A stretch of 64,000 nucleotides of DNA, taken from a virus. The stretch covers positions 57,192 through 121,191 of the IMG/VR virus record IMGVR_UViG_3300001847_000838. The stretch is one strand, 5' to 3'. Of this stretch, positions 1 through 64,000 are shown one piece after another. A program made the position numbers and the translations under genes. How positions within the stretch are numbered: the stretch's first letter is position 1; the number at the start of each line of letters is the position of its first letter. The notes under the pieces were generated by a model that was not told the origin of the DNA, did not search any database, and saw nothing but the letters and a program-made list of their open reading frames with translations.

Positions 1-1586
1 GAAGTAGTCCCTACGGAAGATACTACAAACGGTTGCGAAATATCGTATACGTAAGGGCCTTCTTGATCAGAAAAAGTCGATATTGGATTAGGTGTGGACA
101 CTGTGGTCGTAGAAGGATTAGATCCTACTTGAAAAGTAGTAACTGTAAGCCCAAGAACATTTACGTTTAAAGCTGTAGATACTGATCCAACGGCAAGATT
201 GCATGCTCTTATGGTGGATCCTATTGGCTCAACGGAGCTTATTTGATTGGTACTTGTTAATGCCAAGGCAAAAGCTATTGCCACATCGTTAGCTGTAGTG
301 GCTAGAGAAATATCTACCCTAATCCCAATTCTTCCTACGGGAGCTGGATCAATTAGATTGCTACCGGTTTTATCAAAATACACGTAATACGCATAGCCTG
401 GAGCATCAATTGTTAGATATTGGCCGTCAGATATTGAGGCCGGCACAGGAACAGAGATATCTGATATCTGGTTTTTTCCTGAATCAAATGTAGTTACAGT
501 TTGTACTGGCTCATGAAGATGTGCTGACCCTATACGATCGCGCCTAACAACTTTTGTGGTAGCAGGTATAAATACCTCTAATAGCCTAGCTTCTTCTTGA
601 AAAGCAGCCGCATACCTTTGACGAGATATAACTGTTTTTTTAAGAGGCTGAAAAAACAGTACAGAATCAACAGTTCCTTGCACTACAACTTCTGAGGCTC
701 CATTTGGATTATAAACTTCAAAATAAGCATTTCCAGCAATTCCACTTTTTACGCTAGTAACAGTATACGTACCCCTATTGGCATAGCTAAAAGATGCACC
801 ATATACGTTTACATAATCTCCTATTTGAACTTTTCCAACAGATGGCGAAGCTCCTCCAGACCATGTAAACCTTAAAGATCCACCCGAAATTTGCGCTACT
901 GTCCATTGAGTAGATGCTCCTGCTGTAGTTGGTCGTATACGATCAAATTTAAGAATGTTTTGAGAGCGGCCTCCAGTAACAGCAACAGAAGATGATGGGC
1001 CTACTGTATCTGATATAAGCGTAACATAAGCTCCCTGCCCATCATCTTTTGCAAAGGCGCTACCTTTTTTTCCTTGTTTTCTTAAACTTTTTGTTATTGC
1101 ATCAGAAACTTCCTGAGCAGTAGCAGAATTTATATTTGTAAATTGATCGGATGTAAAAGTTACAGTTAGAAGCTCTCCACCGTCAAAGCGCATAGATAAA
1201 GTATCACCATCTAATAGGCTATAAGGTTCAAAAGTGTTCGATTTAGATGTAGCATTAGTTGTTTCGGCGCCAAAAATTGTTAACAAAATGGCATTTATCA
1301 GGTCTCTTACCTGTTTTCTGTTGATTACACTTATTCCTATTTCTCTAAAAACATCATCAGAAAGACCTACGTTAGCTGGTCTTATTAGATTATAATCGGC
1401 CAACCTTTGATCTAAGTATCTTTCTGTAGCGGTTGAAATATAAATCTGATCGTGTACAGCCTCAACTGCGCTAGTAAGGTACTGAGTAGCTGAGCCTATA
1501 GAGTATAGGATAGCATCAGTATTTTTTCCACGAATAGCAGGGTTAAGAAACTGTCTTAATCGTTTGTATTCATCTTGTATAGACAT
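1..1586 (-). CDS. Baseplate or tail-fibre protein, C-terminal end cut by window edge
   Basis: The frame is open from an ATG at 1586 to base 1, so only about 528 N-terminal residues are present. The start lies 3 bases after the stop of the upstream baseplate J-like gene, so the two are probably co-translated. Two beta-rich modules are shared with that neighbour: one with the pattern WSGG-x-P-x-x-GKVQIGDYV ending in ANRGTYTV, and one containing LIDPAPVGRIGIRVD. No enzymatic motif is seen. From position it is probably a baseplate wedge or baseplate-to-fibre protein next to gp6. The role is inferred from context and shared modules. Confidence 0.75.
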   Translation of the reverse strand, partial: MSIQDEYKRLRQFLNPAIRGKNTDAILYSIGSATQYLTSAVEAVHDQIYISTATERYLDQRLADYNLIRPANVGLSDDVFREIGISVINRKQVRDLINAILLTIFGAETTNATSKSNTFEPYSLLDGDTLSMRFDGGELLTVTFTSDQFTNINSATAQEVSDAITKSLRKQGKKGSAFAKDDGQGAYVTLISDTVGPSSSVAVTGGRSQNILKFDRIRPTTAGASTQWTVAQISGGSLRFTWSGGASPSVGKVQIGDYVNVYGASFSYANRGTYTVTSVKSGIAGNAYFEVYNPNGASEVVVQGTVDSVLFFQPLKKTVISRQRYAAAFQEEARLLEVFIPATTKVVRRDRIGSAHLHEPVQTVTTFDSGKNQISDISVPVPASISDGQYLTIDAPGYAYYVYFDKTGSNLIDPAPVGRIGIRVDISLATTANDVAIAFALALTSTNQISSVEPIGSTIRACNLAVGSVSTALNVNVLGLTVTTFQVGSNPSTTTVSTPNPISTFSDQEGPYVYDISQPFVVSSVGTT

Positions 1587-1589
1587 CTA

Positions 1590-4500
1590 TTAGCCTATTT
1601 GACTTACGGTGATGTCCTTCACCGGATCTATAATTCGAGCTTTCTCTGAAGGCCCTACGTTTATGGTATCATTAGATGCATTATATTGTGGCGAAGTAAT
1701 AGCCATAGCTCTTACGCCAGGAATAGCGTTAACCACCGAAACAATATCGCTAATAGCTATGGCTATGCCAATTTCGTTTCCATTTATCAAAGAAGAAACG
1801 TTAGTTCTTACTTGCTCAACTATTTGAGCAAAAGGTATACCAGTAACTAAACGAACGGCAATGCCTACTTGTACGCGCTTACGAAGCGGAGGCTTAATAT
1901 ATATTTCAGCTCCTGCAGCGGCATACCCAGGGTAAGTTGTATTGTCTCTAGGATCTCCATATACAATTCGGTTGGCTTCTGCAATAAGTCCAGTATGATA
2001 ACGATAGCTATCTAAACCTTTTCTTAGCGTAGTACTAAAACCTAGTTTTCCTATAGATTCTATTTGAACTGAAGCCGCTTCGTTAATTTTGTTACATTGT
2101 GCAGCGGTATTAAACAATATTAAGCCACGTTGAACATAGTTAGAAGGATCTATAGAAGCATAAGTAATTTTTTTGTATCCTACATATTCAGATTGTTCTC
2201 TAACAAAGATGTTGTCTTGATTTCCAGACGCACCGCTTGGATCTATACTGGTCATATTGCCACTAACAATTACTTTGTCTTGACTTAATACTTTTAAAAC
2301 TATCCAGCTAGACTGGTTAGAAGATCCCAAGAAAGAACTGGATACAACAACAGAATCACCAGAAACTGTCGCTTCGTACTCATAAAATAAAATGGGCGGC
2401 CTATTAACCTGTAAAATGTTAGTAATACCTATATTAGATTCGTTTATTGCAGCTGGATTTATAGCTTCTAAAAACGTCCTTTGTCCCTGCTGAACTACAA
2501 GAAACTCGGTCACGCCCGAAATATCAATATTTGTAGCATCAGTTGCTGGGCCATATCCCGAGTTTGTGATTCTTATATAAGATCCAGATGCAACCGCTGA
2601 AAAATCTAAAGAGGCATCTATTGCGGCAGCTGTTACGGATGCAACTTGTGAAGCTGAATCTGTAGACGCTACGTTTACCAATATTCCAGTTCTACCAACT
2701 GGAGCAGGATCTAAACCCAAACCATCTACTTTATACCATATATAATATAAAATAGAATCGTTTGCAGAACTTATATGAAATCTTTGACCTCCCGATATCT
2801 GACTACCTTGAGGTAAACTTATTCTAGTAATTTCTTTAGCTTTAGGCTCTGCTTTAGTAACCATAAAAGTTCCTTGGTTAACAGAAGAAAAGTCAGTTCC
2901 TAAAGTAATTTCATCACCTGGTTGGGCATTGCCTAATTGCGGCTCTGTGCCTACCCCATTCCATGAAAGAAGCAAGCTATTGTTAGTTGCATTGATATCA
3001 AATCTAGTAGTTAGATCGTACCCTAAGCTTATAGAAGATAAAGAAAGAGAAACTGTCTCTTCTATAGATTTACTATTATCTAAGTATATAGAGTTTAAAT
3101 ATCTTCTAATAACTCTATATGTACCCTGATTGAGGATGTTAAATGGAGACCCTATTACCACTGTATCCCCTTCAGAAACTTCAGTAATACAGGAAAAATC
3201 TCCAGAAGAAAAAGAAGTTCCCACTAAAAAAGCTCCAGAAACGGTAGCTCCTGGCCCTCCAGAATTATTAATATAAGCTATAGATATATTTGCTTGGGTA
3301 GCATCGGCTATAATGGTAACAATATTAGCATTAGAGGACGCACTTACGTTAGGCAAAGCTGATATAGCAGAAGCTAAATTTTGAGCAGATATTGCTGCAG
3401 TACCGCCTACAACAAAATCAATACCCGCTGTAAGTACGTTTCCATTTACTACAAAATCATCTCCAGATATATCTGCGTTGTTTGTTATGGTAAAAGTTCC
3501 ACTGGAAAATTCATCTACAGCATTAGCGTTTAATACCCTTAAAATCTTACCATCATCAGATACACCTGTTACTAAAAAAGTACCATCATTTGCAGAATTT
3601 AACATGTTTTGAACAGAAACAATATCACCTATTGATACTTCATTAAAGTTGGCGTTTCCAGTAAGCACATAATATCTAGCTTCGCTAGTTCCTATTATGC
3701 GCTCTACATTTACTGTGCCACCACCAAAGTCATTTAAGTTAGCAGACTTTTGAAAATATGGTTGAATTCCCGATCCATTCCAGCTAATACAAGTTAAAGA
3801 TCCTTGTTTTTCTACTTTAAAAGTTCTTCCTTGAGTACGAACATGATGCCTGGGCTTACCAAAGTGTCTGCTGTTCATAGCTCTATTCGATATTGTAATA
3901 GTAGATTGTCCCGCTATAGGAGATCCTCCATCTATTTTAATTACATCGCCAACCTGAAATAGTGCTTCTTTTTTTTGTAAACTAGAAGCAGATAATTTAA
4001 CCCATTGATCTCCATGAAATCCATCTAAACCTGCTTTTGCAATACTGGTTAAAGCAAAAAGATTATCAAGTGTTGAGGATGTTCCCAAAACGGGTGTAGA
4101 AGAACTGTTACCTTGACCCCCTACAACTTGAACCGACCCCTCTCCACCCAATGTGTTAGTTGAGATTTCTAATCTACCACCACGCTCAGTTAAACCTATA
4201 GAGCCCAGGGTTGTTATGCCTGTAACGGCCAAAACATTAAGAAATTCAGATAGCTGCAATATAGTTGTAGGCACAAGTCTAATCTCTTCTCCGTCATTAA
4301 ATGCATAGCCCTGCGCTGTAGGAAGATCTAAAGACTTTTTAAAAGAAAACTGAGGAGAACCAGAAATGTTGCTTAAGTATATCCAGTTAATTCCATCTTT
4401 TAGATAAATGCTTTTGTATTGAAATCCACTCTCCTCATCAGTAGACAAAGCTATAGATCCCAAACCTGATAACCCAGAGTCATTCACTAAAGTTGCACTT

Positions 4501-7500
4501 ATAAAAGATAGCAAACCCGCACTGGCCGATATATAAGTTTGTATGTCGGCTGCCGTTGTTGTTGAAGATTGAAAAAAACTAAAAACGCCAGAAATTAAAG
4601 TAGCAATATTAGATTGAGCTACTGCTTCTCCAGATTTTCTTACAACTGTAAAGCTATTAGCCGTAGGAGCAAAACCAAGTTCTGTGCTAACCCTAAAAGT
4701 TCCAAGGTTTGCACTGTTTAATTCTGAACCCGATACAATTGTTACATATTCTCCTCCAGAAAGAGATCCTAAACCAGGAGAAGTTCCCGTTCCGTTCCAT
4801 GTAAACGTTACTTGATCTATTCCAACAGAAGGAACGTTAGGCGATACAGTAACGTTCCATTCAGTAGTTCCATCAATAGTTGTAGGTATAGCAGCTCCAC
4901 TTTTTAAAGATATGCGTATATTTATGTTTTGATCGGTAGTAATAGTGTGGGATATGTCAAGGTTAGAAGAGGTTGGGTATATATAGCCCACGTTAATATA
5001 TTCGCCTGTTTTTCCCCAAAACTGCGACCTATAGAGGATGGCATTTTGAGCCCCAGAAGGGTCAATTACATTTTTAGCCTGCATTACAGCTTTATAGTTA
5101 TTAAACGCAAAAGAAGATGGGAAAAAAGTTGTAAAAGGTGCCGTTGCACCGGCATCAAGATCATAAGCATTAAAAGATGTCGGATTAGAAGCAAAAGTAG
5201 TATTAGTTTTTGCTTTTCTGTAAAGTGGAACAGAAAAAGTTTTAGATGAAGCGTCTCCATCCAGTATGACAACTATTTCATCAGATTCGCTCATATCAAG
5301 TGGGCTTGCTACGTATAGTCTATCTCCTGAACGAATTCGTTTTATTAAACTATCTTGAGAAATACTTATTGCAATACCAGATTGAGCACTCATCGGTACG
5401 CTTTCTGATGGTTGCAAAATATCAAGTATAGATCCATAAGGTTGCAAAAATCCTATAGTATAATTAGGATCAAGACCTACACTTGATGGAGAAATGGTGC
5501 TATTTATAGAACCAACAAAGCTGTCAGGAGGAGAAGCGCTAGAGTCCGATGATGCAATGTCATGAAAAAAGAGCGGAAAATTTCCTTCTTTAAAATCGCT
5601 TTCATAAAAAGCATACAATGATTCATTGCTAGAATCACTGCTTCCACTAGTAAAACCAAGTGGTTTTGCATATGTATCAGAAGACAAGAAAAGCACAGAT
5701 CCGGCAGAAGTTTTTGTTTTTGTTTTTAATACTAGCACTTCTTCATTGTATACTAAAAACTGTGCACTTAAGATCTGACTATTTAGTTCATCGGCAATCT
5801 CGCTAAGGCTTTTAGTTCCGGCGGTGATCTTAATTTTTTCCGGTACTAAAGATGTTCGTACTACAATAAAACCATCTTGAAAAACTATACCACTTTCTAC
5901 TACTGCTAAAGAATATTCTGAAGAGGTTATTTTAATATCTAAAGTAGTAGAAGTTTTGGCATACACTCTACCTTCAAACCTATTGGTTAAACTAAGCTCT
6001 TTACTCCATGCTATAAGATAATCGCCTACTTGAACGTTTGAAAATGCACTGGGTTGTGAAGATGTATATCTTACTATATTAATAGAAGGTTTTGATACAT
6101 CAATTACAGTATTGGCTACTACTCCTGTCTGAATAATTGAAGAAGATAGGTCGTCTATCAATATCCATATATAAGCATCAGAAGAAAGTGTGACCGTTCC
6201 ACCAAGTATTTGAGCAGACTGTACGCTAGCTTCTGTATCTGTTGTGCCTGCAGTTAAACTGTCCCCTTTAGAGAGGGCAGATGCTAGTTTGATTTGAGCT
6301 GTATTTCTTGAAAAACTATAGTCTGATTTTAGTCCAGTAGCAGAAAGGCCAATTGAAGATGTAAACATACCTTTAGTTACTAAACTAGACGATGGATCAA
6401 TAGCCACCTTAGCTCTATTTGAAGCGCCTAAATTTGAAGTGATCTCTATTTGCTCGCCTACTATTTCAGCGGTAACTCCTGTTAGTTTGGAGTTCATAAC
6501 ATTTACCCAGCTTTCAAGAGAATTTGACGAGCTAAGCGATACGTATGATCCCTCTGAAATAAAATCTGCATCTGTAAAGGTATAGGTTATAAATGCGGTA
6601 CCATCAACCGAAACAATTAATGTGTCTCCAGTAGCAATAGATGGAGACCAATCAACCTGTATAGCGCTAGAAACGGTGGCCGAGTTACCATCTTTACTTA
6701 AAGGTTTGTTATTTTTAAAAAGTCTAAGAGTTTGAACTTCATTTGATGGTAGCTCAAGGAGATCTGCAACATTTCTACCAACAGTAACAGAAGCTATTTG
6801 TATTGATTCATTAGATTCTGTTTTAGAGAAAAAAATTACTTGGGTACTACCATTAGATGTTGATGCAGAAAAGTTAAGTGATGTATCTGCATTTACAGAA
6901 GCTACAATCTCATCAGCAGTAGCGCCTCCGGGACTAACAAAATCGGAATCTGAAAAGATATGTTCTGTAGTAATTCCACCTACGGTTATAGCTAATCGAT
7001 CGTCGCCAGCAACATCAAAAGGAGCACTAAGGTTACTAACAAGAAAAGCTTTTGCTACGCTAGCCTGTCTTCCACCTGTTTCTAACTGAAAATGATCTTC
7101 TCCACCTAACGCGCTATCCACAAGAACTTCGACCCCTACACCAGATGTTTTTTCCTCATATCCAGTGTTGTCATCAATATAAAGTGTGGTTGCTCCTCCG
7201 CTAGTTACTATTTGAGAGCTTGTAACTGTAGAGTTTTCATCTGAAGGAGTGGCGTTTATTACAGAGTTTTTTACAGCTTCTGCGGTGCCTAAACCTTTAG
7301 ATATTCTTGCTCTTTTAATACGCAAGCGAAGCTGTTCATCTGTTTCTATGTCTCGCCCCGTCTTAAACGGAAGGGGGTTAGTAACAGCGGCGCCAGAAAA
7401 AGGTACTCCAGCAAATTCTTTAATAGCACCAATTGGTACATTGCCTACCGTACCGGGCTCTTGAGCAGAAACTTGAACTCCAGATACCTCAACTTCTCCA

Positions 7501-8150
7501 TCTAATATAACGGCTGGTGAAGATACAGTAAAGTTTATATCTGGACTAGGCCCAGAGGCTGGAGACCTTACTGTGGTACCTGCCGAAATATTTCGGACTC
7601 CACCCTGAGCAAGTATAACGGTTTCGTTGATGTTGTGGAATTTAGTGGTAGGAGTTGACAAGGTAAGCTGCCAATAGCTGCCAATTTGGGTAACGGCTAA
7701 ATATGGAAGTGGACCTTCAACATTGGGTGTTCCTCGACCTATATATACGGATCCTGTAACTGAAAAGCTTGATGCATCTGAAAGTAAGATAGATGTAGAT
7801 CCTACGTTTGGAGCATTTGCGCCAGCATATATTTTGGTTGATATTTTATTAAAAGAAGTATCGGTTATTGTTACGGAACCAGAGGCTACTTGAGCAGGAA
7901 GATCCGATAAACCTTCATCTTGTTGAATCTTTCTTAGGGCATCACCAGAAGCTCTATCTACAGATTGATCTCTTAATATTTGAAAAACATCACCTGAAGC
8001 GCGGGCCACAGTAAGGGCAACCGTCTCAAGGAGGCCGGTAGTTATAGATCCTGGATTGACGTCGTTAATGCCAGTTTTTGCTTGAAAAGTAGAGAGTTCT
8101 TCTCCAAGAATTTGGTCGTATGATGCCGGTTGTGGTGTTTGTGATGCCAT
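1590..8150 (-). CDS. Giant baseplate J-like protein (T4 gp6 / Mu gp47 family) with large central insertion
   Basis: This 2186-residue protein should form the baseplate wedge ring that carries the fibres and triggers sheath contraction. The N-terminal 300 residues are typical of the J family (start rich in SYDQILGEE, then PGSITTGLLETVA), and the family signature TGRDIETDEQLRLRIKRAR lies at about residue 264. The C-terminal J-type domain is at about 2090-2180 (RKRVQVGIAVRL, then a helix pair and IPGVRAM). Known members have about 350-700 residues, so roughly 1700 residues are inserted. The insertion contains repeated beta modules of the form WNGxGxxPxLG...NxGTFxV, seen at least three times, and one DPAPVGRTG module. 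It starts at ATG after the GAGGTAGAA leader. Confidence 0.9.
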   Translation of the reverse strand: MASQTPQPASYDQILGEELSTFQAKTGINDVNPGSITTGLLETVALTVARASGDVFQILRDQSVDRASGDALRKIQQDEGLSDLPAQVASGSVTITDTSFNKISTKIYAGANAPNVGSTSILLSDASSFSVTGSVYIGRGTPNVEGPLPYLAVTQIGSYWQLTLSTPTTKFHNINETVILAQGGVRNISAGTTVRSPASGPSPDINFTVSSPAVILDGEVEVSGVQVSAQEPGTVGNVPIGAIKEFAGVPFSGAAVTNPLPFKTGRDIETDEQLRLRIKRARISKGLGTAEAVKNSVINATPSDENSTVTSSQIVTSGGATTLYIDDNTGYEEKTSGVGVEVLVDSALGGEDHFQLETGGRQASVAKAFLVSNLSAPFDVAGDDRLAITVGGITTEHIFSDSDFVSPGGATADEIVASVNADTSLNFSASTSNGSTQVIFFSKTESNESIQIASVTVGRNVADLLELPSNEVQTLRLFKNNKPLSKDGNSATVSSAIQVDWSPSIATGDTLIVSVDGTAFITYTFTDADFISEGSYVSLSSSNSLESWVNVMNSKLTGVTAEIVGEQIEITSNLGASNRAKVAIDPSSSLVTKGMFTSSIGLSATGLKSDYSFSRNTAQIKLASALSKGDSLTAGTTDTEASVQSAQILGGTVTLSSDAYIWILIDDLSSSIIQTGVVANTVIDVSKPSINIVRYTSSQPSAFSNVQVGDYLIAWSKELSLTNRFEGRVYAKTSTTLDIKITSSEYSLAVVESGIVFQDGFIVVRTSLVPEKIKITAGTKSLSEIADELNSQILSAQFLVYNEEVLVLKTKTKTSAGSVLFLSSDTYAKPLGFTSGSSDSSNESLYAFYESDFKEGNFPLFFHDIASSDSSASPPDSFVGSINSTISPSSVGLDPNYTIGFLQPYGSILDILQPSESVPMSAQSGIAISISQDSLIKRIRSGDRLYVASPLDMSESDEIVVILDGDASSKTFSVPLYRKAKTNTTFASNPTSFNAYDLDAGATAPFTTFFPSSFAFNNYKAVMQAKNVIDPSGAQNAILYRSQFWGKTGEYINVGYIYPTSSNLDISHTITTDQNINIRISLKSGAAIPTTIDGTTEWNVTVSPNVPSVGIDQVTFTWNGTGTSPGLGSLSGGEYVTIVSGSELNSANLGTFRVSTELGFAPTANSFTVVRKSGEAVAQSNIATLISGVFSFFQSSTTTAADIQTYISASAGLLSFISATLVNDSGLSGLGSIALSTDEESGFQYKSIYLKDGINWIYLSNISGSPQFSFKKSLDLPTAQGYAFNDGEEIRLVPTTILQLSEFLNVLAVTGITTLGSIGLTERGGRLEISTNTLGGEGSVQVVGGQGNSSSTPVLGTSSTLDNLFALTSIAKAGLDGFHGDQWVKLSASSLQKKEALFQVGDVIKIDGGSPIAGQSTITISNRAMNSRHFGKPRHHVRTQGRTFKVEKQGSLTCISWNGSGIQPYFQKSANLNDFGGGTVNVERIIGTSEARYYVLTGNANFNEVSIGDIVSVQNMLNSANDGTFLVTGVSDDGKILRVLNANAVDEFSSGTFTITNNADISGDDFVVNGNVLTAGIDFVVGGTAAISAQNLASAISALPNVSASSNANIVTIIADATQANISIAYINNSGGPGATVSGAFLVGTSFSSGDFSCITEVSEGDTVVIGSPFNILNQGTYRVIRRYLNSIYLDNSKSIEETVSLSLSSISLGYDLTTRFDINATNNSLLLSWNGVGTEPQLGNAQPGDEITLGTDFSSVNQGTFMVTKAEPKAKEITRISLPQGSQISGGQRFHISSANDSILYYIWYKVDGLGLDPAPVGRTGILVNVASTDSASQVASVTAAAIDASLDFSAVASGSYIRITNSGYGPATDATNIDISGVTEFLVVQQGQRTFLEAINPAAINESNIGITNILQVNRPPILFYEYEATVSGDSVVVSSSFLGSSNQSSWIVLKVLSQDKVIVSGNMTSIDPSGASGNQDNIFVREQSEYVGYKKITYASIDPSNYVQRGLILFNTAAQCNKINEAASVQIESIGKLGFSTTLRKGLDSYRYHTGLIAEANRIVYGDPRDNTTYPGYAAAGAEIYIKPPLRKRVQVGIAVRLVTGIPFAQIVEQVRTNVSSLINGNEIGIAIAISDIVSVVNAIPGVRAMAITSPQYNASNDTINVGPSEKARIIDPVKDITVSQIG

Positions 8151-8235
8151 TTCTACCTCTAAAACACTATATCGTAACTTTACTTAAAGATTCCCTCGTA
8201 AAGATAAAAGTATACTATATCAATCACAATATAAA

Positions 8236-10860
8236 TCAACTATTTAAGTTAAAAGATATTGGAAAAATTCCGTTTCCATTAGCAAGTGTAACAGACATAG
8301 ACACAGAGATCTTTGGTCCTTGTATATCTATTTCAAGGCGCTGAATAGAAGAAAACCTTGGGTCAGCCTCAATTGTGGCCTTTATAGTATTATATATATC
8401 CCTAGCACGAACATCTGAAGTGGATATCCCTGGAAATAAGCCCGCTCCGTATTCGGGGTGTTTTATAAGCCTTCCCGTAGGCGTAGAAAACTTCATCTTT
8501 AAAGCTTGGATAAGATTTGATATACCTGCCGCAAGCCTCATTTCGCCAAAAGAGTTTAAAGCTATATCTCCTTGGCCATCTAGCAATATATCAACTTTAG
8601 ACATTCCTACAAGGGGGTCTCCTTGAGTGGCGGGTATTGGCCTGCTAAAGATTGTGTCGGTAGCTGCAAAATTTGATGGTATAAATATTTGATCTGAACT
8701 GTTTACTGTTCCAGGCAAAAAAGCTTGCATTTTAGCTTCATCTATTAAAGTAAAAACATCTAAATCGTCCAAACCATCAACTGTAATAAGAAAGCTAGAG
8801 TCACTGATCTTTTCTAAATTGATTATTCGTCTAACTGCTGGTGCCTGATTAATACTGGTCAGTATAATTTTTTGACCTATAAATAGATTGTCCGAACTGT
8901 TTACAGTAAACTGCCTGCCGTTAGCATTAGATAGTAAGTTGTAATAAAATCCATTTTCATCTATATGAGGACTGCGAAGCGCATTTAAAGCTGCTATTTC
9001 TATCCATTTATCTGGATTTCCCAAATACCTCATGGCTATTTGTTCCATTGTAAGCCCAAACGGTACAGGAACACGTATTTTTGTTACTGCATCATCATAA
9101 GGAATACCGGCGTCAGAAGCCAAAGATCCAACGTACTCATATGCCGATTCAGTTTTATTGTCGTCTAAAGCATCCGTTGATGTTAGCTCATCTAGAGCTT
9201 GAATAACGTCATAGATTTTTTTAAGTATATCAAATTCATCTATGTTCATTTTTTGAATGCGATCAAGCTTATTTGGACGTCTATAAATACTATTGTACGT
9301 ATCGTCACCAGCTCCAAGCACGTTTGATATTTGTAAAGTAAGCTCTAAAAGCGTAGATCTATCTTGTATCAAATCATCAACGCTTGTTTGCCTTATACGC
9401 TCCATTTCTTTGTTGATTGCTATCTGTTGTTGTTGGCTAAAAAGCACTTGAGAAGTTGAAATCTCGTTAAATATTTCAAAGTTTTTTTCTGGGTTTTCAA
9501 ATATTGCAGAAACAGGATCAGTTCTAAGGGCTATTGATGCCTTTGATCCTATATTGCCGTAGGAAACTAATTGATTAGATACACCCTCTTGCGCTATAGA
9601 TGAATGCTTTACAGCTTTTAAAAAAGCATGCCAAGAGTTGGTAGTTCCTTGGTTTAATTGAGAGGTTCCTGTGTTTATGTTTTTAGTTACATCCCTAATA
9701 GCCGATTCTGCATCATGAATTATGTTTCTTGGTAAATCAGCTAAAGCTGCTGGTATGCCATATAAATCTTTAGCAAACAAAGATATTTCTCTTAAAACAT
9801 TAAAAGGTGTTTGAAAATCAGATCTTACAGCTTGTATCAAATTATAAGCACTAGCCATAGCAAAACGAGCTTCATTTACAGCATTAATAATCTTAGTAAG
9901 AAGATCTGGAGATAGGGGGTTTGTGGGGCCTTCTTTTATTTGAACTTTCTCGTTAAGATCCACTCTTTTCCAAGCTTTAAACTGAAGCCTATAAGATATC
10001 TCATTTGGTTTAGCTTCACTTTGGTTCCATTCATAAATCACAGGTGTAACTATAAATGAACGGTTTTGCTTAGGTATATCTAGCACAAGTCGCCAGTGCT
10101 TATGGGCCGGGTCCCTTTTAGCTTCTGCGTATTGATCCAAAAACTGATCAAGCATCATAGCATGATAGTAACCGGTTCCTTGGTACCCTCCATAAGCTTT
10201 TGCTTTTTCTTCTCCAGGTTTAATTGTCGTAGGTTTGTTTGCAGGGTGGTTTTGAGTTAAAGTATGAATTACCCTGTTTACTTGGTTTTTTAAGCCTTCA
10301 AAAGCTTCAATGCTACCAGCAAACATAGTAGATAAAATATTGGGTTGAGAAGGAGGGCTTGAAAGGTTTGGCCTAAAGGGCCATACGCCCATGGTTCCTG
10401 CCATATTGACTATCTTAAATTTAACGCCATTGTGTTCTTCTACAATACCTCTAAAAGTAGCGGTTGTATCGATTGCATACGGTGTTACTATAGAAAGCTG
10501 TTGGGGGGTAATTGGCAAGCGAAGTTCCCATCTATTCCCCATCTCTTGAAAAGATAAATTAAATCTATCTTCAGAAACAAAGGTTTCATCGGTTAAAGAA
10601 CTCTCCCCAGGAACAATACTATAATTCTTAGAAGCATCAACTACTAACAATCTATATGGAAAAAGCTTATCCCAACGAGATCCATCGATAGCAAAAGGCT
10701 TAAAAAAGCTTGGGTTATTTACACTTTCTAACTTTTCAGGCTTAAAAATTTCAGGTATTTCAGGGTTTTCTGGACGAGAAGATGGTTCTCCAGAAAAACG
10801 ACCAAATTGATCGTTTATTTTTTGTTGAAAAGTTTTAATAGGTAGTGTAAAATCTGACAT
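8236..10860 (-). CDS. Baseplate wedge protein: LysM-like (gp53 type) plus gp25-like fusion
   Basis: The 874-residue product has a long unique N-terminal region, then a LysM-like segment at about 597-640 (VPFGLTMEQIAMRYLGNPDK, then WIEIAALN), which is the kind of domain found in T4 gp53. It ends with a gp25/W-type baseplate domain at about 775-874: TPTGRLIKHPEYGAGL followed by a helix and EADPRF. T4 encodes gp53 and gp25 separately; here they appear joined. Start ATG follows AGGAAAAAAG, a good ribosome site. An 85-base gap to the next gene contains a possible TATACT box but no clear -35. It is probably transcribed with the two genes downstream. Confidence 0.85.
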   Translation of the reverse strand: MSDFTLPIKTFQQKINDQFGRFSGEPSSRPENPEIPEIFKPEKLESVNNPSFFKPFAIDGSRWDKLFPYRLLVVDASKNYSIVPGESSLTDETFVSEDRFNLSFQEMGNRWELRLPITPQQLSIVTPYAIDTTATFRGIVEEHNGVKFKIVNMAGTMGVWPFRPNLSSPPSQPNILSTMFAGSIEAFEGLKNQVNRVIHTLTQNHPANKPTTIKPGEEKAKAYGGYQGTGYYHAMMLDQFLDQYAEAKRDPAHKHWRLVLDIPKQNRSFIVTPVIYEWNQSEAKPNEISYRLQFKAWKRVDLNEKVQIKEGPTNPLSPDLLTKIINAVNEARFAMASAYNLIQAVRSDFQTPFNVLREISLFAKDLYGIPAALADLPRNIIHDAESAIRDVTKNINTGTSQLNQGTTNSWHAFLKAVKHSSIAQEGVSNQLVSYGNIGSKASIALRTDPVSAIFENPEKNFEIFNEISTSQVLFSQQQQIAINKEMERIRQTSVDDLIQDRSTLLELTLQISNVLGAGDDTYNSIYRRPNKLDRIQKMNIDEFDILKKIYDVIQALDELTSTDALDDNKTESAYEYVGSLASDAGIPYDDAVTKIRVPVPFGLTMEQIAMRYLGNPDKWIEIAALNALRSPHIDENGFYYNLLSNANGRQFTVNSSDNLFIGQKIILTSINQAPAVRRIINLEKISDSSFLITVDGLDDLDVFTLIDEAKMQAFLPGTVNSSDQIFIPSNFAATDTIFSRPIPATQGDPLVGMSKVDILLDGQGDIALNSFGEMRLAAGISNLIQALKMKFSTPTGRLIKHPEYGAGLFPGISTSDVRARDIYNTIKATIEADPRFSSIQRLEIDIQGPKISVSMSVTLANGNGIFPISFNLNS

Positions 10861-10939
10861 CTTTTTTCCTATGATATCCTAACTAAAAGATTGCTTTTGG
10901 TGAGATATAAAGCTTGAACGATCTTTATAGGGTTTTTAT

Positions 10940-11485
10940 ATGCATAAATACTTAAAATTATTGATTCTTACGGTTGTCTCTATGGCTATATCTTGCTCTA
11001 CTATCAAAGATGATATGTTTCGGCCAATACCTATACATAAAAACGTAGATTTAGAATTTCAGGAATATTTGTCAGATTTTATATCTATAGACCCAAGTAA
11101 AACAAAAGCCCTAAATAAGTATAAGATTACAATAGGTTTTTATAACTTTAAAAACTCAATAGCAGGCGTTTGTTTTTATTTTCCTAATAATATTAGAGAA
11201 ATAAGTGTAAATCCAAGTACTTGGGAAAGATCTAGCTACGAAGATCGCTGGGAACTAATAACTCACGAACTCGTACATTGCCTGTGCAATCGTGACCATA
11301 CTTGGAAAGGTGGAAAATATAAAGAAGCTTCTGAAGAAGATAGGGTCCCAAGAACTGAAGAAAACGGTTATTTTTCAGATGGATGCTCTATGTCTATTAT
11401 GCACCCTCGAATGCAGGGGGCTTATTGTGTTGGTGCTCATGAGGCCCATTATCGGTCTGAGCTTTTTGAAGGGTGTGATCCTTAA
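10940..11485 (+). CDS. Secreted lipoprotein with metzincin-like zinc protease motif
   Basis: A 181-residue protein with a lipoprotein signal peptide: MHKYLKLLILTVVSMAISC ends in a lipobox-like AISC with Cys19. The zinc site HELVH is at 109-113, followed by Asp119 and His120 in the place of the third metzincin ligand, and a Met-turn-like SIMHP at 152-156. This order is what a small metzincin-type protease shows. It is the only plus-strand gene between two minus-strand blocks, is read divergently from the baseplate genes and has a weak AGGG ribosome site. Its 3' end overlaps a convergent gene by 89 bases. The substrate is unknown; a role at the host envelope is inference. Confidence 0.75.
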   Translation: MHKYLKLLILTVVSMAISCSTIKDDMFRPIPIHKNVDLEFQEYLSDFISIDPSKTKALNKYKITIGFYNFKNSIAGVCFYFPNNIREISVNPSTWERSSYEDRWELITHELVHCLCNRDHTWKGGKYKEASEEDRVPRTEENGYFSDGCSMSIMHPRMQGAYCVGAHEAHYRSELFEGCDP

Positions 11486-11678
11486 CATTAATCACAGCAT
11501 TTAGGCAATCCTTTGCCAGATCTTTTGGCACACCTATTTTTTTTAGTATTTTTTTTGTAGGTATGTTTTTAGATATCTCTAACAATTTATCTTTGTCTAC
11601 GTTAAGTTCTGTCCACAAAAACATATAAAAGCTTTCTCCAGCAAAAGCCCCAACAAATTGATACCAACAAATTTTCAT
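11397..11678 (-). CDS. Hypothetical protein, 93 residues
   Basis: No family recognised. It starts 2 bases after the stop of the next upstream small gene, which supports translational coupling, but no Shine-Dalgarno sequence precedes the ATG. The last 30 codons run antisense through the end of the metzincin-like lipoprotein gene; its His-rich tail (HEHQHNKPP) comes from this overlap. It may therefore be shorter in function than in length, or spurious. Confidence 0.45.
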   Translation of the reverse strand: MKICWYQFVGAFAGESFYMFLWTELNVDKDKLLEISKNIPTKKILKKIGVPKDLAKDCLNAVINVKDHTLQKAQTDNGPHEHQHNKPPAFEGA

Positions 11679-11680
11679 TT

Positions 11681-11839
11681 TTATTGATCAAGAAAACATG
11701 CATCCATGCCCACTAAAGCAAGTCTAGTGACTTCTAGCTCTCGCTCTAAAGTTTGTAGGGTTAGGTTTGCTTCTGTAGCTTTGGCAAACAGAATTTGTTC
11801 TTGTATATCTTTCATTCTTTGCGTTAAATATTCTCTCAT
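11681..11839 (-). CDS. Small coiled-coil protein, 52 residues
   Basis: ATG after GGAGAAAAC, a strong ribosome site. The product begins MREYLTQRMKDIQEQILFAK and is a single charged helix with heptad-like leucines, ending MDACFLDQ. It fits between two neighbours with almost no spacing. Function unknown; similar short helical proteins are common in large phages. Confidence 0.65.
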   Translation of the reverse strand: MREYLTQRMKDIQEQILFAKATEANLTLQTLERELEVTRLALVGMDACFLDQ

Positions 11840-11850
11840 GTTTTCTCCGG

Positions 11851-11991
11851 TTAGAAGTCTTTATCAGAAAAAATTTTGAAGGGAAAATACAATATAGCCA
11901 TAAATATTAACATACCTAAAAATAGTTGTAGTATTATAGCTGTAAATATCAATCTAATTAATGATTTAAAAATTAGTAGAAGGCGTTTCAT
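11851..11991 (-). CDS. Small membrane protein, 46 residues
   Basis: The product starts MKRLLLIFKSLIRLIFTAII and is almost wholly hydrophobic, with a basic N-terminus and one or two membrane segments, ending FKIFSDKDF. The ATG lies inside the end of the upstream gene, with GGAG nine bases before it. It overlaps that gene by 26 bases. Function unknown. Confidence 0.55.
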   Translation of the reverse strand: MKRLLLIFKSLIRLIFTAIILQLFLGMLIFMAILYFPFKIFSDKDF

Positions 11992-12223
11992 CAACAAACA
12001 CTCCATCGCCATACTTAGCTTTTACTGCCTCAACTTCAGATGGGGCTACCCGCATTTCTTTAACAATCTCCCATCCATGACTAACTTTTACTAGCCATCC
12101 AGAATCAGGACCCCTTACTCGTCCCTCGCGAAATTTATTTTCATAAGTTTTTTTGCGTTTATGGGTTACAACAGTTATTGGCGTTCCTTTAAAACATTTC
12201 TTGCTAAAATCACTTTTAAACAT
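11966..12223 (-). CDS. Hypothetical protein, 85 residues
   Basis: Preceded by AGGAGACAAA, a strong ribosome site. Basic N-terminal half (FKGTPITVVTHKRKKTYENK) and a GWLVKVSHGWEIVKEM segment that looks like a small beta domain. No family recognised. It is part of the tight minus-strand operon read from the promoter near 12714. Confidence 0.7.
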   Translation of the reverse strand: MFKSDFSKKCFKGTPITVVTHKRKKTYENKFREGRVRGPDSGWLVKVSHGWEIVKEMRVAPSEVEAVKAKYGDGVFVDETPSTNF

Positions 12224-12231
12224 TTTGTCTC

Positions 12232-12423
12232 CTATTTGTTTGTTCCATAATAAAATACTGGGTTTCCACCATCAACATACTCTTCTTGGGCATCTGGACG
12301 ATGAATTTCTAGATGTCCACGAACTAAATTTAAAATGTCTCCCCATTGAAGGTCATGATCATCAATCATTTCATCGATGATTTTTTCTAAATCAAGCAAA
12401 GTTTTGCCTAACGGTCTCCTCAT
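12232..12423 (-). CDS. Conserved phage hypothetical protein, 63 residues
   Basis: Small acidic protein with a helix LEKIIDEMIDDHDLQWGDIL and a C-terminal RPDAQEEY...PVFYYG segment. This layout looks familiar from other phage proteins, but no function is known. The ATG overlaps the upstream stop as ATGA, indicating coupled translation. Confidence 0.7.
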   Translation of the reverse strand: MRRPLGKTLLDLEKIIDEMIDDHDLQWGDILNLVRGHLEIHRPDAQEEYVDGGNPVFYYGTNK

Positions 12424-12668
12424 GTTGGAGCCTTATATTTATCTACCAAAGGAAGTTCCCCTTCCCTAATTGTTTCTATATGGGTATTAGATCCATAGTA
12501 GCTTTTTTTTACTGCTTCCCAAGTTTCTTCTGCTTTACGAAGCGCTACTTCTTGAGACCCCGCATACCAAAACCAAAATGCAGTATCATCTACGTAACCA
12601 GAAAGAATTTTAAAATATCCATCTTCTTCTTTTAAAATAATTGGTTTTTGAAGTTCTTTTATGATCAT
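12420..12668 (-). CDS. Hypothetical protein, 82 residues
   Basis: First gene after the promoter at 12686-12714; an AGGAGGTAGCT-type ribosome site precedes the ATG. Aromatic core (DDTAFWFWYAGSQEVALRKA) and an alternating beta/helix pattern suggest a small folded domain. No family recognised. Confidence 0.7.
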   Translation of the reverse strand: MIIKELQKPIILKEEDGYFKILSGYVDDTAFWFWYAGSQEVALRKAEETWEAVKKSYYGSNTHIETIREGELPLVDKYKAPT

Positions 12669-12685
12669 AGCTACCTCCTATATTT

Positions 12686-12714
12686 AGGTTCTCAGTTTAA
12701 ACCTAAAATGTCAA
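12686..12714 (-). promoter_or_regulatory. Sigma-70-type promoter, weak -10
   Basis: Minus-strand TTGACA at 12714-12709, 17 bases, then GAACCT at 12691-12686. The -35 is perfect but the -10 is poor. It sits in the 77-base gap before a short operon and shares the layout of the better promoters in the window. Confidence 0.45.
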
Positions 12715-12745
12715 GTATTATAAAAAAAACAAAAATTAAAAAGTC

Positions 12746-12985
12746 TTAATTTTTACGAATATTTTCAATTGTAACTGGTACCCATTGAACTCCTATGATG
12801 CACATGATTAATTGCGAACTATATAGCTTTTCAGCTTCTTTAAGTTGAACCCTTCTATGGTCAGGCAAAAGCGTTTCATTCCAAAAAGGAAATACCAAAG
12901 TACCCGCAGGATACTCTATATCGTCCATATTATTTTGAACAACAATTTTAACTGGGACTCGAAGACAATATTCAGGGCGTTTCAT
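12746..12985 (-). CDS. Hypothetical protein, 79 residues
   Basis: No family recognised. Sequence suggests a small beta domain (CLRVPVKIVVQNNMDDIEYP, AGTLVFPFWNE). The ATG lies within the 3' end of the upstream 43-residue gene; no clear ribosome site, so translation probably depends on that upstream gene. Confidence 0.65.
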   Translation of the reverse strand: MKRPEYCLRVPVKIVVQNNMDDIEYPAGTLVFPFWNETLLPDHRRVQLKEAEKLYSSQLIMCIIGVQWVPVTIENIRKN

Positions 12986-13103
12986 AGATAGCAGCGTTTA
13001 GTAAATCAATAAAATTAATAAAATCAATAAGTACTGGTTGAATCATGTCATCTTTTTTAAGAAACATAACATAATCGCTTGTTTTTATATGCTTATTGTT
13101 CAT
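12972..13103 (-). CDS. Small hypothetical protein, 43 residues
   Basis: Starts MNNKHIKTSDYVMFLKKDDM and ends LLNAAIYETP. AGAGG lies five bases before the ATG, inside the end of the upstream gene, with an 11-base overlap. It fills an otherwise empty 107-base gap. Function unknown. Confidence 0.6.
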   Translation of the reverse strand: MNNKHIKTSDYVMFLKKDDMIQPVLIDFINFIDLLNAAIYETP

Positions 13104-13308
13104 CATCACCTCTTGCCGTATATCCAAGATTGCTCATAGGCCCACAAAATTGACATCTTATCCTACCAGTTGAATCATAATCCCATTTATGTGGAGGGCA
13201 TCTTTTTTCTTTTGGTTTAAAACTATCTGTTTGACTTCTAGCTTCACTGATGCTTATCCATATAGAAATGCCCGCTAAGATAAAAAGTAAAAAAACTAAA
13301 CTATCCAT
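13093..13308 (-). CDS. Membrane-anchored zinc-ribbon protein, 71 residues
   Basis: One N-terminal membrane helix (LVFLLFILAGISIWI) is followed by a basic linker and a possible zinc site: CPPHKW, then CQFCG. The stop and start overlap neighbouring genes. Function unknown; the cytoplasmic ribbon could bind nucleic acid or protein. Confidence 0.7.
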   Translation of the reverse strand: MDSLVFLLFILAGISIWISISEARSQTDSFKPKEKRCPPHKWDYDSTGRIRCQFCGPMSNLGYTARGDDEQ

Positions 13309-13757
13309 TAGTGAACCATTCCACCAGAGTTATTGCCTCCGGTAACCTTTAAAGATGATGAGTCAACCTTATTGTCTTCATCCTCTACAAGTTTTTTAAC
13401 GTCTATGCCAGCGTTTTTCTTTAAACCTTCAAAATAGGACTCTCTAGACAACTCAACCATCTCTTTTTGATAATACTTTAAAAACGCTAAAACTTGAGTG
13501 ATAGTAACATTTTCCATATTTTCTTGGGCAGCTTGGGCCATTAAAGCGGAAACCATTAAGCTGCCTGCAATTGATGAGTGATTTACAAACAATGAGCCAG
13601 ATATCTCTAAGGAAGAAAGCCCCCTACTTTTTGCTTCTTGTTGATATTTAAAAGCAACATCTTGACATTCTTGTAAATATCTTTTAGACATTTCTTCAGC
13701 AATCATAACATTGTCATAATTAACTTTTTTAGATTTATTTTTTTTGCTTTCTTTCAT
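13308..13757 (-). CDS. Hypothetical helical protein, 149 residues
   Basis: The frame is open further upstream, but the ATG at 13757 (MKESKKNKSKK) is chosen because AGAGG lies eight bases before it and it overlaps the upstream stop as ATGA. Basic N-terminus, then a mostly helical body (AEEMSKRYLQECQDVAFKYQ, SLMVSALMAQAAQENMENVT). No family recognised. Confidence 0.7.
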   Translation of the reverse strand: MKESKKNKSKKVNYDNVMIAEEMSKRYLQECQDVAFKYQQEAKSRGLSSLEISGSLFVNHSSIAGSLMVSALMAQAAQENMENVTITQVLAFLKYYQKEMVELSRESYFEGLKKNAGIDVKKLVEDEDNKVDSSSLKVTGGNNSGGMVH

Positions 13758-14050
13758 TTTATTACCTCTAAAAACAACCTTACACCATCGCTGCAATCTT
13801 TGCAAAGCATATCTGCTTGAACCAGCATGGTTACACCTTTTGCTTTAGCTACTGTATGCGGAGCATCAAAAGGAGCTTTTGCAGATTCTTCTTTATATTT
13901 TTCTGCAGCAGCATATAACATTTTTCGACTATCAACAATCTTTTTGAGATCATCAGAAGCCAAAATAGTCTTTGTTTTTACTATAGCCAAAGCAAGTCTA
14001 GTCATGCTTAACAAAAAATTTTTTTGCAATAAGTTAGCTTTTATCACCAT
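13754..14050 (-). CDS. Hypothetical protein, 98 residues
   Basis: Helical, basic protein with a C-terminal MLCKDCSDGVRLFLEVIK containing CxxC. It overlaps the upstream gene by 17 bases and the downstream gene by 4. No family recognised. Confidence 0.65.
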   Translation of the reverse strand: MVIKANLLQKNFLLSMTRLALAIVKTKTILASDDLKKIVDSRKMLYAAAEKYKEESAKAPFDAPHTVAKAKGVTMLVQADMLCKDCSDGVRLFLEVIK

Positions 14051-14534
14051 CTTTGTTCACCTTTGTTACTTGAACGCTTTTTGTTACCATTACACGGTTA
14101 TGACCTTTATCTCCTAACCATTGAGAAAACAAATTGCCAACTTCATACATCTCAAGATGGCTAGCGTTATCTCTAACAACAACAAGTAAACGATCGTTGG
14201 GAGACAAGCTTAAAGTTCTTACTTCTTGAACCATTCTTGCTGCTTTTATATTCTCTTGACTAAACATAGCAGAATTGTCTTCCTTAAAAACTTCTTCATC
14301 AACTTCTCTCAATTTAAGAAAAGCTTTCCAAGGATCACTAAAAATAAATTTTGCATATTTTGAACTAGGAGATTCTCCTACTTGCATCTCAATTTGAACA
14401 AGTTCATTTGATCCAGAAACCGTTACATTTCTTCCGTCAAAAGCTCTTTCTTTTTTTAAAACAAAATGCTCATCAATATCAAACGACTGGTAGCCCATAC
14501 GCAAAGCTTCTTCGCGCAAATCTTGCATTCTCAT
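14034..14534 (-). CDS. Hypothetical protein, 166 residues
   Basis: Mixed alpha/beta protein with no recognised family. It starts two bases after the stop of the upstream 105-residue gene. Segments such as VSGSNELVQIEMQVGE and SPNDRLLVVVRDNASHLEMY suggest a beta-rich core. Confidence 0.7.
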   Translation of the reverse strand: MRMQDLREEALRMGYQSFDIDEHFVLKKERAFDGRNVTVSGSNELVQIEMQVGESPSSKYAKFIFSDPWKAFLKLREVDEEVFKEDNSAMFSQENIKAARMVQEVRTLSLSPNDRLLVVVRDNASHLEMYEVGNLFSQWLGDKGHNRVMVTKSVQVTKVNKDGDKS

Positions 14535-14536
14535 TT

Positions 14537-14854
14537 TTAAAATCCTACCACATAAGTTAGTATAGCCAAAATAGTTCCAACAGCTATTAAGGCAATTTTA
14601 GTATAAGATGTTTGTTCATTTTTAATTACTGTACTTTCAATAGTTTTTACTATCTCCCTATGGAGGGCTTCTTTTTTTGATTTGATCCATAAATATTTAA
14701 CATTATATCCAATATCCTCTGAAGATCTAAAAAGAGCTTCCTTGCTCTTATCTTCTGCAAAGATAGTGCTTCCTGCACCTAAAAACTTAGCATCTTGCAA
14801 TACTAAACTTTTAAATTCTTTATGAGATTTTGCTATTACTGCTATTATTGTCAA
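14537..14854 (-). CDS. Hypothetical tail-anchored protein, 105 residues
   Basis: No upstream ATG is available before an in-frame stop, so the start is taken as TTG at 14854 (TIIAVIAKSHKEF). A cytoplasmic domain is followed by a C-terminal membrane helix (IALIAVGTILAILTYVVGF). There is no clear ribosome site and the start overlaps the end of the upstream 48-residue gene. Function unknown. Confidence 0.55.
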   Translation of the reverse strand: MTIIAVIAKSHKEFKSLVLQDAKFLGAGSTIFAEDKSKEALFRSSEDIGYNVKYLWIKSKKEALHREIVKTIESTVIKNEQTSYTKIALIAVGTILAILTYVVGF

Positions 14855-14966
14855 ATTTATTTTTTTTAACTATCTTTCTTGTTTTAAAGTCCACTACGAT
14901 TATTGTGGTGAACTCTGGCGGTATAGTTTTTTTCTCCGCTTTATTTATCTTTATTATGTTGTTCAT
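14820..14966 (-). CDS. Small basic protein, 48 residues
   Basis: First gene after a near-consensus promoter, with GGAGGACACT before the ATG, one of the strongest ribosome sites here. The product begins MNNIIKINKAEKKTIPPEFT and is Lys/Asn-rich. It overlaps the next gene by 35 bases in another frame. Function unknown. Confidence 0.6.
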   Translation of the reverse strand: MNNIIKINKAEKKTIPPEFTTIIVVDFKTRKIVKKNKFDNNSSNSKIS

Positions 14967-14984
14967 AGTGTCCTCCATAAATAT

Positions 14985-15013
14985 AGAATACTATAGACAA
15001 CTAAGATAGTCAA
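14985..15013 (-). promoter_or_regulatory. Sigma-70-type promoter
   Basis: Minus-strand TTGACT at 15013-15008, 17-base spacer, TATTCT at 14990-14985. It lies just before the 48-residue gene and its strong ribosome site, and overlaps the stop of the upstream gene. Confidence 0.75.
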
Positions 15014-15351
15014 GTATCTCCTTCTTGTACAAATCTTGGACACCAAGTGCTATGTCTAGACGATTTTACAGAGGCGGCACCACATTCACATCTTTTTCTG
15101 TATTGCCAAGGCCTATGCAGCGGTTGAGGTCTAGCAGAAAAGGGTAAGTTTCTCCAATCGATTTCGGAATAGTATGCTTCCATATCGTAATCATAAAATC
15201 CATTATTATCATACATTTGCAGCTCAAAGTATTTATCTGCATAATGTACATATTGATATTGCCTTTTAAAATCTAATGTGTCTCCGTAGTAGGAAATATC
15301 TACTTTTTCTTTTTCTCCATTACTGAACAGCATATGACCCATAACCATCAT
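15010..15351 (-). CDS. Protein with C-terminal CxCGA...HSxWC zinc motif, 113 residues
   Basis: Acidic, aromatic N-terminal part (QYQYVHYADKYFELQMYDNN) and a C-terminal CECGAASVKSSRHSTWCPRF, a compact Cys/His site. The same motif ends the protein at 22750-23142, so the domain is duplicated in this phage. Start overlaps the ThyX-like gene stop as ATGA. Role unknown. Confidence 0.7.
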   Translation of the reverse strand: MMVMGHMLFSNGEKEKVDISYYGDTLDFKRQYQYVHYADKYFELQMYDNNGFYDYDMEAYYSEIDWRNLPFSARPQPLHRPWQYRKRCECGAASVKSSRHSTWCPRFVQEGDT

Positions 15352-16223
15352 GTTGATGGCTCCTCAAAATAGTCTACGTTTTCATTGAAAAGCATCTTTC
15401 TATGCTGTATCCAGCCTATAAAATTTCCACTTTTAAATGTAGGATCAAGCGTAGCACAAGCTTGATGTTCTAATGGAGAAGCGTGCATTGGTTTGTGATA
15501 TGCCAATCTTTCATATAAATCTATGTCTTCTTTAACTGTAGGAAACTTGTTGTCGTGGTTTAAGTATGAAACTCTGGCGCATCTTGCAGCAGATATCTTT
15601 AGCAGCATAAATAGAACTCCAGAATTGTCTCCTCTTTCTAGAAAGCTTGTTCTTTCTGCTTCTAATAAATCATCAGCAGTAACAAAAGGCAAATGCCAAT
15701 CCCCTGGCTTCAACCTATTAGGTATACTTTTTGATATAACATCATACATTTTTTTTGCTAATTCATAAAATTCAGGCTGAGCATCTTTATGGTAACGCAA
15801 AGAAAAAAAATTGTTTAATTCAGTTGCCGTAACTACGACGCTTATATGAGACCACGGTTCTATTACTCTATTTGCTACTTGTTTGTGTACCCCTAACTTG
15901 TCCAATAAAAAAGCAAATAGACAAGCAATATAACCAAGAATTTTCCACGCTATCAAAGCAATCCGTTTTTTGATAACAGAAACTTCCTTAGATGCTTGCA
16001 TGCCCTTTTTGTTAGCTCCTACATGTATAGGTATTGCCATATGTTTAAGTACATTAACAATCTGTTTTTTAACAGGTATAGCTCTAGATGAAGAAGCATT
16101 TCTACTTAATGATCTATGTGTCATCACTTCACTGTGTATAAATCTAGGGTAAGTTAAAACAAAAGTTACTATCCTTTTGCCATTAGGGCCAATAGAATCT
16201 TCTATTACCTTGGCGTCTATCAT
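15348..16223 (-). CDS. thyX: ThyX-type flavin-dependent thymidylate synthase
   Basis: ThyX converts dUMP to dTMP with FAD and methylene-tetrahydrofolate. The signature region is HRSLSRNASSSRA at residues 36-48, a variant of the RHRxxSxNExSxRY core. The conserved C-terminal half is seen as NNFFSLRYHKDAQPE, SAARCARVSYLNHD and MHASPLEHQA. At 291 residues it is longer than most ThyX (about 210-250), mainly from a hydrophobic insertion around residues 85-115 (IAWKILGYIACLFAFLLDKLG). It sits with dUTPase in the same early block, so the two probably raise dTTP supply. Activity depends on the variant motif being functional. Confidence 0.8.
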   Translation of the reverse strand: MIDAKVIEDSIGPNGKRIVTFVLTYPRFIHSEVMTHRSLSRNASSSRAIPVKKQIVNVLKHMAIPIHVGANKKGMQASKEVSVIKKRIALIAWKILGYIACLFAFLLDKLGVHKQVANRVIEPWSHISVVVTATELNNFFSLRYHKDAQPEFYELAKKMYDVISKSIPNRLKPGDWHLPFVTADDLLEAERTSFLERGDNSGVLFMLLKISAARCARVSYLNHDNKFPTVKEDIDLYERLAYHKPMHASPLEHQACATLDPTFKSGNFIGWIQHRKMLFNENVDYFEEPST

Positions 16224-16462
16224 TCTTGCTCCTCTGCACGACGCTGGGATTCTCTTGGAGAGATATCTATCCTAACTCCTTCAATATGAACTTTTTTGCC
16301 AGAACGAAATCTTTTTGCATAAACATAAGCAAGTTGTCGGCTAAGAAAAGTGCCATGATTTTCCCAGACATTTTTGGTACGACCAGAAGAGTTTGTTGTT
16401 TGACCTATCAATACAAGCAATCGTTGACCAATATGTACAGTGTTTTTATTGTTGCGCTTCAT
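16220..16462 (-). CDS. Hypothetical basic protein, 80 residues
   Basis: Small basic protein (VHIGQRLLVLIGQTTNSSGR, then FLSRQLAYVYAKRFRSGKK). The ATGA overlap with ThyX and a GAGG before its start inside the upstream gene place it in one operon. No family recognised. Confidence 0.7.
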   Translation of the reverse strand: MKRNNKNTVHIGQRLLVLIGQTTNSSGRTKNVWENHGTFLSRQLAYVYAKRFRSGKKVHIEGVRIDISPRESQRRAEEQE

Positions 16463-16844
16463 CTTCTTTTTCCTCTTCTTGTTTTTCTTCTTTTGGTAAC
16501 TCTAAATTATCTTTTTCTTGTTTTTCTGCTTCTACTTTTTCCTCTTCTGTAGGCGGCACAAGATCTTCAAATGCTTGCGCTTTTTCTATAGCAAGAAAAC
16601 TAGAAAGTGCTTCTAGCAAATTGCCATCTTCTATAGCAGCTATATGTTCTACTGCTTCGGCAGCATATTCGTTTCCTGCTTCATAAGCACTTAATGCAAC
16701 ATCTGCCGTAGTAACTTCTACTGAGAACCTATAAGCCGCTACTGCTCGAGCTGCCCATTTCATTGCTGTATCATATTGTATTTTTTGGTAACTATTTTGC
16801 TGTATTTCAAGTAAAGCTTCTTGGATCAAATCTTCACTAAGCAT
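16446..16844 (-). CDS. Hypothetical protein with acidic tail, 132 residues
   Basis: A helical N-terminal domain of about 95 residues, rich in alanine, is followed by a very acidic Glu/Lys tail (about residues 99-132). Such tails often mimic DNA or bind basic partners, but nothing more can be said. Overlaps the next gene by 17 bases. Confidence 0.7.
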   Translation of the reverse strand: MLSEDLIQEALLEIQQNSYQKIQYDTAMKWAARAVAAYRFSVEVTTADVALSAYEAGNEYAAEAVEHIAAIEDGNLLEALSSFLAIEKAQAFEDLVPPTEEEKVEAEKQEKDNLELPKEEKQEEEKEDEAQQ

Positions 16845-16846
16845 GA

Positions 16847-17113
16847 TTATGCCCTCATTTTTTTAGTGCGTTGCGCACGAGGAATTAAAGTACCATTAGC
16901 AATCATTTGGGCTCGAAGTTGAGCAACTTGTTCGCTTGTAAGATAGGCAGGAGGATCGTTGGTCTTAATAATACCCGACTTAATAAGATGTTGACGAAAC
17001 TTTTCGTGTTCTTCATCGGTCATAAACCGGCGCTCAAAATAATCTGGTTTACGTGCTCCTTCTCGACGAGAAGGGCTATTTGGCGCAGGCTGTTTGTTGT
17101 TGCTGTTTTTCAT
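16847..17113 (-). CDS. Hypothetical basic protein, 88 residues
   Basis: First gene after the promoter at 17146-17174. Strongly basic at both ends (SPSRREGARKPDYFERRF; IPRAQRTKKMRA) with a helical centre. Could bind nucleic acid; no family recognised. Confidence 0.7.
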   Translation of the reverse strand: MKNSNNKQPAPNSPSRREGARKPDYFERRFMTDEEHEKFRQHLIKSGIIKTNDPPAYLTSEQVAQLRAQMIANGTLIPRAQRTKKMRA

Positions 17114-17145
17114 TAGATACTCCAGTAAAAGTTAGACTTGCTACT

Positions 17146-17174
17146 AGAATGTCATAAGAAAATATAACTGTCAA
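17146..17174 (-). promoter_or_regulatory. Sigma-70-type promoter
   Basis: Minus-strand TTGACA at 17174-17169, 17-base spacer, CATTCT at 17151-17146. It precedes the operon running from the 88-residue gene through ThyX. Confidence 0.7.
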
Positions 17175-17175
17175 G

Positions 17176-18057
17176 TTAGTCTAAAAAAAATTTCGATAAA
17201 GGAAACTGATCGCCATATACGCCACAATATTGCTTCCACACACCCTTCATGCCGTTTGGGTAAATTTTGTAAAGGCGTTTATACCAAAACTTTGAGCATA
17301 AAGATACTAACTTACTTTGTGTTGGAGAGTGTTCGTTAGCTATAACTAATGTCCAATCCATGTACCATGAATCGGGTTTACTTGAATTTCCAAAAATGGC
17401 CTGCAATAAAAGTCCGCCTGCAGCAAAGAAAGTGCCTAAAAAACTTGGTTTACGATGGGAGTTTACTTCAAGAGCAAAAGTGATAGCAGGAAATCTTCCC
17501 ATCCAAGGCTCTAGCCATGGTTTGTATCCCCAAGGGGCAAATGGCCAATATAAAAGTTTGGTAAAAAAATTAGAGTTTAAATCTAGCTTATCATATAGCC
17601 TGAACTCATTGTTTGTGTTGTTTAACCAACGATAAAGTTTAGGTATCCACCATCTTAGTTTTATAGTTCCATTAGAACCTTTTCCATAATCAAGAATATC
17701 GCTGGATACACACCCAGGAGCAAAAGTGTACATTGCAGTTAGGCCCTTATAATCATCTGGCCCTTCTTGATCTCTGTTAGTTGATGTTCTACACAAAAGA
17801 GGGTATTTAGGTTCTAAGCAACCATATACCGCATCCATAAGTTGGATAAGAAAACTAACTATTTCATCATCATATTCAATTTTTGCTGCAATTGATGCCC
17901 TGTCAATCATTGCATACACTATTCCAGTATAAAGAACGCCGTTTAGTGTAGTAGGCTCCCCATCTGAGCCAATCGGTATTGTATGGATTAAACCGTTTTT
18001 ATCTTGCCATCTTGATTTTAACTGATTTATACATTCAATTATATCGTTTTTGGTCAT
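17176..18057 (-). CDS. Hypothetical protein, 293 residues
   Basis: No family recognised with confidence. The N-terminal part (LIHTIPIGSDGEPTTLNGV) and many aromatic residues (LRWWIPKLYRWLNN, LLYWPFAPWGYKPWLEPWMG) recall helical-barrel carbohydrate-active or scaffold proteins, but no catalytic residues can be assigned. Codon use matches the AT-rich neighbours. It lies between a terminator and a promoter and has no obvious promoter of its own. Confidence 0.75.
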   Translation of the reverse strand: MTKNDIIECINQLKSRWQDKNGLIHTIPIGSDGEPTTLNGVLYTGIVYAMIDRASIAAKIEYDDEIVSFLIQLMDAVYGCLEPKYPLLCRTSTNRDQEGPDDYKGLTAMYTFAPGCVSSDILDYGKGSNGTIKLRWWIPKLYRWLNNTNNEFRLYDKLDLNSNFFTKLLYWPFAPWGYKPWLEPWMGRFPAITFALEVNSHRKPSFLGTFFAAGGLLLQAIFGNSSKPDSWYMDWTLVIANEHSPTQSKLVSLCSKFWYKRLYKIYPNGMKGVWKQYCGVYGDQFPLSKFFLD

Positions 18058-18073
18058 AACTATATAATATCAT

Positions 18074-18095
18074 AAAAAAAGCCCCTTTCGGGGCT
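18074..18095 (-). terminator. Rho-independent terminator after the DUF932 gene
   Basis: On the minus strand AGCCCC, loop GAAA, GGGGCT is followed by seven T. It lies 22 bases past the DUF932 stop, so that gene is a one-gene transcription unit with partial read-through into the 293-residue gene. Confidence 0.85.
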
Positions 18096-18116
18096 GATGT
18101 CAGTCTTCTTTTAAAA

Positions 18117-19085
18117 TTAAGCAGCTAAAGTTACCATCGTTACTGCCGTCTCCAGCGCTTTTTTGTTGATCTGCATGCCTTGACCAAACCAGGTATTATC
18201 AAGTCTTGCTTGACTGTCTTCGCCGCGTTCGTATTGGACATACTCAGAAACCGCTTGGTAAGCGCTCCAGAAAGTTCGACGTGTTTCTGGAAGATTTTGG
18301 CCGCGTCCGTTTTCAAAAAGGTTGATAATTTTACCTTTAATACGATCTCCAGAGTTTAGCTCCTCTACATTGCCTTCAGCATCAGACATTTGCTTTTTTG
18401 TAGCAAACACAATTTTGATATACTTTTCGAGGTCAGAAGTGTTAATCTCACGGGAAGCTAACAGGCGATATTGCTCAGCTGTTGTCTCAAACTCTTGATC
18501 CGCAAGGTTCATAGTTTCGCGGATCTTTTCAAGATTGCTTACTACATTGCCACTATGCTTTACGCGAATGAGCTTAGAGGCGTTACTATCATGAGCCATT
18601 GCTAGAGTGTTGGCGCAGACTACCCGAATTGGAGTAAAACCTACCCGAACTGCAAGCGTACCATCATGGCTGTTGGAAAGAAGGACATACTTCTCCACGA
18701 TATCGTTGCCCTTGATCACAAGGGCGTCGCGCTTGAGCTTGCAGAGCACAAACACGCGCTTGCCCTGGCGGAGCGAACCCGCGCACTCGATGGTGGCCTC
18801 GTTTGCGTCGAGGAAGGGCTTAAAAAAGGAAAAGGCCTCGTCGTTTTGAAGCGGCTTGTAAGCCGGGCCAACCACGCCAAGGATCGAGAGATCCGAGCTA
18901 CGGCGAGTAAGGAGCGCTGGAGCCTTGTCGCCGTTATTAGCAAAGAGTGGCTCCGTGGTTACTTTCCAGTTTAGGCCCGCAGCAACAATTGCATCGTCTA
19001 GTGTGGGTGGCTCAAGAAAACGCTGGCCTAGGCTATGCCAAGGGGTTTGACCTACATACATCATTTGTTCTACTTCATGTGCCAT
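18117..19085 (-). CDS. DUF932 (phage/plasmid-like TIGR03299) protein
   Basis: The 322-residue protein fits the DUF932 family common in phages and plasmids: start MAHEVEQMMYVGQTPWHSLG, then VVGPAYKPLQNDEAF, then SHDGTLAVRVGFTPIRVVCA and the ARLDNTWFGQG tail. The biochemical role is unknown. It has its own near-consensus promoter and a terminator, so high early expression is likely. The central third (about 18600-18960) is GC-rich (34 of 60 at 18781-18840) while both ends are AT-rich, which also opens long false frames on both strands there. Confidence 0.88.
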   Translation of the reverse strand: MAHEVEQMMYVGQTPWHSLGQRFLEPPTLDDAIVAAGLNWKVTTEPLFANNGDKAPALLTRRSSDLSILGVVGPAYKPLQNDEAFSFFKPFLDANEATIECAGSLRQGKRVFVLCKLKRDALVIKGNDIVEKYVLLSNSHDGTLAVRVGFTPIRVVCANTLAMAHDSNASKLIRVKHSGNVVSNLEKIRETMNLADQEFETTAEQYRLLASREINTSDLEKYIKIVFATKKQMSDAEGNVEELNSGDRIKGKIINLFENGRGQNLPETRRTFWSAYQAVSEYVQYERGEDSQARLDNTWFGQGMQINKKALETAVTMVTLAA

Positions 19086-19122
19086 TTGAACCTCCTAGAG
19101 TTCTATTGTTTGGTACACATTT

Positions 19123-19151
19123 AGAATAACAAGGCTAACTTAATATGTCAA
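19123..19151 (-). promoter_or_regulatory. Strong sigma-70-type promoter
   Basis: Minus-strand TTGACA at 19151-19146, 17-base spacer ending CTTGT, TATTCT at 19128-19123. Best match in the window; drives the DUF932 gene, whose ATG follows a TAGGAGG ribosome site. Confidence 0.8.
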
Positions 19152-19184
19152 GTAACATATAAGTTATTGAAATAAATAAATATT

Positions 19185-19295
19185 TCATTTTTTTTTAAAA
19201 AAATTAGACATATAAAAATAGATAATCGCAATGGGTATTCCACCCGGAATAACAAAAACCAACAAAAAGATGAGCGTTTTTTTCCATTTACTCAT
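19185..19295 (-). CDS. Small membrane protein, 36 residues
   Basis: Starts MSKWKKTLIFLLVFVIPGGI, with one or two membrane segments and a Lys-rich end. It overlaps the upstream stop by 8 bases but has no clear ribosome site, so it is a weak call. Confidence 0.4.
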   Translation of the reverse strand: MSKWKKTLIFLLVFVIPGGIPIAIIYFYMSNFFKKK

Positions 19296-19500
19296 AGACG
19301 ATCATGACGCTGGCAAACCCTATATCGGAATGGCCAATCCCAAGCACCCTAGCAACGTCATCGGTCATAGGTTTTAAGTCAGTAATTACAACCTCAAGAA
19401 CCTCGTCTGTTTTTTGCCTTTCTTCTACTTTTTTGCATACCTGTTTTTCTAAGTGGTCTCTTCCTGTAAAAGTTATTACTTTTATATCAAATTTTTTCAT
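19288..19500 (-). CDS. Hypothetical protein, 70 residues
   Basis: Small alpha/beta protein (MKKFDIKVITFTGRDHLEKQ, then EVLEVVITDLKPMTDDVARV). Overlaps the dUTPase stop by 4 bases and is probably co-translated with it. No family recognised. Confidence 0.7.
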   Translation of the reverse strand: MKKFDIKVITFTGRDHLEKQVCKKVEERQKTDEVLEVVITDLKPMTDDVARVLGIGHSDIGFASVMIVYE

Positions 19501-19973
19501 TTCCCAGTGCTCCCAAATCCGCCAACTCCTCGATCAGTATCGCTAAGTTCTTCTACCATTTCAATCTCTGGGTGTTCTACTTTTTGAAAAACAAGCTGAC
19601 AAATCTTATCGCCTTTTTTGTAAATTGTAGGTGCTAAATTTGTTTTTTCTGCATCCATAGCTGCTAGTGCATCTATTTTAAACCGTATTAAGATTTCGCC
19701 ACGATAATCAGAATCTATAGTAGCAACACTATTTGCTAAGATTAAGGCAGTTTTGCTAATAGAGCTACGGGGGCGAGCTTGTGTTTCGTAGCCATGCGGC
19801 ACCTCTATAGCAAGACCTGTACGATACTGAATATAATAATATATATCTTCACCTTGTTTACTTTGTACAAATTCTGGATTAGATACAGCTTTAACGTCAT
19901 ATCCAGAAGACCCTTCAGTTCCTCTAGTCGGTAGCTCGGCTTCTGGGATTAGCTTCTTAAATAATACTTTCAT
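19497..19973 (-). CDS. dut: dUTPase
   Basis: Hydrolyses dUTP to dUMP and pyrophosphate, keeping uracil out of DNA and feeding ThyX. All five trimeric dUTPase motifs are present: GSSGYDVKA at 21-29, PRSSIS at 68-73, NSVATIDSDYRGE at 81-93 with the catalytic Asp, KGDKICQLVF at 120-129, and the Gly-rich RGVGGFGSTGK at 148-158. Length 158 is normal. It lies about 3.3 kb upstream of the ThyX gene on the same strand. Confidence 0.95.
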   Translation of the reverse strand: MKVLFKKLIPEAELPTRGTEGSSGYDVKAVSNPEFVQSKQGEDIYYYIQYRTGLAIEVPHGYETQARPRSSISKTALILANSVATIDSDYRGEILIRFKIDALAAMDAEKTNLAPTIYKKGDKICQLVFQKVEHPEIEMVEELSDTDRGVGGFGSTGK

Positions 19974-19981
19974 TTTATCTC

Positions 19982-20386
19982 CTAATTAAAAAGTGTTTCA
20001 AACTCAAAAGACCAAAACCAATCTCCGCGCTCTACGCTTTTGTCTACTATTATTCTAAGAACGCCATTGCCAGCCACCATTCTACCAAAACCTTTATATT
20101 CTGTATATCTTACCCTTTTAAATGGCTGCATATCTAAGTATACAATGTTTCCAGACTTTCCATTAGATATACCAGACTCTATTTCAGCCAATACATAACC
20201 TGGCCTAACAAGCCCCAAAAAATAGCCAATTTTTTTCCAAAAACCATAAGGCCTTACAAAAAACCTTAATTCAGCAATCTGCGTAGTGCTTGTGCTGATG
20301 TCATATTCCATAATTGAAAGTCCGTCATCACTTTTCATTACTCTTGGTGGCACGTTAAGAAGCCTCGATTTGAGAGAGAACGGCAT
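19982..20386 (-). CDS. Hypothetical protein, up to 134 residues
   Basis: Beta-rich protein with no recognised family (QIAELRFFVRPYGFWKKIG, GNIVYLDMQPFKRVRYTEYK). It overlaps the upstream Rrf2-like gene by 32 bases if the first ATG is used; an internal ATG at 20338 has AAGAG before it and is an alternative start. Confidence 0.65.
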   Translation of the reverse strand: MPFSLKSRLLNVPPRVMKSDDGLSIMEYDISTSTTQIAELRFFVRPYGFWKKIGYFLGLVRPGYVLAEIESGISNGKSGNIVYLDMQPFKRVRYTEYKGFGRMVAGNGVLRIIVDKSVERGDWFWSFEFETLFN

Positions 20387-20684
20387 TGATTTTATCCCTT
20401 AAAGCTAAAGCTACATCTGTGTTGTATTTTTTGTCTTTATAACCTAAAGCTTGAGCAACCTCCAAAACAGAAGCATTATTTTTCGCTAAGGAAACTCCAC
20501 CTCCTGGCCCTCTATGCGATTTAGTTATACCTGCTCTTGAAAGCTTAGAAACTACTCGATCCAAAAAAGCATGTGATGCATTGATTTTGTTAGCTACATC
20601 TTTTACTCTTACGGGCTTATCGGAAGACCGAATAGTTTGCAAAGTTGCTAAAGCGATCTCTAAATTACGGTTTATATTTAGCAC
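20355..20684 (-). CDS. Rrf2-family winged-helix transcription regulator
   Basis: A 109-residue DNA-binding protein. Pattern typical of Rrf2/IscR: helix start LEIALATLQTI, VRVKDVANKINASHAFLDRV as the helix-turn-helix, then SHRGPGGGVSLAK as the wing, then VLEVAQALGY. The usual C-terminal cysteine cluster for an iron-sulfur centre is missing, and the protein is shorter than host Rrf2 (about 150). It is the only clear transcription factor seen here and could control early genes. The start follows a GGAGAAAAATG-type site. Confidence 0.8.
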   Translation of the reverse strand: MLNINRNLEIALATLQTIRSSDKPVRVKDVANKINASHAFLDRVVSKLSRAGITKSHRGPGGGVSLAKNNASVLEVAQALGYKDKKYNTDVALALRDKINAVLSQIEAS

Positions 20685-20696
20685 ATTTTTCTCCTG

Positions 20697-21029
20697 TTAA
20701 AAATTCCATCCAAAGCCTAAACTTCCTTGTTTTTTTGACCCTACAAAAATAACGTTATTACAAAAAGATCCTCCTCCTATTCGTACTGAGCCAGTTCCTC
20801 CAGAACTTATTTTGGTGGCTATCACCCCATAAGCAAAAAGTTTATAGGCACTATTGCCAATAGTTTTTTGGGCTTCTTTTTCAGCTTTATTTTTTAAAGT
20901 GTTTTCAATTTGGTTTACAGATTGATACAATCCAGATTGAATGTTAGCAGCTTCTAGTGTTTTATTGCATACATTTTGGGGTCCAGATACTCCGGCGCAG
21001 ATGGTAGCTACCATAAGCTCATTTATCAT
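20697..21029 (-). CDS. Hypothetical protein, 110 residues
   Basis: No family recognised. Cys near the N-terminus (TICAGVSGPQNVCNK), a helical middle and a Gly-rich end (SSGGTGSVRIGGGSF). It may be exported, but no clear signal peptide is seen. Overlaps the upstream gene by 11 bases. Confidence 0.65.
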   Translation of the reverse strand: MINELMVATICAGVSGPQNVCNKTLEAANIQSGLYQSVNQIENTLKNKAEKEAQKTIGNSAYKLFAYGVIATKISSGGTGSVRIGGGSFCNNVIFVGSKKQGSLGFGWNF

Positions 21030-21219
21030 ATGATTTCCTTGGTACTTTTGCTTGCCTTTCGTTATACAACAACGGAAGAGCTACAAATGTGCTGTCCAAA
21101 CAATCAGAATTAAGTTGGGAAGCTATAGATCTGGCTTCTTTTATGGATGGAGCTATATACGTTAGCCTTAATCTGTAAGTATCTTTTTCTTTAATTTGCT
21201 CAAAAATTCCCGATTCCAT
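21019..21219 (-). CDS. Hypothetical protein, 66 residues
   Basis: Start at the ATG of 21219 (MESGIFEQIKEKDTY) because AAGGA lies five bases before it; a TTG five codons upstream is open but less likely. The ATG follows the upstream stop by one base. Sequence LRLTYIAPSIKEARSIASQL suggests a small alpha/beta fold. Confidence 0.65.
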   Translation of the reverse strand: MESGIFEQIKEKDTYRLRLTYIAPSIKEARSIASQLNSDCLDSTFVALPLLYNERQAKVPRKSYDK

Positions 21220-21220
21220 A

Positions 21221-21358
21221 TTAATCCTTATCAAGTTTAGTATGTTTATCGACGTTTTCTTTGCTACACGATACTATGTTACCATTATCATCTTTACATG
21301 GCTGTGAACTACATCGAGTAAAAGACCAAAATATCCAAACTAATAACATCCATCTCAT
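21221..21358 (-). CDS. Small lipoprotein-like protein, 45 residues
   Basis: Starts MRWMLLVWIFWSFTRCSSQP: a short hydrophobic stretch followed by Cys-Ser-Ser, like a lipoprotein signal. AAGGG precedes the ATG. It is packed between two genes (TAA, one base, ATG). Could be a surface lipoprotein or an outer-membrane spanin; unproven. Confidence 0.6.
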   Translation of the reverse strand: MRWMLLVWIFWSFTRCSSQPCKDDNGNIVSCSKENVDKHTKLDKD

Positions 21359-21361
21359 GAT

Positions 21362-21667
21362 TTACCCTTCAATGTTCAAAACATTAAACAAAAATAAAGT
21401 GCCTACCAAGAACAAAAGTATGCTTGCTAATCCAGAAGTAAAAGATGAAAAATAAACTAATGCTATACCAATAGTATGTGATTTTGATTTTTTTAAACCT
21501 ATATATGATCCAGTAATCATTAATCCAGATAGTCCCCACAAAAAAAGAGAAAAAGGTGAAATTCCTTGTTTAAATTGAAGAAATAAAGTTACTATAGAGC
21601 CCAACAATCCGCTAACCATTAACCCTCTAGCGTTTTCAACTAAAAAATAATTAAGTTTATCTAGCAT
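21362..21667 (-). CDS. Membrane protein, 101 residues
   Basis: Start chosen at ATG 21667 (MLDKLNYFLVEN) since AGAGGG lies nine bases before and the upstream stop ends one base earlier. Three to four hydrophobic segments (LMVSGLLGSIVTLFLQF; FSLFLWGLSGLMITGSYIGL; LASILLFLVGTLFLF). Function unknown; a holin-like role is possible. Confidence 0.65.
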   Translation of the reverse strand: MLDKLNYFLVENARGLMVSGLLGSIVTLFLQFKQGISPFSLFLWGLSGLMITGSYIGLKKSKSHTIGIALVYFSSFTSGLASILLFLVGTLFLFNVLNIEG

Positions 21668-21668
21668 A

Positions 21669-22004
21669 TTATTTTTCCCTCTTAAAAAGGTTATCATAAA
21701 AGTCAGTTATCTTCAAGCACATTTTTTCAAATCTAGGATCATCCATATCTTCTTTACAAGGACCATTAAAATAGTCTGGACATACTTCATCTATTTCAAT
21801 CATTAGTAAATCTGCGGTATCATCCATACCTAAATGTAAAAAATCATAGATAAAAGATATTAAAGCCCTTGCTCTAACTCTAGGGGAAAAGTTGCTTTCT
21901 TGTTTGCGGTATATTTTGTACATTTTAACAACTTTATGATGAAGTTGCTTATCTGCTTCAGTAACATCACCTATAGGTAATTCAAGTGAAATCTTTTTTA
22001 CCAT
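21669..22004 (-). CDS. Hypothetical protein, 111 residues
   Basis: Acidic helical protein (YDFLHLGMDDTADLLMIEID, DMDDPRFEKMCLKITDFYDN). No family recognised. Short overlaps with both neighbours. Confidence 0.7.
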   Translation of the reverse strand: MVKKISLELPIGDVTEADKQLHHKVVKMYKIYRKQESNFSPRVRARALISFIYDFLHLGMDDTADLLMIEIDEVCPDYFNGPCKEDMDDPRFEKMCLKITDFYDNLFKREK

Positions 22005-22480
22005 GGTATCATTACCTGAACCCCAATAAAATCTCTGCCAAGATTTGGCATAAATATACCGGCACTAGAAAAATGTTTGTAAAATAGTCCAACTGCTACT
22101 TTTTTTTCTTGATCTCTTATTCCTATACCAACTTCTTCCACAAATTGTAATGGACCACCAAGGACTTCATCTGGGCAAGATATTGCAGCTATTCCTTGAA
22201 ATAAATTAACATACACTGAACCTGCAGATGGTTCTACTCCTAATAGCCCAGATATATAAGCTGAACTTTTTGCTCCTTGTTTTTCAGTATTATCTATCCA
22301 AAAACCACCTTCATAACGTGTTTGAAATATAGAAAAATCATCTTGATGACCTAAAGCAACGCCTTTTTGAGAGGATGGATTTCCTTTAGCAGATACTATA
22401 TACTTTAAAAAATATCCTTCTTCAGCAAAAGCTCCCCTAGAGCACAGTATACCCAACACGATCAAGCTAATTCGAAACAT
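21998..22480 (-). CDS. PagL-like outer-membrane protein (putative lipid A deacylase)
   Basis: Start set at ATG 22480 with GAGG ten bases before. A type I signal peptide (MFRISLIVLGILCSRGAFA, then EEG) sends the protein to the periplasm. The mature part looks like a small beta barrel, and near its end is YKHFSSAGIFMPNLGRDF, which matches the His-x-Ser-x-x-Gly...Pro-Asn-x-Gly pattern around the PagL active His/Ser. PagL removes the 3-O acyl chain of lipid A in the outer membrane. If active here it would remodel host LPS during infection. Assignment rests on the motif, the length and the signal peptide. Confidence 0.6.
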   Translation of the reverse strand: MFRISLIVLGILCSRGAFAEEGYFLKYIVSAKGNPSSQKGVALGHQDDFSIFQTRYEGGFWIDNTEKQGAKSSAYISGLLGVEPSAGSVYVNLFQGIAAISCPDEVLGGPLQFVEEVGIGIRDQEKKVAVGLFYKHFSSAGIFMPNLGRDFIGVQVMIPW

Positions 22481-22748
22481 ATTTTTGAGCCTCTTCAAGC
22501 GAAGATATAATCTCTTCTGAGCTAACTATATTTTTAGATACATCTAATATTTGGCGGTCAAAATCTCTTTTGGTAGCAAGCCTTAAGCTATCATGTGATC
22601 GATAAGCTTCGTATGGTCCACTAGAATCTTGTATTTCAAAGATTACGTAATAAGTATTAACATCCAATACTTTTCCTGGGTATGTCCATTTATAAGTTTC
22701 CTGTTTATTATCACAAAGTCCGCAGACCCACTGCCCTTTTTTGAACAT
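22467..22748 (-). CDS. Hypothetical protein, 93 residues
   Basis: Start at ATG 22748 (MFKKGQWVCGLCDNK) with AAGGAG before it and one base after the upstream stop. A CGLC pair lies near the start. The WTYPGKVLDVNTYYVIFEIQ segment looks like an SH3-like or Tudor-like barrel. No family recognised. Confidence 0.7.
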   Translation of the reverse strand: MFKKGQWVCGLCDNKQETYKWTYPGKVLDVNTYYVIFEIQDSSGPYEAYRSHDSLRLATKRDFDRQILDVSKNIVSSEEIISSLEEAQKYVSN

Positions 22749-22749
22749 A

Positions 22750-23142
22750 CTACTCCTTGTATACCCTGCACCAAACACTATGCTTATTAGATCCTATCTT
22801 GTGGGCTCCGCACTCGCAGATCGGTGGAAGTTGAATTTGGGGCGTACCACTCGTATTGCTTTCCTTAAAAAAACTAGAAAGTTCTTCATAAGCTTGAACA
22901 ATTTGACCGCCCTGATTTCCGCTATTGTGTATAGGCATAAGTCCTGTACGTTTATAGGTTACATTTCCATGACCTACCATAGGTACAACCTCAAAATAAC
23001 AATAATCTCCTTTGCTGTCTATCCAGCTAAAAGCTTGCTCATCCCATTGAAATGAAGCTGCGCTATTAGGCACAAAATATGTATAGGAATCACTTGGAGC
23101 AGGTTGGTATAGACCATCTGGCCACACAATCATTGGGTTCAT
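22750..23142 (-). CDS. Protein with C-terminal CxCGA...HSxWC zinc motif, 130 residues
   Basis: N-terminal aromatic region (SFQWDEQAFSWIDSKGDYCY) and the C-terminal CECGAHKIGSNKHSVWCRVY. The last 22 residues parallel the end of the protein at 15010-15351. Overlaps the upstream stop as ATGA. Function unknown. Confidence 0.72.
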   Translation of the reverse strand: MNPMIVWPDGLYQPAPSDSYTYFVPNSAASFQWDEQAFSWIDSKGDYCYFEVVPMVGHGNVTYKRTGLMPIHNSGNQGGQIVQAYEELSSFFKESNTSGTPQIQLPPICECGAHKIGSNKHSVWCRVYKE

Positions 23143-23318
23143 ACGTTTTTTCCTTTTTTGAGTTGTTTGATGCGTTTTTTTATCTTTTTAGCTTGATCGC
23201 CAAACATAATATGTAGGCTAGAGTCTTTGGGGTGATCTTTCATGGCTCTTAAAGTTAGCTTTAGTCCTTCCTCTTCAACTTTAATCAAGTCTTTAACTTT
23301 GTTAAGTTTTTTATCCAT
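23139..23318 (-). CDS. Small basic coiled-coil protein, 59 residues
   Basis: Starts MDKKLNKVKDLIKVEEEGLK and ends KKRIKQLKKGKNV: a lysine-rich helix pair. GGAG precedes the ATG, and it is the first gene after the promoter at 23339-23367. ATGA overlap with the next gene. Function unknown. Confidence 0.7.
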   Translation of the reverse strand: MDKKLNKVKDLIKVEEEGLKLTLRAMKDHPKDSSLHIMFGDQAKKIKKRIKQLKKGKNV

Positions 23319-23338
23319 AATAAATCTCCACTTTTTAT

Positions 23339-23367
23339 AGTTTACCTAAGTAGTTTAGCTAAGTCAA
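23339..23367 (-). promoter_or_regulatory. Sigma-70-type promoter
   Basis: Minus-strand TTGACT at 23367-23362, 17-base spacer, TAAACT at 23344-23339. It starts the minus operon running down through the PagL-like gene. It faces away from the plus-strand tail operon starting at 23439. Confidence 0.65.
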
Positions 23368-23438
23368 GTGATAGGATGATATATAGTGGAAGTCCCAACC
23401 TTTAACAGGAAGAGAATTTTCTTTAGTAGGTAATCTAA

Positions 23439-25799
23439 ATGGCTGATTTAAAAAAGACAATGACGTTTGCAACACGAGTCGATACCACAGAGTTTGATCG
23501 AACTGTAGACCTACTTCAAAGAAAAATAAAAGACATTTATCGGGGAGCTGATACTGCACGCTTACAATTTGAAAACAGGGTACGGATGAGTCAGATTGGT
23601 ATGGGACCGCAGGTTACTCCACAAGAAAGAAGAATAACTGAGATAGCCGATGTTCGTGCTCGAAACGAGTACAGACTTTTTATCAAGGAACAGGCTCGAG
23701 ACAACACAGAGATTAACAAGCAAATTGTTGAAAAAATAAAATTGTTAGAAACTGCAAAAAAATTAAACCAAGATACTTCTAAAATTGAACAACAAATTGC
23801 ACAACTTGCAGGCCAGCGTGCAGGTAAAGAAGAAGCTATAAAACGCACTTTAGAACAAGCAGAAATAATAAGACAACGACAAATAGATCCCTCTAGAATA
23901 ATGAACAGACTTTGGGAAGGTGATAAGAGGGGCGCAAAAAGAGCAGCTAAAATAGCTTTTGGAAGAATGACCGGCGCAGAAATAAGCACGATGTTTGGTG
24001 GTGCTATTGTAGGTGCAGGAGAGATGGCCGCCATAGCCGGTCAAACACCGGCTCAAGTATTAGAAAACCGCGCCTTAGCTGCCCAATTCAATAACGAACA
24101 GCTCCGGAGAGCATTTGCTGGCCAAAGATATGAAGACATATATTACAAAAAAGAAATGGGCCAAGCTGGAACGGTGGCCGGAGCAAAGGTTGGAGGTATG
24201 GCTATTAGAGATATAGCTATAGCTTTAGCTGGTCTTGTGGCTATGGGGGCCGCTACAGTTGGTACAGCAGGAGGAGCATTAGCATTTTTAGGTGGCTTAG
24301 GCGCTGCAGGTTTTGGAGCTTACAAGCTTGGTATGGGCACTTTAGGCGGAGGATATTCGGCAGAATATCAGCAATCTCGACGTAAAGCATATGAAGAACT
24401 TAAAGAGCTTGATTTTTTTAAAAAATATGCAATGGAAGACTTGCAAAAAAACATGTATTCAAACTTACAAACTCAAAGAGCATTGGGGTTAGGTGACGAA
24501 CAGCTTCGTCAAGCATATGTTGCTGGCAGTCAAGCTGGTTTTGTAAAAGAAAACATTAGAGGGGCCATGATGGAAATCTTAGGCGCAGGCGGCTCTACCA
24601 GAGGTGTAAGGGAGCTTGCGTCCACCGCGCTTGGTTTTCAGAGAGACTACGGCATCACAAACGCTTCCCAACTTCTTGGCAGGCTAAGCGGTACAGTCGG
24701 CGGCGCTGCTGAGTCCGAGCAGTCGATGATCAAGATCCTTTCTGAGGGAACCAGGATTGGCCTAGGAAAATCCGAGCTTAGGCAAGAACTTCGCACGTTC
24801 AGCGAGAACGTAGCTGATCTAGCGTACAGGGTCGGGGCCACGGGTCCTGAGCGGGTTGGAGCGCTCAGCGCCATGTCGGGCGCTTTCGTGGCTGATACTA
24901 CCCCTCGCGGGCTCGAGGCTGCTAAAAACGCACAGGAAGCCCTGAGGCAAAGGGAGATCTCCCAGTCTGGCCTAAAGGCTGCAGTCGAGGCTGGCGAGAT
25001 GATGAGTGATCCTGGATTGAGCAAGCTGGATACCTCACAGATGCTTAGGTTGCAGGGTATGTCGGCAACTCAGATCGCCTCGCTGTCGGGTCCAGAGCTT
25101 GAGGCCATGCTCGATAAGACCGGGTTGTCTGAGGAAGAGTTCAAGAAGAGGATGGCTTCTGCCAAGGTTAGCGCTATCACTGCAGGGGCGCCAGGAGCCA
25201 AGCAGGAACTCTACGACTTCCAGAAGAAGACAAAAGGAAAATCTTACAAAGATATCATGAGCGATCCTCAGCTTCGGATTCAAGCTGGTCACCTACAAAG
25301 CATGTTTGGCGGCCAGATACTTCCTGCAGGCATGGAAACTCCAGAAGTTCAATCTTTTACACAAGGTATAGTAACAAGGGAAGCGGCAGTTGCTGATTAT
25401 TATCAGACTCAAGGTGTAGAAGAGTATAGAAAACGTGTTAGAGGCAAAGGAAGAGCCCCTGAGCTTGATCAGTATGCTTCTCCGATGCCAGAGGTCTCAC
25501 CGGAAACGTTGGCAGACAAGCAAGAGCGTGCTGCCGCCGCCCAGCAGCTGTCGGCCCTGGAGTTACAGAAACTCTTTGGGGAAGATTTTAAGAACAGCGT
25601 GGATGACGCTAGGATAGCTGCCGTTAAGTTTGCCACCGCTTTGACGGAAGCTGCTGATATGATAAGAAAAGGCGATCCGGAAGGTCAAAAAAGGATGAAC
25701 TGGATGATGGAAAATCCCCAAGCTGACCCGGAAGCTTATAGGCGCCAACAACAACCCCAAGCAACCACACCTCAAGAATACTATTCTACAGATAGATAG
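23439..25799 (+). CDS. Tape measure protein candidate
   Basis: The 786-residue protein is helical, with an N-terminal coiled coil (about 20-150), a hydrophobic glycine/alanine stretch at about 255-310 (IALAGLVAMGAATVGTAGGA) that could cross the membrane, and a long helical rest. It leads the plus-strand tail operon ahead of hub and spike genes, which is the usual place for a tape measure. If it is one, the tail would be about 118 nm at 1.5 angstrom per residue. Base composition changes inside the gene: AT-rich to about 24600, GC-rich to about 25230 (39 of 60 at 24841-24900), then mixed. Confidence 0.7.
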   Translation: MADLKKTMTFATRVDTTEFDRTVDLLQRKIKDIYRGADTARLQFENRVRMSQIGMGPQVTPQERRITEIADVRARNEYRLFIKEQARDNTEINKQIVEKIKLLETAKKLNQDTSKIEQQIAQLAGQRAGKEEAIKRTLEQAEIIRQRQIDPSRIMNRLWEGDKRGAKRAAKIAFGRMTGAEISTMFGGAIVGAGEMAAIAGQTPAQVLENRALAAQFNNEQLRRAFAGQRYEDIYYKKEMGQAGTVAGAKVGGMAIRDIAIALAGLVAMGAATVGTAGGALAFLGGLGAAGFGAYKLGMGTLGGGYSAEYQQSRRKAYEELKELDFFKKYAMEDLQKNMYSNLQTQRALGLGDEQLRQAYVAGSQAGFVKENIRGAMMEILGAGGSTRGVRELASTALGFQRDYGITNASQLLGRLSGTVGGAAESEQSMIKILSEGTRIGLGKSELRQELRTFSENVADLAYRVGATGPERVGALSAMSGAFVADTTPRGLEAAKNAQEALRQREISQSGLKAAVEAGEMMSDPGLSKLDTSQMLRLQGMSATQIASLSGPELEAMLDKTGLSEEEFKKRMASAKVSAITAGAPGAKQELYDFQKKTKGKSYKDIMSDPQLRIQAGHLQSMFGGQILPAGMETPEVQSFTQGIVTREAAVADYYQTQGVEEYRKRVRGKGRAPELDQYASPMPEVSPETLADKQERAAAAQQLSALELQKLFGEDFKNSVDDARIAAVKFATALTEAADMIRKGDPEGQKRMNWMMENPQADPEAYRRQQQPQATTPQEYYSTDR

Positions 25800-25811
25800 A
25801 ACTGGCGGATT

Positions 25812-27710
25812 ATGAGCAAGGCTTACGTAGTTGATGTAGGTAAAAATAGTGATGATTCACATCAGATGAATCCAGCCTATATGTTGACGTTCGTTAGATG
25901 GACTAACCGCGACACCCTCCGGATGCAGTCCTCGGGTAGCGAGGGCGACCTTGGCGTCACAAAGCCCATGGTGGTGATCAACGACTGCGTAAGCCTTACC
26001 ACCAGCATGGCGAAGTCCCAGCAGACCCCATCGGTGAACATGGTGCTCAGGGCAGGAGACATCAACTACGAGACTGCCGTAGCTCCCGGCGACTTTGTGT
26101 TTGTAAACATGATCCTGGACGACGACAAGCGCAAGGATGGAAAGATCGTAGAGGGTAAGCTCCAGGACCTGTATGATAGGGCGTCCTCGGGCAAGCACAT
26201 CAATGGCAAGAACGACGGCTTCAAGGGTTTCTACAAGATCCAGTCGGTGCGCAGGACCATTAGCGTTGACCCCAACAGCGGCACCAAGATCGTCTTTTTC
26301 AGAATTGACGGCTTCGCCTTCACCGAGTTCAACAACAACATCTACTTCAACCCGTACCTGGTGAACGACCCCAAATTTGCTGCGGATGCCATCTACTCGT
26401 CGAATATCGGCCTGGACTACAAGCAGTTTATCGACAGCCAGAAGGAGAAATGCGGAGCCTCCGTAGAGTTCACCCTCAGGTTCTTCATCGAGAAGTTCCT
26501 TGGCAGAGGCAACGGTGAGATGACCACCACGATCAAGAACTCGATGGGCAAGAGGGAGGTCCAGACGTCGCAGAACTCCCCGTTTAAGGTACCGTCCCTG
26601 ACAGGCAGCCTGCTCGGCATCAAAGCGGCTACCGCAGAGGGTCTGGCGGCGAAGGACCTCTACACCTATCTGTTCGGCATCCAGAACTACGACCGTTCCG
26701 ATAGCCTGGAGTCAGGGATGAACCCTTTAGCCACGAACTCGGGTGGCAGGTTCTTCCTTACAGGTCAGGGTTGCCAGGGTAACGTGCTGCTGAAGCCCGA
26801 GTACTGGAACCAGGTACCGGTATGGTCAATCTTGCGCCAGTACATCAACGCCCCGATCAACGAGTTGTACCCCTGCTTTAGGGTGTCGCCAGAAGGGTTT
26901 GTCGTACCTACCCTTGTTCTGAGGCAGATCCCCTTTAGCACCGAAGCCTATGGTGGAACTTGCACCAAGTTTCTCAACCTTCCCCGCTGGAAGATCGACC
27001 CCGAGCTGATCTACGACCTGGACATTGGCAGGGACGAGGCTGCGAAGATCAACTTCGTGCAGGTGTTCGGCATCCAGGGCGGCATCGAGAAGCCCGACGC
27101 CAACGTGAGCTTCCAGATCGCCAGGGGCAACTACGTGGCCGATACCGCCGACATCACCCGTGCCGGTCTGAGGCCATACGTCCTAACCTCGAGCTTCGAC
27201 TGGCCCAACGTCAAGGGCGACAGCCTCACGTTCCACGCCCCCACATGGGCAAGGCTGCTGGCAGATTCCCTGGTCGGCGGACACCTGAAAATGAACGGGA
27301 CCGTGACATGCGCTGGAATCCAGGCCCCGATCGCCTGCGGGGACAACTTTGAGATTGACGGGATCGTATACCACATCGAGAGCGTCATGCACACGATGTC
27401 CATTGACAGCAGCGGCAAGAAGAAGTTCCGTACTACCTTGCAGCTGTCTAACGGCATCGATAAAAGCTACACAGCAAAGCAACCGCGATATGCTGATATG
27501 GAGTTTACGGACATAGAGCTTGAGCGTCAAAAGCAGTTCGCGAACGACCAGCTGTTCAACGGCTTCTCCGATGAGCAGATCCTGCCCGACAGGAAGAGCG
27601 GCATCAAGCTAAAGTCCCACAACAACTCGTTCTTGCTGCCCAAGAGGAAGACCGCGCAGTCTCCCTCCAACAGCAAGGTTGACAAAAAGAGCAAGAGGTT
27701 GATCAAATGA
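25812..27710 (+). CDS. Baseplate hub protein candidate (gp27 / gpD type)
   Basis: A 632-residue protein between tape measure and spike, the position of the tail hub. The stretch VWSILRQYINAPINELYPCF followed by VSPEGFVVPTLVLRQIPFS is like hub proteins that bind the spike, and GDNFEIDGIVYHIESVMHTM resembles the late hub beta domain. Nearly the whole gene uses GC-ending codons (35 of 60 G+C at 27001-27060), unlike its AT-rich surroundings. It ends in a basic tail (KRKTAQ...KKSKRLIK). ATGA overlap with the spike gene. Confidence 0.72.
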   Translation: MSKAYVVDVGKNSDDSHQMNPAYMLTFVRWTNRDTLRMQSSGSEGDLGVTKPMVVINDCVSLTTSMAKSQQTPSVNMVLRAGDINYETAVAPGDFVFVNMILDDDKRKDGKIVEGKLQDLYDRASSGKHINGKNDGFKGFYKIQSVRRTISVDPNSGTKIVFFRIDGFAFTEFNNNIYFNPYLVNDPKFAADAIYSSNIGLDYKQFIDSQKEKCGASVEFTLRFFIEKFLGRGNGEMTTTIKNSMGKREVQTSQNSPFKVPSLTGSLLGIKAATAEGLAAKDLYTYLFGIQNYDRSDSLESGMNPLATNSGGRFFLTGQGCQGNVLLKPEYWNQVPVWSILRQYINAPINELYPCFRVSPEGFVVPTLVLRQIPFSTEAYGGTCTKFLNLPRWKIDPELIYDLDIGRDEAAKINFVQVFGIQGGIEKPDANVSFQIARGNYVADTADITRAGLRPYVLTSSFDWPNVKGDSLTFHAPTWARLLADSLVGGHLKMNGTVTCAGIQAPIACGDNFEIDGIVYHIESVMHTMSIDSSGKKKFRTTLQLSNGIDKSYTAKQPRYADMEFTDIELERQKQFANDQLFNGFSDEQILPDRKSGIKLKSHNNSFLLPKRKTAQSPSNSKVDKKSKRLIK

Positions 27711-28759
27711 GGCTAAAGAACGGCACGGTACTGCCCAGTGGCCTGCTCAACTATGACCCAGGACGGGCTGCGGCCACCTTTAACGAGACCTACAAGAACA
27801 CGGCCCTACGCGCAGGCATCGTGGTGAAGGTTTACGAGGTGGATGACAAGCGCAACCTCTCCGGCTTGGCACCAGAGTACGACGTCGTGGCTGTAGAGTA
27901 CGGCGGCGCTGGCGGCGTCACCACGCGCAGGTATAAGAACTGCCTGTCCGCTGATGGCCTAGGCTCCATCGCCGACTACTTCGAGCGCCGGTTCCGCAAG
28001 CAGGAGAAGTTCGACAAGCAGAACGGCGGGAACGACTTCAAGGGCCAGGACGGCGCAGCCGTGATCCTCCTGTGCCTCGACGGCAAGTCCGAGAAGGCCA
28101 TCATCCTGGGCGGCCTGCATCACCCCGACCGCAGTGCCAAGCTGGACAAGGACACGTCAATGGCCGGTGAGATCAACGGCGTCCAGGTGTCAGTCAAGGC
28201 CGATGGCTCCGCCAACCTGACCTTTCGCGGTGCCACCGACAATAATGGCAAACCCAAGGACTCGAGCCAGGGCGACACCACGATCGACATAGAAAAGGAT
28301 GGGTCCTTTCAAGTAAAGAATAAGGGCGTTACTCAGCGAGCCCAGAAGGACGGCGAATACAGCGTCTCGAGCGAAGGCGGTCAAGCCTACTCAGCTAAGA
28401 AATCGATAAGCATGACAACCGACGACAAGGTATCAATAAACGCAAAAGGGGATGCAAATCTATCTATGCAGAACCTATTGATATCTGCTCAGGGGTCGGC
28501 TACAATGTCAGCACAGTCTTTGTCTATACAGACAAGCGGTGAAGGTAATTGTAAAGGTCAAATGTTATCTTTTGAGGCTTCAGCTATGCTTAAACTTAAG
28601 AGTTCTCAAGTTGTGATTGACGGTTTTGTATCATTAGGTGGTTTTGGTGGAATGCCCGCCGTTGTTTTGCAAACTATGTACCTTGGTATAGGAAACCTTG
28701 GTTCTCCAGTTTTATCTATGGCCATTGGGCCTTTTTCATCAAAGGTAACTATAACATGA
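27707..28759 (+). CDS. Baseplate central spike (gpV / gp5 OB-fold and beta-helix)
   Basis: The 350-residue protein has an N-terminal OB-like domain (LRAGIVVKVYEVDD ... YDVVAVEYGG) and a central GQDGAAVILLCLDGKSEKAI segment. Then come repeated short beta strands (DGSFQVKNKG, KSISMTTDDKVSINAKGDAN, MSAQSLSIQTSG), as in a trimeric beta-helix needle. This is the membrane-piercing tip. The first 600 bases are GC-rich; from about 28330 the gene becomes AT-rich, without any break in the reading frame. Confidence 0.82.
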   Translation: MRLKNGTVLPSGLLNYDPGRAAATFNETYKNTALRAGIVVKVYEVDDKRNLSGLAPEYDVVAVEYGGAGGVTTRRYKNCLSADGLGSIADYFERRFRKQEKFDKQNGGNDFKGQDGAAVILLCLDGKSEKAIILGGLHHPDRSAKLDKDTSMAGEINGVQVSVKADGSANLTFRGATDNNGKPKDSSQGDTTIDIEKDGSFQVKNKGVTQRAQKDGEYSVSSEGGQAYSAKKSISMTTDDKVSINAKGDANLSMQNLLISAQGSATMSAQSLSIQTSGEGNCKGQMLSFEASAMLKLKSSQVVIDGFVSLGGFGGMPAVVLQTMYLGIGNLGSPVLSMAIGPFSSKVTIT

Positions 28760-29256
28760 TTTTATTTATCTTAATAGCGGTTGCAAACATAGCATTATCA
28801 AGTATGCTGTTTCCTGGAACGTGCCGCTTTACACTAAAACCGTATTTAAAGTTTTTAGGGTTAATGGCAATCGTTACTGCCATTAGGTTTGTTGTTTATA
28901 AGATAGCAGTTCCAATGCCTACAAATTCTGACTCAATAATTACAATGCGCAGTATACACCCTCTTCAATTTTTGATGGTATTTTGGGAAGATGCTTTTTT
29001 TACACTTCCTACCATTATTATGGAAAAAATGGGTGCATCTAAGCTTTTTAGAAATTGCATGCTAATACTTTCGTCGCTAGCTTTTGCTTCTGGACATATT
29101 GCATATGGACTTCCTTGGGCTTTTATTACATTGTTTTATGTGCCAATGATTTCTTATAAATATGGAAAAAAGCATGGTTTAAGTACTGTTATGGCCTGCC
29201 ATATTACTTATGACATGGTCACTTGGCTAACTATGATTCAGCTTATTAAAGGATAA
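28756..29256 (+). CDS. CPBP-family intramembrane metalloprotease (CAAX protease-like)
   Basis: A membrane protein of 166 residues with about four to five hydrophobic segments. The three CPBP motif places are present in order: Glu78-Asp79 (WEDAFF), FASGH at 110-114, and HITYD at 149-153. The first motif has ED rather than EE. Bacterial relatives cut membrane substrates or protect against peptides. It is translationally coupled to the spike gene (ATGA), which is an odd place for a protease. It might process a virion or host membrane protein. Confidence 0.7.
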   Translation: MILFILIAVANIALSSMLFPGTCRFTLKPYLKFLGLMAIVTAIRFVVYKIAVPMPTNSDSIITMRSIHPLQFLMVFWEDAFFTLPTIIMEKMGASKLFRNCMLILSSLAFASGHIAYGLPWAFITLFYVPMISYKYGKKHGLSTVMACHITYDMVTWLTMIQLIKG

Positions 29257-29257
29257 T

Positions 29258-30637
29258 ATGCTTAATCAGTCTGATAGGATTATGTTTTCTAAAAAGTTAG
29301 TAGAAGCTCCTTTTTTAATCGCTAGAATGCAATCGTGTAAAATTGCTATAGAAGCTGAAAAAGCAAAAGCTCAAAAACTAGATGACGCTCACAAAAATCT
29401 TGTAGATTCTAAAACTAATTTAATTAATTATTATCAAGCTGAAATAGCCAACCTTACGGGCTATCCTAGAGAAATTTTAGTAGAACAAGATTTTCAAGAT
29501 GCAGCAAGCTTTGTTCTTGGAAATAGTTTATATCCTAATAATCCCAACAATCCTCCCCCTAGCACTGCTCCTAATATTTGGACAAAAACAAAGCCTTATG
29601 CTAAAAATAAAGCGGTTGGAAAGTTTTTTAATGAGCAATATGGTACACAAATAGATGGAGATGATCCCCTTTTGGCGTCTATATTGGCAGATATTGCATC
29701 TTATCAAAGCGCATTTACTGATATTGAACTAACTACGGGGCAAAGTTGCAATGCTGGAGGTACATGTTCGTTTCCTGCATATACTACTCAGCCAGACTGC
29801 ACAAGCCATGGAGGAACATGGACTTCAGGTCCAGATATTATAGCGAACAACCCCACGATACAGTCCAATATGTCAAGTTTAATCAGCAAAGTTAACAGAT
29901 TAAAGGTGGTTCTTACTGTAGAATTGGGAAATATTTATACAGCAGATCCAGATCCAGCTAGAGCTGCTACTGCTGCGGCTGCAGTAAACGATATTAACAA
30001 TAATATTATGCCTGCAATAAATACATGGCTTGGATATACAAGCTTTAATACTGCTCATGGCCAAACTACTTGCGTGGGATTCTATTCATATGATTCAAAC
30101 CTTTTAGCTCCAACTAAAATGCATAATACCCAATTAAACGCTTTAAAATTAGCATTTCAAGCTAGACAGGCATTTGTTTCTACTCGAGAAAGTCAAATTA
30201 ATGGCTATATTGGATCGATAACACAAAACTTAAACGACGGATCGGCTATAGGAAATGGTTTTTATTTTGAAAGATGGGGATTTATAGGTCTTCGTCTTAA
30301 CATGCTTGGCGGATCTCTTATACAAGCAAAAGGCTATGATAGATCGTCTGCATCTCAAGACGAGCAAATAGCTAACTTACAAGCTTCGATCGCAATTTAC
30401 AGTTCAATACTAACGTGCTCAATACTTGCTGCTCCTAGCAGTGGTACTAAATACATACAATTAGCAAGCGTTATTGGGTTGTCGGAAGGCGATAATTTAT
30501 ATATAGTATCGGATACACAAGAAGAGCTTCCAATTAAAATTGTGTCTATTCAAGGAAACAGAATAACAGTAGGTCAAAATATACCCGCTAAGTATAGACC
30601 TGAAGATTTTGCTAGAATTTACAAAGATATATCTTAA
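29258..30637 (+). CDS. Virion structural protein candidate, 459 residues
   Basis: Helical N-terminal half, then a Cys-rich segment (GGTCSFPAYTTQPDCTSHGG) of a type seen in phage tail proteins, helices, and a C-terminal beta domain (KYIQLASVIGLSEGDNLYIV). The last gene of the plus-strand tail operon, which it probably completes. No specific family recognised. It converges on the next minus-strand gene with only 9 bases between. Confidence 0.6.
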   Translation: MLNQSDRIMFSKKLVEAPFLIARMQSCKIAIEAEKAKAQKLDDAHKNLVDSKTNLINYYQAEIANLTGYPREILVEQDFQDAASFVLGNSLYPNNPNNPPPSTAPNIWTKTKPYAKNKAVGKFFNEQYGTQIDGDDPLLASILADIASYQSAFTDIELTTGQSCNAGGTCSFPAYTTQPDCTSHGGTWTSGPDIIANNPTIQSNMSSLISKVNRLKVVLTVELGNIYTADPDPARAATAAAAVNDINNNIMPAINTWLGYTSFNTAHGQTTCVGFYSYDSNLLAPTKMHNTQLNALKLAFQARQAFVSTRESQINGYIGSITQNLNDGSAIGNGFYFERWGFIGLRLNMLGGSLIQAKGYDRSSASQDEQIANLQASIAIYSSILTCSILAAPSSGTKYIQLASVIGLSEGDNLYIVSDTQEELPIKIVSIQGNRITVGQNIPAKYRPEDFARIYKDIS

Positions 30638-30646
30638 AATATTACT

Positions 30647-31000
30647 TTATAGTTTCTTATTGTTTTTAACTTTATCTTTTTTAATTTCAAGCAAATCAAA
30701 CTTAATAGCTTTGTATGATTCATGAAGATATGAAGCTATTCTGATATGAAATTTTTTACTAAAGTTTAATTTTGAATAAGGGCGATAAAAACCGTGTTTT
30801 ACTTGCCACATACCTATAAGAATTCCTTGAACAGTTTGACTATTAAGATCTTTATTTGATTTTGCTAATTTTGAGTATCGATTCCAAAACTTTTTAGATG
30901 TTAAATACTCAATCTCTTCCTTATGAGCAAAATAAATACCAGTATAGCGATATATTGCTGCTTTAATCTTTAAAATTGTATCGTTTAATCTTCTGAACAT
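30647..31000 (-). CDS. Hypothetical basic protein, 117 residues
   Basis: Basic helical protein (YLTSKKFWNRYSKLAKSNKD, KFDLLEIKKDKVKNNKKL). Starts within the end of the upstream gene. No family recognised. Confidence 0.65.
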   Translation of the reverse strand: MFRRLNDTILKIKAAIYRYTGIYFAHKEEIEYLTSKKFWNRYSKLAKSNKDLNSQTVQGILIGMWQVKHGFYRPYSKLNFSKKFHIRIASYLHESYKAIKFDLLEIKKDKVKNNKKL

Positions 31001-31257
31001 ATATACTTCTCCGTATAACCATATGACATTTTAGGGTATTCTTCCCAATTTAAAATATCTTTATCTTTTATTTCAATTTGCTCTCGAAAATTTAATTTTA
31101 TTGGGTTACCATCAGGACGAGCAATCCTATACCAATCTACAAGTATTCTTGTATTATTTTCATTTCTAAAATGTTTATCTTTATCGCTTTCTATTATTAA
31201 AGGCATAATAACTGTATCGATACAGTTTTTGTGCTTATAAAATTTTCCAGTGTTCAT
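30985..31257 (-). CDS. Hypothetical protein, 90 residues
   Basis: No family recognised. Central beta part (RILVDWYRIARPDGNPIKLN). ATGA overlap with the histidine phosphatase gene upstream. Confidence 0.65.
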   Translation of the reverse strand: MNTGKFYKHKNCIDTVIMPLIIESDKDKHFRNENNTRILVDWYRIARPDGNPIKLNFREQIEIKDKDILNWEEYPKMSYGYTEKYICSED

Positions 31258-31841
31258 TTTATCTCCAACTCTATAACTTGACCGTTTGCAGGGTGCTGTA
31301 CGCTATTGGGGTGTATTTTTTTTACAACAGATATAACTTCTTTAATAAACTGTCCATGAGAAACGGCAACCACTAACATTCCAAACTCTCCACTTTTTAA
31401 AATATTAACAAACTTTTTAGCTCTATTCCTCATCTCTCTTAGGGTTTCTCCCCCTTGAAATTTAACATCATAATACTTAGTTGTATCCCATCCAGAATTT
31501 CTATATTCTATAAACTTTTTCCAGTTTCCAGAATGACCGTTTAAATTCATTTCGTGTTCATGTATTAACGACAAATCATCGCGTTTGTGCCCACTAACTA
31601 CTGATGATATAACTTTATAGGTTTGCTGTGCTCTTTTCCATGGACTTATTAAAAAAAGTGGAGGATAGTCTATTTTTAAAGAATAGTCTTCCATGTATTT
31701 TTTTAAATACAAACCGGCACTTAAGGCGTCATAATAACCTTTACCAGTAAGCTGTATATCTGAGTCAGGTTTGCTACGCATGATCTCATGGTTAACGTTT
31801 GCTTCAGATTCTCCATGCCGCACAAGGTAAAGCTTTACCAT
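31254..31841 (-). CDS. Histidine phosphatase (phosphoglycerate mutase-like)
   Basis: The RHGE motif at 8-11 contains the phospho-accepting His9, and the second catalytic His162 is in VVAVSHGQF. SPWKRAQQTYKVI carries the arginine of the pocket. 195 residues, a normal size for this fold. It removes phosphate from a small molecule or protein; the phage substrate is unknown. Coupled with small hypothetical genes in one operon. Confidence 0.88.
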   Translation of the reverse strand: MVKLYLVRHGESEANVNHEIMRSKPDSDIQLTGKGYYDALSAGLYLKKYMEDYSLKIDYPPLFLISPWKRAQQTYKVISSVVSGHKRDDLSLIHEHEMNLNGHSGNWKKFIEYRNSGWDTTKYYDVKFQGGETLREMRNRAKKFVNILKSGEFGMLVVAVSHGQFIKEVISVVKKIHPNSVQHPANGQVIELEIK

Positions 31842-31853
31842 GTATGCCCTTTC

Positions 31854-32132
31854 TTAGTTAACTTTAACTGCAGCATCGTATTCACTTCTAGTTACTAATG
31901 CGCCTTTGCCAGAAAACATAACCATAACTATTTTCCAATTATGTCTTCCATGAAATTTATCTCTACTTATTAACCTTATAGCCGCATCTTTAATTTGAAA
32001 CATATTTCCACGTTCTATTTCAAAAACAGGTTCAAGACCAGATTTATGAGAAATAGTTTCTATGCTTTCCCAAGTACCTAAATCATCAAAATGGTAGATT
32101 TCGTACTTTTTTACCTTAACCTTCTTCTTCAT
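31854..32132 (-). CDS. Hypothetical protein, 92 residues
   Basis: The frame is open far upstream, but ATG 32132 (MKKKVKVKKYEIYHF) is chosen: AAAGG lies five bases before, inside the end of the upstream gene. Beta-rich (MFQIKDAAIRLISRD, WKIVMVMFSGKGALVTRSEY). No family recognised. Confidence 0.65.
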   Translation of the reverse strand: MKKKVKVKKYEIYHFDDLGTWESIETISHKSGLEPVFEIERGNMFQIKDAAIRLISRDKFHGRHNWKIVMVMFSGKGALVTRSEYDAAVKVN

Positions 32133-32367
32133 GTAGACCTTTTTTAAGCAAATTGATCCAATATCGCTTAGAGCCAGCAAAACCACAAGACCAAAAGCGT
32201 CCTTGAGTATCAAATATTTGCAAAAAAGTGCCAATCGGCAAAGTAAAATCCGCATGCTCCCAAGCATCCGATGCACTTATAAACTCAGTTTTAAGATCAT
32301 AATCTAATCTATCATAATAATCCAATTCTTTGGCGGCTTGAGAACGTATGTGAAACCTTAAAGGCAT
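32116..32367 (-). CDS. Hypothetical protein, 83 residues
   Basis: GAGGAATC precedes the ATG, inside the end of the upstream zinc-ribbon gene. Contains FTLPIGTFLQIFDTQGRFWS, a likely beta hairpin. No family recognised. Confidence 0.68.
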   Translation of the reverse strand: MPLRFHIRSQAAKELDYYDRLDYDLKTEFISASDAWEHADFTLPIGTFLQIFDTQGRFWSCGFAGSKRYWINLLKKGLHEEEG

Positions 32368-32531
32368 GATTCCTCACTTAACAGTTGCGGGTTGCAGTTA
32401 GCACAATAGCACGTTTCAATAGGTTCATCACTAGCATACAAAACTCTGGCCTTGCAGTCAGGACAAAAGGTCTCATATTCATACATTAAAGGTTCGTTGC
32501 AAATTTTACGTAAAATATTAGAATTATTCAT
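32358..32531 (-). CDS. Small zinc-ribbon protein, 57 residues
   Basis: Two Cys pairs form a likely zinc site: CPDC at about 23-26 and CYCANC at about 41-46. The start MNNSNILRKICNEPLMYEYE has a weak ribosome site, but the 10-base overlap with the next gene and the Cys pattern support it. Probably binds nucleic acid or protein. Confidence 0.65.
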   Translation of the reverse strand: MNNSNILRKICNEPLMYEYETFCPDCKARVLYASDEPIETCYCANCNPQLLSEESCL

Positions 32532-32534
32532 CTT

Positions 32535-32972
32535 TTATTTTTCATGCTGTTTTTCTAACGCAATGCGAGCAATTTCATGATAATTTATTGAACTAAATCC
32601 ATCATGAATATTAGTTTTTTCAGCAATTTTTTGTAATGCTTTTCTTAATTGATCGTTTTCAGTTTTAAGTTTTTGTATCTCTTCTTGAAGTGCTTTTTTT
32701 GCATTTGCTATATTTGTTGCTTTACAAGTTTCTGCGTGAGAGTATGAATCGCAGCTCTCATCACAGTCTTCATTCCATTCATCACAAATTTCTTTTAATA
32801 GTTGTCGAGTAATTTTTAAATCGTACCGCAATTTTTCTAGTTCCTGGCCGGATATTCCCACCAAATAGCCAGGGTAAGAAGCGGAGCTAGAACTTGTGCG
32901 GGTATGAAGTGGAAAACATTCTGGACAAACATAGGATGGATTTGACCACCCGTGAGTAATACAACTAAACAT
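32535..32972 (-). CDS. Hypothetical Cys-rich coiled-coil protein, 145 residues
   Basis: N-terminal zinc-like site (CITHGWSNPSYVCPECFP) and a long coiled coil (ALQEEIQKLKTENDQLRKAL). The first nine codons and the ribosome site GGAGGATTAAAATA are repeated at 33521-33554 without the rest of the gene. Function unknown. Confidence 0.68.
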   Translation of the reverse strand: MFSCITHGWSNPSYVCPECFPLHTRTSSSSASYPGYLVGISGQELEKLRYDLKITRQLLKEICDEWNEDCDESCDSYSHAETCKATNIANAKKALQEEIQKLKTENDQLRKALQKIAEKTNIHDGFSSINYHEIARIALEKQHEK

Positions 32973-32984
32973 TATTTTAATCCT
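32951..32984. repeat. 34-bp direct repeat, copy 1
   Basis: Begins CGTGAGTAATACAACTAAAC and ends TTTTAATCCT. Contains the ribosome site and first codons of the 145-residue gene. The second copy is at 33521-33554, in the same orientation. Confidence 0.85.
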
Positions 32985-33028
32985 CCACCATAATGTCGAT
33001 AATCAATTTACTTCCTTTAGTGTTTTTT

Positions 33029-33259
33029 TCACTCATTTGTTTTTTCCGTTTCTTCTAGTTTTGCTAATAATGCATCTGCAAACTTAACTGCATGAGTAGA
33101 AAACCAATCATAATCAATGCTTTGAAATCCACCATCGCGGCTAGCGTGCATGCCTTGCATAATGTGAATTGCAAAATATTCTCTCTTTGTTAATCTTGGC
33201 TCAATGTGCCCGGTTTGCACATACTCCTCAGCCGCCTTTTCCAAGTCTTGTCGGGTCAT
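33029..33259 (-). CDS. Conserved small phage protein, 76 residues
   Basis: Pattern [20 protein letters not shown] ... [11 protein letters not shown] is common in phage and prophage proteins of unknown function. ATGA overlap with the gene upstream. A 19-codon frame follows its stop but is too short to call. Confidence 0.72.
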
Positions 33260-33501
33260 TCCACTGCCTCGTAAGTTGCTTCAAAAATATCTGGTTTGCA
33301 GGGATAAAATTCCCCTTCCACTCCCTTGATAATCCAATCACCCTCTTTGATAGTCATTACTCCTTCAAGTGTCCAAATACCCATCGGCTCATGTATTTTA
33401 TTGTGTCGAAACTCTTCTGGAACAAATGCTCTTAGTTCCTCAAGATTCTCTCCCGTCCATTGGACGGCTTCAATTACCACAGGTTTCTTTCTAAATTTCA
33501 T
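33256..33501 (-). CDS. Conserved phage protein ([11 protein letters not shown] family), 81 residues
   Basis: Strong match to a widespread phage family: [54 protein letters not shown]. Function unknown. First gene downstream of the structured RNA region. Confidence 0.82.
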
Positions 33502-33520
33502 TTAAAACCTCTTTACCACA

Positions 33521-33554
33521 CGTGAGTAATACAACTAAACATTATTTTAATCCT
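33521..33554. repeat. 34-bp direct repeat, copy 2 (gene-start fragment)
   Basis: Same 34 bases as 32951-32984. On the minus strand it gives ATG and eight more codons (MFSCITHVW) before a stop, so it is a stranded copy of the start of the 145-residue gene. Confidence 0.8.
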
Positions 33555-33570
33555 TTTTTTATTAAAAGAT

Positions 33571-33775
33571 GAATAAACACAAGGCAGGGCGCTACTCCTG
33601 CTTCTGGTTACGTTGTCCCTGGTAGCCAGAACGTCAACAAGATTAGCTTGGGATAGGGCTATAGCTTGTTCTTATGCGTGTCTCCAGTAATTCTCCTTCA
33701 ATACACGAAGCTCTTCGCCACACGTGAGGGGCTTAAACCCTCAATTACAGCTTTCCACGCCGCTTGTGTTTATTC
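33571..33775 (-). ncRNA. Candidate structured non-coding RNA, about 205 nt
   Basis: Found in a 303-base stretch without a gene. Ends form a perfect 13-bp helix: GAATAAACACAAG (33571-33583) with CTTGTGTTTATTC (33763-33775). Inside, in order: 33584-33588 with 33597-33601; 33603-33611 with 33622-33630 (nine pairs, one wobble); 33636-33641 with 33665-33670 plus inner 33644-33647 with 33658-33661; 33677-33681 with 33703-33707; 33708-33712 with 33749-33753 enclosing 33726-33730 with 33738-33742. G+C is 99 of 205, against roughly a third in the surroundings. All flanking genes are on the minus strand, so that strand is preferred, but strand is not proven. Not recognised as tmRNA, RNase P, 6S or a group I intron. 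Confidence 0.7.
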
Positions 33776-33804
33776 AAAATTTTTAAAACATTAGTTTATT
33801 TTCT

Positions 33805-34254
33805 TTATATTGTTTCCCTTATAATATTTTTAACTATTAAACTAGATAAATGTTCATTTTCTTTACGAGATAGCAAAAATACAGTACAAATTTTAATTCC
33901 AAGCTCTTCGTTAGCTCTAACAAAAGCTTTTTTATTTTCAAAGTCATTAATATTTCGTAATCCTTTTACGATTGCATACTCATTAATTTCTTGATTTTCT
34001 TGATCTTTTGCCATAAGTTCGTTTACAAACTCAACAAAAGATCCATTATAAGGAAGGACAATTACTTGATCTTTTGGTGCACCCGTGCGACGAAGAGCTT
34101 CCTCTACTCGCTCATAGTATTTCATTGATTTTTGAATGTTATCGCATTCTACAGCTACAACTATACGGTCAAACAGCTTAGAGGCATCTTCCATGATGCC
34201 AACGTGTCCTCTATGAACTGGATTAAACTTTCCTGGGATAACCGCCACTTTCAT
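33805..34254 (-). CDS. coaD: CoaD-like phosphopantetheine adenylyltransferase
   Basis: Nucleotidyltransferase of the HxGH class: PGKFNPVHRGHVGIMEDASK with HRGH at 14-17, then VKGLRNINDFENKKAF at 96-111 and LSSLIVKNI at 136-144, the place of the ISSS motif. This is the CoaD pattern (pantetheine phosphate to dephospho-CoA with ATP). 149 residues, slightly short of the usual 160. Other substrates are possible because the second half diverges. ATGA overlap with the upstream 69-residue gene. Confidence 0.78.
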   Translation of the reverse strand: MKVAVIPGKFNPVHRGHVGIMEDASKLFDRIVVAVECDNIQKSMKYYERVEEALRRTGAPKDQVIVLPYNGSFVEFVNELMAKDQENQEINEYAIVKGLRNINDFENKKAFVRANEELGIKICTVFLLSRKENEHLSSLIVKNIIRETI

Positions 34255-34460
34255 CTGTCGCCCATACGATCGTATAGATCATCAGCATATCTTTCTACTT
34301 GACCCTGAGCTATATCGCATCCGTATGCATCTAAAAGCTCATCCATTTCTTCATCGTCAAGTTCTTCTCCGTTATCAACATAATAACCAGATTCAATCAT
34401 GACTTCATCCCCAAACCCAGAAACTTCAATTTCAACTTCTCTATTGTTTAATTTGTACAT
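34251..34460 (-). CDS. Hypothetical acidic protein, 69 residues
   Basis: Very acidic centre (NGEELDDEEMDELLDAYGCD). First gene after the first copy of the duplicated promoter cassette. No family recognised. Confidence 0.68.
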   Translation of the reverse strand: MYKLNNREVEIEVSGFGDEVMIESGYYVDNGEELDDEEMDELLDAYGCDIAQGQVERYADDLYDRMGDR

Positions 34461-34466
34461 AAAGAT

Positions 34467-34528
34467 CTCCTATATTTTTAAATTAACAAACTTAACCAAT
34501 AAGGTCAAGTGTTTAAAGTTTAGTCACA
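34467..34528. repeat. 62-bp promoter cassette, copy 1
   Basis: Identical over 62 bases to 34781-34842. It spans a ribosome-site half, a promoter and the stop-codon region of the gene before it. Confidence 0.9.
34480..34508 (-). promoter_or_regulatory. Sigma-70-type promoter (cassette copy 1)
   Basis: Minus-strand TTGACC at 34508-34503, 17-base spacer ending GTTTGT, TAATTT at 34485-34480. Drives the 69-residue gene and CoaD. Confidence 0.65.
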
Positions 34529-34774
34529 AACATGATAATAACCACCTTTAGGGCCTTCAATAAAAACACTTGACCCAAAACATCTTTTGCGTTGAGCAAA
34601 GTAAAATTCTTGGGCTTCTTTTTTTGAGCTAAAAGTTGCGGGTTTTATAGGACCCCATCCAGCCATAGCTATATAAAACTCGCCATCCATGCCCATAGTG
34701 TGAACTGCATAGCCTTTGCCGCCACCTTCCATAGTAAGAGGGATATGGGCTTTTACAGTGAAACCTTTTTTCAT
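34520..34774 (-). CDS. Hypothetical protein, 84 residues
   Basis: Compact alpha/beta protein with glycine-rich parts (HTMGMDGEFYIAMAGWGPIK) ending GGYYHVCD. Lies between the two copies of the 62-bp cassette and forms its own unit. No family recognised. Confidence 0.7.
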   Translation of the reverse strand: MKKGFTVKAHIPLTMEGGGKGYAVHTMGMDGEFYIAMAGWGPIKPATFSSKKEAQEFYFAQRKRCFGSSVFIEGPKGGYYHVCD

Positions 34775-34780
34775 ACTAAC

Positions 34781-34842
34781 CTCCTATATTTTTAAATTAA
34801 CAAACTTAACCAATAAGGTCAAGTGTTTAAAGTTTAGTCACA
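34781..34842. repeat. 62-bp promoter cassette, copy 2
   Basis: Perfect copy of 34467-34528, 314 bases away in the same orientation. Confidence 0.9.
34794..34822 (-). promoter_or_regulatory. Sigma-70-type promoter (cassette copy 2)
   Basis: Minus-strand TTGACC at 34822-34817, 17 bases, TAATTT at 34799-34794. Drives the 84-residue gene. Confidence 0.65.
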
Positions 34843-35015
34843 TTAATAACCCTAGCATTAGGGCGTCTCGCTTCCGCTGCTATTATTGCCGCTGTCATAT
34901 CCTTGGCTTTGATTATGACTGTTTCCACTCCCATCTCCGATAGAACTTTCAAAACTACTACAAACTCCTGAAGATCCTTCGATTTTTTCTTCTTGTTTCG
35001 GCTCGTTTTGCTCAT
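34827..35015 (-). CDS. Hypothetical protein, 62 residues
   Basis: ATG 35015 (MSKTSRNKKKKSKDLQEFVV) with GGAG eleven bases before. Well-formed alpha/beta sequence (EMGVETVIIKAKDMTAAIIA, RPNARVINVTKL). It overlaps the gene at 34858-35196 by 158 bases in a +1-related frame. Its protein-like sequence suggests it is real. Confidence 0.55.
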   Translation of the reverse strand: MSKTSRNKKKKSKDLQEFVVVLKVLSEMGVETVIIKAKDMTAAIIAAEARRPNARVINVTKL

Positions 35016-35196
35016 CTGATATAATTCTCCAAGGTCGGTTTTTACTTGCTGAAAAATTGTAAGTATGCCCTGCCATTTTGGCGTTGATTTGTTCTGCCAC
35101 ACAAGGGCAGTTAGCTTCAATTGTATTATTTTGATAAATTGTATACCCATGCCACTGATCGCAACGATCACACCAAGAAAGAGTTTGGTATTTCAT
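34858..35196 (-). CDS. Zinc-site protein, 112 residues, real C-terminus uncertain
   Basis: ATG 35196 (MKYQTLSWCDRCDQWHGYTI), ATGA overlap with upstream. CDRC and CPC may bind zinc. The first 70 residues look genuine; the last 45 (Ser/Gly-rich) lie over the 62-residue gene and look like a shadow. A frameshift at the run of A near 34985, either real or an error, could join the two. Confidence 0.5.
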   Translation of the reverse strand: MKYQTLSWCDRCDQWHGYTIYQNNTIEANCPCVAEQINAKMAGHTYNFSASKNRPWRIISDEQNEPKQEEKIEGSSGVCSSFESSIGDGSGNSHNQSQGYDSGNNSSGSETP

Positions 35197-35426
35197 TCTT
35201 CTGGATCCCACTCGTTAACTCTTGGTCCATGTTTTGTACCCCCATGATAAGTGTCTGGTACAAATACGCACTTACAGATAGGTGGCTTCATGCCGTGCTC
35301 TTCTTGCATAGCTAATATAACGTCGGCAACCTCTTCTATTGTTTTTTCGTTAGAACCTAACCATTTATCTAAACCTACTTCTAAGATCTTGTTCTTGATT
35401 TCTGTAACCATTTCACTTCTTTTCAT
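35193..35426 (-). CDS. Hypothetical protein, 77 residues
   Basis: ATG 35426 (MKRSEMVTEIKNKILEVGLD) with AAAGGG eight bases before; a GTG three codons upstream is open. C-terminal CKCVFVPDTYHGGTKHGP. No family recognised. Confidence 0.65.
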   Translation of the reverse strand: MKRSEMVTEIKNKILEVGLDKWLGSNEKTIEEVADVILAMQEEHGMKPPICKCVFVPDTYHGGTKHGPRVNEWDPEE

Positions 35427-35650
35427 CTTAAGCACCCTTTCTCTTTGAGTTCTTTTTTAAGAAGTTTATTATTAGCTTCATAGCATTCTTTTCTAGAGCC
35501 CGTTACTTCACATTGTTTTTTTCTAAATTCAACATCATAAGATATATTTTCAACAATCTTTTGACAAGACAAAACATAATAAGACTTATGAGCTACAAAT
35601 AAAATTATAGCAATAAGTAAAGATGTTAATATCATAAATAGTCTTTTCAC
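35423..35650 (-). CDS. Single-pass membrane protein, 75 residues
   Basis: N-terminal membrane helix (LFMILTSLLIAIILFVA) and an outer domain with four cysteines (SCQKIVE ... QCEVTG ... ECYEANN ... GCLR) that could form disulfides. ATGA-type overlap with the next gene. Function unknown. Confidence 0.68.
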   Translation of the reverse strand: MKRLFMILTSLLIAIILFVAHKSYYVLSCQKIVENISYDVEFRKKQCEVTGSRKECYEANNKLLKKELKEKGCLR

Positions 35651-35660
35651 AATCTTCTCC

Positions 35661-35864
35661 TTATTTGTTTTCTTTGTCTATAATTTCAGAAGGAGTACAA
35701 TACATACGCACTTTATTGTAAGCTTCTTCTAATCTTACTTGATTAGCCCCAATGTTTAATAAGCAACGCTTTTCATCTTTAAATACATAAGTTTCAATAT
35801 TTACAGTGGCTTTTTTTGTTCCGACATCATTTATTAATAGAGCCGTTAAAACATATACCTTCAT
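35661..35864 (-). CDS. Hypothetical protein, 67 residues
   Basis: Small protein (ATVNIETYVFKDEKRCLLNI) starting inside the upstream gene. No family recognised. Confidence 0.65.
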   Translation of the reverse strand: MKVYVLTALLINDVGTKKATVNIETYVFKDEKRCLLNIGANQVRLEEAYNKVRMYCTPSEIIDKENK

Positions 35865-36123
35865 AACTTTCCTTTTCTTTTTGAGTTAAAGTTTTTGCGC
35901 TTAAGCTTTTAGAGTTTGATCTTCCCCATTTTTTGTTCATATTAACATAAGTTTCTGTGCGTTTGCTTGGTTTTTCTCCGCTTTTTATGTAGTTTACATA
36001 GCAATGCGTGGTACAAGCTACGTCCATTACATTTCTGCTTCTTCGAACTACAACGGCCCTTTTCATGCCAAGCTTTGTCCATTTAATTGGTTTTTTGCAT
36101 CTTACACACACGTTTCTTTTCAT
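35827..36123 (-). CDS. Basic zinc-finger protein, 98 residues
   Basis: ATG 36123 (MKRNVCVRCKKPIKWTKLGM) with GGAGG before. CVRC with a later CTTHC could bind zinc. Basic middle (MKRAVVVRRSRNV) suggests nucleic-acid binding. Overlaps the lipoprotein gene by 4 bases. Confidence 0.68.
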   Translation of the reverse strand: MKRNVCVRCKKPIKWTKLGMKRAVVVRRSRNVMDVACTTHCYVNYIKSGEKPSKRTETYVNMNKKWGRSNSKSLSAKTLTQKEKESYEGICFNGSINK

Positions 36124-36308
36124 CTTTTTTTCCTCCAAACACACTCTGGTCCGCGACCATCTTTAGGTCTTAAACGATACTCTTCACCGCCATTATTAAA
36201 ACAGTTTTCTAAAGTAGGATTTTGATTAAACTTGTCTTCTGGCGTTAAAATAAAATCTTTGTCAGAACAAGAACAAAGCAGTAAAACGGTTACAATAATA
36301 ATTTTCAT
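36120..36308 (-). CDS. Small lipoprotein, 62 residues
   Basis: MKIIIVTVLLLCSCSDKDF: signal and lipobox-like LCSC. The rest is polar (EDKFNQNPTLENCFNNGG) and ends PECVWRKKR. Outer-membrane lipoprotein by inference. Could be an outer-membrane spanin or exclusion protein. Confidence 0.68.
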   Translation of the reverse strand: MKIIIVTVLLLCSCSDKDFILTPEDKFNQNPTLENCFNNGGEEYRLRPKDGRGPECVWRKKR

Positions 36309-36309
36309 A

Positions 36310-36465
36310 TTAATCTCTTGTTATAGTTATTTTTGTTTTTCTATTTACATATATAGCTACTTTTTTGGTCCATCTTGAAAGCTCCACAATTAGATCTCCT
36401 TTGTTCAGATCAAATTTATATCTATTAAAGTCTGCTGCAATATATTTTTTAACTGCATTATTCAT
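36310..36465 (-). CDS. Hypothetical basic protein, 51 residues
   Basis: ATG 36465 (MNNAVKKYIAADFNRYKFDL) with GAGG six bases before, overlapping the upstream stop by 8. Beta-rich end (KVAIYVNRKTKITITRD). No family recognised. Confidence 0.62.
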   Translation of the reverse strand: MNNAVKKYIAADFNRYKFDLNKGDLIVELSRWTKKVAIYVNRKTKITITRD

Positions 36466-36727
36466 ATGATTCCTCATATTTTTTAAAGCATGATACAAAA
36501 TTGTTTTTTTTATTTAACAAAGGCTTGTTCCCTGCGGCTTTTCTTCGTATATAATAGTTTTTATTTCGAGCTTTCTTTTTAGCTTTGCGCTCAGTTTCGG
36601 GCAGGGTTCTAGCTTGGCCATAGCAAATAGAAGAACAATATTTAGGTTTAAAACGGTTGTTATCGCGAAAACGTGTAACTCGAGCTTGAAAGATCTTGTT
36701 GCAATAAGCACAAGTGCAAGATTTCAT
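36458..36727 (-). CDS. Basic zinc-finger protein, 89 residues
   Basis: MKSCTCAYCNKIFQARVTRF with CAYC and then KYCSSICYG gives a treble-clef-like zinc site, followed by a Lys/Arg-rich helix. Such short fingers resemble the zinc part of HNH or homing proteins, but no HNH core is present. Confidence 0.68.
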   Translation of the reverse strand: MKSCTCAYCNKIFQARVTRFRDNNRFKPKYCSSICYGQARTLPETERKAKKKARNKNYYIRRKAAGNKPLLNKKNNFVSCFKKYEESYE

Positions 36728-36966
36728 AAACTTTGCTCCTCAAGCAGCTCCATTACTTTTAGAGCTTCATACCCTTCAGCAGATAGCGCCGCAATGTTGG
36801 GCTGATAATAGGCAAGCAAAAAATCTTTAGCAATAAACTGTTTGCATTGCTCTTGTGTACGAAATGGACCAATTTCTACGGTGTCCCATGCAGAGCGTGG
36901 ACCAATTACATAATAAGTGATCTTTAGCTTATTTAATTGACCAAATTTTGTCATACAATCCAACAT
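36724..36966 (-). CDS. Hypothetical protein, 80 residues
   Basis: AGGAG precedes the first ATG at 36966. Segment ITYYVIGPRSAWDTVEIGPF then a helix (QEQCKQFIAKDFLLAYYQPN). Overlaps the upstream gene by 16 bases. No family recognised. Confidence 0.68.
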   Translation of the reverse strand: MLDCMTKFGQLNKLKITYYVIGPRSAWDTVEIGPFRTQEQCKQFIAKDFLLAYYQPNIAALSAEGYEALKVMELLEEQSL

Positions 36967-37175
36967 GTTTTCTCCTTAATGCGCGTAGCCCTAATTCGTA
37001 CATAATGGCTAGGCATGGCAATTTCATATTCTTTGCGAAGCTTTTTGGCTTCAGTATAGTCTATTATAATAGCATTATCTACAACCTCCCAGCCCCAAAA
37101 GTCACGACCAGGAAGATCAGAAAAAGGTATATAATCTTTTTCGCGTGCTACAATTTGAAAAGTATTATTGATCAT
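36951..37175 (-). CDS. Hypothetical protein, 74 residues
   Basis: First gene after the promoter at 37200-37228. Short alpha/beta protein (GRDFWGWEVVDNAIIIDYTE, PSHYVRIRATRIKEKTCWIV). No family recognised. Confidence 0.68.
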   Translation of the reverse strand: MINNTFQIVAREKDYIPFSDLPGRDFWGWEVVDNAIIIDYTEAKKLRKEYEIAMPSHYVRIRATRIKEKTCWIV

Positions 37176-37199
37176 AAACCCTTCTTGCCTTGTGCTTTT

Positions 37200-37228
37200 A
37201 GAATAGCAAAACTGACAAAAAAGGTCAA
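37200..37228 (-). promoter_or_regulatory. Sigma-70-type promoter
   Basis: Minus-strand TTGACC at 37228-37223, 17-base spacer, TATTCT at 37205-37200. Confidence 0.75.
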
Positions 37229-37379
37229 TAGTTTTATAAAACTTATGTTTTTATTATATATTAAAAAGCGCCAGGTCTAAAATACTCAGATCTGTGATCT
37301 ACATAATTTGTACTAATATCAGTAGATACAATTCTTGCTTTTGGCGTAAAAGATAAAGTTTATAAAAGCTTACAAAAAT
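37229..37379 (-). other. Gene-free stretch with a possible coding remnant
   Basis: Between the tRNA-like gene and the promoter. On the minus strand a frame of 32 codons without any ATG (37359 to stop at 37261) encodes TPKARIVSTDISTNYVDHRS then EYFRPGAF. It reads like the end of a real protein but has no start, so it may be a leftover gene end. Nothing else recognised. Confidence 0.3.
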
Positions 37380-37456
37380 TGGTACTTCGTAAAGGAGTTG
37401 AACCTTTCTCTCGAACGCTTATAAGACGCCCTCAGACTACCGGCCCGCCACGAAGC
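37380..37456 (-). tRNA. tRNA-like gene, possible tRNA-Ile(UAU)
   Basis: 77 bases including an encoded CCA. Acceptor arms GCTTCGT and ACGAAGT pair (one wobble), discriminator A. T-arm AAAGG, loop TTCAACT, CCTTT is perfect. Anticodon arm GGCGT, loop CTTATAA, GCGTT reads anticodon UAU, but with three G-U pairs and a palindromic loop, so the anticodon is uncertain. The D-arm contains GGTAG but no good stem. Peptidyl-tRNA hydrolase lies 14 bases upstream on the same strand. Either a divergent tRNA or a tRNA mimic. Confidence 0.6.
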
Positions 37457-37470
37457 AAGGTTAAGATAAA

Positions 37471-37842
37471 CTATAACAATTTTAGACTTGCAGTGATTTT
37501 GTCGATTTCACTGTCATCCCAAGGACCAATTGCAACAGCTGTTCTAGTTTGTATACCATTAAATTCGGTATTTCCCGCATCTGTTACAATATAAGCAGAT
37601 ATACTGTTTTTAAGAGCTTCTTCGTGAATTTTAACAAGATCAATTTCTGAGTTAACTGAAACAACTATTTTTTTACTCCCCAATCGTTTCCATTGCTCAT
37701 AATAACGATGTGCACGCTTTGAGGCGCAATTTAATAAAATAGGCAACAAAACATTTTCTACAGCATGTGCGGCTTGTGCAATCATTTTACCTTTACGCAT
37801 CTTAAGGTCTTTACGGACCACAATAACCATTTTGGTATTCAT
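37471..37842 (-). CDS. pth2: Peptidyl-tRNA hydrolase, Pth2 family
   Basis: Pth2 frees tRNA from dropped-off peptidyl-tRNA. Signature MVIVVRKDLKMRKGKMIAQA then AHAVEN at the start, KKIVVSVNSEIDLVKIHEEA in the middle, and DAGNTEF ... RTAVAIGPWD near the end. 123 residues fits the family (about 115-120). Pth2 is the archaeal/eukaryotic type, also seen in some phages; most bacteria use the unrelated Pth1. A tRNA-like gene follows directly. Confidence 0.9.
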   Translation of the reverse strand: MNTKMVIVVRKDLKMRKGKMIAQAAHAVENVLLPILLNCASKRAHRYYEQWKRLGSKKIVVSVNSEIDLVKIHEEALKNSISAYIVTDAGNTEFNGIQTRTAVAIGPWDDSEIDKITASLKLL

Positions 37843-38123
37843 GTTTTTTCCTTTATTTTATAAAATATAATAATAAAAGATATTAAATAGATAGCTCCAC
37901 AAGCAGCCCAAGATTGGAATGCTAAATTGTTCCATTCAAGCGTTATAATTTCTAAAAAACTGCCAAACCAAAAAACTGGTAAAAATATAGGACTTGTTAT
38001 AGTTAGCATTATATAGCCAAAAACATTTAGCATACTTGCATAAGGTATTAACCGAAGAGCTAACATCAAAACGGTAGTAGCTATTGAAGCCATAAAGTGT
38101 GTGGCAAGTATTCTATCTCTCAT
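37839..38123 (-). CDS. Membrane protein, 94 residues
   Basis: Three likely membrane helices (MASIATTVLMLALRLIPYAS; YIMLTITSPIFLPVFWFGSF; AACGAIYLISFIIIFY) and a KIKEKT end. ATGA overlap with Pth2. No ribosome site; a TATTCT box lies 7 bases upstream of the ATG, so a leaderless message is possible. Confidence 0.6.
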   Translation of the reverse strand: MRDRILATHFMASIATTVLMLALRLIPYASMLNVFGYIMLTITSPIFLPVFWFGSFLEIITLEWNNLAFQSWAACGAIYLISFIIIFYKIKEKT

Positions 38124-38418
38124 AATGTTAGAATATCACTTTAAAAAGCAAAAAGAAAGGGCTAGCTATCTTTTAGGGGAAATAAAAGATAGCAGGGTAA
38201 CTTAAGAGGAGATCTAGTCGTCATCATGACAAACGGTTACTTTTTCGCCCTACTTTTATATATATCACATATCACAATATTATTAAAACTTTTTAATGGT
38301 TAGATTTAAAGTATAGCTTTTAAGCAATAGAAAACCCTGGCTTTACAAAAAATATAAAAGCCATAGTAAAAAGTTATAAATAAGCAGTAAATATGCTCAC
38401 TATAAAACTAAAGGTTAC
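38124..38418. other. 295-base gene-free region with a perfect hairpin
   Basis: Contains GCTATCTTTTA (38165-38175), loop GGGGAAA, TAAAAGATAGC (38183-38193), an 11-bp perfect inverted repeat without a T-run. A 25-codon plus-strand frame (38226-38303) encodes a hydrophobic peptide, but its GGAG is too far away. A second short inverted repeat GGCTTT/AAAGCC is at about 38340-38363. No firm gene. Confidence 0.5.
38165..38193. repeat. 11-bp perfect inverted repeat (hairpin)
   Basis: Stem GCTATCTTTTA with a 7-base loop. It could be an RNA hairpin or a protein-binding site; it lacks the T-run of a terminator on either strand. Confidence 0.6.
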
Positions 38419-38988
38419 TTACGGCAAAGTAGTGCCGTCCTTATCGTTCTCGGGGTTAGGCATCAAGTTATCAAGCGCTTCTAAACCTGTACCATCTCCG
38501 CTCACCTGATCCTGCTGATGATCTTCTTCTTTAAAGATCTTGCGCCCAGAGGTTACTGGTGGAGATTTTGCATCTATTAAAGATTGCCTTTTCTTTTCTT
38601 TACTATCTTTTATTACTGGAAAGTTATCTTTTAAATCTTTTATTAACTTTTTCTTAACTTTTATTTTTCCTGCGATTTCATCTTCAACCATCTGAACAAA
38701 GTCTTCAATAGACTCCTCTTCTTCAGCATCATAGTTAGGGTTGATCGCCCGCTGTATCCTTGTTTCAAGCGCGTAGGAGGCTTCCTCAGCGTCACTTTCG
38801 TTTAATTGCTCTATTTGATGTTCAAAATAATGTTTAAGCACATAATCATAAGGAAGCTTTTCTACATCGGGCAAAGGCATATGGTAACGCTCTGAAAAAC
38901 TTCGGCATATTTTTCGATAATAATAAGCTTCGTCTGGCTCGAGTACTGATGCTAAAGCTATGTCGTGAATTTTGACCATTTCGCTCAA
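38419..38988 (-). CDS. Tail assembly chaperone candidate, second gene of pair
   Basis: 189 residues; TTG start at 38988 with GGAG six bases before (an ATG three codons on has no ribosome site). N-terminal half is helical (LEPDEAYYYRKICRSFSERY, MPLPDVEKLPYDYVLKHYFE), typical of proteins beside tape measures; the C-terminal half is charged and probably disordered. It is in the same frame as the gene before, separated only by TAA and one codon. Role inferred from size and pairing; the tape measure itself is 13 kb away on the other strand. Confidence 0.55.
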   Translation of the reverse strand: MSEMVKIHDIALASVLEPDEAYYYRKICRSFSERYHMPLPDVEKLPYDYVLKHYFEHQIEQLNESDAEEASYALETRIQRAINPNYDAEEEESIEDFVQMVEDEIAGKIKVKKKLIKDLKDNFPVIKDSKEKKRQSLIDAKSPPVTSGRKIFKEEDHQQDQVSGDGTGLEALDNLMPNPENDKDGTTLP

Positions 38989-38991
38989 GAA

Positions 38992-39468
38992 TTACTCCAA
39001 ATCTTCTTTTTTTATTTCTTCATTCAATTTACGTTTGTCTAAAGCTTCTTTTAGTTTATTTATTGCTTCTTCATGTTTTTTTTGAAGCTCTTGACGATAT
39101 TTAACTTCTGATTTTACTGCAGCTTCAAGAATAACTTCTAATATTTCGTGATCTTTAAGTCCAGAACCTCCATAACGAGTACCTTTTTCATACCAAAAAG
39201 GAGGGGCATCTAAAACTCTTTGCCTAAGCTGGGCTAAAGCGTAGGCAATTGTATCGGCATGTGTACTGACAAATTCTGCGTTTTTTCCTAAAAGCTCACG
39301 ATAATCTTTATCAGCTTCTATATATTGAATAGGATTTAAAGAACAAAGAAATTTAAACACACCTACATAGGTGCCAGTTATTTGGCCGTGATGCCTTAAG
39401 TTATAAGTCGCCGTACCTTCTTCTAAGTTGATGTTTATATCGTTTTCATTTACTTTTTCATTAAGCAT
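38992..39468 (-). CDS. Tail assembly chaperone candidate, first gene of pair
   Basis: 158 residues, with an N-terminal beta part (INLEEGTATYNLRHHGQITG), a helical middle and a Lys/Glu-rich C-terminal helix. Similar two-part proteins occur as phage tail chaperones. The end of the gene has a run of A (AAAAAAAG) just before TAA, which might help recoding, but the next gene is in the same frame so read-through, not -1 shifting, would fuse them. Confidence 0.5.
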   Translation of the reverse strand: MLNEKVNENDININLEEGTATYNLRHHGQITGTYVGVFKFLCSLNPIQYIEADKDYRELLGKNAEFVSTHADTIAYALAQLRQRVLDAPPFWYEKGTRYGGSGLKDHEILEVILEAAVKSEVKYRQELQKKHEEAINKLKEALDKRKLNEEIKKEDLE

Positions 39469-39522
39469 GACAATCTCCTGGCTATATCATATCATAGCGG
39501 TAATCTTTATAGTGAGGTTTGC

Positions 39523-39837
39523 ATGACAGACGCAATGGCAATAGGCTCATTAATTCTTTCGTTAGTTGCTGTAACTACACTTGCAGTTAACTATATGAAA
39601 TTAAAAAGAAATTTTAAAGAAGAACTTGACAAAGAAATTGAAGAAAAATTAGCTGCAATTAGACAAGATTTAGAACGTGTAGAAAAAGCGTTTGCTGCAG
39701 ATATAGAACATTTAAAAGAAAAGCATGGTATTGAAATTAGCAACCTTGCTGAAAAAATTGATGCCCTACGCGATGAGGTTCGCACAGGGCAGACCCAACT
39801 TGTTCAGCTTCTTACTAAGTTAGTCTCCGAAAGATAA
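39523..39837 (+). CDS. Membrane-anchored coiled-coil protein, 104 residues
   Basis: One N-terminal membrane helix (AIGSLILSLVAVTTLAV) and a long coiled coil (LKRNFKEELDKEIEEKLAAI and onward). Lone plus-strand gene among minus-strand genes, with GTGAGG before its ATG. The layout resembles XhlA-type or inner-membrane spanin proteins. Confidence 0.68.
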   Translation: MTDAMAIGSLILSLVAVTTLAVNYMKLKRNFKEELDKEIEEKLAAIRQDLERVEKAFAADIEHLKEKHGIEISNLAEKIDALRDEVRTGQTQLVQLLTKLVSER

Positions 39838-40017
39838 TAGCGATAACTTACTTTCAGGGGCTACCAAAGAAGCCATTAAAGTCCCATCGTAACGCACAAC
39901 TTCAAGTTCCTCGCCAGGAAGGCCGCACCAAATACCGTACTCAACGGCTTCTGCTACAGAATCAAAAGTGCCAAAGTTTTCTACCATAAACGAGATTTTG
40001 CTTTTTAAATTGTACAT
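39820..40017 (-). CDS. Hypothetical protein, 65 residues
   Basis: Small protein (FGTFDSVAEAVEYGIWCGLP, GEELEVVRYDGTLMASLVAP) with a fold likely made of one helix and a sheet. It converges with and overlaps the plus-strand gene by 18 bases. AGGAGG lies before the ATG. Confidence 0.65.
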   Translation of the reverse strand: MYNLKSKISFMVENFGTFDSVAEAVEYGIWCGLPGEELEVVRYDGTLMASLVAPESKLSLLSFGD

Positions 40018-40025
40018 ATTACCTC

Positions 40026-40331
40026 CTATTTTAAAAGCGTAAAGCCCTGTTCTTCTGCCTCTTTTTTGCTCAAAACTGTTCCGCCACGTTCGCCAATCTT
40101 TGCTGTACGTTTGTAGTCAATATCTACATTATATACAAAACGGCCTTTAGGCTTTTCAATCTTATAAACTAACCCAGTTTCATTATCTTGATGGTAGGTA
40201 TTAAGTCCAAGGTTGTTCATTACTACCTCAAGTTCCTCTTTTACTTTCATACGTTCTTCATCGATTTGCTCAAGACGTGTGGCAAGCTCAAAAAAGCGTT
40301 TTTGTTGGGCTTCAAGTTGTTGGTTGGTCAT
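40026..40331 (-). CDS. Hypothetical coiled-coil protein, 101 residues
   Basis: N-terminal coiled coil (QKRFFELATRLEQIDEERMK), then a beta part (VYKIEKPKGRFVYNVDIDYK). AGGAGG-type site before the ATG; first gene after the promoter at 40352-40380. No family recognised. Confidence 0.7.
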   Translation of the reverse strand: MTNQQLEAQQKRFFELATRLEQIDEERMKVKEELEVVMNNLGLNTYHQDNETGLVYKIEKPKGRFVYNVDIDYKRTAKIGERGGTVLSKKEAEEQGFTLLK

Positions 40332-40351
40332 AAAAACCTCCTATATTTTTT

Positions 40352-40380
40352 AGAATAACAAAGCTGATTGTTTAAGTCAA
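40352..40380 (-). promoter_or_regulatory. Sigma-70-type promoter
   Basis: Minus-strand TTGACT at 40380-40375, 17 bases ending CTTTGT, TATTCT at 40357-40352. Confidence 0.78.
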
Positions 40381-40401
40381 CATTTATATTGTATAATATA
40401 A

Positions 40402-40812
40402 TTAAGGAGTTATTTTGTGTTTTTTATTTGATTTTGTGCGCTGCAAGATCTCATGAATCTTTTTGACATAAGGAAACTGATCTGGATGCTTCACCTTTTT
40501 TGCATTAGCAGGACCATAATTATAACACACAAGAAACTGAAGTCCGCTTTTATGTATACAGCTTTTGCGGTATTCAGCAAGCATTTTGAGGCCAAGCTTG
40601 ATGTTGATAGCAGGCTTACGGATTTCTTCAGGGGTGTAATTTGGTTGCGAAGAAGGCATAATTTGAAAGAGCCCGATAGCACCTACATAGCTAGTTGCAT
40701 TTACGTTAAACTGGCTTTCATGCTCAACAACTGCCAAAGCAAGCTCAGGCTCAATGCCGTATTTTGGGGCTTGAAGAGTGATAATAGCGATAATGGCTGC
40801 TTTAGTTAACAT
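40402..40812 (-). CDS. Lytic transglycosylase (SLT family)
   Basis: 136 residues; cuts the MurNAc-GlcNAc bond of peptidoglycan. Catalytic Glu32 in AVVEHESQF, then GAIGLFQIMPSSQ at 45-57 and CYNYGPANA around 96-104, the usual SLT motif order. A short hydrophobic N-terminus (MLTKAAIIAIITLQA) may be a signal anchor but overlaps the first SLT helix. It has its own promoter. Could be the endolysin or a virion enzyme; the lysis cassette on the plus strand lies 1.2 kb away. Confidence 0.85.
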   Translation of the reverse strand: MLTKAAIIAIITLQAPKYGIEPELALAVVEHESQFNVNATSYVGAIGLFQIMPSSQPNYTPEEIRKPAINIKLGLKMLAEYRKSCIHKSGLQFLVCYNYGPANAKKVKHPDQFPYVKKIHEILQRTKSNKKHKITP

Positions 40813-40829
40813 ATCTCACCTCTAAGATC

Positions 40830-40858
40830 AGGATACTAAAAACCAAAAGCTAAGTCAA
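40830..40858 (-). promoter_or_regulatory. Sigma-70-type promoter
   Basis: Minus-strand TTGACT at 40858-40853, 17 bases, TATCCT at 40835-40830. It overlaps the stop of the upstream gene and drives the transglycosylase. Confidence 0.7.
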
Positions 40859-41103
40859 TCAAAAGGTATTATTTGGTCATAACCATAGAAATTTATTAAG
40901 TTTTTAAGCGAAACATTAAGCTCTTCTATAGGGCCTAAATTGTTATCTTGCATTAAAAATATAACAATAACTATTAACGGTATATGTGTATAACAACTAA
41001 GTGAGGTTGCAGCGTTTAAGGCTCCTTGACGATTACATTTGTCAATTAAATTGTTGCGTGCAGTCTTCAAAGTTTTAAAATAAGGCCTACAATCAACCTT
41101 CAT
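40855..41103 (-). CDS. Hypothetical protein, 82 residues
   Basis: ATG 41103 with AAGG five bases before (MKVDCRPYFKTLKTARNNLI); a TTG four codons upstream is open. One hydrophobic segment (HIPLIVIVIFLMQ) could be a membrane helix. Overlaps the upstream gene by 11 bases. Confidence 0.62.
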   Translation of the reverse strand: MKVDCRPYFKTLKTARNNLIDKCNRQGALNAATSLSCYTHIPLIVIVIFLMQDNNLGPIEELNVSLKNLINFYGYDQIIPFD

Positions 41104-41521
41104 TTTTACCTTCAAATTTTGCTAACATATCTATTTGAACAACTTCAGAATCTATATTACATCTAATATAATGCATGCCTCCATCAATAAAACTTTTTTT
41201 GCAATTACAAGTATTGTAGTGATGAACATAGGCACTATAAATCATTTCTTGACAACTCAAACACCTAATTGCATTAACTTTTCGATTTTTACTCATTTCA
41301 ATCCAATCTTTTCCAGAGACTATTGTATTTTTTCCAACTTTAGATAAAATCATAAAATCTTTATGGTTTTTGTTTCTATTTGGTATAGCATTATAGAAAA
41401 CAGCAGAAGGAAAACCATAGCCAATGTCCCAAGTACCTACATAAGTAAGTTTGCCTTCAAACTTTTTTATGCATTCTTCTATTTTTAGATTTAATAAATT
41501 GTATTTAACTACATCAAACAT
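41093..41521 (-). CDS. Protein with C-terminal DUF7695-like zinc motif, 142 residues
   Basis: The C-terminal half has the pattern IRCLSCQEMIYSAYVHHYNT, CNCKKSFIDGGMHYIRC: paired cysteines and histidines with a DGG turn, known from phage proteins of the DUF7695 type. Role unknown. N-terminal part has no recognised family. Confidence 0.7.
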   Translation of the reverse strand: MFDVVKYNLLNLKIEECIKKFEGKLTYVGTWDIGYGFPSAVFYNAIPNRNKNHKDFMILSKVGKNTIVSGKDWIEMSKNRKVNAIRCLSCQEMIYSAYVHHYNTCNCKKSFIDGGMHYIRCNIDSEVVQIDMLAKFEGKNEG

Positions 41522-41560
41522 ATAAAATCTCCATAAAATTAAGTATTGTTAAGATTATTA

Positions 41561-41821
41561 TTAAAACAATAAGTCTTCATCGTTAAATGTAAACATAAAC
41601 TTTCTACTGATACTAAAGTGTGCGTTATTATGAGAGTTTTTGCACATTTCTAAAACAGCTTCTTCTATAGTATTAAAATTAAAACCAAACTTGTTGGTCA
41701 TAATATAAAATAGTTGAGCAAGTGAACCCTCAAAACAAACTCTTTCACTTGCAAGGAACCTGTACTTGTCTTTGTTCAACAAGGTTATACCATAAGATGT
41801 GTGACCGTTTGGGTTAAACAT
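41561..41821 (-). CDS. Hypothetical protein, 86 residues
   Basis: ATG 41821 (MFNPNGHTSYGITLLNKDKY) with AGGAGG seven bases before. Directly after a strong promoter. FNTIEEAVLEMCKNSH is a helix in a small alpha/beta fold. No family recognised. Confidence 0.7.
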   Translation of the reverse strand: MFNPNGHTSYGITLLNKDKYRFLASERVCFEGSLAQLFYIMTNKFGFNFNTIEEAVLEMCKNSHNNAHFSISRKFMFTFNDEDLLF

Positions 41822-41839
41822 AGCTTTCCTCCTATTACA

Positions 41840-41868
41840 AGTATACATATATTGATTTTTTAGGTCAA
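41840..41868 (-). promoter_or_regulatory. Sigma-70-type promoter
   Basis: Minus-strand TTGACC at 41868-41863, 17-base spacer, TATACT at 41845-41840. Read divergently from the plus-strand cluster at 41975. Confidence 0.78.
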
Positions 41869-41904
41869 GTATTAAGCGAGTTATGATAAGGTGTACTTAA
41901 TACT

Positions 41905-41940
41905 ACGTAGCGTGGCGTAGCGCTACGTTTCTTTTTTCTT
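41905..41940 (+). terminator. Terminator-like hairpin in the leader of the lysis-like cluster
   Basis: ACGTAGCG (41905-41912), 8-base loop, CGCTACGT (41921-41928), then TTCTTTTTTCTT. It points along the plus strand, shortly after a TATGAT box at 41882 and ahead of the gene at 41975. Could end a short upstream transcript or act as an attenuator. Confidence 0.6.
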
Positions 41941-41974
41941 TTGCTTCTTTTCTTTTTAAATAAGGTAAAAAAAA

Positions 41975-42265
41975 ATGTTTGAAAAGTTAAAACAAATATT
42001 CTTGCAATCAAACAGTGAAGGTATACCGTTACCTCTGCTTAGAGATAACAAAACGGGTAAGGGTAGTTATACTCTAACAATGTTTTGGATGTCATTTAAT
42101 ATTTCTATATTACTTTTAGCAGGAAAGGTGACAAAATTAGTAGGAGATGTAGATTACAACAATGTACTTTGGCTTTTGGGTATAACTGGTGGTATGTATC
42201 TTGGAAGAAAAACTCAAGAAAGTAAAGCCGGCATAACAGTAGAAGGTGAAGATAATGCAAAGTAA
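41975..42265 (+). CDS. Small membrane protein, holin candidate, 96 residues
   Basis: Two membrane helices (MFWMSFNISILLLAGKV and NVLWLLGITGGMYLG) after a polar start containing IPLPLLRDNKTGKGSYTLTM. The Arg-Asp and Gly-Lys-Gly part is a recurrent pattern in large-phage membrane proteins. First gene of a four to five gene plus-strand cluster of membrane proteins; holin role inferred. Confidence 0.65.
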   Translation: MFEKLKQIFLQSNSEGIPLPLLRDNKTGKGSYTLTMFWMSFNISILLLAGKVTKLVGDVDYNNVLWLLGITGGMYLGRKTQESKAGITVEGEDNAK

Positions 42266-42383
42266 TTTTGTATCTTTACTTGTATTGACATTAATAGCAA
42301 TATTGCCTATAATAGTAACTTTCTTTCTGTTTGTTGTATTTAGTTTGATTGATTTTATGAAAAAGGAAAAAAATAAATGTTAG
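42255..42383 (+). CDS. Small membrane protein, 42 residues
   Basis: MQSNFVSLLVLTLIAILPII is followed by more hydrophobic residues and a KKEKNKC end: one long or two short membrane helices. AAGGTGAAGATA before the ATG; overlaps both neighbours by short stretches. Could be a second holin-like component. Confidence 0.62.
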   Translation: MQSNFVSLLVLTLIAILPIIVTFFLFVVFSLIDFMKKEKNKC

Positions 42384-42679
42384 AAGTTTTAAAATCTGCT
42401 TGGGAAGCAAACAAAATCAAAGTAATCTTAGTTGCTATCCCAGTTATTTTGTTAATTTTAGCCGCAACCTTATTAAATGGTTATAGAGCTTATTTGTTAG
42501 AAACAGCTAAAAAGCTATTAGCAAAAGCACAAGAAAAAAATACAGAGATTCTTAAACAAGAAAATGAAGCTAAAATGCAAGCTGAACAAGCTATAGCCAA
42601 TACTAATAAAGCAGAAGAGGCTATTGAAGAGATTAAAAAAGATGATGATGCATATTGGTACAAAAAGGAAAACAAATGA
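42377..42679 (+). CDS. Inner-membrane spanin-like protein, 100 residues
   Basis: N-terminal membrane helix (IKVILVAIPVILLILAATLL) and a long periplasmic coiled coil (ETAKKLLAKAQEKNTEILKQ and onward), the layout of Rz-type spanins. No family match is claimed. Overlaps neighbours on both sides. Confidence 0.65.
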   Translation: MLEVLKSAWEANKIKVILVAIPVILLILAATLLNGYRAYLLETAKKLLAKAQEKNTEILKQENEAKMQAEQAIANTNKAEEAIEEIKKDDDAYWYKKENK

Positions 42680-42981
42680 TTTTAAAGATCTTACAATTTT
42701 TTTTGTTAGGATTAATAGCTACAATATCGGTTATGTTATTAAAACATCAATATATTATTCATTATCCTGTAGGCTCAATAGGAAAATGTATTGTATTTTA
42801 CAGTAAAGTTTCTGAAGAAAGGCTAATAAAAGGCGTTATAGAAGAATATAGCATTCCTAAAGGTAATGCTAAAATTTTAATATCTGAACCTCAGATTTTA
42901 TCCGATGATATTGGTATGATATTTCAAAATGAAGAAATAAGAAATAAAGGATATATATTACTGGAGTGCGAAGATGAATAA
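42676..42981 (+). CDS. Membrane-anchored protein, 101 residues
   Basis: ATG 42676 in ATGA overlap with the gene before, GGAAAACAA before it. N-terminal membrane helix (ILQFFLLGLIATISVMLL), then a small alpha/beta domain (CIVFYSKVSEERLIKGVIEE). No family recognised. Confidence 0.65.
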   Translation: MILKILQFFLLGLIATISVMLLKHQYIIHYPVGSIGKCIVFYSKVSEERLIKGVIEEYSIPKGNAKILISEPQILSDDIGMIFQNEEIRNKGYILLECEDE

Positions 42982-43366
42982 GAAAAAGTTACTATCAATA
43001 TTTTTGATGATAGCAACTACTAATCAAGCTAATGCAAGCTGTGATTTTTCTAAAGATATTAAAGAAAATTTAGATGGAACATTTACATATAGTAAAGATT
43101 GTAATGTTGAAGTAGGCAAGAGGATTAAAGAGCTTGATATACGTCGCCAACAAATAGAAGACTTTAATAAAGCAATAACGTTAAAAGATTTAGCAATCAG
43201 CAAAGCTGATGAGCGTGCTAAACTTTGGATGGATACCTCAACTGAGCTTAATGATAAGTTAATAAAATACGATGCAGCTTCAAAAAAAAATGATACTATA
43301 TATTTTATAGGAGGGATAGCTGTTACTATCCTTTCTGTATGGGCAGCTGGACAACTTAGAAAGTAG
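42974..43366 (+). CDS. Exported coiled-coil protein with C-terminal membrane helix, 130 residues
   Basis: Signal peptide MNKKKLLSIFLMIATTNQAN, ASC; two Cys in the outer part (SCDF ... KDCNVEV), a coiled coil and a C-terminal membrane helix (TIYFIGGIAVTILSVWA). It would bridge from periplasm to inner membrane; may belong to the lysis machinery. Confidence 0.65.
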   Translation: MNKKKLLSIFLMIATTNQANASCDFSKDIKENLDGTFTYSKDCNVEVGKRIKELDIRRQQIEDFNKAITLKDLAISKADERAKLWMDTSTELNDKLIKYDAASKKNDTIYFIGGIAVTILSVWAAGQLRK

Positions 43367-43375
43367 GAGATATTC

Positions 43376-43753
43376 ATGAAGATGATGATTTTAGTTAATG
43401 AAGATTTTAAAAAAGCATTGGTAAGTCTTTCAAAGCAGCCTTTGCCTCTTAAAGCTGCTTTTAAAATGAAAAGCATTATCAAAAAAGTAGATGAAGAGCA
43501 AGCTAAATATGATGAATGCCGCAAAGAAGCTCTTGAGCGTCTTGGCGAAAAAGGTGAAGATGGTAAACTAATTGTAGAAAATGGGATTGTTAAAATGTCA
43601 GCAGAAAATTTAGCTAAGTTTGCTAAAGAAGTTCAAGTTTTTCAAGATGAAGAAGTTGATTTTTCAAAGTTAAAACTATCAGAACTTGGAGAAGATGTGT
43701 TATTAACAACACAAGAAATGCTCTTGCTTGATCACATTATAATGGAAGACTAA
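43376..43753 (+). CDS. DUF1617-like phage protein, 125 residues
   Basis: Pattern KMMILVNEDFKKALVSLSKQ, PLPLKAAFKMKSIIKKVDEE, followed by YDECRKEALERLGEK, is like the small DUF1617-type proteins found near tail genes. Function unknown. Last gene of the plus-strand cluster. Confidence 0.65.
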   Translation: MKMMILVNEDFKKALVSLSKQPLPLKAAFKMKSIIKKVDEEQAKYDECRKEALERLGEKGEDGKLIVENGIVKMSAENLAKFAKEVQVFQDEEVDFSKLKLSELGEDVLLTTQEMLLLDHIIMED

Positions 43754-43763
43754 TTAGCTTAAA

Positions 43764-44423
43764 TTAAGTACCACACCCCATCATAGTACATGCATTTCTA
43801 GATGTTTCTCTAAAAGCCACAGCATTAGTGGTCCAACGCGCAGAAGTGGCATTAGTCCAGTTCATGGTTTGAGCACCTGCGGCAGCAGGAAGTGTATATT
43901 CAGAACCATAAGAGTTACCGCTAACCGTTCCAGCAAAAATATTTGTTTTCCCCGCCGTTAGTGTGCCGCCATTATCAAAAACAATAGACACTACAGCACA
44001 ACCCCCTACTGTAGGAGAAATGCTTACGGTAGGGTTGGTCGAGCCAGCTCCCGCATTAACAGCTTGCGCTGCTACATCTAATATAGAAACTAAGCCTGGA
44101 GCTGCTTTATAGGAAGAAGCGACTAATGTTATGTTTAATCCACCAGTATTTGGAACCACAATATTTGCAGCAGCTCCAGTTGGTGGGTTTAGTAAATACC
44201 ACAATTCCGTTTGTACTACACCACCGCCAGATATTTGAGTTGTTCCTGCTTGCGTCATCGCAATGCCTGAAAAAGTTGGTGATCCACCACCTCTGGCTGT
44301 CGTTGTAATTATTCCTAACCCCAACACTAAAACTGTAGCTCCTGCTCCCAAAGTATAAGACTGGCTTATGCTTGTTGCAGTTTGTCCGGTAAGCTGTACT
44401 GATGTATCAAAAGTGTGTGCCAT
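43764..44423 (-). CDS. Virion surface / fibre-associated beta-sandwich protein, 219 residues
   Basis: Beta-rich, Gly/Ser/Thr-rich protein (GAGATVLVLGLGIITTTARG, QTELWYLLNPPTGAAANIVV) of a kind often found among phage fibre genes. It follows the repeat-rich fibre gene with one base between. Probably a fibre tip or decoration. Confidence 0.65.
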   Translation of the reverse strand: MAHTFDTSVQLTGQTATSISQSYTLGAGATVLVLGLGIITTTARGGGSPTFSGIAMTQAGTTQISGGGVVQTELWYLLNPPTGAAANIVVPNTGGLNITLVASSYKAAPGLVSILDVAAQAVNAGAGSTNPTVSISPTVGGCAVVSIVFDNGGTLTAGKTNIFAGTVSGNSYGSEYTLPAAAGAQTMNWTNATSARWTTNAVAFRETSRNACTMMGCGT

Positions 44424-44424
44424 A

Positions 44425-47400
44425 TTATATGTTTTGAACAGCTATAGCAAAAATGTTGATTGTACCTGTTCCAGTTTGTTGAACCGTCCAGTTGTTGTTA
44501 ACCGCTGTTTGCTTCCACGGCACTGGTAGGTTAAGAACAACGCCGCCGTTAGCGGCTAGGTTAAACACAGCGCGAGCAGTACCAGCAGTAGCATCACGAA
44601 CTGTAACAACTGTGGATTGGTTGGCCGCATTTGTAATAACTAAAGTTGAAAGGTCATTGAATGTAGCAGCAACCGCAGCGACAACCGTAGTCTCAGCCGT
44701 TCCGGTGATTGCAGTCGTAGTGTTAGTCACAAGGTCGCGAATATGACCTGGAGCCACAATTACGCGACCAAGTTTATCAGTCAATATGTTTGAACGTTGA
44801 CCATCAGTTACTGCAGTTGGTTGAGCAGTTTTTGCAACACCACCAACTTTTAAAGGGTTTCCTGAATCGGCTGAACCTGCAGCTACGTTACCAACAACTT
44901 GAGCATTTAAGCTAGACGCAGTTGCTTGAGAAGCTGTCATACTCCAAGTTCCGAGCTGAGCAGACATAATTGTTTGCTGAGCAAGAGACGCATCAAAAGC
45001 TATGTTTACAGTACCTGAAGTAAAGGCAGAAGCTCTAATGCGAGCCTGAGTATAACCACCACCTGTAATTAAAAATGTACCATTAGTTGTAGTTGTAAAT
45101 GTTGAAGAATAAGGTAATGATGCAGTTACAATGTTAAGAGGTATTTGCTGCCAAGTTGTACCATCACCAAGCAAACCTTCTGCAAGAAGCGTAGCTGTCC
45201 AAGTACCAGTAACTAAAATTGAAATAGTATAAGCACCTTGAGTATTTACTGCAACAGTACCGTTTAATGCGGTAATTGAACCAGTTTGCACTGTATCTGT
45301 TGCTTGAGCACTGGTCGCTTGCTGAATACCAGATAAATAACCAAGTATACCAGAACCACCAGTTGGTGGATTAATACCAGTACCAGCAGTACCATTTGCA
45401 ATTGAATTATCAGTTCTTAAAGCTCCGCTTGTTGTTAAAGATAACGGATTTGATTGACCTGTTGTATAAGTTGGAGCCGCAGCTGTTACCGCTCCTAAGT
45501 TTAAATTACCTTTTTGGCCAGAGGTTGTAGATCCTTGTGATAAGGACATACTGTTAGTATTAGTAGAAATTGCTGATAAAGTAGATTCTGTTGCGGCTCC
45601 AGTTGGAAGCGATACAGTTCCTGAGATATTTGTAATATTCCAAGCACCTGACTGAGTTGCCGCAACTGTACCAGAAATACCTACTGTAGATCCTGTACTG
45701 TCAACCTTTAAAGCACCAGAAGAACTAAGTTGTAATCCAGCTTGTTGTCCATCTGTTAATGATGGTGCCGAAGAATTATAAATACCACCAGATAATTGAG
45801 ATGAACTTGCTGCAGTACCGCCAGTAGCAGAACCTTGAATGGCATTTTGATTAGCTGATGTAGCAGCTCCAGTTGGTAGTGGTAATGATGATGCACTTAC
45901 TGAAAAAGTGCCAGTACCAGCATTTGCTGTAACAGTTCCAGAAACAGGTTGAGTAGCTGGAAAATTAGAGACAGAAATAGATCCGCTAACTGGTTGAGTA
46001 GCTGGAAAATTACTAACTGAAATAGATCCGCTAACTGGTTGTGTAGTGGCACTGCCATCGACTTTAATAGCAGTCATTCCACTAATGCCTTGAATAGTAA
46101 TAACATCTGAAGATGCTGTACCAGCACTACCTAAAGCTGGTTGTTTAGCTGAAGTTGCGGCACCTGTTGGTAATGGTAATGAACTAGCTGAAATAGGCAA
46201 TGGATTTCCACTATCATTTTTAACTTCAACTTCTACTGAAGAAGTTATGGCTACGTTTTGAGTAGATGGAAAATTAGAAACAGAAATGGAACCGCTTACA
46301 GGTTGAGTAGCTGGAAAATTAGATACGCTAATGCTACCGCTGACTGGCTGTGTAGTAGCGCTGCCATCGACTTTAATAGCAGTCATTCCACTAATACCCT
46401 GAACTGTTATGACATCAGATGAAGCAGTTCCAGCTACTCCTAAAGCTGGTTGCTTAGCAGAAGTTGCGGCTCCTGTTGGCAAAGATACAGTACCTGAAAC
46501 ATTGTTAACATTCCATGTACCAGATTGTGTTGCTGCTACTGTTCCTGTTACAGTAGCGTTTAAATTCGCAGCAGTTGCTTGGGCTACAGTAAAACTACCA
46601 CTACCAGCGTTTGCTGTAACTGTACCGCTAACTGGTTGTGTAGTAGCGCTGCCATCGACTTTAATCCCATTAGCGGTAGTAATTACCTTGCCATTTAAAG
46701 AAGATAAGGTAGATTCTGTAGCCGCACCTGTTGGTAAAGATACAGTTCCTGAGATATTATTAACATTCCAAGTGCCTGATTGAGTTACAGGAATAGAAGA
46801 ATTTGTTACGTTTGTTTGGAACGTTCCCGTGCCAGCATTAGCAGTTACAGTACCGCTGACTGGTTGAGTTGATGCACTACCATCAACTTTAATAGCAGTC
46901 ATTCCACTAATACCCTGAACTGTTATAACGTCTGAAGATGCAGTTCCAGCGCTTCCTAAAGCGGGCTGTTTAGCTGAAGTAGCAGCGCCACTTGGCAATG
47001 GCAAAGAAGTTGCAGATATAGGTTGTGTAGTAGCGCTTGCATCCACAAGAAGTGCGCCGTTATTATTGGCTTTAACATCTGTATATGCACTTAATCCGCT
47101 ACTATAACCATGCAAAACAGCATGAGCTACAAGACCATTATCTGAAGTTGTGACTTGCGTACTAATGGATTTTACATCTACGCTAGTGCCACCACTACCA
47201 ACCATTTGGCTTTTTTGATTGCCGTTAGTTTGATTTGATGCAGTAGCAGCGCCGCCAATTGTACCAAGGTTAGCTGTTACTGTGCCAGAAATTGGTTGAG
47301 TTATTGCATTATCGGCAACTTCATAAAAAATCTGAAGATGATCGCCATTAGCAAAAGAAGATCCAGTTGTGTCATAAGTTAAAGTTAAAACGTTTCCAGC

Positions 47401-47562
47401 AACAGAACCGCCAAGATTTGGGTCATTTGCTTGATAGATCGTAATGTTATTAGTAACATCGGTAATTAATAGAACGTTTTCTAAAACTATAGAAACATAG
47501 TCCGAAAAGGTAACCTGCTTTGTCGATTTATTGAACGTGTAATTTTGTATTAGCGTGCGCAC
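44425..47562 (-). CDS. Repeat-rich tail fibre protein, 1045 residues
   Basis: N-terminal attachment domain of about 90 residues, then some 20 short repeats of two types: TQPVSGTVTANAGTG and TQSGTWNVNNISGTVSLPTG, alternating with VQGISGMTAIKVDGSATTQP. C-terminal globular domain (about 870-1045) ends in a beta-rich region. Repeats imply a long trimeric shaft. The N-terminal domain is related to that of the 1361-residue protein. Internal DNA repeats make length change by recombination likely. Confidence 0.8.
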   Translation of the reverse strand: MRTLIQNYTFNKSTKQVTFSDYVSIVLENVLLITDVTNNITIYQANDPNLGGSVAGNVLTLTYDTTGSSFANGDHLQIFYEVADNAITQPISGTVTANLGTIGGAATASNQTNGNQKSQMVGSGGTSVDVKSISTQVTTSDNGLVAHAVLHGYSSGLSAYTDVKANNNGALLVDASATTQPISATSLPLPSGAATSAKQPALGSAGTASSDVITVQGISGMTAIKVDGSASTQPVSGTVTANAGTGTFQTNVTNSSIPVTQSGTWNVNNISGTVSLPTGAATESTLSSLNGKVITTANGIKVDGSATTQPVSGTVTANAGSGSFTVAQATAANLNATVTGTVAATQSGTWNVNNVSGTVSLPTGAATSAKQPALGVAGTASSDVITVQGISGMTAIKVDGSATTQPVSGSISVSNFPATQPVSGSISVSNFPSTQNVAITSSVEVEVKNDSGNPLPISASSLPLPTGAATSAKQPALGSAGTASSDVITIQGISGMTAIKVDGSATTQPVSGSISVSNFPATQPVSGSISVSNFPATQPVSGTVTANAGTGTFSVSASSLPLPTGAATSANQNAIQGSATGGTAASSSQLSGGIYNSSAPSLTDGQQAGLQLSSSGALKVDSTGSTVGISGTVAATQSGAWNITNISGTVSLPTGAATESTLSAISTNTNSMSLSQGSTTSGQKGNLNLGAVTAAAPTYTTGQSNPLSLTTSGALRTDNSIANGTAGTGINPPTGGSGILGYLSGIQQATSAQATDTVQTGSITALNGTVAVNTQGAYTISILVTGTWTATLLAEGLLGDGTTWQQIPLNIVTASLPYSSTFTTTTNGTFLITGGGYTQARIRASAFTSGTVNIAFDASLAQQTIMSAQLGTWSMTASQATASSLNAQVVGNVAAGSADSGNPLKVGGVAKTAQPTAVTDGQRSNILTDKLGRVIVAPGHIRDLVTNTTTAITGTAETTVVAAVAATFNDLSTLVITNAANQSTVVTVRDATAGTARAVFNLAANGGVVLNLPVPWKQTAVNNNWTVQQTGTGTINIFAIAVQNI
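45880..46900. repeat. Tandem DNA repeats in tail-fibre shaft
   Basis: Units of about 60-160 bases, such as AAATTAGAGACAGAAATAGA followed by TCCGCTAACTGGTTG, recur many times with small changes. They encode the SGSISVSNFPATQPV and GSATTQPVSG units. Confidence 0.75.
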
Positions 47563-47574
47563 GTTAATTCTCCT

Positions 47575-49770
47575 TTACAGGACTATAGCAAAGTAATAAG
47601 CTGCCTTATTTATGGCTGCTTGCTGAGCTGTTGATACGGGCTTATTTATATCAGAAGTATTGTCTACGTTTCCAAGACCCACATCAGATTTAGTTATATT
47701 TATATCAGACGTTAATGCATATCCATTTATTTGTCTGGTAGTAGGTACATAGCTTGATAAGGTTGAATTTCTAACAAAAGCACCAGTTCCAATGCCTGTG
47801 TATTCTGCGTTAGTTAAATGATAATATTGATTAGAAGTTCCACCCTGTAACCCAGCAATTTCATTATGAGAAAGTACCAGCGGAGTATGAAAATGACTAT
47901 AATTTTGTGTTCCAGAATGCAAAATATGCAATGTTACGTTGCTTGTTTCGGTTGTTGTTCCGTAAACTTTTATCACTAATTTATCTGTGGCATTACAGCT
48001 AAATTCAGGCTGTACAGTTGTGGCTGCTACTAGCTGAACAGAAGTCCAATTTATATAGAGGCTTTCAGCTGAAAAAAGAAAAGTCTCTACTCCACTTGAT
48101 GTTCTAGTATAAACTTCTGTAAATACATGCGCATGCAGTGTGTCTACATACGTAAAGTAGTTAAACTCCCAAATACCAGGATCTACTGTTGTTTTACCAA
48201 TTGCAGAGTCAGATATATAAGAATGCAGTAAAACTGTATTATTGTTTACAACAACAGTTTCATCTACTTCAGCTGCGGTATCTGGTGTTTTTGAAATTGT
48301 TTCATAGCCAGCAATTCCGCCTGAAGTTGTTGATAAAAAATAAGTAACACCTGGTCCAGCATTAACAACAGCGCCGGAAGAATTTACCCAACTTGTGCCA
48401 TTGTATTTAAGTAATTGATCTGTAACTGGACTAGAAATTACTACATCACTTAAATCATTTAAGCTAGCATTAGCTCCTGTGGTAATTAAACCTTTAGAAT
48501 CATATGTAATTTTTGTATAAGTACCACCAACTATAACACTATTTGCTTCAACTTTAGTATCTGCATAAGTTTTTACAGCATGCTGTGTTGGATATAAAGT
48601 AGAAGAATCAGAAGATAAAGATGTATCATTCGATTTATTTGTTAGGTCTTCTTTTCCATCTAATGCCGATTGTGTGCTTGTTGAAATGGGTTTATCAAGA
48701 TCTGATGTGTTATCGACGTTCCCAAGACCTACATCTGTTTTTGTTAAATTAACATCTGAGGTTAAAGCATATCCATTAATTTGTCTACTTGATGGCACAA
48801 AACCGGAAAAGGTATTTGCTAATAAATCTAAAGCTTGTGATACTTTTGTTGGTACAGTAGACCAATCACCCGGTGTAGAGGGCGAGTATTTTATGCCGCT
48901 GGCTTCATCAAAGTATATAAGAGTTGGGCCTGTTACTGTGAGATTAACTAACGCAGAAACATCTGCAGTTACAGTTCCGGTTCCAGTTATGGTGGAGCCT
49001 TGGCCTAATGTTCCTAGCATGAATAAATTACCGTCAACTTGTGCTGACATTGACGCAAACAAACAGCTTTGAAGTAAAGTAAGGCCATTTGAACGAACCC
49101 TATTAGAATAAGGACCACCTACAAATTGGCAACTTTCTAAAATTAAAACGCTATCTGTGTCAAAACCATCCGCAAAAGAATTTATTATTCTTATTGATTG
49201 AGGACCTGGTGGCAAACTATCTGTTCTTTTTACAGGATATTGACCGTTTGACAGTATAATATTAACAATTCCACCTAATCCTAAATCAAAATTTATCCGC
49301 GTTGAAACATTTACTCCATCCATTAAAAATGTTTCATCTGAAGCTCCAGTAGAAGTATAGTTGATTTGAGCAGAAATGGTTGCTGTATTGCGAATACAAG
49401 TTACACTAATACTTTTATTGGCTTGTACAGGCCAATTAATGGTTGAACCAGAATAAGTTCCAGGCGCTAAAAATATTACGTAGTCGCCTGCAGCTGCGCT
49501 AGAAAGAACTGAAACAGCATATTGCAACGTTTGATATGGTCTAGGTTCCGCACCAGTTCCAGTAGAATCGCTTCCGTTGCTTGCATCTACATAAACTTGT
49601 AAAGGGTTTTTATAGTTTACAAGTGATGCTAAGCTGTCTAAAGCTTGCGCAACTTTAGAAGGTACTGTAGGCCAATTTGCAGAAGTAGCTGGAGTGTAAT
49701 TTAAGTAGTCAGCATCTGTGGATGGAACTAAATCTAAATTTCCAGTTACTGGGTTAAATTTAATCGGCAT
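47575..49770 (-). CDS. Tail fibre / spike with beta-helix N-terminal region, 731 residues
   Basis: Begins MPIKFNPVTGNLDLV, then a region with right-handed beta-helix features (LQVYVDASNGSDSTGTGAEP, RPYQTLQYAVSVL) of the pectate-lyase-like kind. Two copies of RQINGYALTSD then DVGLGNVDNTSD then KPxST occur at about 330 and 690, a motif well known from long tail fibres. The last copy is at the very C-terminus. TAATG coupling to the upstream fibre gene. Confidence 0.82.
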   Translation of the reverse strand: MPIKFNPVTGNLDLVPSTDADYLNYTPATSANWPTVPSKVAQALDSLASLVNYKNPLQVYVDASNGSDSTGTGAEPRPYQTLQYAVSVLSSAAAGDYVIFLAPGTYSGSTINWPVQANKSISVTCIRNTATISAQINYTSTGASDETFLMDGVNVSTRINFDLGLGGIVNIILSNGQYPVKRTDSLPPGPQSIRIINSFADGFDTDSVLILESCQFVGGPYSNRVRSNGLTLLQSCLFASMSAQVDGNLFMLGTLGQGSTITGTGTVTADVSALVNLTVTGPTLIYFDEASGIKYSPSTPGDWSTVPTKVSQALDLLANTFSGFVPSSRQINGYALTSDVNLTKTDVGLGNVDNTSDLDKPISTSTQSALDGKEDLTNKSNDTSLSSDSSTLYPTQHAVKTYADTKVEANSVIVGGTYTKITYDSKGLITTGANASLNDLSDVVISSPVTDQLLKYNGTSWVNSSGAVVNAGPGVTYFLSTTSGGIAGYETISKTPDTAAEVDETVVVNNNTVLLHSYISDSAIGKTTVDPGIWEFNYFTYVDTLHAHVFTEVYTRTSSGVETFLFSAESLYINWTSVQLVAATTVQPEFSCNATDKLVIKVYGTTTETSNVTLHILHSGTQNYSHFHTPLVLSHNEIAGLQGGTSNQYYHLTNAEYTGIGTGAFVRNSTLSSYVPTTRQINGYALTSDINITKSDVGLGNVDNTSDINKPVSTAQQAAINKAAYYFAIVL

Positions 49771-52700
49771 TATGTCCTCACCACTGAAGAAATTGAATTT
49801 TTAGAAGCATCAGTGTAATTTACAGTTATTGTAGCAACCGTAGTTAAACCAGTTTTGTAAACATAAACTTCTTGTGTAGTTGTTGGATACGTTGCCGCAA
49901 TATTATCATAGTTATATGGTACTAATGTGTTAGTTTGCAGTACATTTGCCGTACCGTTTACTGATACGGAACCAATTAAATTTGAACCAGCAGGAATGGA
50001 AGGCAATGAGGTTACTGCTACGTTTGGCGTACCAGAAATTGTAGCAGTTACGTTGCCGGAATCGACTACTGTGTGCAAATTTGTTCCAGTAGCTTGAACT
50101 ACTGTAAAGTTGCCAGAACCAGCATTTGCTGTAATCGTGCCACTAACTGGTTGTGTGGTAGCGCTGCCGTCTACTTTTACCGCAGTACTATTGCCACCTT
50201 GTATGGCTAATGGTGATGTTAATTTAGAATCTATGGATGCTAAAGACGCATTTGCAGTAGATTGATTAGCTGATGTGGCAGCTCCAGTTGGTAAAGATAC
50301 AGTTCCTGAGATATTATTAATATTCCAAGTTCCAGATTGCGAGGCTCCTACCGTGCCAGTTACAGTAGCGTTTAAATTTGCAGCTGTTGCTTGAACTACT
50401 GTAAAATTACCCGTGCCAGCGTTGGCTGTAACTGTGCCTGAAACTGGTTGAGTAGCTGGAAAGTTAGATACAGAAACAGAGCCTGATACTGGTAATGGAT
50501 TTCCACTATCATTTTTAACTTCAACTTCTACTGAAGAAGTTATGGCTACGTTTTGAGTAGATGGGAAATTGCTAACTGAAACAGAACCAATGGCATTTGC
50601 ACCAGCAGGCAAGCTAGGTAAGGAAGTAACCCCAACTGTGCCAATTGCATTAGAGCCAGCATTTAAGCCTACGTTCCAAGTACCTGATTGAGCAGCATTT
50701 ACTGTACCCGTAACAGTTTGAGTTGCAGGAAAATTTGATACAGAGACCGAACCAATGGCATTTGCACCAGCAGGTAATGATGGTAAAGAAGTTACCGCTA
50801 CGTTTGGCGTTCCAGAAATTGTAGCAGTTACGTTGTTAGCTACAGTTTGGTGTGAAGCTACAAGAGTTACATAGCTAATTGTTGCGCTTACTACACCAGT
50901 AACAACGCGAGCACGAATATATCTAAACTGAGAACCTGAATAGTTTGTTGAAACAGGAGTAGAGCCGCCTGTTACACCAGTTACTTGAGTCAATCCTTGT
51001 ACCCAGTTAATATTGTCGTCAGATCCATCTAATGCAAAAGTTACAGCAGAACCACCTGCACCTTGGTTAACAATCATTGTATAAGCAGCATATCCATCGC
51101 AATATAAGGCTGCTGAAGCGCTGTTTGTTGTTGCAGGGTTAATAGTTCTATCAATTATGTTACGTTCGTAAATACCATTAGCAGTTGAACGAGTACTAGA
51201 AATGGTTCTTGTAAAACTTGGCGTAGTTCCACCAATTGTTTCAACATATCTAAAATATGAACCGTCTAGTTTTAAAGCAGGAGTTTGATAAAAACCAACT
51301 GCTGTAATACGAGGCATTTGATAAACAGTATTCCAGTTTACGTTATCTGTACTAGATTGAACTGAAAAATCGTATGTTTGACCTGTACCAGAAGTTACGG
51401 TTACCGCTACGTTTAAGCTTACAGCCACACCTTGAGTAACAGTTTTTGTTGCCGATGTTGTAGTTGCTGTAATTGCAGCAGATGCCTGTTCAGCTACCTG
51501 ATATAATGTATTTTCGTTAACCGCACCAATTGTGTTAGCGCCAGCAGCTAAAGCACCTGTAATTGCTGAAATATTTGATACGTTAACTGAATTACCATAA
51601 CCAGTTAATTGTAATGGTTGTCCTAATGTACCAACTACACCTTGAACAGTAAGAACAGTACCGGTTGTGGTAACTTGAATACGCATCCACTTAAACCCAT
51701 TAGGCATAACTCTATAGGTTGAAGCAGCTGTCATTGTTAATGCGCCGGCGTTGTTGTTTAATGCAAGATCTTGTACTGGCAAAGATACCCAAGTTGTAAG
51801 AGTTGGGTCATTAGTACCTTGTGCAGTTAAAACTGTTGTAGTAACAGCAGAAATTTGAATATCTACTTCCGAAAAACCACTAACATCAATTGGACCAGAT
51901 AATGTATTACCGGCAGTTACTGAATATACCCAAGGTAGTAATACGCGAGTATTTGGTACGTTTGCTGGAGTAACAAAAGCATACGCCGTACCGGATGTGT
52001 AAGAGGTCATATTGGCTCTTACATAAATTTGCTGACTTGTAGCACTTGTAATATTAAGAAGTGCAGGATTTATTAAATACAATCCATTAGCTGTGGTAGT
52101 AGAAGTTTGAGCAGAACTTGCAGGAGAAGCTATTGGATTTGTAGCTAAGCTAAACCAACTAATATTATCTAACGAGTATTGAAACGTAATTGTTCCAACC
52201 CATGCTGTAGTAGCAGCAGGACCATTTGTAATTGTTAAATAATAAGATCCGCCACTGTTTAAAATATATGTGACTGTAGAATTAAGAGAAGCTAAGTTGT
52301 TGGCAGTAGGAGTAGAAATTATTGAACCAGGAGATGCAATAACAGGCAAGTTAGCTTGATCTGTAGCTAAAACAACCGGCAAAGAATTGGCTGATACAGT
52401 TTTTCCTTTAGATGGTAGTTTTGTATCAAGAGAAGCTGTGCTTGTTTGAATAGCAGACAAAGAAGTATTGCCAGTTGTTTGTAAGGCCGAAGTCGAAGCG
52501 CCAGTCGGTAAACTTACTGTACCCGCTATATTGTTTATATTCCAAGTACCAGACTGAGAGACTGGAACAGCAGATTGGTTTGATGCTATAGTTACAGGCA
52601 AAGAGTTGGCCATAGTATTTTGGCCAACTACTCCAGATATGTCACCGAGAGCGGTGGTGAGGGCACCTGACGGCGTGACCTTCACATTTACATAACCTCC

Positions 52701-53855
52701 TCCACCTCCTGTAGTTCTCCCTGTAATAACAGATCTATTTAGTGCAGCTAATGTATAATCTGTTATAATAGCATTTATATTGTCTAAGTTAGAAGTTGTT
52801 CCTGCTGCCCAACAGGCAGTATAAATTGTAAGCAAAGTAGCATCTGCAGATGTTTTTGACACATCTACTGTCATTGGTAAATTTGGATTAGCAACAGAAG
52901 GGTTTAAAGAGCTGTTAGGCTGTTTGATTGTATGAAAATTTATCCAAGTTCCATCGGGAGAAAAAACATCAAATAAAATTGATCCAGAACCTAACCAAGC
53001 AAATCTTATTCTAAATAAATTACTAAAAGTTAAATTTATAGCTTCAGGAGTTCCATTTCTTTTAAAATTAGAATTACTGTTTCCATCTAAAAGATCGTTA
53101 TTAAAACTAGAAATAGGTATAAAAGTGTCTGATCCAGAAGTTCTTTTAGTTAAACCAAAAGTAGTTCCATTATAACCTATAAAAAAGCCATTGTTTGTAT
53201 CATATATGCCAATTCTTTGATAAGAATTGGCAGAAGTCGGAGTAGTAAAAGCTGCAGTAAAATACGCATAAATTTCATTTGCAGGACGATACTCAACCGT
53301 TTGAACAGATATACCCTTAGCGGATGATGTAGTAGCTGTGCTTGTTGAGTACAAAGTGTGGCCATTTGTTTGGGTTACCGATCCTCCTCCGCTTATAGTA
53401 TTTGTAATCAAATTTGTATCAAGGGTACTTTCAAAATTAACTTCTATTTGATTATACTTACTAGCAAAAATTGTAGATCCAAGAACATCAGTTCCAGCCG
53501 CTGTGGTTATATTGGCGTTTAAAGTTCCAGTAACTGGAATAGCAGTCTGATCGGAGGCAATAACTACCGGAGCAGAGTTAGCCATTAAATTCTGGCCCAC
53601 AACATCATAAATAATAAGCAGCTTATCAGAACCACTCATTGACGATGTGTTGTAAGCTAAAGTCAACACTGTTCCAGATAAGTTGGTTAAGCCATATTGA
53701 GACTGCCCTACGACGTATATTATCTGATTCTTATCTATGTTTATGATAGCGTACAGTTTCTTTACGTTGAAACCCGATATTCCGTAAAGATCTACTGTCC
53801 CTACTCCAGCGGCTCCAGGGCTAAATGTATATGAGGGGGTTATACTTTGTTTCAT
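49770..53855 (-). CDS. Repeat-rich tail fibre protein, 1361 residues
   Basis: N-terminal domain (FNVKKLYAIINIDKNQIIYV ... LTLAYNTSSMSGSDKLLIIY) is related to that of the 1045-residue protein. Then a lectin-like region (about 130-370), beta domains, and a C-terminal shaft with repeats SVSNFPATQPVSG, SLPSLPAGANAIG and ISGTVSLPTGAATSA shared with the other fibre. A common adhesin scaffold duplicated within this phage. Confidence 0.8.
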   Translation of the reverse strand: MKQSITPSYTFSPGAAGVGTVDLYGISGFNVKKLYAIINIDKNQIIYVVGQSQYGLTNLSGTVLTLAYNTSSMSGSDKLLIIYDVVGQNLMANSAPVVIASDQTAIPVTGTLNANITTAAGTDVLGSTIFASKYNQIEVNFESTLDTNLITNTISGGGSVTQTNGHTLYSTSTATTSSAKGISVQTVEYRPANEIYAYFTAAFTTPTSANSYQRIGIYDTNNGFFIGYNGTTFGLTKRTSGSDTFIPISSFNNDLLDGNSNSNFKRNGTPEAINLTFSNLFRIRFAWLGSGSILFDVFSPDGTWINFHTIKQPNSSLNPSVANPNLPMTVDVSKTSADATLLTIYTACWAAGTTSNLDNINAIITDYTLAALNRSVITGRTTGGGGGYVNVKVTPSGALTTALGDISGVVGQNTMANSLPVTIASNQSAVPVSQSGTWNINNIAGTVSLPTGASTSALQTTGNTSLSAIQTSTASLDTKLPSKGKTVSANSLPVVLATDQANLPVIASPGSIISTPTANNLASLNSTVTYILNSGGSYYLTITNGPAATTAWVGTITFQYSLDNISWFSLATNPIASPASSAQTSTTTANGLYLINPALLNITSATSQQIYVRANMTSYTSGTAYAFVTPANVPNTRVLLPWVYSVTAGNTLSGPIDVSGFSEVDIQISAVTTTVLTAQGTNDPTLTTWVSLPVQDLALNNNAGALTMTAASTYRVMPNGFKWMRIQVTTTGTVLTVQGVVGTLGQPLQLTGYGNSVNVSNISAITGALAAGANTIGAVNENTLYQVAEQASAAITATTTSATKTVTQGVAVSLNVAVTVTSGTGQTYDFSVQSSTDNVNWNTVYQMPRITAVGFYQTPALKLDGSYFRYVETIGGTTPSFTRTISSTRSTANGIYERNIIDRTINPATTNSASAALYCDGYAAYTMIVNQGAGGSAVTFALDGSDDNINWVQGLTQVTGVTGGSTPVSTNYSGSQFRYIRARVVTGVVSATISYVTLVASHQTVANNVTATISGTPNVAVTSLPSLPAGANAIGSVSVSNFPATQTVTGTVNAAQSGTWNVGLNAGSNAIGTVGVTSLPSLPAGANAIGSVSVSNFPSTQNVAITSSVEVEVKNDSGNPLPVSGSVSVSNFPATQPVSGTVTANAGTGNFTVVQATAANLNATVTGTVGASQSGTWNINNISGTVSLPTGAATSANQSTANASLASIDSKLTSPLAIQGGNSTAVKVDGSATTQPVSGTITANAGSGNFTVVQATGTNLHTVVDSGNVTATISGTPNVAVTSLPSIPAGSNLIGSVSVNGTANVLQTNTLVPYNYDNIAATYPTTTQEVYVYKTGLTTVATITVNYTDASKNSISSVVRT

Positions 53856-53863
53856 CCGCGTTC

Positions 53864-54073
53864 CTATCCGTAGACTAACGAGTTGATGATTGAATTTACG
53901 TTATTAGTAGGAGCCCAGTCATTATTGTTAGGCCCAAATTTATGATATTCAGCACTACCGTCTGTCATTACAGCAAGAGACCCTATTGGTGCTTCAATTG
54001 GAGAAGAAATAGGGTTTTCATCTACTTCTAAAATAAGGATTTCATTTACTGTGATCTCACCTAAAATAGCCAT
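53864..54073 (-). CDS. Small virion protein like a fibre N-terminal domain, 69 residues
   Basis: GEITVNEILILEVDENPISS then APIGSLAVMTDGS and FGPNNNDWAP parallels the first 65 residues of the 862-residue fibre (NLITIGEKKYLVVDANPADG, GSLAVWEDGS, SSDTAWDK). It may be a stand-alone adaptor. GGAGCTTATC before the ATG. Confidence 0.68.
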   Translation of the reverse strand: MAILGEITVNEILILEVDENPISSPIEAPIGSLAVMTDGSAEYHKFGPNNNDWAPTNNVNSIINSLVYG

Positions 54074-54088
54074 GATAAGCTCCGCAAA

Positions 54089-54289
54089 TTAACCATCAAT
54101 CTTTTTAATTATTGCTTTAGATAGTTTTACTTTTGGTGAACTCCACAATGCATTAAGCTCATTTGAGTATTCTGGATGACATGAAATGCATAAAAACTCT
54201 CTGGAGCTGATGTCTTCGCCTTCCTGTATGCAAATGATTTCGTTTATATTTTTGTTTTTTTTACATGCATTGCATCGTTGGCTAGCCAT
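54089..54289 (-). CDS. Zinc-ribbon protein, 66 residues
   Basis: CNACKKNK and CISCHPE make two CxxC pairs, typical of a small zinc ribbon. GGAGC precedes the ATG. Odd placement between two fibre genes; function unknown. Confidence 0.7.
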   Translation of the reverse strand: MASQRCNACKKNKNINEIICIQEGEDISSREFLCISCHPEYSNELNALWSSPKVKLSKAIIKKIDG

Positions 54290-54317
54290 ACATCAGCTCC
54301 TGAGTTTTAGTTGCTAG

Positions 54318-56906
54318 TTATGGAAGAGTAATAACTGTATAGGTTACTGTCCAATCTACGTTGTTATTAGCTGCAGCGTTTACTCTTATTCGTGCTGAAG
54401 TTCCACTAACATCTAAAGTTCCATTCCAAGATGCTTGATCTTCAGATGTATAATCAGATTGCAAGTTAAGAATAGTTACAGTTCCACTTACGTTTTTAAA
54501 ACGAGCACTACGTATATAAACTGCAGAATCCCCACTTGCTCCAGAAGTACCTCCAGTTCTTCTTCCTACTATCTGAGCTTGTACTAAAATAGCAGAATTA
54601 GAAGCAACTGAAATACTAGCAAGTGTTGTGACGGTTGCATCGGTAGTACTAACTTGCGCTTGAGACATTTCCCAATTAGCTTTAGTTGCACTAGAATCTA
54701 CATATTTCATAGAGCCACGGAAAAAAGAACTTCCGTTAACATCCAAGGATCTAGCTGGAGCGTTAGTTCCAATACCTAAACGATTATTTGAGTCATCCCA
54801 AAAGAGATTGGCATTATCTTGTCCAGGAAGACCATTTGCATCAGCAAAAAACACAGAACCTTGAGTCAAGGCAGAGTGCTCTACGATAGCGCCGGAACTA
54901 GAGATCATAATGCGGTTGTTATTTAACGCAGCGCTACTGTTAGTACCACCGTTAGCAATTGGAAGAACACCAGACACGTCAGCGGTTAAGCTAACAGCAG
55001 CCCAAGACAAATTACCAGATCCGTCATTGTGCATAACAGAGTTAGCAGCACCTTGCGTCAATGGTAGTATATAGTTATGCGAGGTCGCGCCGTTACCTAC
55101 ATATAGACCGATGTTCTTGCTAGCATCTGGGCTATAAAAAGCGGCTTTACCGTCTGGGTTAAGTACCAATCTGTTAAGAGAGCTATTAGAAGAAGACCCA
55201 GAAACGCCCCCTGCTGGAGATACCTGAAACGCAATGATTCCACCAAGCCCCGTTCCAGTAGATTCACCAGATTTAATAGTTAAGCTACCAGAAGCTAAGT
55301 CAGTGCCAACCATTTGAGCAGTCTTAATGACACCAGTTTGTGCGCTAGATGCTGTACCGCCACCTAAGAATACAATATGGTTAGATGCAGTATTACTGTT
55401 TAGCTGAAGAGTAGTAACGGCAGTAGCAGTTGCGTTGGGAACAGTTCTAAGTAACAAACGTGTTCCATTAGCGCCTACACCATAATTTTCATTGGCAACT
55501 CCATTTATTTGAGCGCCTTGAATATAACTAGACCCATCATATCCAGCAAAAGTTATAGACCCTAAAGTATCGCCACTTTGAACTGCTGCGCCAGCTCTTT
55601 GTTTTCTAAGAGACAAAAATGGGTTATTTGTGTTTGCTCCAGTGTGTTCAATCCATTGACCTACGTTAGCAGCCGCTGATCCACGAATATGAAGTTTAGC
55701 TTGTAAGGAACTGTTTATACCAATACCAAGCTGTGCGTTGGTAGAATCCCAGAAAAAGTTAGCATTATCTTGTCCAGGAAGACCATTTGCGTTAGCAAAA
55801 AATACAGATCCCTGAGTAAGAGCTGAATGCTCTACAATAGCTCCACTGCTGGAGATCATAATTCTATTGTTATTTAGAGCGGTGCTAGAGTTAGTACCGC
55901 CGTTAGCGATTGGTAATACGCCGGATACATCAGCGGTTAAGCTGACTGCACTAGAAGACAAATTACCATTTGAATCGCTATGTACAACTCCCGTACTAAG
56001 AGCGCGTACACGAGCATTACCGTTAACATCGAGAGCTACGCTAGGAGCGTTTGTGCTAATACCCAAACGGTCATTGATCGCATCCCAAAACAAGTTGGAT
56101 TCGGAATTGATCTTATTAGCATCTTTGTAAAATGCTACTTGACCTGCAACTCCAACGTCTGCATCATCTCGCATAACAAAAGTTCCGCTTGCATCAGCGA
56201 ACTTTTGAACACGACCGGCAGAAAGATTTGCTAAACTAAGACTATTACTATAAGCTACATTTGGAGCTAACAGCTCATAACCGTTTCGGTCAGAGCTTAC
56301 TTTTAAATAACCAGTAATAAGACTATTTTCTTCAAATTCCAGCCCCGAACCACCAGCCGAAGTGGCGGCTCCACCTTTATTTAAAGTAATAAGTTTGTCT
56401 TTAATTTGGGTGTTAGTAGAGTTAAGGTATACTAGAGATCCATTAACCGTTAAATCACCATTAACTATAACGTTATTACCAAAAGTTTTATCACCATTTA
56501 TGGTTTGAGCGCCTTCAGTCAAAACAAAGCTAGCGCTTGCTCCACTAATTGCTGGGACAGTATATATTTGAGCTGAAGAACGAGAAGCTGCTTCAATTTG
56601 AATAGCAACACTTCCAGATCCTTGAGATACAGCGTCATCAAGAGTTTGACCACTGGCGTTAGTGTTGTAAATAGGTAGTTTTAAATAATCACCTACTGCA
56701 ATCCCGCCATCTGCAGCTGTAGAGATTTTATCCCAGGCAGTATCGGAGGATCCCGTTTTAATATATGCTCTACCTACATTAGAGCCATCTTCCCATACCG
56801 CTAAAGACCCCACTTCAGCAGAAGTTCCAGCTCCATCAGCTGGATTAGCATCGACAACAAGATATTTCTTTTCGCCAATAGTTATTAAATTTAATATGTT
56901 AGCCAT
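54318..56906 (-). CDS. Tail fibre protein, 862 residues
   Basis: N-terminal adaptor-like domain, a hinge (NGDKTFGNNVIVNGDLTVNG), then two copies of a module VSLTADVSGVLPIANGGTNS ... GLPGQDNAN with FWD at about 320-395 and 640-715, and a C-terminal beta domain of about 110 residues. IANGGTNS is a well-known fibre turn. AAGGAGAT before the ATG. Confidence 0.82.
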   Translation of the reverse strand: MANILNLITIGEKKYLVVDANPADGAGTSAEVGSLAVWEDGSNVGRAYIKTGSSDTAWDKISTAADGGIAVGDYLKLPIYNTNASGQTLDDAVSQGSGSVAIQIEAASRSSAQIYTVPAISGASASFVLTEGAQTINGDKTFGNNVIVNGDLTVNGSLVYLNSTNTQIKDKLITLNKGGAATSAGGSGLEFEENSLITGYLKVSSDRNGYELLAPNVAYSNSLSLANLSAGRVQKFADASGTFVMRDDADVGVAGQVAFYKDANKINSESNLFWDAINDRLGISTNAPSVALDVNGNARVRALSTGVVHSDSNGNLSSSAVSLTADVSGVLPIANGGTNSSTALNNNRIMISSSGAIVEHSALTQGSVFFANANGLPGQDNANFFWDSTNAQLGIGINSSLQAKLHIRGSAAANVGQWIEHTGANTNNPFLSLRKQRAGAAVQSGDTLGSITFAGYDGSSYIQGAQINGVANENYGVGANGTRLLLRTVPNATATAVTTLQLNSNTASNHIVFLGGGTASSAQTGVIKTAQMVGTDLASGSLTIKSGESTGTGLGGIIAFQVSPAGGVSGSSSNSSLNRLVLNPDGKAAFYSPDASKNIGLYVGNGATSHNYILPLTQGAANSVMHNDGSGNLSWAAVSLTADVSGVLPIANGGTNSSAALNNNRIMISSSGAIVEHSALTQGSVFFADANGLPGQDNANLFWDDSNNRLGIGTNAPARSLDVNGSSFFRGSMKYVDSSATKANWEMSQAQVSTTDATVTTLASISVASNSAILVQAQIVGRRTGGTSGASGDSAVYIRSARFKNVSGTVTILNLQSDYTSEDQASWNGTLDVSGTSARIRVNAAANNNVDWTVTYTVITLP
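54790..54992. repeat. Fibre module DNA repeat, copy B
   Basis: About 200 bases, highly similar to 55746-55952; encodes the IANGGTNS to GLPGQDNAN module. Confidence 0.8.
55746..55952. repeat. Fibre module DNA repeat, copy A
   Basis: Partner of 54790-54992, same orientation, within the same gene. Differences are mostly synonymous. Confidence 0.8.
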
Positions 56907-56970
56907 TTATTTTTATCTCCTTAAGATAAAAGATTATCTTTATTAAGTAAAAACTTTATATTACAAATAC

Positions 56971-57930
56971 TTATGTGCTTCCTACGAGCAGCTCTATATT
57001 AACGTGTCCTGTCCAATAGATCACGTCAGTTGTACCAGCCTTTACAGTAAGATTTAAGTCTGTTGCAGTAAGGCTGTAACCTACATCAAGATTGTTATCG
57101 TTCTTGATTGTTTGGTCAGATAGCCAAGTTCCTTGAGATTGAACATTACTAAGTTGTCTATAAAATAAGCCAGTTCTTTTAAAAGTACATCTTTTAGTTC
57201 CATCATCAGATCTTCCAACAACAATGTATTCTACTCTTACAACGCATGGGTTAGGTAAAGTTATAGAGTAAGCTATCTGTGAAGTTAATGAGTCAGTATA
57301 TAATGCAAAGGTTTCTTGACGAAGCCCGGTGCCAGGATAGCCCATGTGGCTTTTTTGATGAAAATGAGCTATAGGAATATCAACATCTGGTCCTAGCCCA
57401 AACCTTCCTTGCTTATCTATTTTAGCAACTCTAACATTGTTGGTGCGAATATTAAGATCTTTAGCATCAACGGTTCCTAAAAACTGCAGGTTATCATCTA
57501 TTCCTGCATTTCCGTCTAATGCCCAAAAATTCTTTTCAATCATAGAAACCGCTTCAGTTACTACATACAAGATGCCAACTGTAGCATCTTGTTTCATAAC
57601 TTGGGCTACTATACCTCCGTTAATTGTAGTAGATAAGTTTCCATTTGCGTCACTATAAAGATAGCTACCAACTGTCCAAAGTGAAGTGTCTACATCAACC
57701 ATAAAACCAAACGCACAAACCATACCGGTTTTTCCATTGGCTATAGTGTCATAAGTTACTCCAAAATTGGGATGCAAAGATGGATTGGCAAGCTCTACTT
57801 GAGGATAAGCAGTTCCCTGAGAAGTTAGCCTTACAGCCTTCATGGCTAATATTATACTTCCGGTATTGTTCTCCACCACCTCATTTGTTGGGCTGTGAAG
57901 GTCTCTTCCTTTGAGCCTTGAATGAAGCAT
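56971..57930 (-). CDS. Fibre-associated virion protein, 319 residues
   Basis: Beta-rich protein with a chaperone-like or adaptor look (GLGPDVDIPIAHFHQKSHMG, YTDSLTSQIAYSITLPNPCV) ending in an antiparallel sheet (DVIYWTGHVNIELLVGS). TAATG coupling with the gene before. Probably a baseplate-to-fibre connector. Confidence 0.65.
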   Translation of the reverse strand: MLHSRLKGRDLHSPTNEVVENNTGSIILAMKAVRLTSQGTAYPQVELANPSLHPNFGVTYDTIANGKTGMVCAFGFMVDVDTSLWTVGSYLYSDANGNLSTTINGGIVAQVMKQDATVGILYVVTEAVSMIEKNFWALDGNAGIDDNLQFLGTVDAKDLNIRTNNVRVAKIDKQGRFGLGPDVDIPIAHFHQKSHMGYPGTGLRQETFALYTDSLTSQIAYSITLPNPCVVRVEYIVVGRSDDGTKRCTFKRTGLFYRQLSNVQSQGTWLSDQTIKNDNNLDVGYSLTATDLNLTVKAGTTDVIYWTGHVNIELLVGST

Positions 57931-58148
57931 TAGATGGTCACCACGTTTCCATTATTATCTATAACTACCCTAGGTCCATCTTCTAAAAAAACTCCATAAG
58001 CTGGATCCCAGGTATGAAAAATATGTCCAGCAGAATTTCTTTGTGCGGTTACTATTCTGTCTGAATTAAAGTTTCTTACAACATCCAATTGTCCAGTTAT
58101 AGGATTAAGAACCAACTCTTCTTTATCGCGCGGACTATTATTACTCAT
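57930..58148 (-). CDS. Small virion protein, 72 residues
   Basis: LVLNPITGQLDVVRNF matches the NPVTGNLDLV opening of the 731-residue fibre, a common start for virion attachment proteins. ATGA overlap with upstream. Confidence 0.65.
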   Translation of the reverse strand: MSNNSPRDKEELVLNPITGQLDVVRNFNSDRIVTAQRNSAGHIFHTWDPAYGVFLEDGPRVVIDNNGNVVTI

Positions 58149-58729
58149 GATGTCCTCTTATATTTTATTGCGGATTTTGCTGCGTCATAAGTTACTTCTA
58201 TCACGCCCACAGGTAATGAGTTTTTAAAGAAGTTATAGGATAAGGGATCTTCTGAAGCATCTCTAATAATTGTTACTTCATCAAAGTCCGCAGGTGCTAA
58301 ACCTACAGCATTAACTATCTCAACAGGTATAGGATTATCTTTGCTATAATGTTCGCCGGTATCGTCAACAGCTATAACTCGCTTTGCAAGTATAGGTTCT
58401 TCTTCATAAGAAGCTCTATTTATGTGCTCTAAAGTTATACCGGGTCTAGGCTGTTTAGGTGCAGAAACCGCTGCATTATCTAATATTTTGTATGCAGATA
58501 CATTGATGCGGGCGTCTATATTTTCACCTTTTTTTCCTACATAAAAAGATGTAGAAGATTCAAAACGCTTTATTTCGACTTGTAAAGGAGGTTGGGTGTC
58601 AGACGTAAGAATGACAATTTGTTTAACAAAGAAACCACGCACATCTTCTACTTGCACGAGGCCGTAAGAAGATCCGTCGACGATGAAAGCACGCGGCTTC
58701 ACCTCTATCAGGTGTCTTTCAAACCACAT
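58145..58729 (-). CDS. Virion structural protein candidate, 194 residues
   Basis: Beta-rich protein (AFIVDGSSYGLVQVEDVRGF, RPGITLEHINRASYEEEPIL, DDTGEHYSKDNPIPVEIVNA). The last element is like phage structural proteins with NPLPV turns. First gene of the fibre operon after the tail-tube terminator. Confidence 0.6.
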   Translation of the reverse strand: MWFERHLIEVKPRAFIVDGSSYGLVQVEDVRGFFVKQIVILTSDTQPPLQVEIKRFESSTSFYVGKKGENIDARINVSAYKILDNAAVSAPKQPRPGITLEHINRASYEEEPILAKRVIAVDDTGEHYSKDNPIPVEIVNAVGLAPADFDEVTIIRDASEDPLSYNFFKNSLPVGVIEVTYDAAKSAIKYKRTS

Positions 58730-58830
58730 TGTCCTTTTCCTTACCTACGACTTAAGCCATCTCAAGAAGGTAGAGCCATCTCTACATGTTCAAGATTATC
58801 GTTCCTTTATAAGATATCATATTTATTAAT

Positions 58831-58866
58831 GAAAAATAAAAACCCCAGCATTTACGCTGGGGTTTA
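58831..58866 (-). terminator. Rho-independent terminator after tail tube gene
   Basis: On the minus strand AACCCCAGC, 6-base loop, GCTGGGGTT, then TTTATTTTTC. Stem 9 bp, GC-rich. It separates tube/sheath transcription from the fibre operon. Confidence 0.88.
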
Positions 58867-58890
58867 TATTAAATAACAAGAAATAGAGAA

Positions 58891-59337
58891 CTAAGGTAGG
58901 CTTACTGCGCCAGCCTCTTCTTGATCGCCACTTTCGTCAGAAACTTTAAGTCCAACATAGCTAATACTAATACGGGTAGTAGCTCGTGCGCTTGGAGCTG
59001 AATTGTAGCTTGTAGGAATACATCCAATAGCAGTCATAATAAGTTCGCCACTTTGACGGTCTCTAATAGAGATAGTTACCGAACCAAGATTTAAAATATC
59101 TTGAAGTTTAGGAAATTTAGGCAAAGTGTGAACACCGTTGCCAACTACCCTAAAACCTGCACAGCTTATATTGACTGCTTCATAGCTTGTTGGGGTAATT
59201 TCGGCAGGACCAAAACGACCAAGAATATGAATAGGCTCTACACCTATATTTGCACCATAGCTGCAGTTTTCAAAAACACCAACAACTTGGTTGTCTACGC
59301 TGATGACTGCCCGGCCACCGGTTAAGACTTTAGACAT
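58891..59337 (-). CDS. Tail tube protein candidate
   Basis: 148 residues, the usual size of a tail tube subunit. Pattern GGRAVISVDNQVVGVFENCS, PIHILGRFGPAEITPTSYEA, then LGSVTISIRDRQSGELIM fits tube proteins of contractile tails, where a beta hairpin follows the first strands. It lies directly after the sheath gene and before a strong terminator, as in most myoviruses. AAAGGAG before the ATG. Confidence 0.75.
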   Translation of the reverse strand: MSKVLTGGRAVISVDNQVVGVFENCSYGANIGVEPIHILGRFGPAEITPTSYEAVNISCAGFRVVGNGVHTLPKFPKLQDILNLGSVTISIRDRQSGELIMTAIGCIPTSYNSAPSARATTRISISYVGLKVSDESGDQEEAGAVSLP

Positions 59338-59356
59338 ATTTAACTCCTTTAATCAG

Positions 59357-61507
59357 TTACTGGTTTGCTGCCGACTGAACTTGAGAAATGCTCAATTCAA
59401 TTGGAATAAAGTAAATTGTGGTGCTTAGTTTGATTTCAAGGCTAACAGACATAGTTGGCCCTGAAATTGATACCTTAGCATTTCTATATCCAAGAGGCGC
59501 TTGATCGTCAGCAGTAATAGCTTTTACTCTGCGATATTCATCCATCTTGGAAGCAATAAATGCCAATGCTGTAGCGGAATCTACGTCTGCAAGCGATTGA
59601 CCTACAAAAGCCCTCTGAAGAGCATCCGATAGATCAAGAGCTACTATATCCGCCAAATAAACGGCTTGCATGCTATTGTATACAAAATTGGTATCAAAAC
59701 CATAAGTAGTTTGATCAGAAACCCATTTAACGCCAGCAGTATCATTTTGAAGAATAAGAAGCCCGCCAAGAAGAGCATCTTCTACATCTCCAGGGTTGCC
59801 GGAATCAAAACCTGAAGGATCCTCAAAGCTGATTATGTTAGCAAGCTTATTTGTGATTCCTTTATAAAATCCAGCAGCTTGCATACCAGCAGCTACGCAA
59901 GCTGCGTACCAAGGAAGATATTTTTGTATTACACCTTGGCTATCAATTTGACTAACTTTTTGAAATGCCATGTTCATGCGGTAATTGGCTGCAATTTGAG
60001 CTTTAGCCTTAGAATTAGCATAACTTCCAAAATATGATAAGACAGCTATACGATTACGTTTTAGCTTAGGGGTGCTCATCTTTAAGCAATGATTTTTTAC
60101 TGCAGCGTGAATAGCATCAATAGTATATGTCGATAAAGAATCGGTAAGACCATCAGCAAGATCGCTGCTTGCATCTCTACTAAACAATGGAACAACAAAG
60201 TTTGCTTGCAATGCCTCTAAAGCAGCAAGAGCATCTACGATATCAGCTGCAAGAGTAGCCCCCTTAGCTCCATTAGACAAAAATTCATAAGAAGACATTG
60301 GAGAAGGAAGGCCAGAAGAAGCTTGTTCAACCCACTCTACAGCAGAGCTATTAGCTATTGCATCTTCCCAATTTGACAAAGATCGCTTCACTCTACCCGG
60401 CATTAAGCTGGATCCACTTGAGCAAATTCCAATAGAGGATACATTATCAAGTTTGTTTGGATTAGATTGTTGAGAAGCAACAGGAACAGCTGCTGTGTAT
60501 CCTGGTTTTGAAGAAATAAAATCAGCAAGATCCTTTAGAGTAGCATATGAAGACATATCAATGCTTAAAGCCGAACCAGATCCACCTACAACGACTGTTG
60601 ATAGGCTATTGCCTGAAATAGTCATTGTTGCAGTAGTTCCAGCATATCCAATCTCTAAAGCAATATCTCCAGAAGCTTCTAAAGTTTCATTTAAACCAAT
60701 ATCGCTTCGAATAACGGACATCTCTACTGCAGACTCTGCACCAGAAATAGAAAGACCCTCAGCAAGACCTAAGGCTGCTAAATCCCCCAAATTAAGTTCA
60801 ATAATTTCAAAACTTTTTGCCCAACCTTTGCGATAATTCGCAGGATCAGCAGAAAGAAAAAGCTTAAGAGAGTTTGCTGCTGTACCAGCAATAGCAGAAA
60901 TACCTGCGGGAAGTTCAGAGTTAAGCTCAGTAATTAAATCGTTAATATTTCCATGATCTCCAGCAATTCCGCTCAAAGTAACAACGGCAGATGCACCGCC
61001 ATTAATTCTAACCGCAAATGTCTTGTTGTTAAGAGCTGCACCAAAAGAAGAGATAGTAGAACCACTATAAGAAGGAGCTTCTTCTGCTTGACTAGCGATA
61101 ATTTTATACTTAATTTTGTTACCTTCGACTCCAAAATTTTTAGCTTTTAAACTTCCATAGTCGGTATCTACAATAGCAGAAGCTTTTGTTCCAGAATTGG
61201 TTTTTAAAATTAAAATGTTTGTAGCAGAACCCACAATATTTGCATCTGCCGATGGAGAGCTAAGCGCTTGCATAGCATCTACAATAGGTCCAGAAACATA
61301 CTTTTTAATAACTTTATCGGCTTGATCTGGAGAAAAAAAGTTGCTTTTTAGATCTTCATCTCCAAAAGCCGCTCCTCCAGCTGCTTCGCCTATAATAGCT
61401 ACTACGCCTGTATTTCCTATTCCAACAGGAATAGATTTAACGCTAACGCTTGGATAAGCGCCAGGAATTACGGTGTTAATGAACGAAGTGGTCAGTCTCT
61501 GTGCCAT
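59357..61507 (-). CDS. Tail sheath protein
   Basis: 716 residues. Contracts to drive the tube into the cell. Start rich in VIPGAYPSVSVKSIPVG, typical of sheath subunits. The C-terminal third has FEDPSGFDSGNPGDVEDALL, GVKWVSDQTTYGFDTNFVYN, the AFVGQSLADVDSATALAFIA helix and YFIPIELSISQV strand for the subunit handshake. Length is near T4 gp18 (about 660). GGAGTAGGC before the ATG. Confidence 0.88.
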   Translation of the reverse strand: MAQRLTTSFINTVIPGAYPSVSVKSIPVGIGNTGVVAIIGEAAGGAAFGDEDLKSNFFSPDQADKVIKKYVSGPIVDAMQALSSPSADANIVGSATNILILKTNSGTKASAIVDTDYGSLKAKNFGVEGNKIKYKIIASQAEEAPSYSGSTISSFGAALNNKTFAVRINGGASAVVTLSGIAGDHGNINDLITELNSELPAGISAIAGTAANSLKLFLSADPANYRKGWAKSFEIIELNLGDLAALGLAEGLSISGAESAVEMSVIRSDIGLNETLEASGDIALEIGYAGTTATMTISGNSLSTVVVGGSGSALSIDMSSYATLKDLADFISSKPGYTAAVPVASQQSNPNKLDNVSSIGICSSGSSLMPGRVKRSLSNWEDAIANSSAVEWVEQASSGLPSPMSSYEFLSNGAKGATLAADIVDALAALEALQANFVVPLFSRDASSDLADGLTDSLSTYTIDAIHAAVKNHCLKMSTPKLKRNRIAVLSYFGSYANSKAKAQIAANYRMNMAFQKVSQIDSQGVIQKYLPWYAACVAAGMQAAGFYKGITNKLANIISFEDPSGFDSGNPGDVEDALLGGLLILQNDTAGVKWVSDQTTYGFDTNFVYNSMQAVYLADIVALDLSDALQRAFVGQSLADVDSATALAFIASKMDEYRRVKAITADDQAPLGYRNAKVSISGPTMSVSLEIKLSTTIYFIPIELSISQVQSAANQ

Positions 61508-61518
61508 TGCCTACTCCC

Positions 61519-61788
61519 TTATTTCCTCAATCCAAAATGTTCTATACCTTTTCCAAAAAGTTCTGGTTTATCACAACCGATGCTTTTTAGATGAGCCCAA
61601 AGTACATCTTCTAGCTCTTTAGGCCTATCATATTTTCGACGCTCCGAAGCCCACCAAGCGCAGAAAATCTCTTTTGCTTTATAATCACCATACCTACCCG
61701 TAGGGGTGGGTACTTGTCGAGACTCTTCAAGTTTCTCTTTGATCTCAACTTCTCGCGGTTTATTGTCAGGGTTCTTTTTTCGACCCAT
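61519..61788 (-). CDS. Hypothetical protein, 89 residues
   Basis: ATG 61788 (MGRKKNPDNKPREVEIKEKL) in TAATG overlap; an ATG four codons upstream is also possible. Helical and basic with EIFCAWWASERRKYDRPKEL. Sits between head/neck-like genes and the sheath. No family recognised. Confidence 0.62.
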   Translation of the reverse strand: MGRKKNPDNKPREVEIKEKLEESRQVPTPTGRYGDYKAKEIFCAWWASERRKYDRPKELEDVLWAHLKSIGCDKPELFGKGIEHFGLRK

Positions 61789-62216
61789 TACTTTTTCCAT
61801 TTCTCAGGCTTTACACCAGCAGCTACGCATACAGCATGTGGATCCTTAACGTCGGGGCTCTTTTCTTTTACTTTGCGAGTGCAACGATCGTGTTTTGATT
61901 CCTCTTCAGATTTTTTTAATCTTTTTTTGCTTTTATAATCTATAAACTTATTAAGAGGTTTTTGATGCAAAGAAGACATATTAGGATGACCAAAATCTTT
62001 TTGCTTAGGAATTATTTTTTCTTGAGCTGTAGGGATTTTTTGGTGTGGAATCTTTAAGTCTGCCATCTCAGCTGCACTTTGGCTTTGAGGCGCGGCTTTT
62101 TTAAGAGTTTCTTCCTTAGCCTTGCTATTTTTTTCAAGGCGCTCTTTAGCCATCTGCTTAACTTTTTCAAGGACTCCAAGAGCCGCTTCTTTGGGCGTAT
62201 ATTCTTTCTTTTCCAC
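61788..62216 (-). CDS. Hypothetical virion-associated protein, 142 residues
   Basis: GTG start with GGAG eight bases before. Basic, probably disordered for 100 residues, then a small C-terminal domain CTRKVKEKSPDVKDPHAVCV, AAGVKPEKW. Similar short Cys domains occur at the ends of phage head proteins. Function unknown. Confidence 0.65.
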   Translation of the reverse strand: MEKKEYTPKEAALGVLEKVKQMAKERLEKNSKAKEETLKKAAPQSQSAAEMADLKIPHQKIPTAQEKIIPKQKDFGHPNMSSLHQKPLNKFIDYKSKKRLKKSEEESKHDRCTRKVKEKSPDVKDPHAVCVAAGVKPEKWKK

Positions 62217-62278
62217 AGTTTCGTCTCCTAACGAACTAAAGATTATTGTCCTTATTAAAATCCTTTAAAATCAAAAGC

Positions 62279-62977
62279 TTATTTTTTGTTCTTAGATGAT
62301 TTTAAGATTCCTGTTGCCCCTAAAGTTTTATCTATTTCTTTTTTATGATCTTTAGACTTTCCAAAAGGATACCCAATTCTAGCATTAATCGTTTGGCCTC
62401 CTGGTGGAGAAGCTGAAGGCACTGAAGGTGGCGGTGGCGATGGGGGTAAAGGTGCGCTTGCAGCAGGCCCTCCCCCAAATGGGTACCCAATTTTAGCATT
62501 AATTGTACCGTCAGTTTTTGACATTTCACGCTTTTCGGACATGCGAACCATAAATTTTTGAAGTGGCCGAGGCATTTTAGGTATTTTGTTTCCACCCTTA
62601 AAACCATCCGAAGGAGCCCCAGCTCCTGCTGGCGTTATAGGGGGGTGCAAATTAGAACTTGAAGCGGGCATTTTAGGCATTTTTATCTGTTTAGGTCGTT
62701 GCCCAAGTTTAGCTTCGGCATTAAGCTGTTTTTGGCTATGCATTTCAGAGAGAGCTTGTTGATGTACATCTTTATTTAGTACTGACTCTGAAGCAGCTGG
62801 AATATGACTCTCAGGAAGTTTTTGATTTCCAGGAATCTTCATGTTATGAACAGCATGCTCTAAAGCATGAGGCTTAGTTATAGAAACTTTTCCTTGCTGA
62901 AAAGCTTTCATGATTGCTTTGTGTAGAGCTTTTTTGATGTCATCTCTCATAAAGTTAAGATTGCCTCTCTCACTCAT
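62279..62977 (-). CDS. Pro-rich low-complexity protein, 232 residues
   Basis: Helical N-terminus, then Pro/Lys-rich linkers (PKQIKMPKMPASS, PLPPSPPPPSVPSASPP) and two copies of INAxIGYPFG. It is likely flexible and part of the virion or its scaffold. It overlaps the upstream gene by 8 bases. Confidence 0.65.
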   Translation of the reverse strand: MSERGNLNFMRDDIKKALHKAIMKAFQQGKVSITKPHALEHAVHNMKIPGNQKLPESHIPAASESVLNKDVHQQALSEMHSQKQLNAEAKLGQRPKQIKMPKMPASSSNLHPPITPAGAGAPSDGFKGGNKIPKMPRPLQKFMVRMSEKREMSKTDGTINAKIGYPFGGGPAASAPLPPSPPPPSVPSASPPGGQTINARIGYPFGKSKDHKKEIDKTLGATGILKSSKNKK

Positions 62978-63971
62978 CTACGGTTAGCCAAGGCTCATCT
63001 TCATCGTCTAAAAAAGATGGTGCATTTTGGCTTAAAATGCGTATTCCCCCTTTAAAACCTTCATTTTCTAAATTTTCATTAAGATTATCAATTATTTGTA
63101 CGTTTTCTATTACTCTACGGGGCGTTTTAAGCCAAGTGTTTTCTACTTGACCAGACAAAGTTATAAACCTAGAGTAAACGTTTTCTCCGCCAGGAACTCC
63201 CCAATCATTATTTGGCATCAAATCAGAACTTGATATAGAAGATTCCGCAAAAGATCTAGCCTCAAGAAGTCCTTCTCTATATCTTAAAAGAATGTGAACT
63301 ATAAATGCATGAAGCCACATCAAAATAGATGGATCCCCATGAACATGACAACCTATATGATATGTTTCTCTAAAAAAACTATGCTCTCTTCGCACTCTAT
63401 AAATTTGATATTTTGGAACAACAGCTAATCTGGATGCAGATATCTGCATGCCTGCCTCTATAGCAATACCATTTTTGCCGCTTCTACCTAATACTACGTA
63501 ACCTTGACCGTTATCTGGATTAACTAAAATCATATCTTTAGACACAAGCGTGCTATTGATTTCATTTGGAAGAATCACTATACCAGTATCTTGGTCATAA
63601 GATATTGGAATAAACGGTTTTAATATATAAGGTATGGGTTTACCAATTTTGTTTGGCATAAGTTCAATTACTTCTGAAGAAAGATCTCCCATACTTTTTT
63701 CTTCGATTATTTCGCTTGAGGATCCTAAGCCTATAGTGACACACGGAAGCTCATCTTTATCTCCAGGTCGACTTTGAAGATTAATTGATATTTTATTATT
63801 TGCAAGCCACTGTTTAGCTTTATCTATCTCTGATTGACCATATTTTTTTTGTAAAGCAGGCTCATCAACCATTTGACTAAGAATATCATCAACAAGCCAA
63901 AGGTTTTTGCGCATATCATCTAAACCTTGTTCTATGGCTGTTTTTATTATAACATCACCAGAAAATATCAC
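62970..63971 (-). CDS. Virion protein, neck or tail-completion candidate, 333 residues
   Basis: GTG start at 63971 with AGAGG before and a GTGA overlap with the stop of the preceding gene. Helical N-terminal 60 residues, then beta strands (LPCVTIGLGSSSEI, GIVILPNEINSTLV, YQIYRVRREHSFFRETYHIG) and LHAFIVHILLRYREGLLEAR. Place before sheath suggests neck or tail terminator, but this is inference. Confidence 0.65.
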   Translation of the reverse strand: MIFSGDVIIKTAIEQGLDDMRKNLWLVDDILSQMVDEPALQKKYGQSEIDKAKQWLANNKISINLQSRPGDKDELPCVTIGLGSSSEIIEEKSMGDLSSEVIELMPNKIGKPIPYILKPFIPISYDQDTGIVILPNEINSTLVSKDMILVNPDNGQGYVVLGRSGKNGIAIEAGMQISASRLAVVPKYQIYRVRREHSFFRETYHIGCHVHGDPSILMWLHAFIVHILLRYREGLLEARSFAESSISSSDLMPNNDWGVPGGENVYSRFITLSGQVENTWLKTPRRVIENVQIIDNLNENLENEGFKGGIRILSQNAPSFLDDEDEPWLTVDE

Positions 63972-64000
63972 TTAAACCTCTTTAAGATCTCAGGAAGAAT
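63968..64000 (-). CDS. C-terminal end of an upstream gene, cut by window edge
   Basis: Ten codons (ILPEILKRFK) and TGA, open to the window end. The TGA overlaps the next GTG start, which is the coupling style of this region. Too short to identify. Confidence 0.4.
   Translation of the reverse strand: MLPEILKRFK

Follow-up and report, generated by a model that had tools for sequence, protein, structure and literature searches.

The put RNAs of phage HK022 are protein-free phage RNAs that lie just downstream of an early promoter; they are about 70 nt long and fold into two stem-loops (PMC9378689). They are antiterminators that act in cis on RNA polymerase. GOLLD and ROOL are large structured non-coding RNAs of phages and bacteria. 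Here we describe a structured RNA encoded within the window, which is the whole stretch of 64,000 nucleotides that was analysed and belongs to an IMG/VR virus contig of 121 kb. Like HK022 put, it is a protein-free phage RNA found near promoters, but it has no fixed downstream gene. Nor does it show a put-type size or fold, as its copies are about 105-280 nt long and possess a closing helix, three core helices and long variable domains. It belongs with GOLLD and ROOL as a large structured non-coding RNA of phages and bacteria, but it differs from them in lacking an Rfam match and in having, at its own length, its own core and covarying helices.

None of the Rfam 15 gathering thresholds was reached by the window RNA or by 22 further loci, and permissive Rfam searches with the window RNA and sampled copies returned only chance-level matches or matches to T-arms and tRNA fragments. 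The core strings tried were absent from the openly licensed papers searched. In addition, ARAGORN detected no tRNA or tmRNA either in the RNA of the window or in those of L022 and L025-L045. At L283:3694-3871 (minus strand) an RNA copy is followed, 1 bp on, by a match to the Rfam DUF3800-VIII RNA, which sets two structured RNAs next to each other.

Other known systems that share some trait with this RNA were considered and rejected. Bacterial Y RNAs (Ro/Rsr) resemble it in their paired ends and in the tRNA-like modules of some copies, but TROVE was found in none of 38 IMG/VR records (carriers and tail-sheath relatives), and the conserved sequence differs. The terminal inverted repeat that closes the RNA recalls a retron msr-msd; RVT_1 was present in one of 30 carrier records (G063), approximately 55 kb from the nearest RNA copy. 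A TnpB guide was dismissed on similar grounds, since PF07282 occurred in one of 30 records (G050), approximately 120 kb from the RNA copy. Finally, the L033 copy has a T-arm similar to the one in tmRNA, but the match is far below threshold and there is no tag reading frame or acceptor end.

The folded stretch in the window

The initial annotation had described positions 33571-33775 as a G+C-rich, gene-free island closed by a perfect 13-bp helix. The G+C content of this stretch is indeed 48.3%, against 35.5% in the 1 kb on either side, and no credible ORF runs through it; the genes on either side, which are both encoded on the minus strand, have their near boundaries at 33805 and 33501. The ends are perfectly complementary as proposed, but over 14 bp rather than 13, with 33570-33583 pairing with 33763-33776. 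Folding of the plus strand gave -68.9 kcal/mol (z = -4.24), which was equalled by none of 200 shuffled sequences, and folding of the minus strand gave -61.6 kcal/mol (z = -2.1). Since shuffled 64-kb windows contain 0-3 pairs of perfect 13-bp inverted repeats, a terminal repeat of that length is not by itself rare in 64 kb; the decisive evidence comes from homologues.

Other features of the window were also recorded. An exact 33-bp direct repeat is located at 32952-32984 and 33522-33554. It spans the start of the gene at 32535-32972 together with the ribosome-binding site of that gene, and its second copy, which on the minus strand follows directly after the RNA, begins a nine-codon frame (MFSCITHVW) that is possibly a truncated duplicate or a leader peptide. 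A tRNA-Ile (anticodon tat) lies beside a peptidyl-tRNA hydrolase PTH2 gene at 37380-37842. When tail sheath and large terminase were compared with 50,697 phage records, the window phage had a single relative, Myxococcus phage Mx1, which is without the RNA. Mx1 carries an annotated TROVE-domain (Ro-like) protein at 56915-58564 (L221:6915-8564) within a large tRNA cluster; the TROVE matches in Mx1 are weak.

Homologues, strand and core fold

The tail sheath of the window phage led to 13 related contigs, while a search with the neighbouring nucleotidyltransferase protein yielded no relatives. Three collinear pieces of the window RNA were found in G006, in which the terminal helix differs in sequence with its complementarity kept and a second RNA copy is immediately adjacent. 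A pattern of conserved blocks produced matches in 21 contigs, and a covariance model (R1) built from 21 sequences found divergent and tandem copies. Further patterns and a second model (R2) brought the total to 122 distinct aligned copies, mostly on phage contigs. R1 matches the window RNA at 33573-33774 on the minus strand with 110.8 bits, and R2 matches it with 92.8 bits as the sole match in the 121-kb record. The parts of the window RNA are as follows.

33570..33776, minus: whole RNA, 207 nt, with its 5' end at 33776 and its 3' end at 33570
33763..33776, minus: P1 5' strand (UGAAUAAACACAAG), perfect 14-bp complement
33756..33760, minus: P3 5' strand (GCGUG), five of five pairs with compensatory changes in 85 copies
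33749..33755, minus: P3 internal loop, conserved 5' side (GAAAGCU), kept in most copies, some of which were retrieved by patterns that include GAAAGCU
33743..33748, minus: P3b 5' strand (GUAAUU), pairing with 33687-33692, 6 bp in the window
33693..33742, minus: inner variable domain, unlike that of most other copies
33687..33692, minus: P3b 3' strand, pairing with 33743-33748
33681..33686, minus: P3 internal loop, conserved 3' side (UGGAGA)
33676..33680, minus: P3 3' strand (CACGC), covarying
33602..33675, minus: outer variable domain, two predicted hairpins in the window copy
33584..33601, minus: P2 hairpin GCAGG-AGUAGCGC-CCUGC, adjoining P1 with no linker
33570..33583, minus: P1 3' strand (P1', CUUGUGUUUAUUCA), complement of 33763-33776

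In the 5'-to-3' direction of the minus strand, the elements of the core follow the order P1, CG, P3, outer domain, A, P2 and P1'. The core P3 has the form GCGUG.GAAAGC...GGAGA.CACGC and carries a conserved, purine-rich GAAAGC...GA loop or internal loop, and the P2 hairpin loop AGUMGCGN is conserved. Imposing the consensus fold on the window RNA costs 0.1 kcal/mol (-61.5 vs an MFE of -61.6 kcal/mol). A minimal subclass of about 107-150 nt is without the inner domain, its P3 being a hairpin with a 9-nt loop, GAAAGCAGA.

Covariation was measured in three alignments. In a plain MAFFT alignment of 21 copies, prepared without structure, 98% of positions assigned to helices were paired and covariation was 0.573, vs 0.162 for shuffled alignments and at most 0.15 for slid controls. 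With 85 copies, 98.4% were paired, covariation was 0.612 vs 0.155 shuffled, and all 21 modelled pairs (P1, P2, P3 and P3b) were altered on both sides; for 40 further matches, mostly of the minimal subclass, the values were 0.477 vs 0.106. The 85- and 40-copy alignments are biased toward the model because they were fitted to it, which does not apply to the 21-copy alignment. That P3 did not vary in the first of these alignments was not used as evidence, since the search pattern had imposed it. By helix, all seven modelled pairs of P1 vary on both sides across the family, and compensatory changes affect five of five pairs in P2 and four of four modelled pairs in P3b (85 copies).

The orientation of the RNA was assessed from pairing and from flanking signals. 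On the minus strand, the core helices of 85 copies contain 32 G-U pairs vs 5 A-C pairs. In 11 of 122 copies, vs 0.44 expected, a sigma-70 -10 box ends 5-7 bases before P1. Where good sigma-70 promoters are present, the end of the box is usually some 6 bases ahead of P1, a spacing that would place the transcription start on the first base of P1 or beside it. Downstream, TTTT follows within 12 nt of P1' in 26 of 122 copies vs 5.0 expected, an enrichment of about five-fold. Because G-U pairs exceed A-C pairs and both promoters and T-tracts point in the same direction, the functional strand is, by these sequence criteria, the minus strand, with the RNA running from 33776 to 33570. The plus strand implied by the initial annotation was thus the wrong one; its better folding energy is misleading, as the complements of helices are themselves helices. 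A discrete transcript with paired ends is likely. A minority of copies has a recognisable promoter and the window copy has no clear one, so that some of the RNAs may instead be processed out of longer transcripts.

Taken at the level of sequence comparison, the compensatory changes in every core pair show a conserved, structured, strand-specific phage RNA family with a constant core. The structured RNA proposed earlier is accordingly real. The initial annotation needs correcting as to which inner helices matter: only P1, P2, P3 and P3b are family-wide, and the others fall within the variable domains. The proposal of a new phage RNA family is strongly supported by folding better than that of shuffled sequence, by covarying homologues, by the absence of an Rfam match for the window RNA and sampled copies and by the absence of a conserved reading frame.

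Variable domains and carriers

Each full-sized RNA has two variable domains, an inner one on P3b and an outer one between P3 and P2. Most of these domains are dissimilar, but several outer types recur in unrelated phages.

Outer type A: L031, L034, L068, L077, L087
Outer type B: L026, L088
Outer type C: L036, L158, Paludibacterium, Cerasicoccus, P. aeruginosa phages
Outer type D: L033, L135

The helices of type C covary, and inspection of the alignment indicated that two helices of type A do so as well (GUGC/GCAC, GAGC/GCUC, AUGC/GCAU, GCGC/GUGU). Inner domains, which in some copies are recurring or tRNA-like, recur independently of the outer ones, as in L031 and L043. True tRNA-type T-arms were found on the strand of the RNA in 5 of 84 copies, vs 0.17 expected. 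The regulatory or host-mimicking role suggested in the initial annotation is so far unsupported, although such T-arms are present. L068 and L154 occupy the same locus, the upstream protein being 72% identical over 96 aa and the downstream protein 41%; the outer domain is of type A in L068 and contains a T-arm in L154. This difference, from one locus pair, suggests module replacement and not drift alone. Furthermore, L077, L079, L082, L085 and L160 contain adjacent same-strand copies that have different variable domains within the same genome. The variable domains could in part be neutral peripheral elements. L088 (G008:131360-131773) keeps its type B outer domain but is missing the conserved loop of P2 and most of that of P3; R1 scored this locus weakly and R2 reported no match, and it is possibly a decayed copy or a domain without the usual core.

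Contigs may carry several copies, and tandem copies share their orientation. When the window RNA was compared with isolate phages by blastn, only a chance match was obtained, in a protein gene of Rheinheimera phages. Isolated carriers are the P. aeruginosa phages phi297, AUS531phi, vB_PaeS-D14P and a PACL phage, together with Synechococcus phage Ssp-JY40 and Ochrobactrum phage POI1126. A first pattern applied to bacterial genomes gave zero matches; a second, with a shorter inner gap, gave five, all of which were confirmed (Pusillimonas noertemannii, Paludibacterium purpuratum, Cerasicoccus frondis, a member of the Armatimonadota and a gammaproteobacterial MAG). These copies are presumably in prophages. 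Among 399 genomes from the order of Pusillimonas only the known carrier was recovered, and one query each of E. coli genomes and plasmids gave no match. Overall, the hosts or prophage carriers belong to several bacterial phyla.

Gene neighbourhood and possible roles

The genes around the RNA are diverse, encoding nucleotidyltransferase, RecA-like, GroEL, terminase, portal, RecT, nuclease and tiny proteins. Clustering of the proteins of carriers revealed no shared neighbour or partner protein, and those common to many carriers were ordinary phage proteins. In a rough ORF call, which is unreliable in G+C-rich loci, the strands of the flanking genes were ++ in 33 cases, +- in 11, -+ in 10 and -- in 16; where neighbours were called, roughly one copy in two has flanking genes that are both co-oriented with the RNA.

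We consider it probable that this is a phage non-coding RNA acting in trans, whose constant core presents swappable effector domains. The core would serve as a chassis that folds on its own and perhaps, given that no phage protein common to the carriers emerged as a partner, as a point of attachment for a host factor. The exchangeable domains would be effectors binding an RNA or a protein of the host, most plausibly to take over the cell or to act as defence decoys; our leading guess is a role in host takeover or anti-defence. Both the action in trans and its mechanism are what we infer from sequence patterns. More tentatively, a shared RNA 'chassis' might extend across phages of many phyla, with exchanged modules, some of them tRNA-derived, acting on changing host targets. 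Such modules, which could for instance be defence decoys or inhibitors, would be the RNA equivalent of the swappable genes through which phages interact with their hosts.

The strongest competing explanation is a leader that acts in cis, in the manner of HK022 put; it would open the transcript and control the next gene as a put-like RNA polymerase modifier, a riboswitch or a translational control element. Promoters starting at P1 are consistent with a leader, the co-orientation described above would fit, and a start codon follows 10-28 nt past P1' in about one third of tabulated copies; a promoter and a close gene are combined in L042, L090, L133 and L135. The protein-free put RNA behind an early promoter provides a precedent, but put RNAs, at about 70 nt with two stem-loops, are unlike these RNAs in size (PMC9378689). 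Several copies lie before or near recombination genes, as in the P. aeruginosa phages, where they are upstream of a PD-(D/E)XK nuclease and RecT, but downstream genes are otherwise unrelated (GroEL, RecA-like, nucleotidyltransferase, structural, tiny). The convergent neighbour gene that abuts the RNA in L029, L030 and L280 argues against a universal leader role, and the T-tracts enriched after P1' suggest termination. We therefore regard the leader as unlikely, and catalysis as less likely still. Group I introns and RNase P have peripheral supports around an active site, and in a ribozyme of this kind the P2 and P3 loops would form the active site and the variable domains the supports. No Rfam ribozyme family was matched, no common motif for cleavage or splicing was noticed in the flanking sequences, and 5' ends coincide with promoters where copies have one; these findings stand against a compact constant core with conserved loops, a strongly variable periphery and a minimal subclass that dispenses with the inner domain, all of which a ribozyme would accommodate. 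It is highly improbable that the inverted repeats merely resemble RNA and mark a DNA-level packaging, replication or recombination site. Such a site would suit intergenic positions in phages, sometimes near terminase or recombination genes, but DNA would not favour the G-U excess on one strand, and the promoters and T-tracts flank the element in one orientation, with several copies per contig and tandem copies oriented alike.

A structured RNA that has a constant core with exchangeable domains, and that is present in phages and likely prophages of several phyla and outside Rfam 15, points to an overlooked common phage strategy. Isolated phages of P. aeruginosa and Ochrobactrum that carry copies already allow expression, structure and function to be tested. 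Should the variable domains prove to be effectors, the family would amount to a natural library of host-directed RNAs.

As a separate observation on the proteins of these contigs, an 828-aa terminase-like protein at L202:9441-11927 (G032) seems, by eye, to hold an intein (CLAKGTLVYTTKGPKKIEEI ... VHN).
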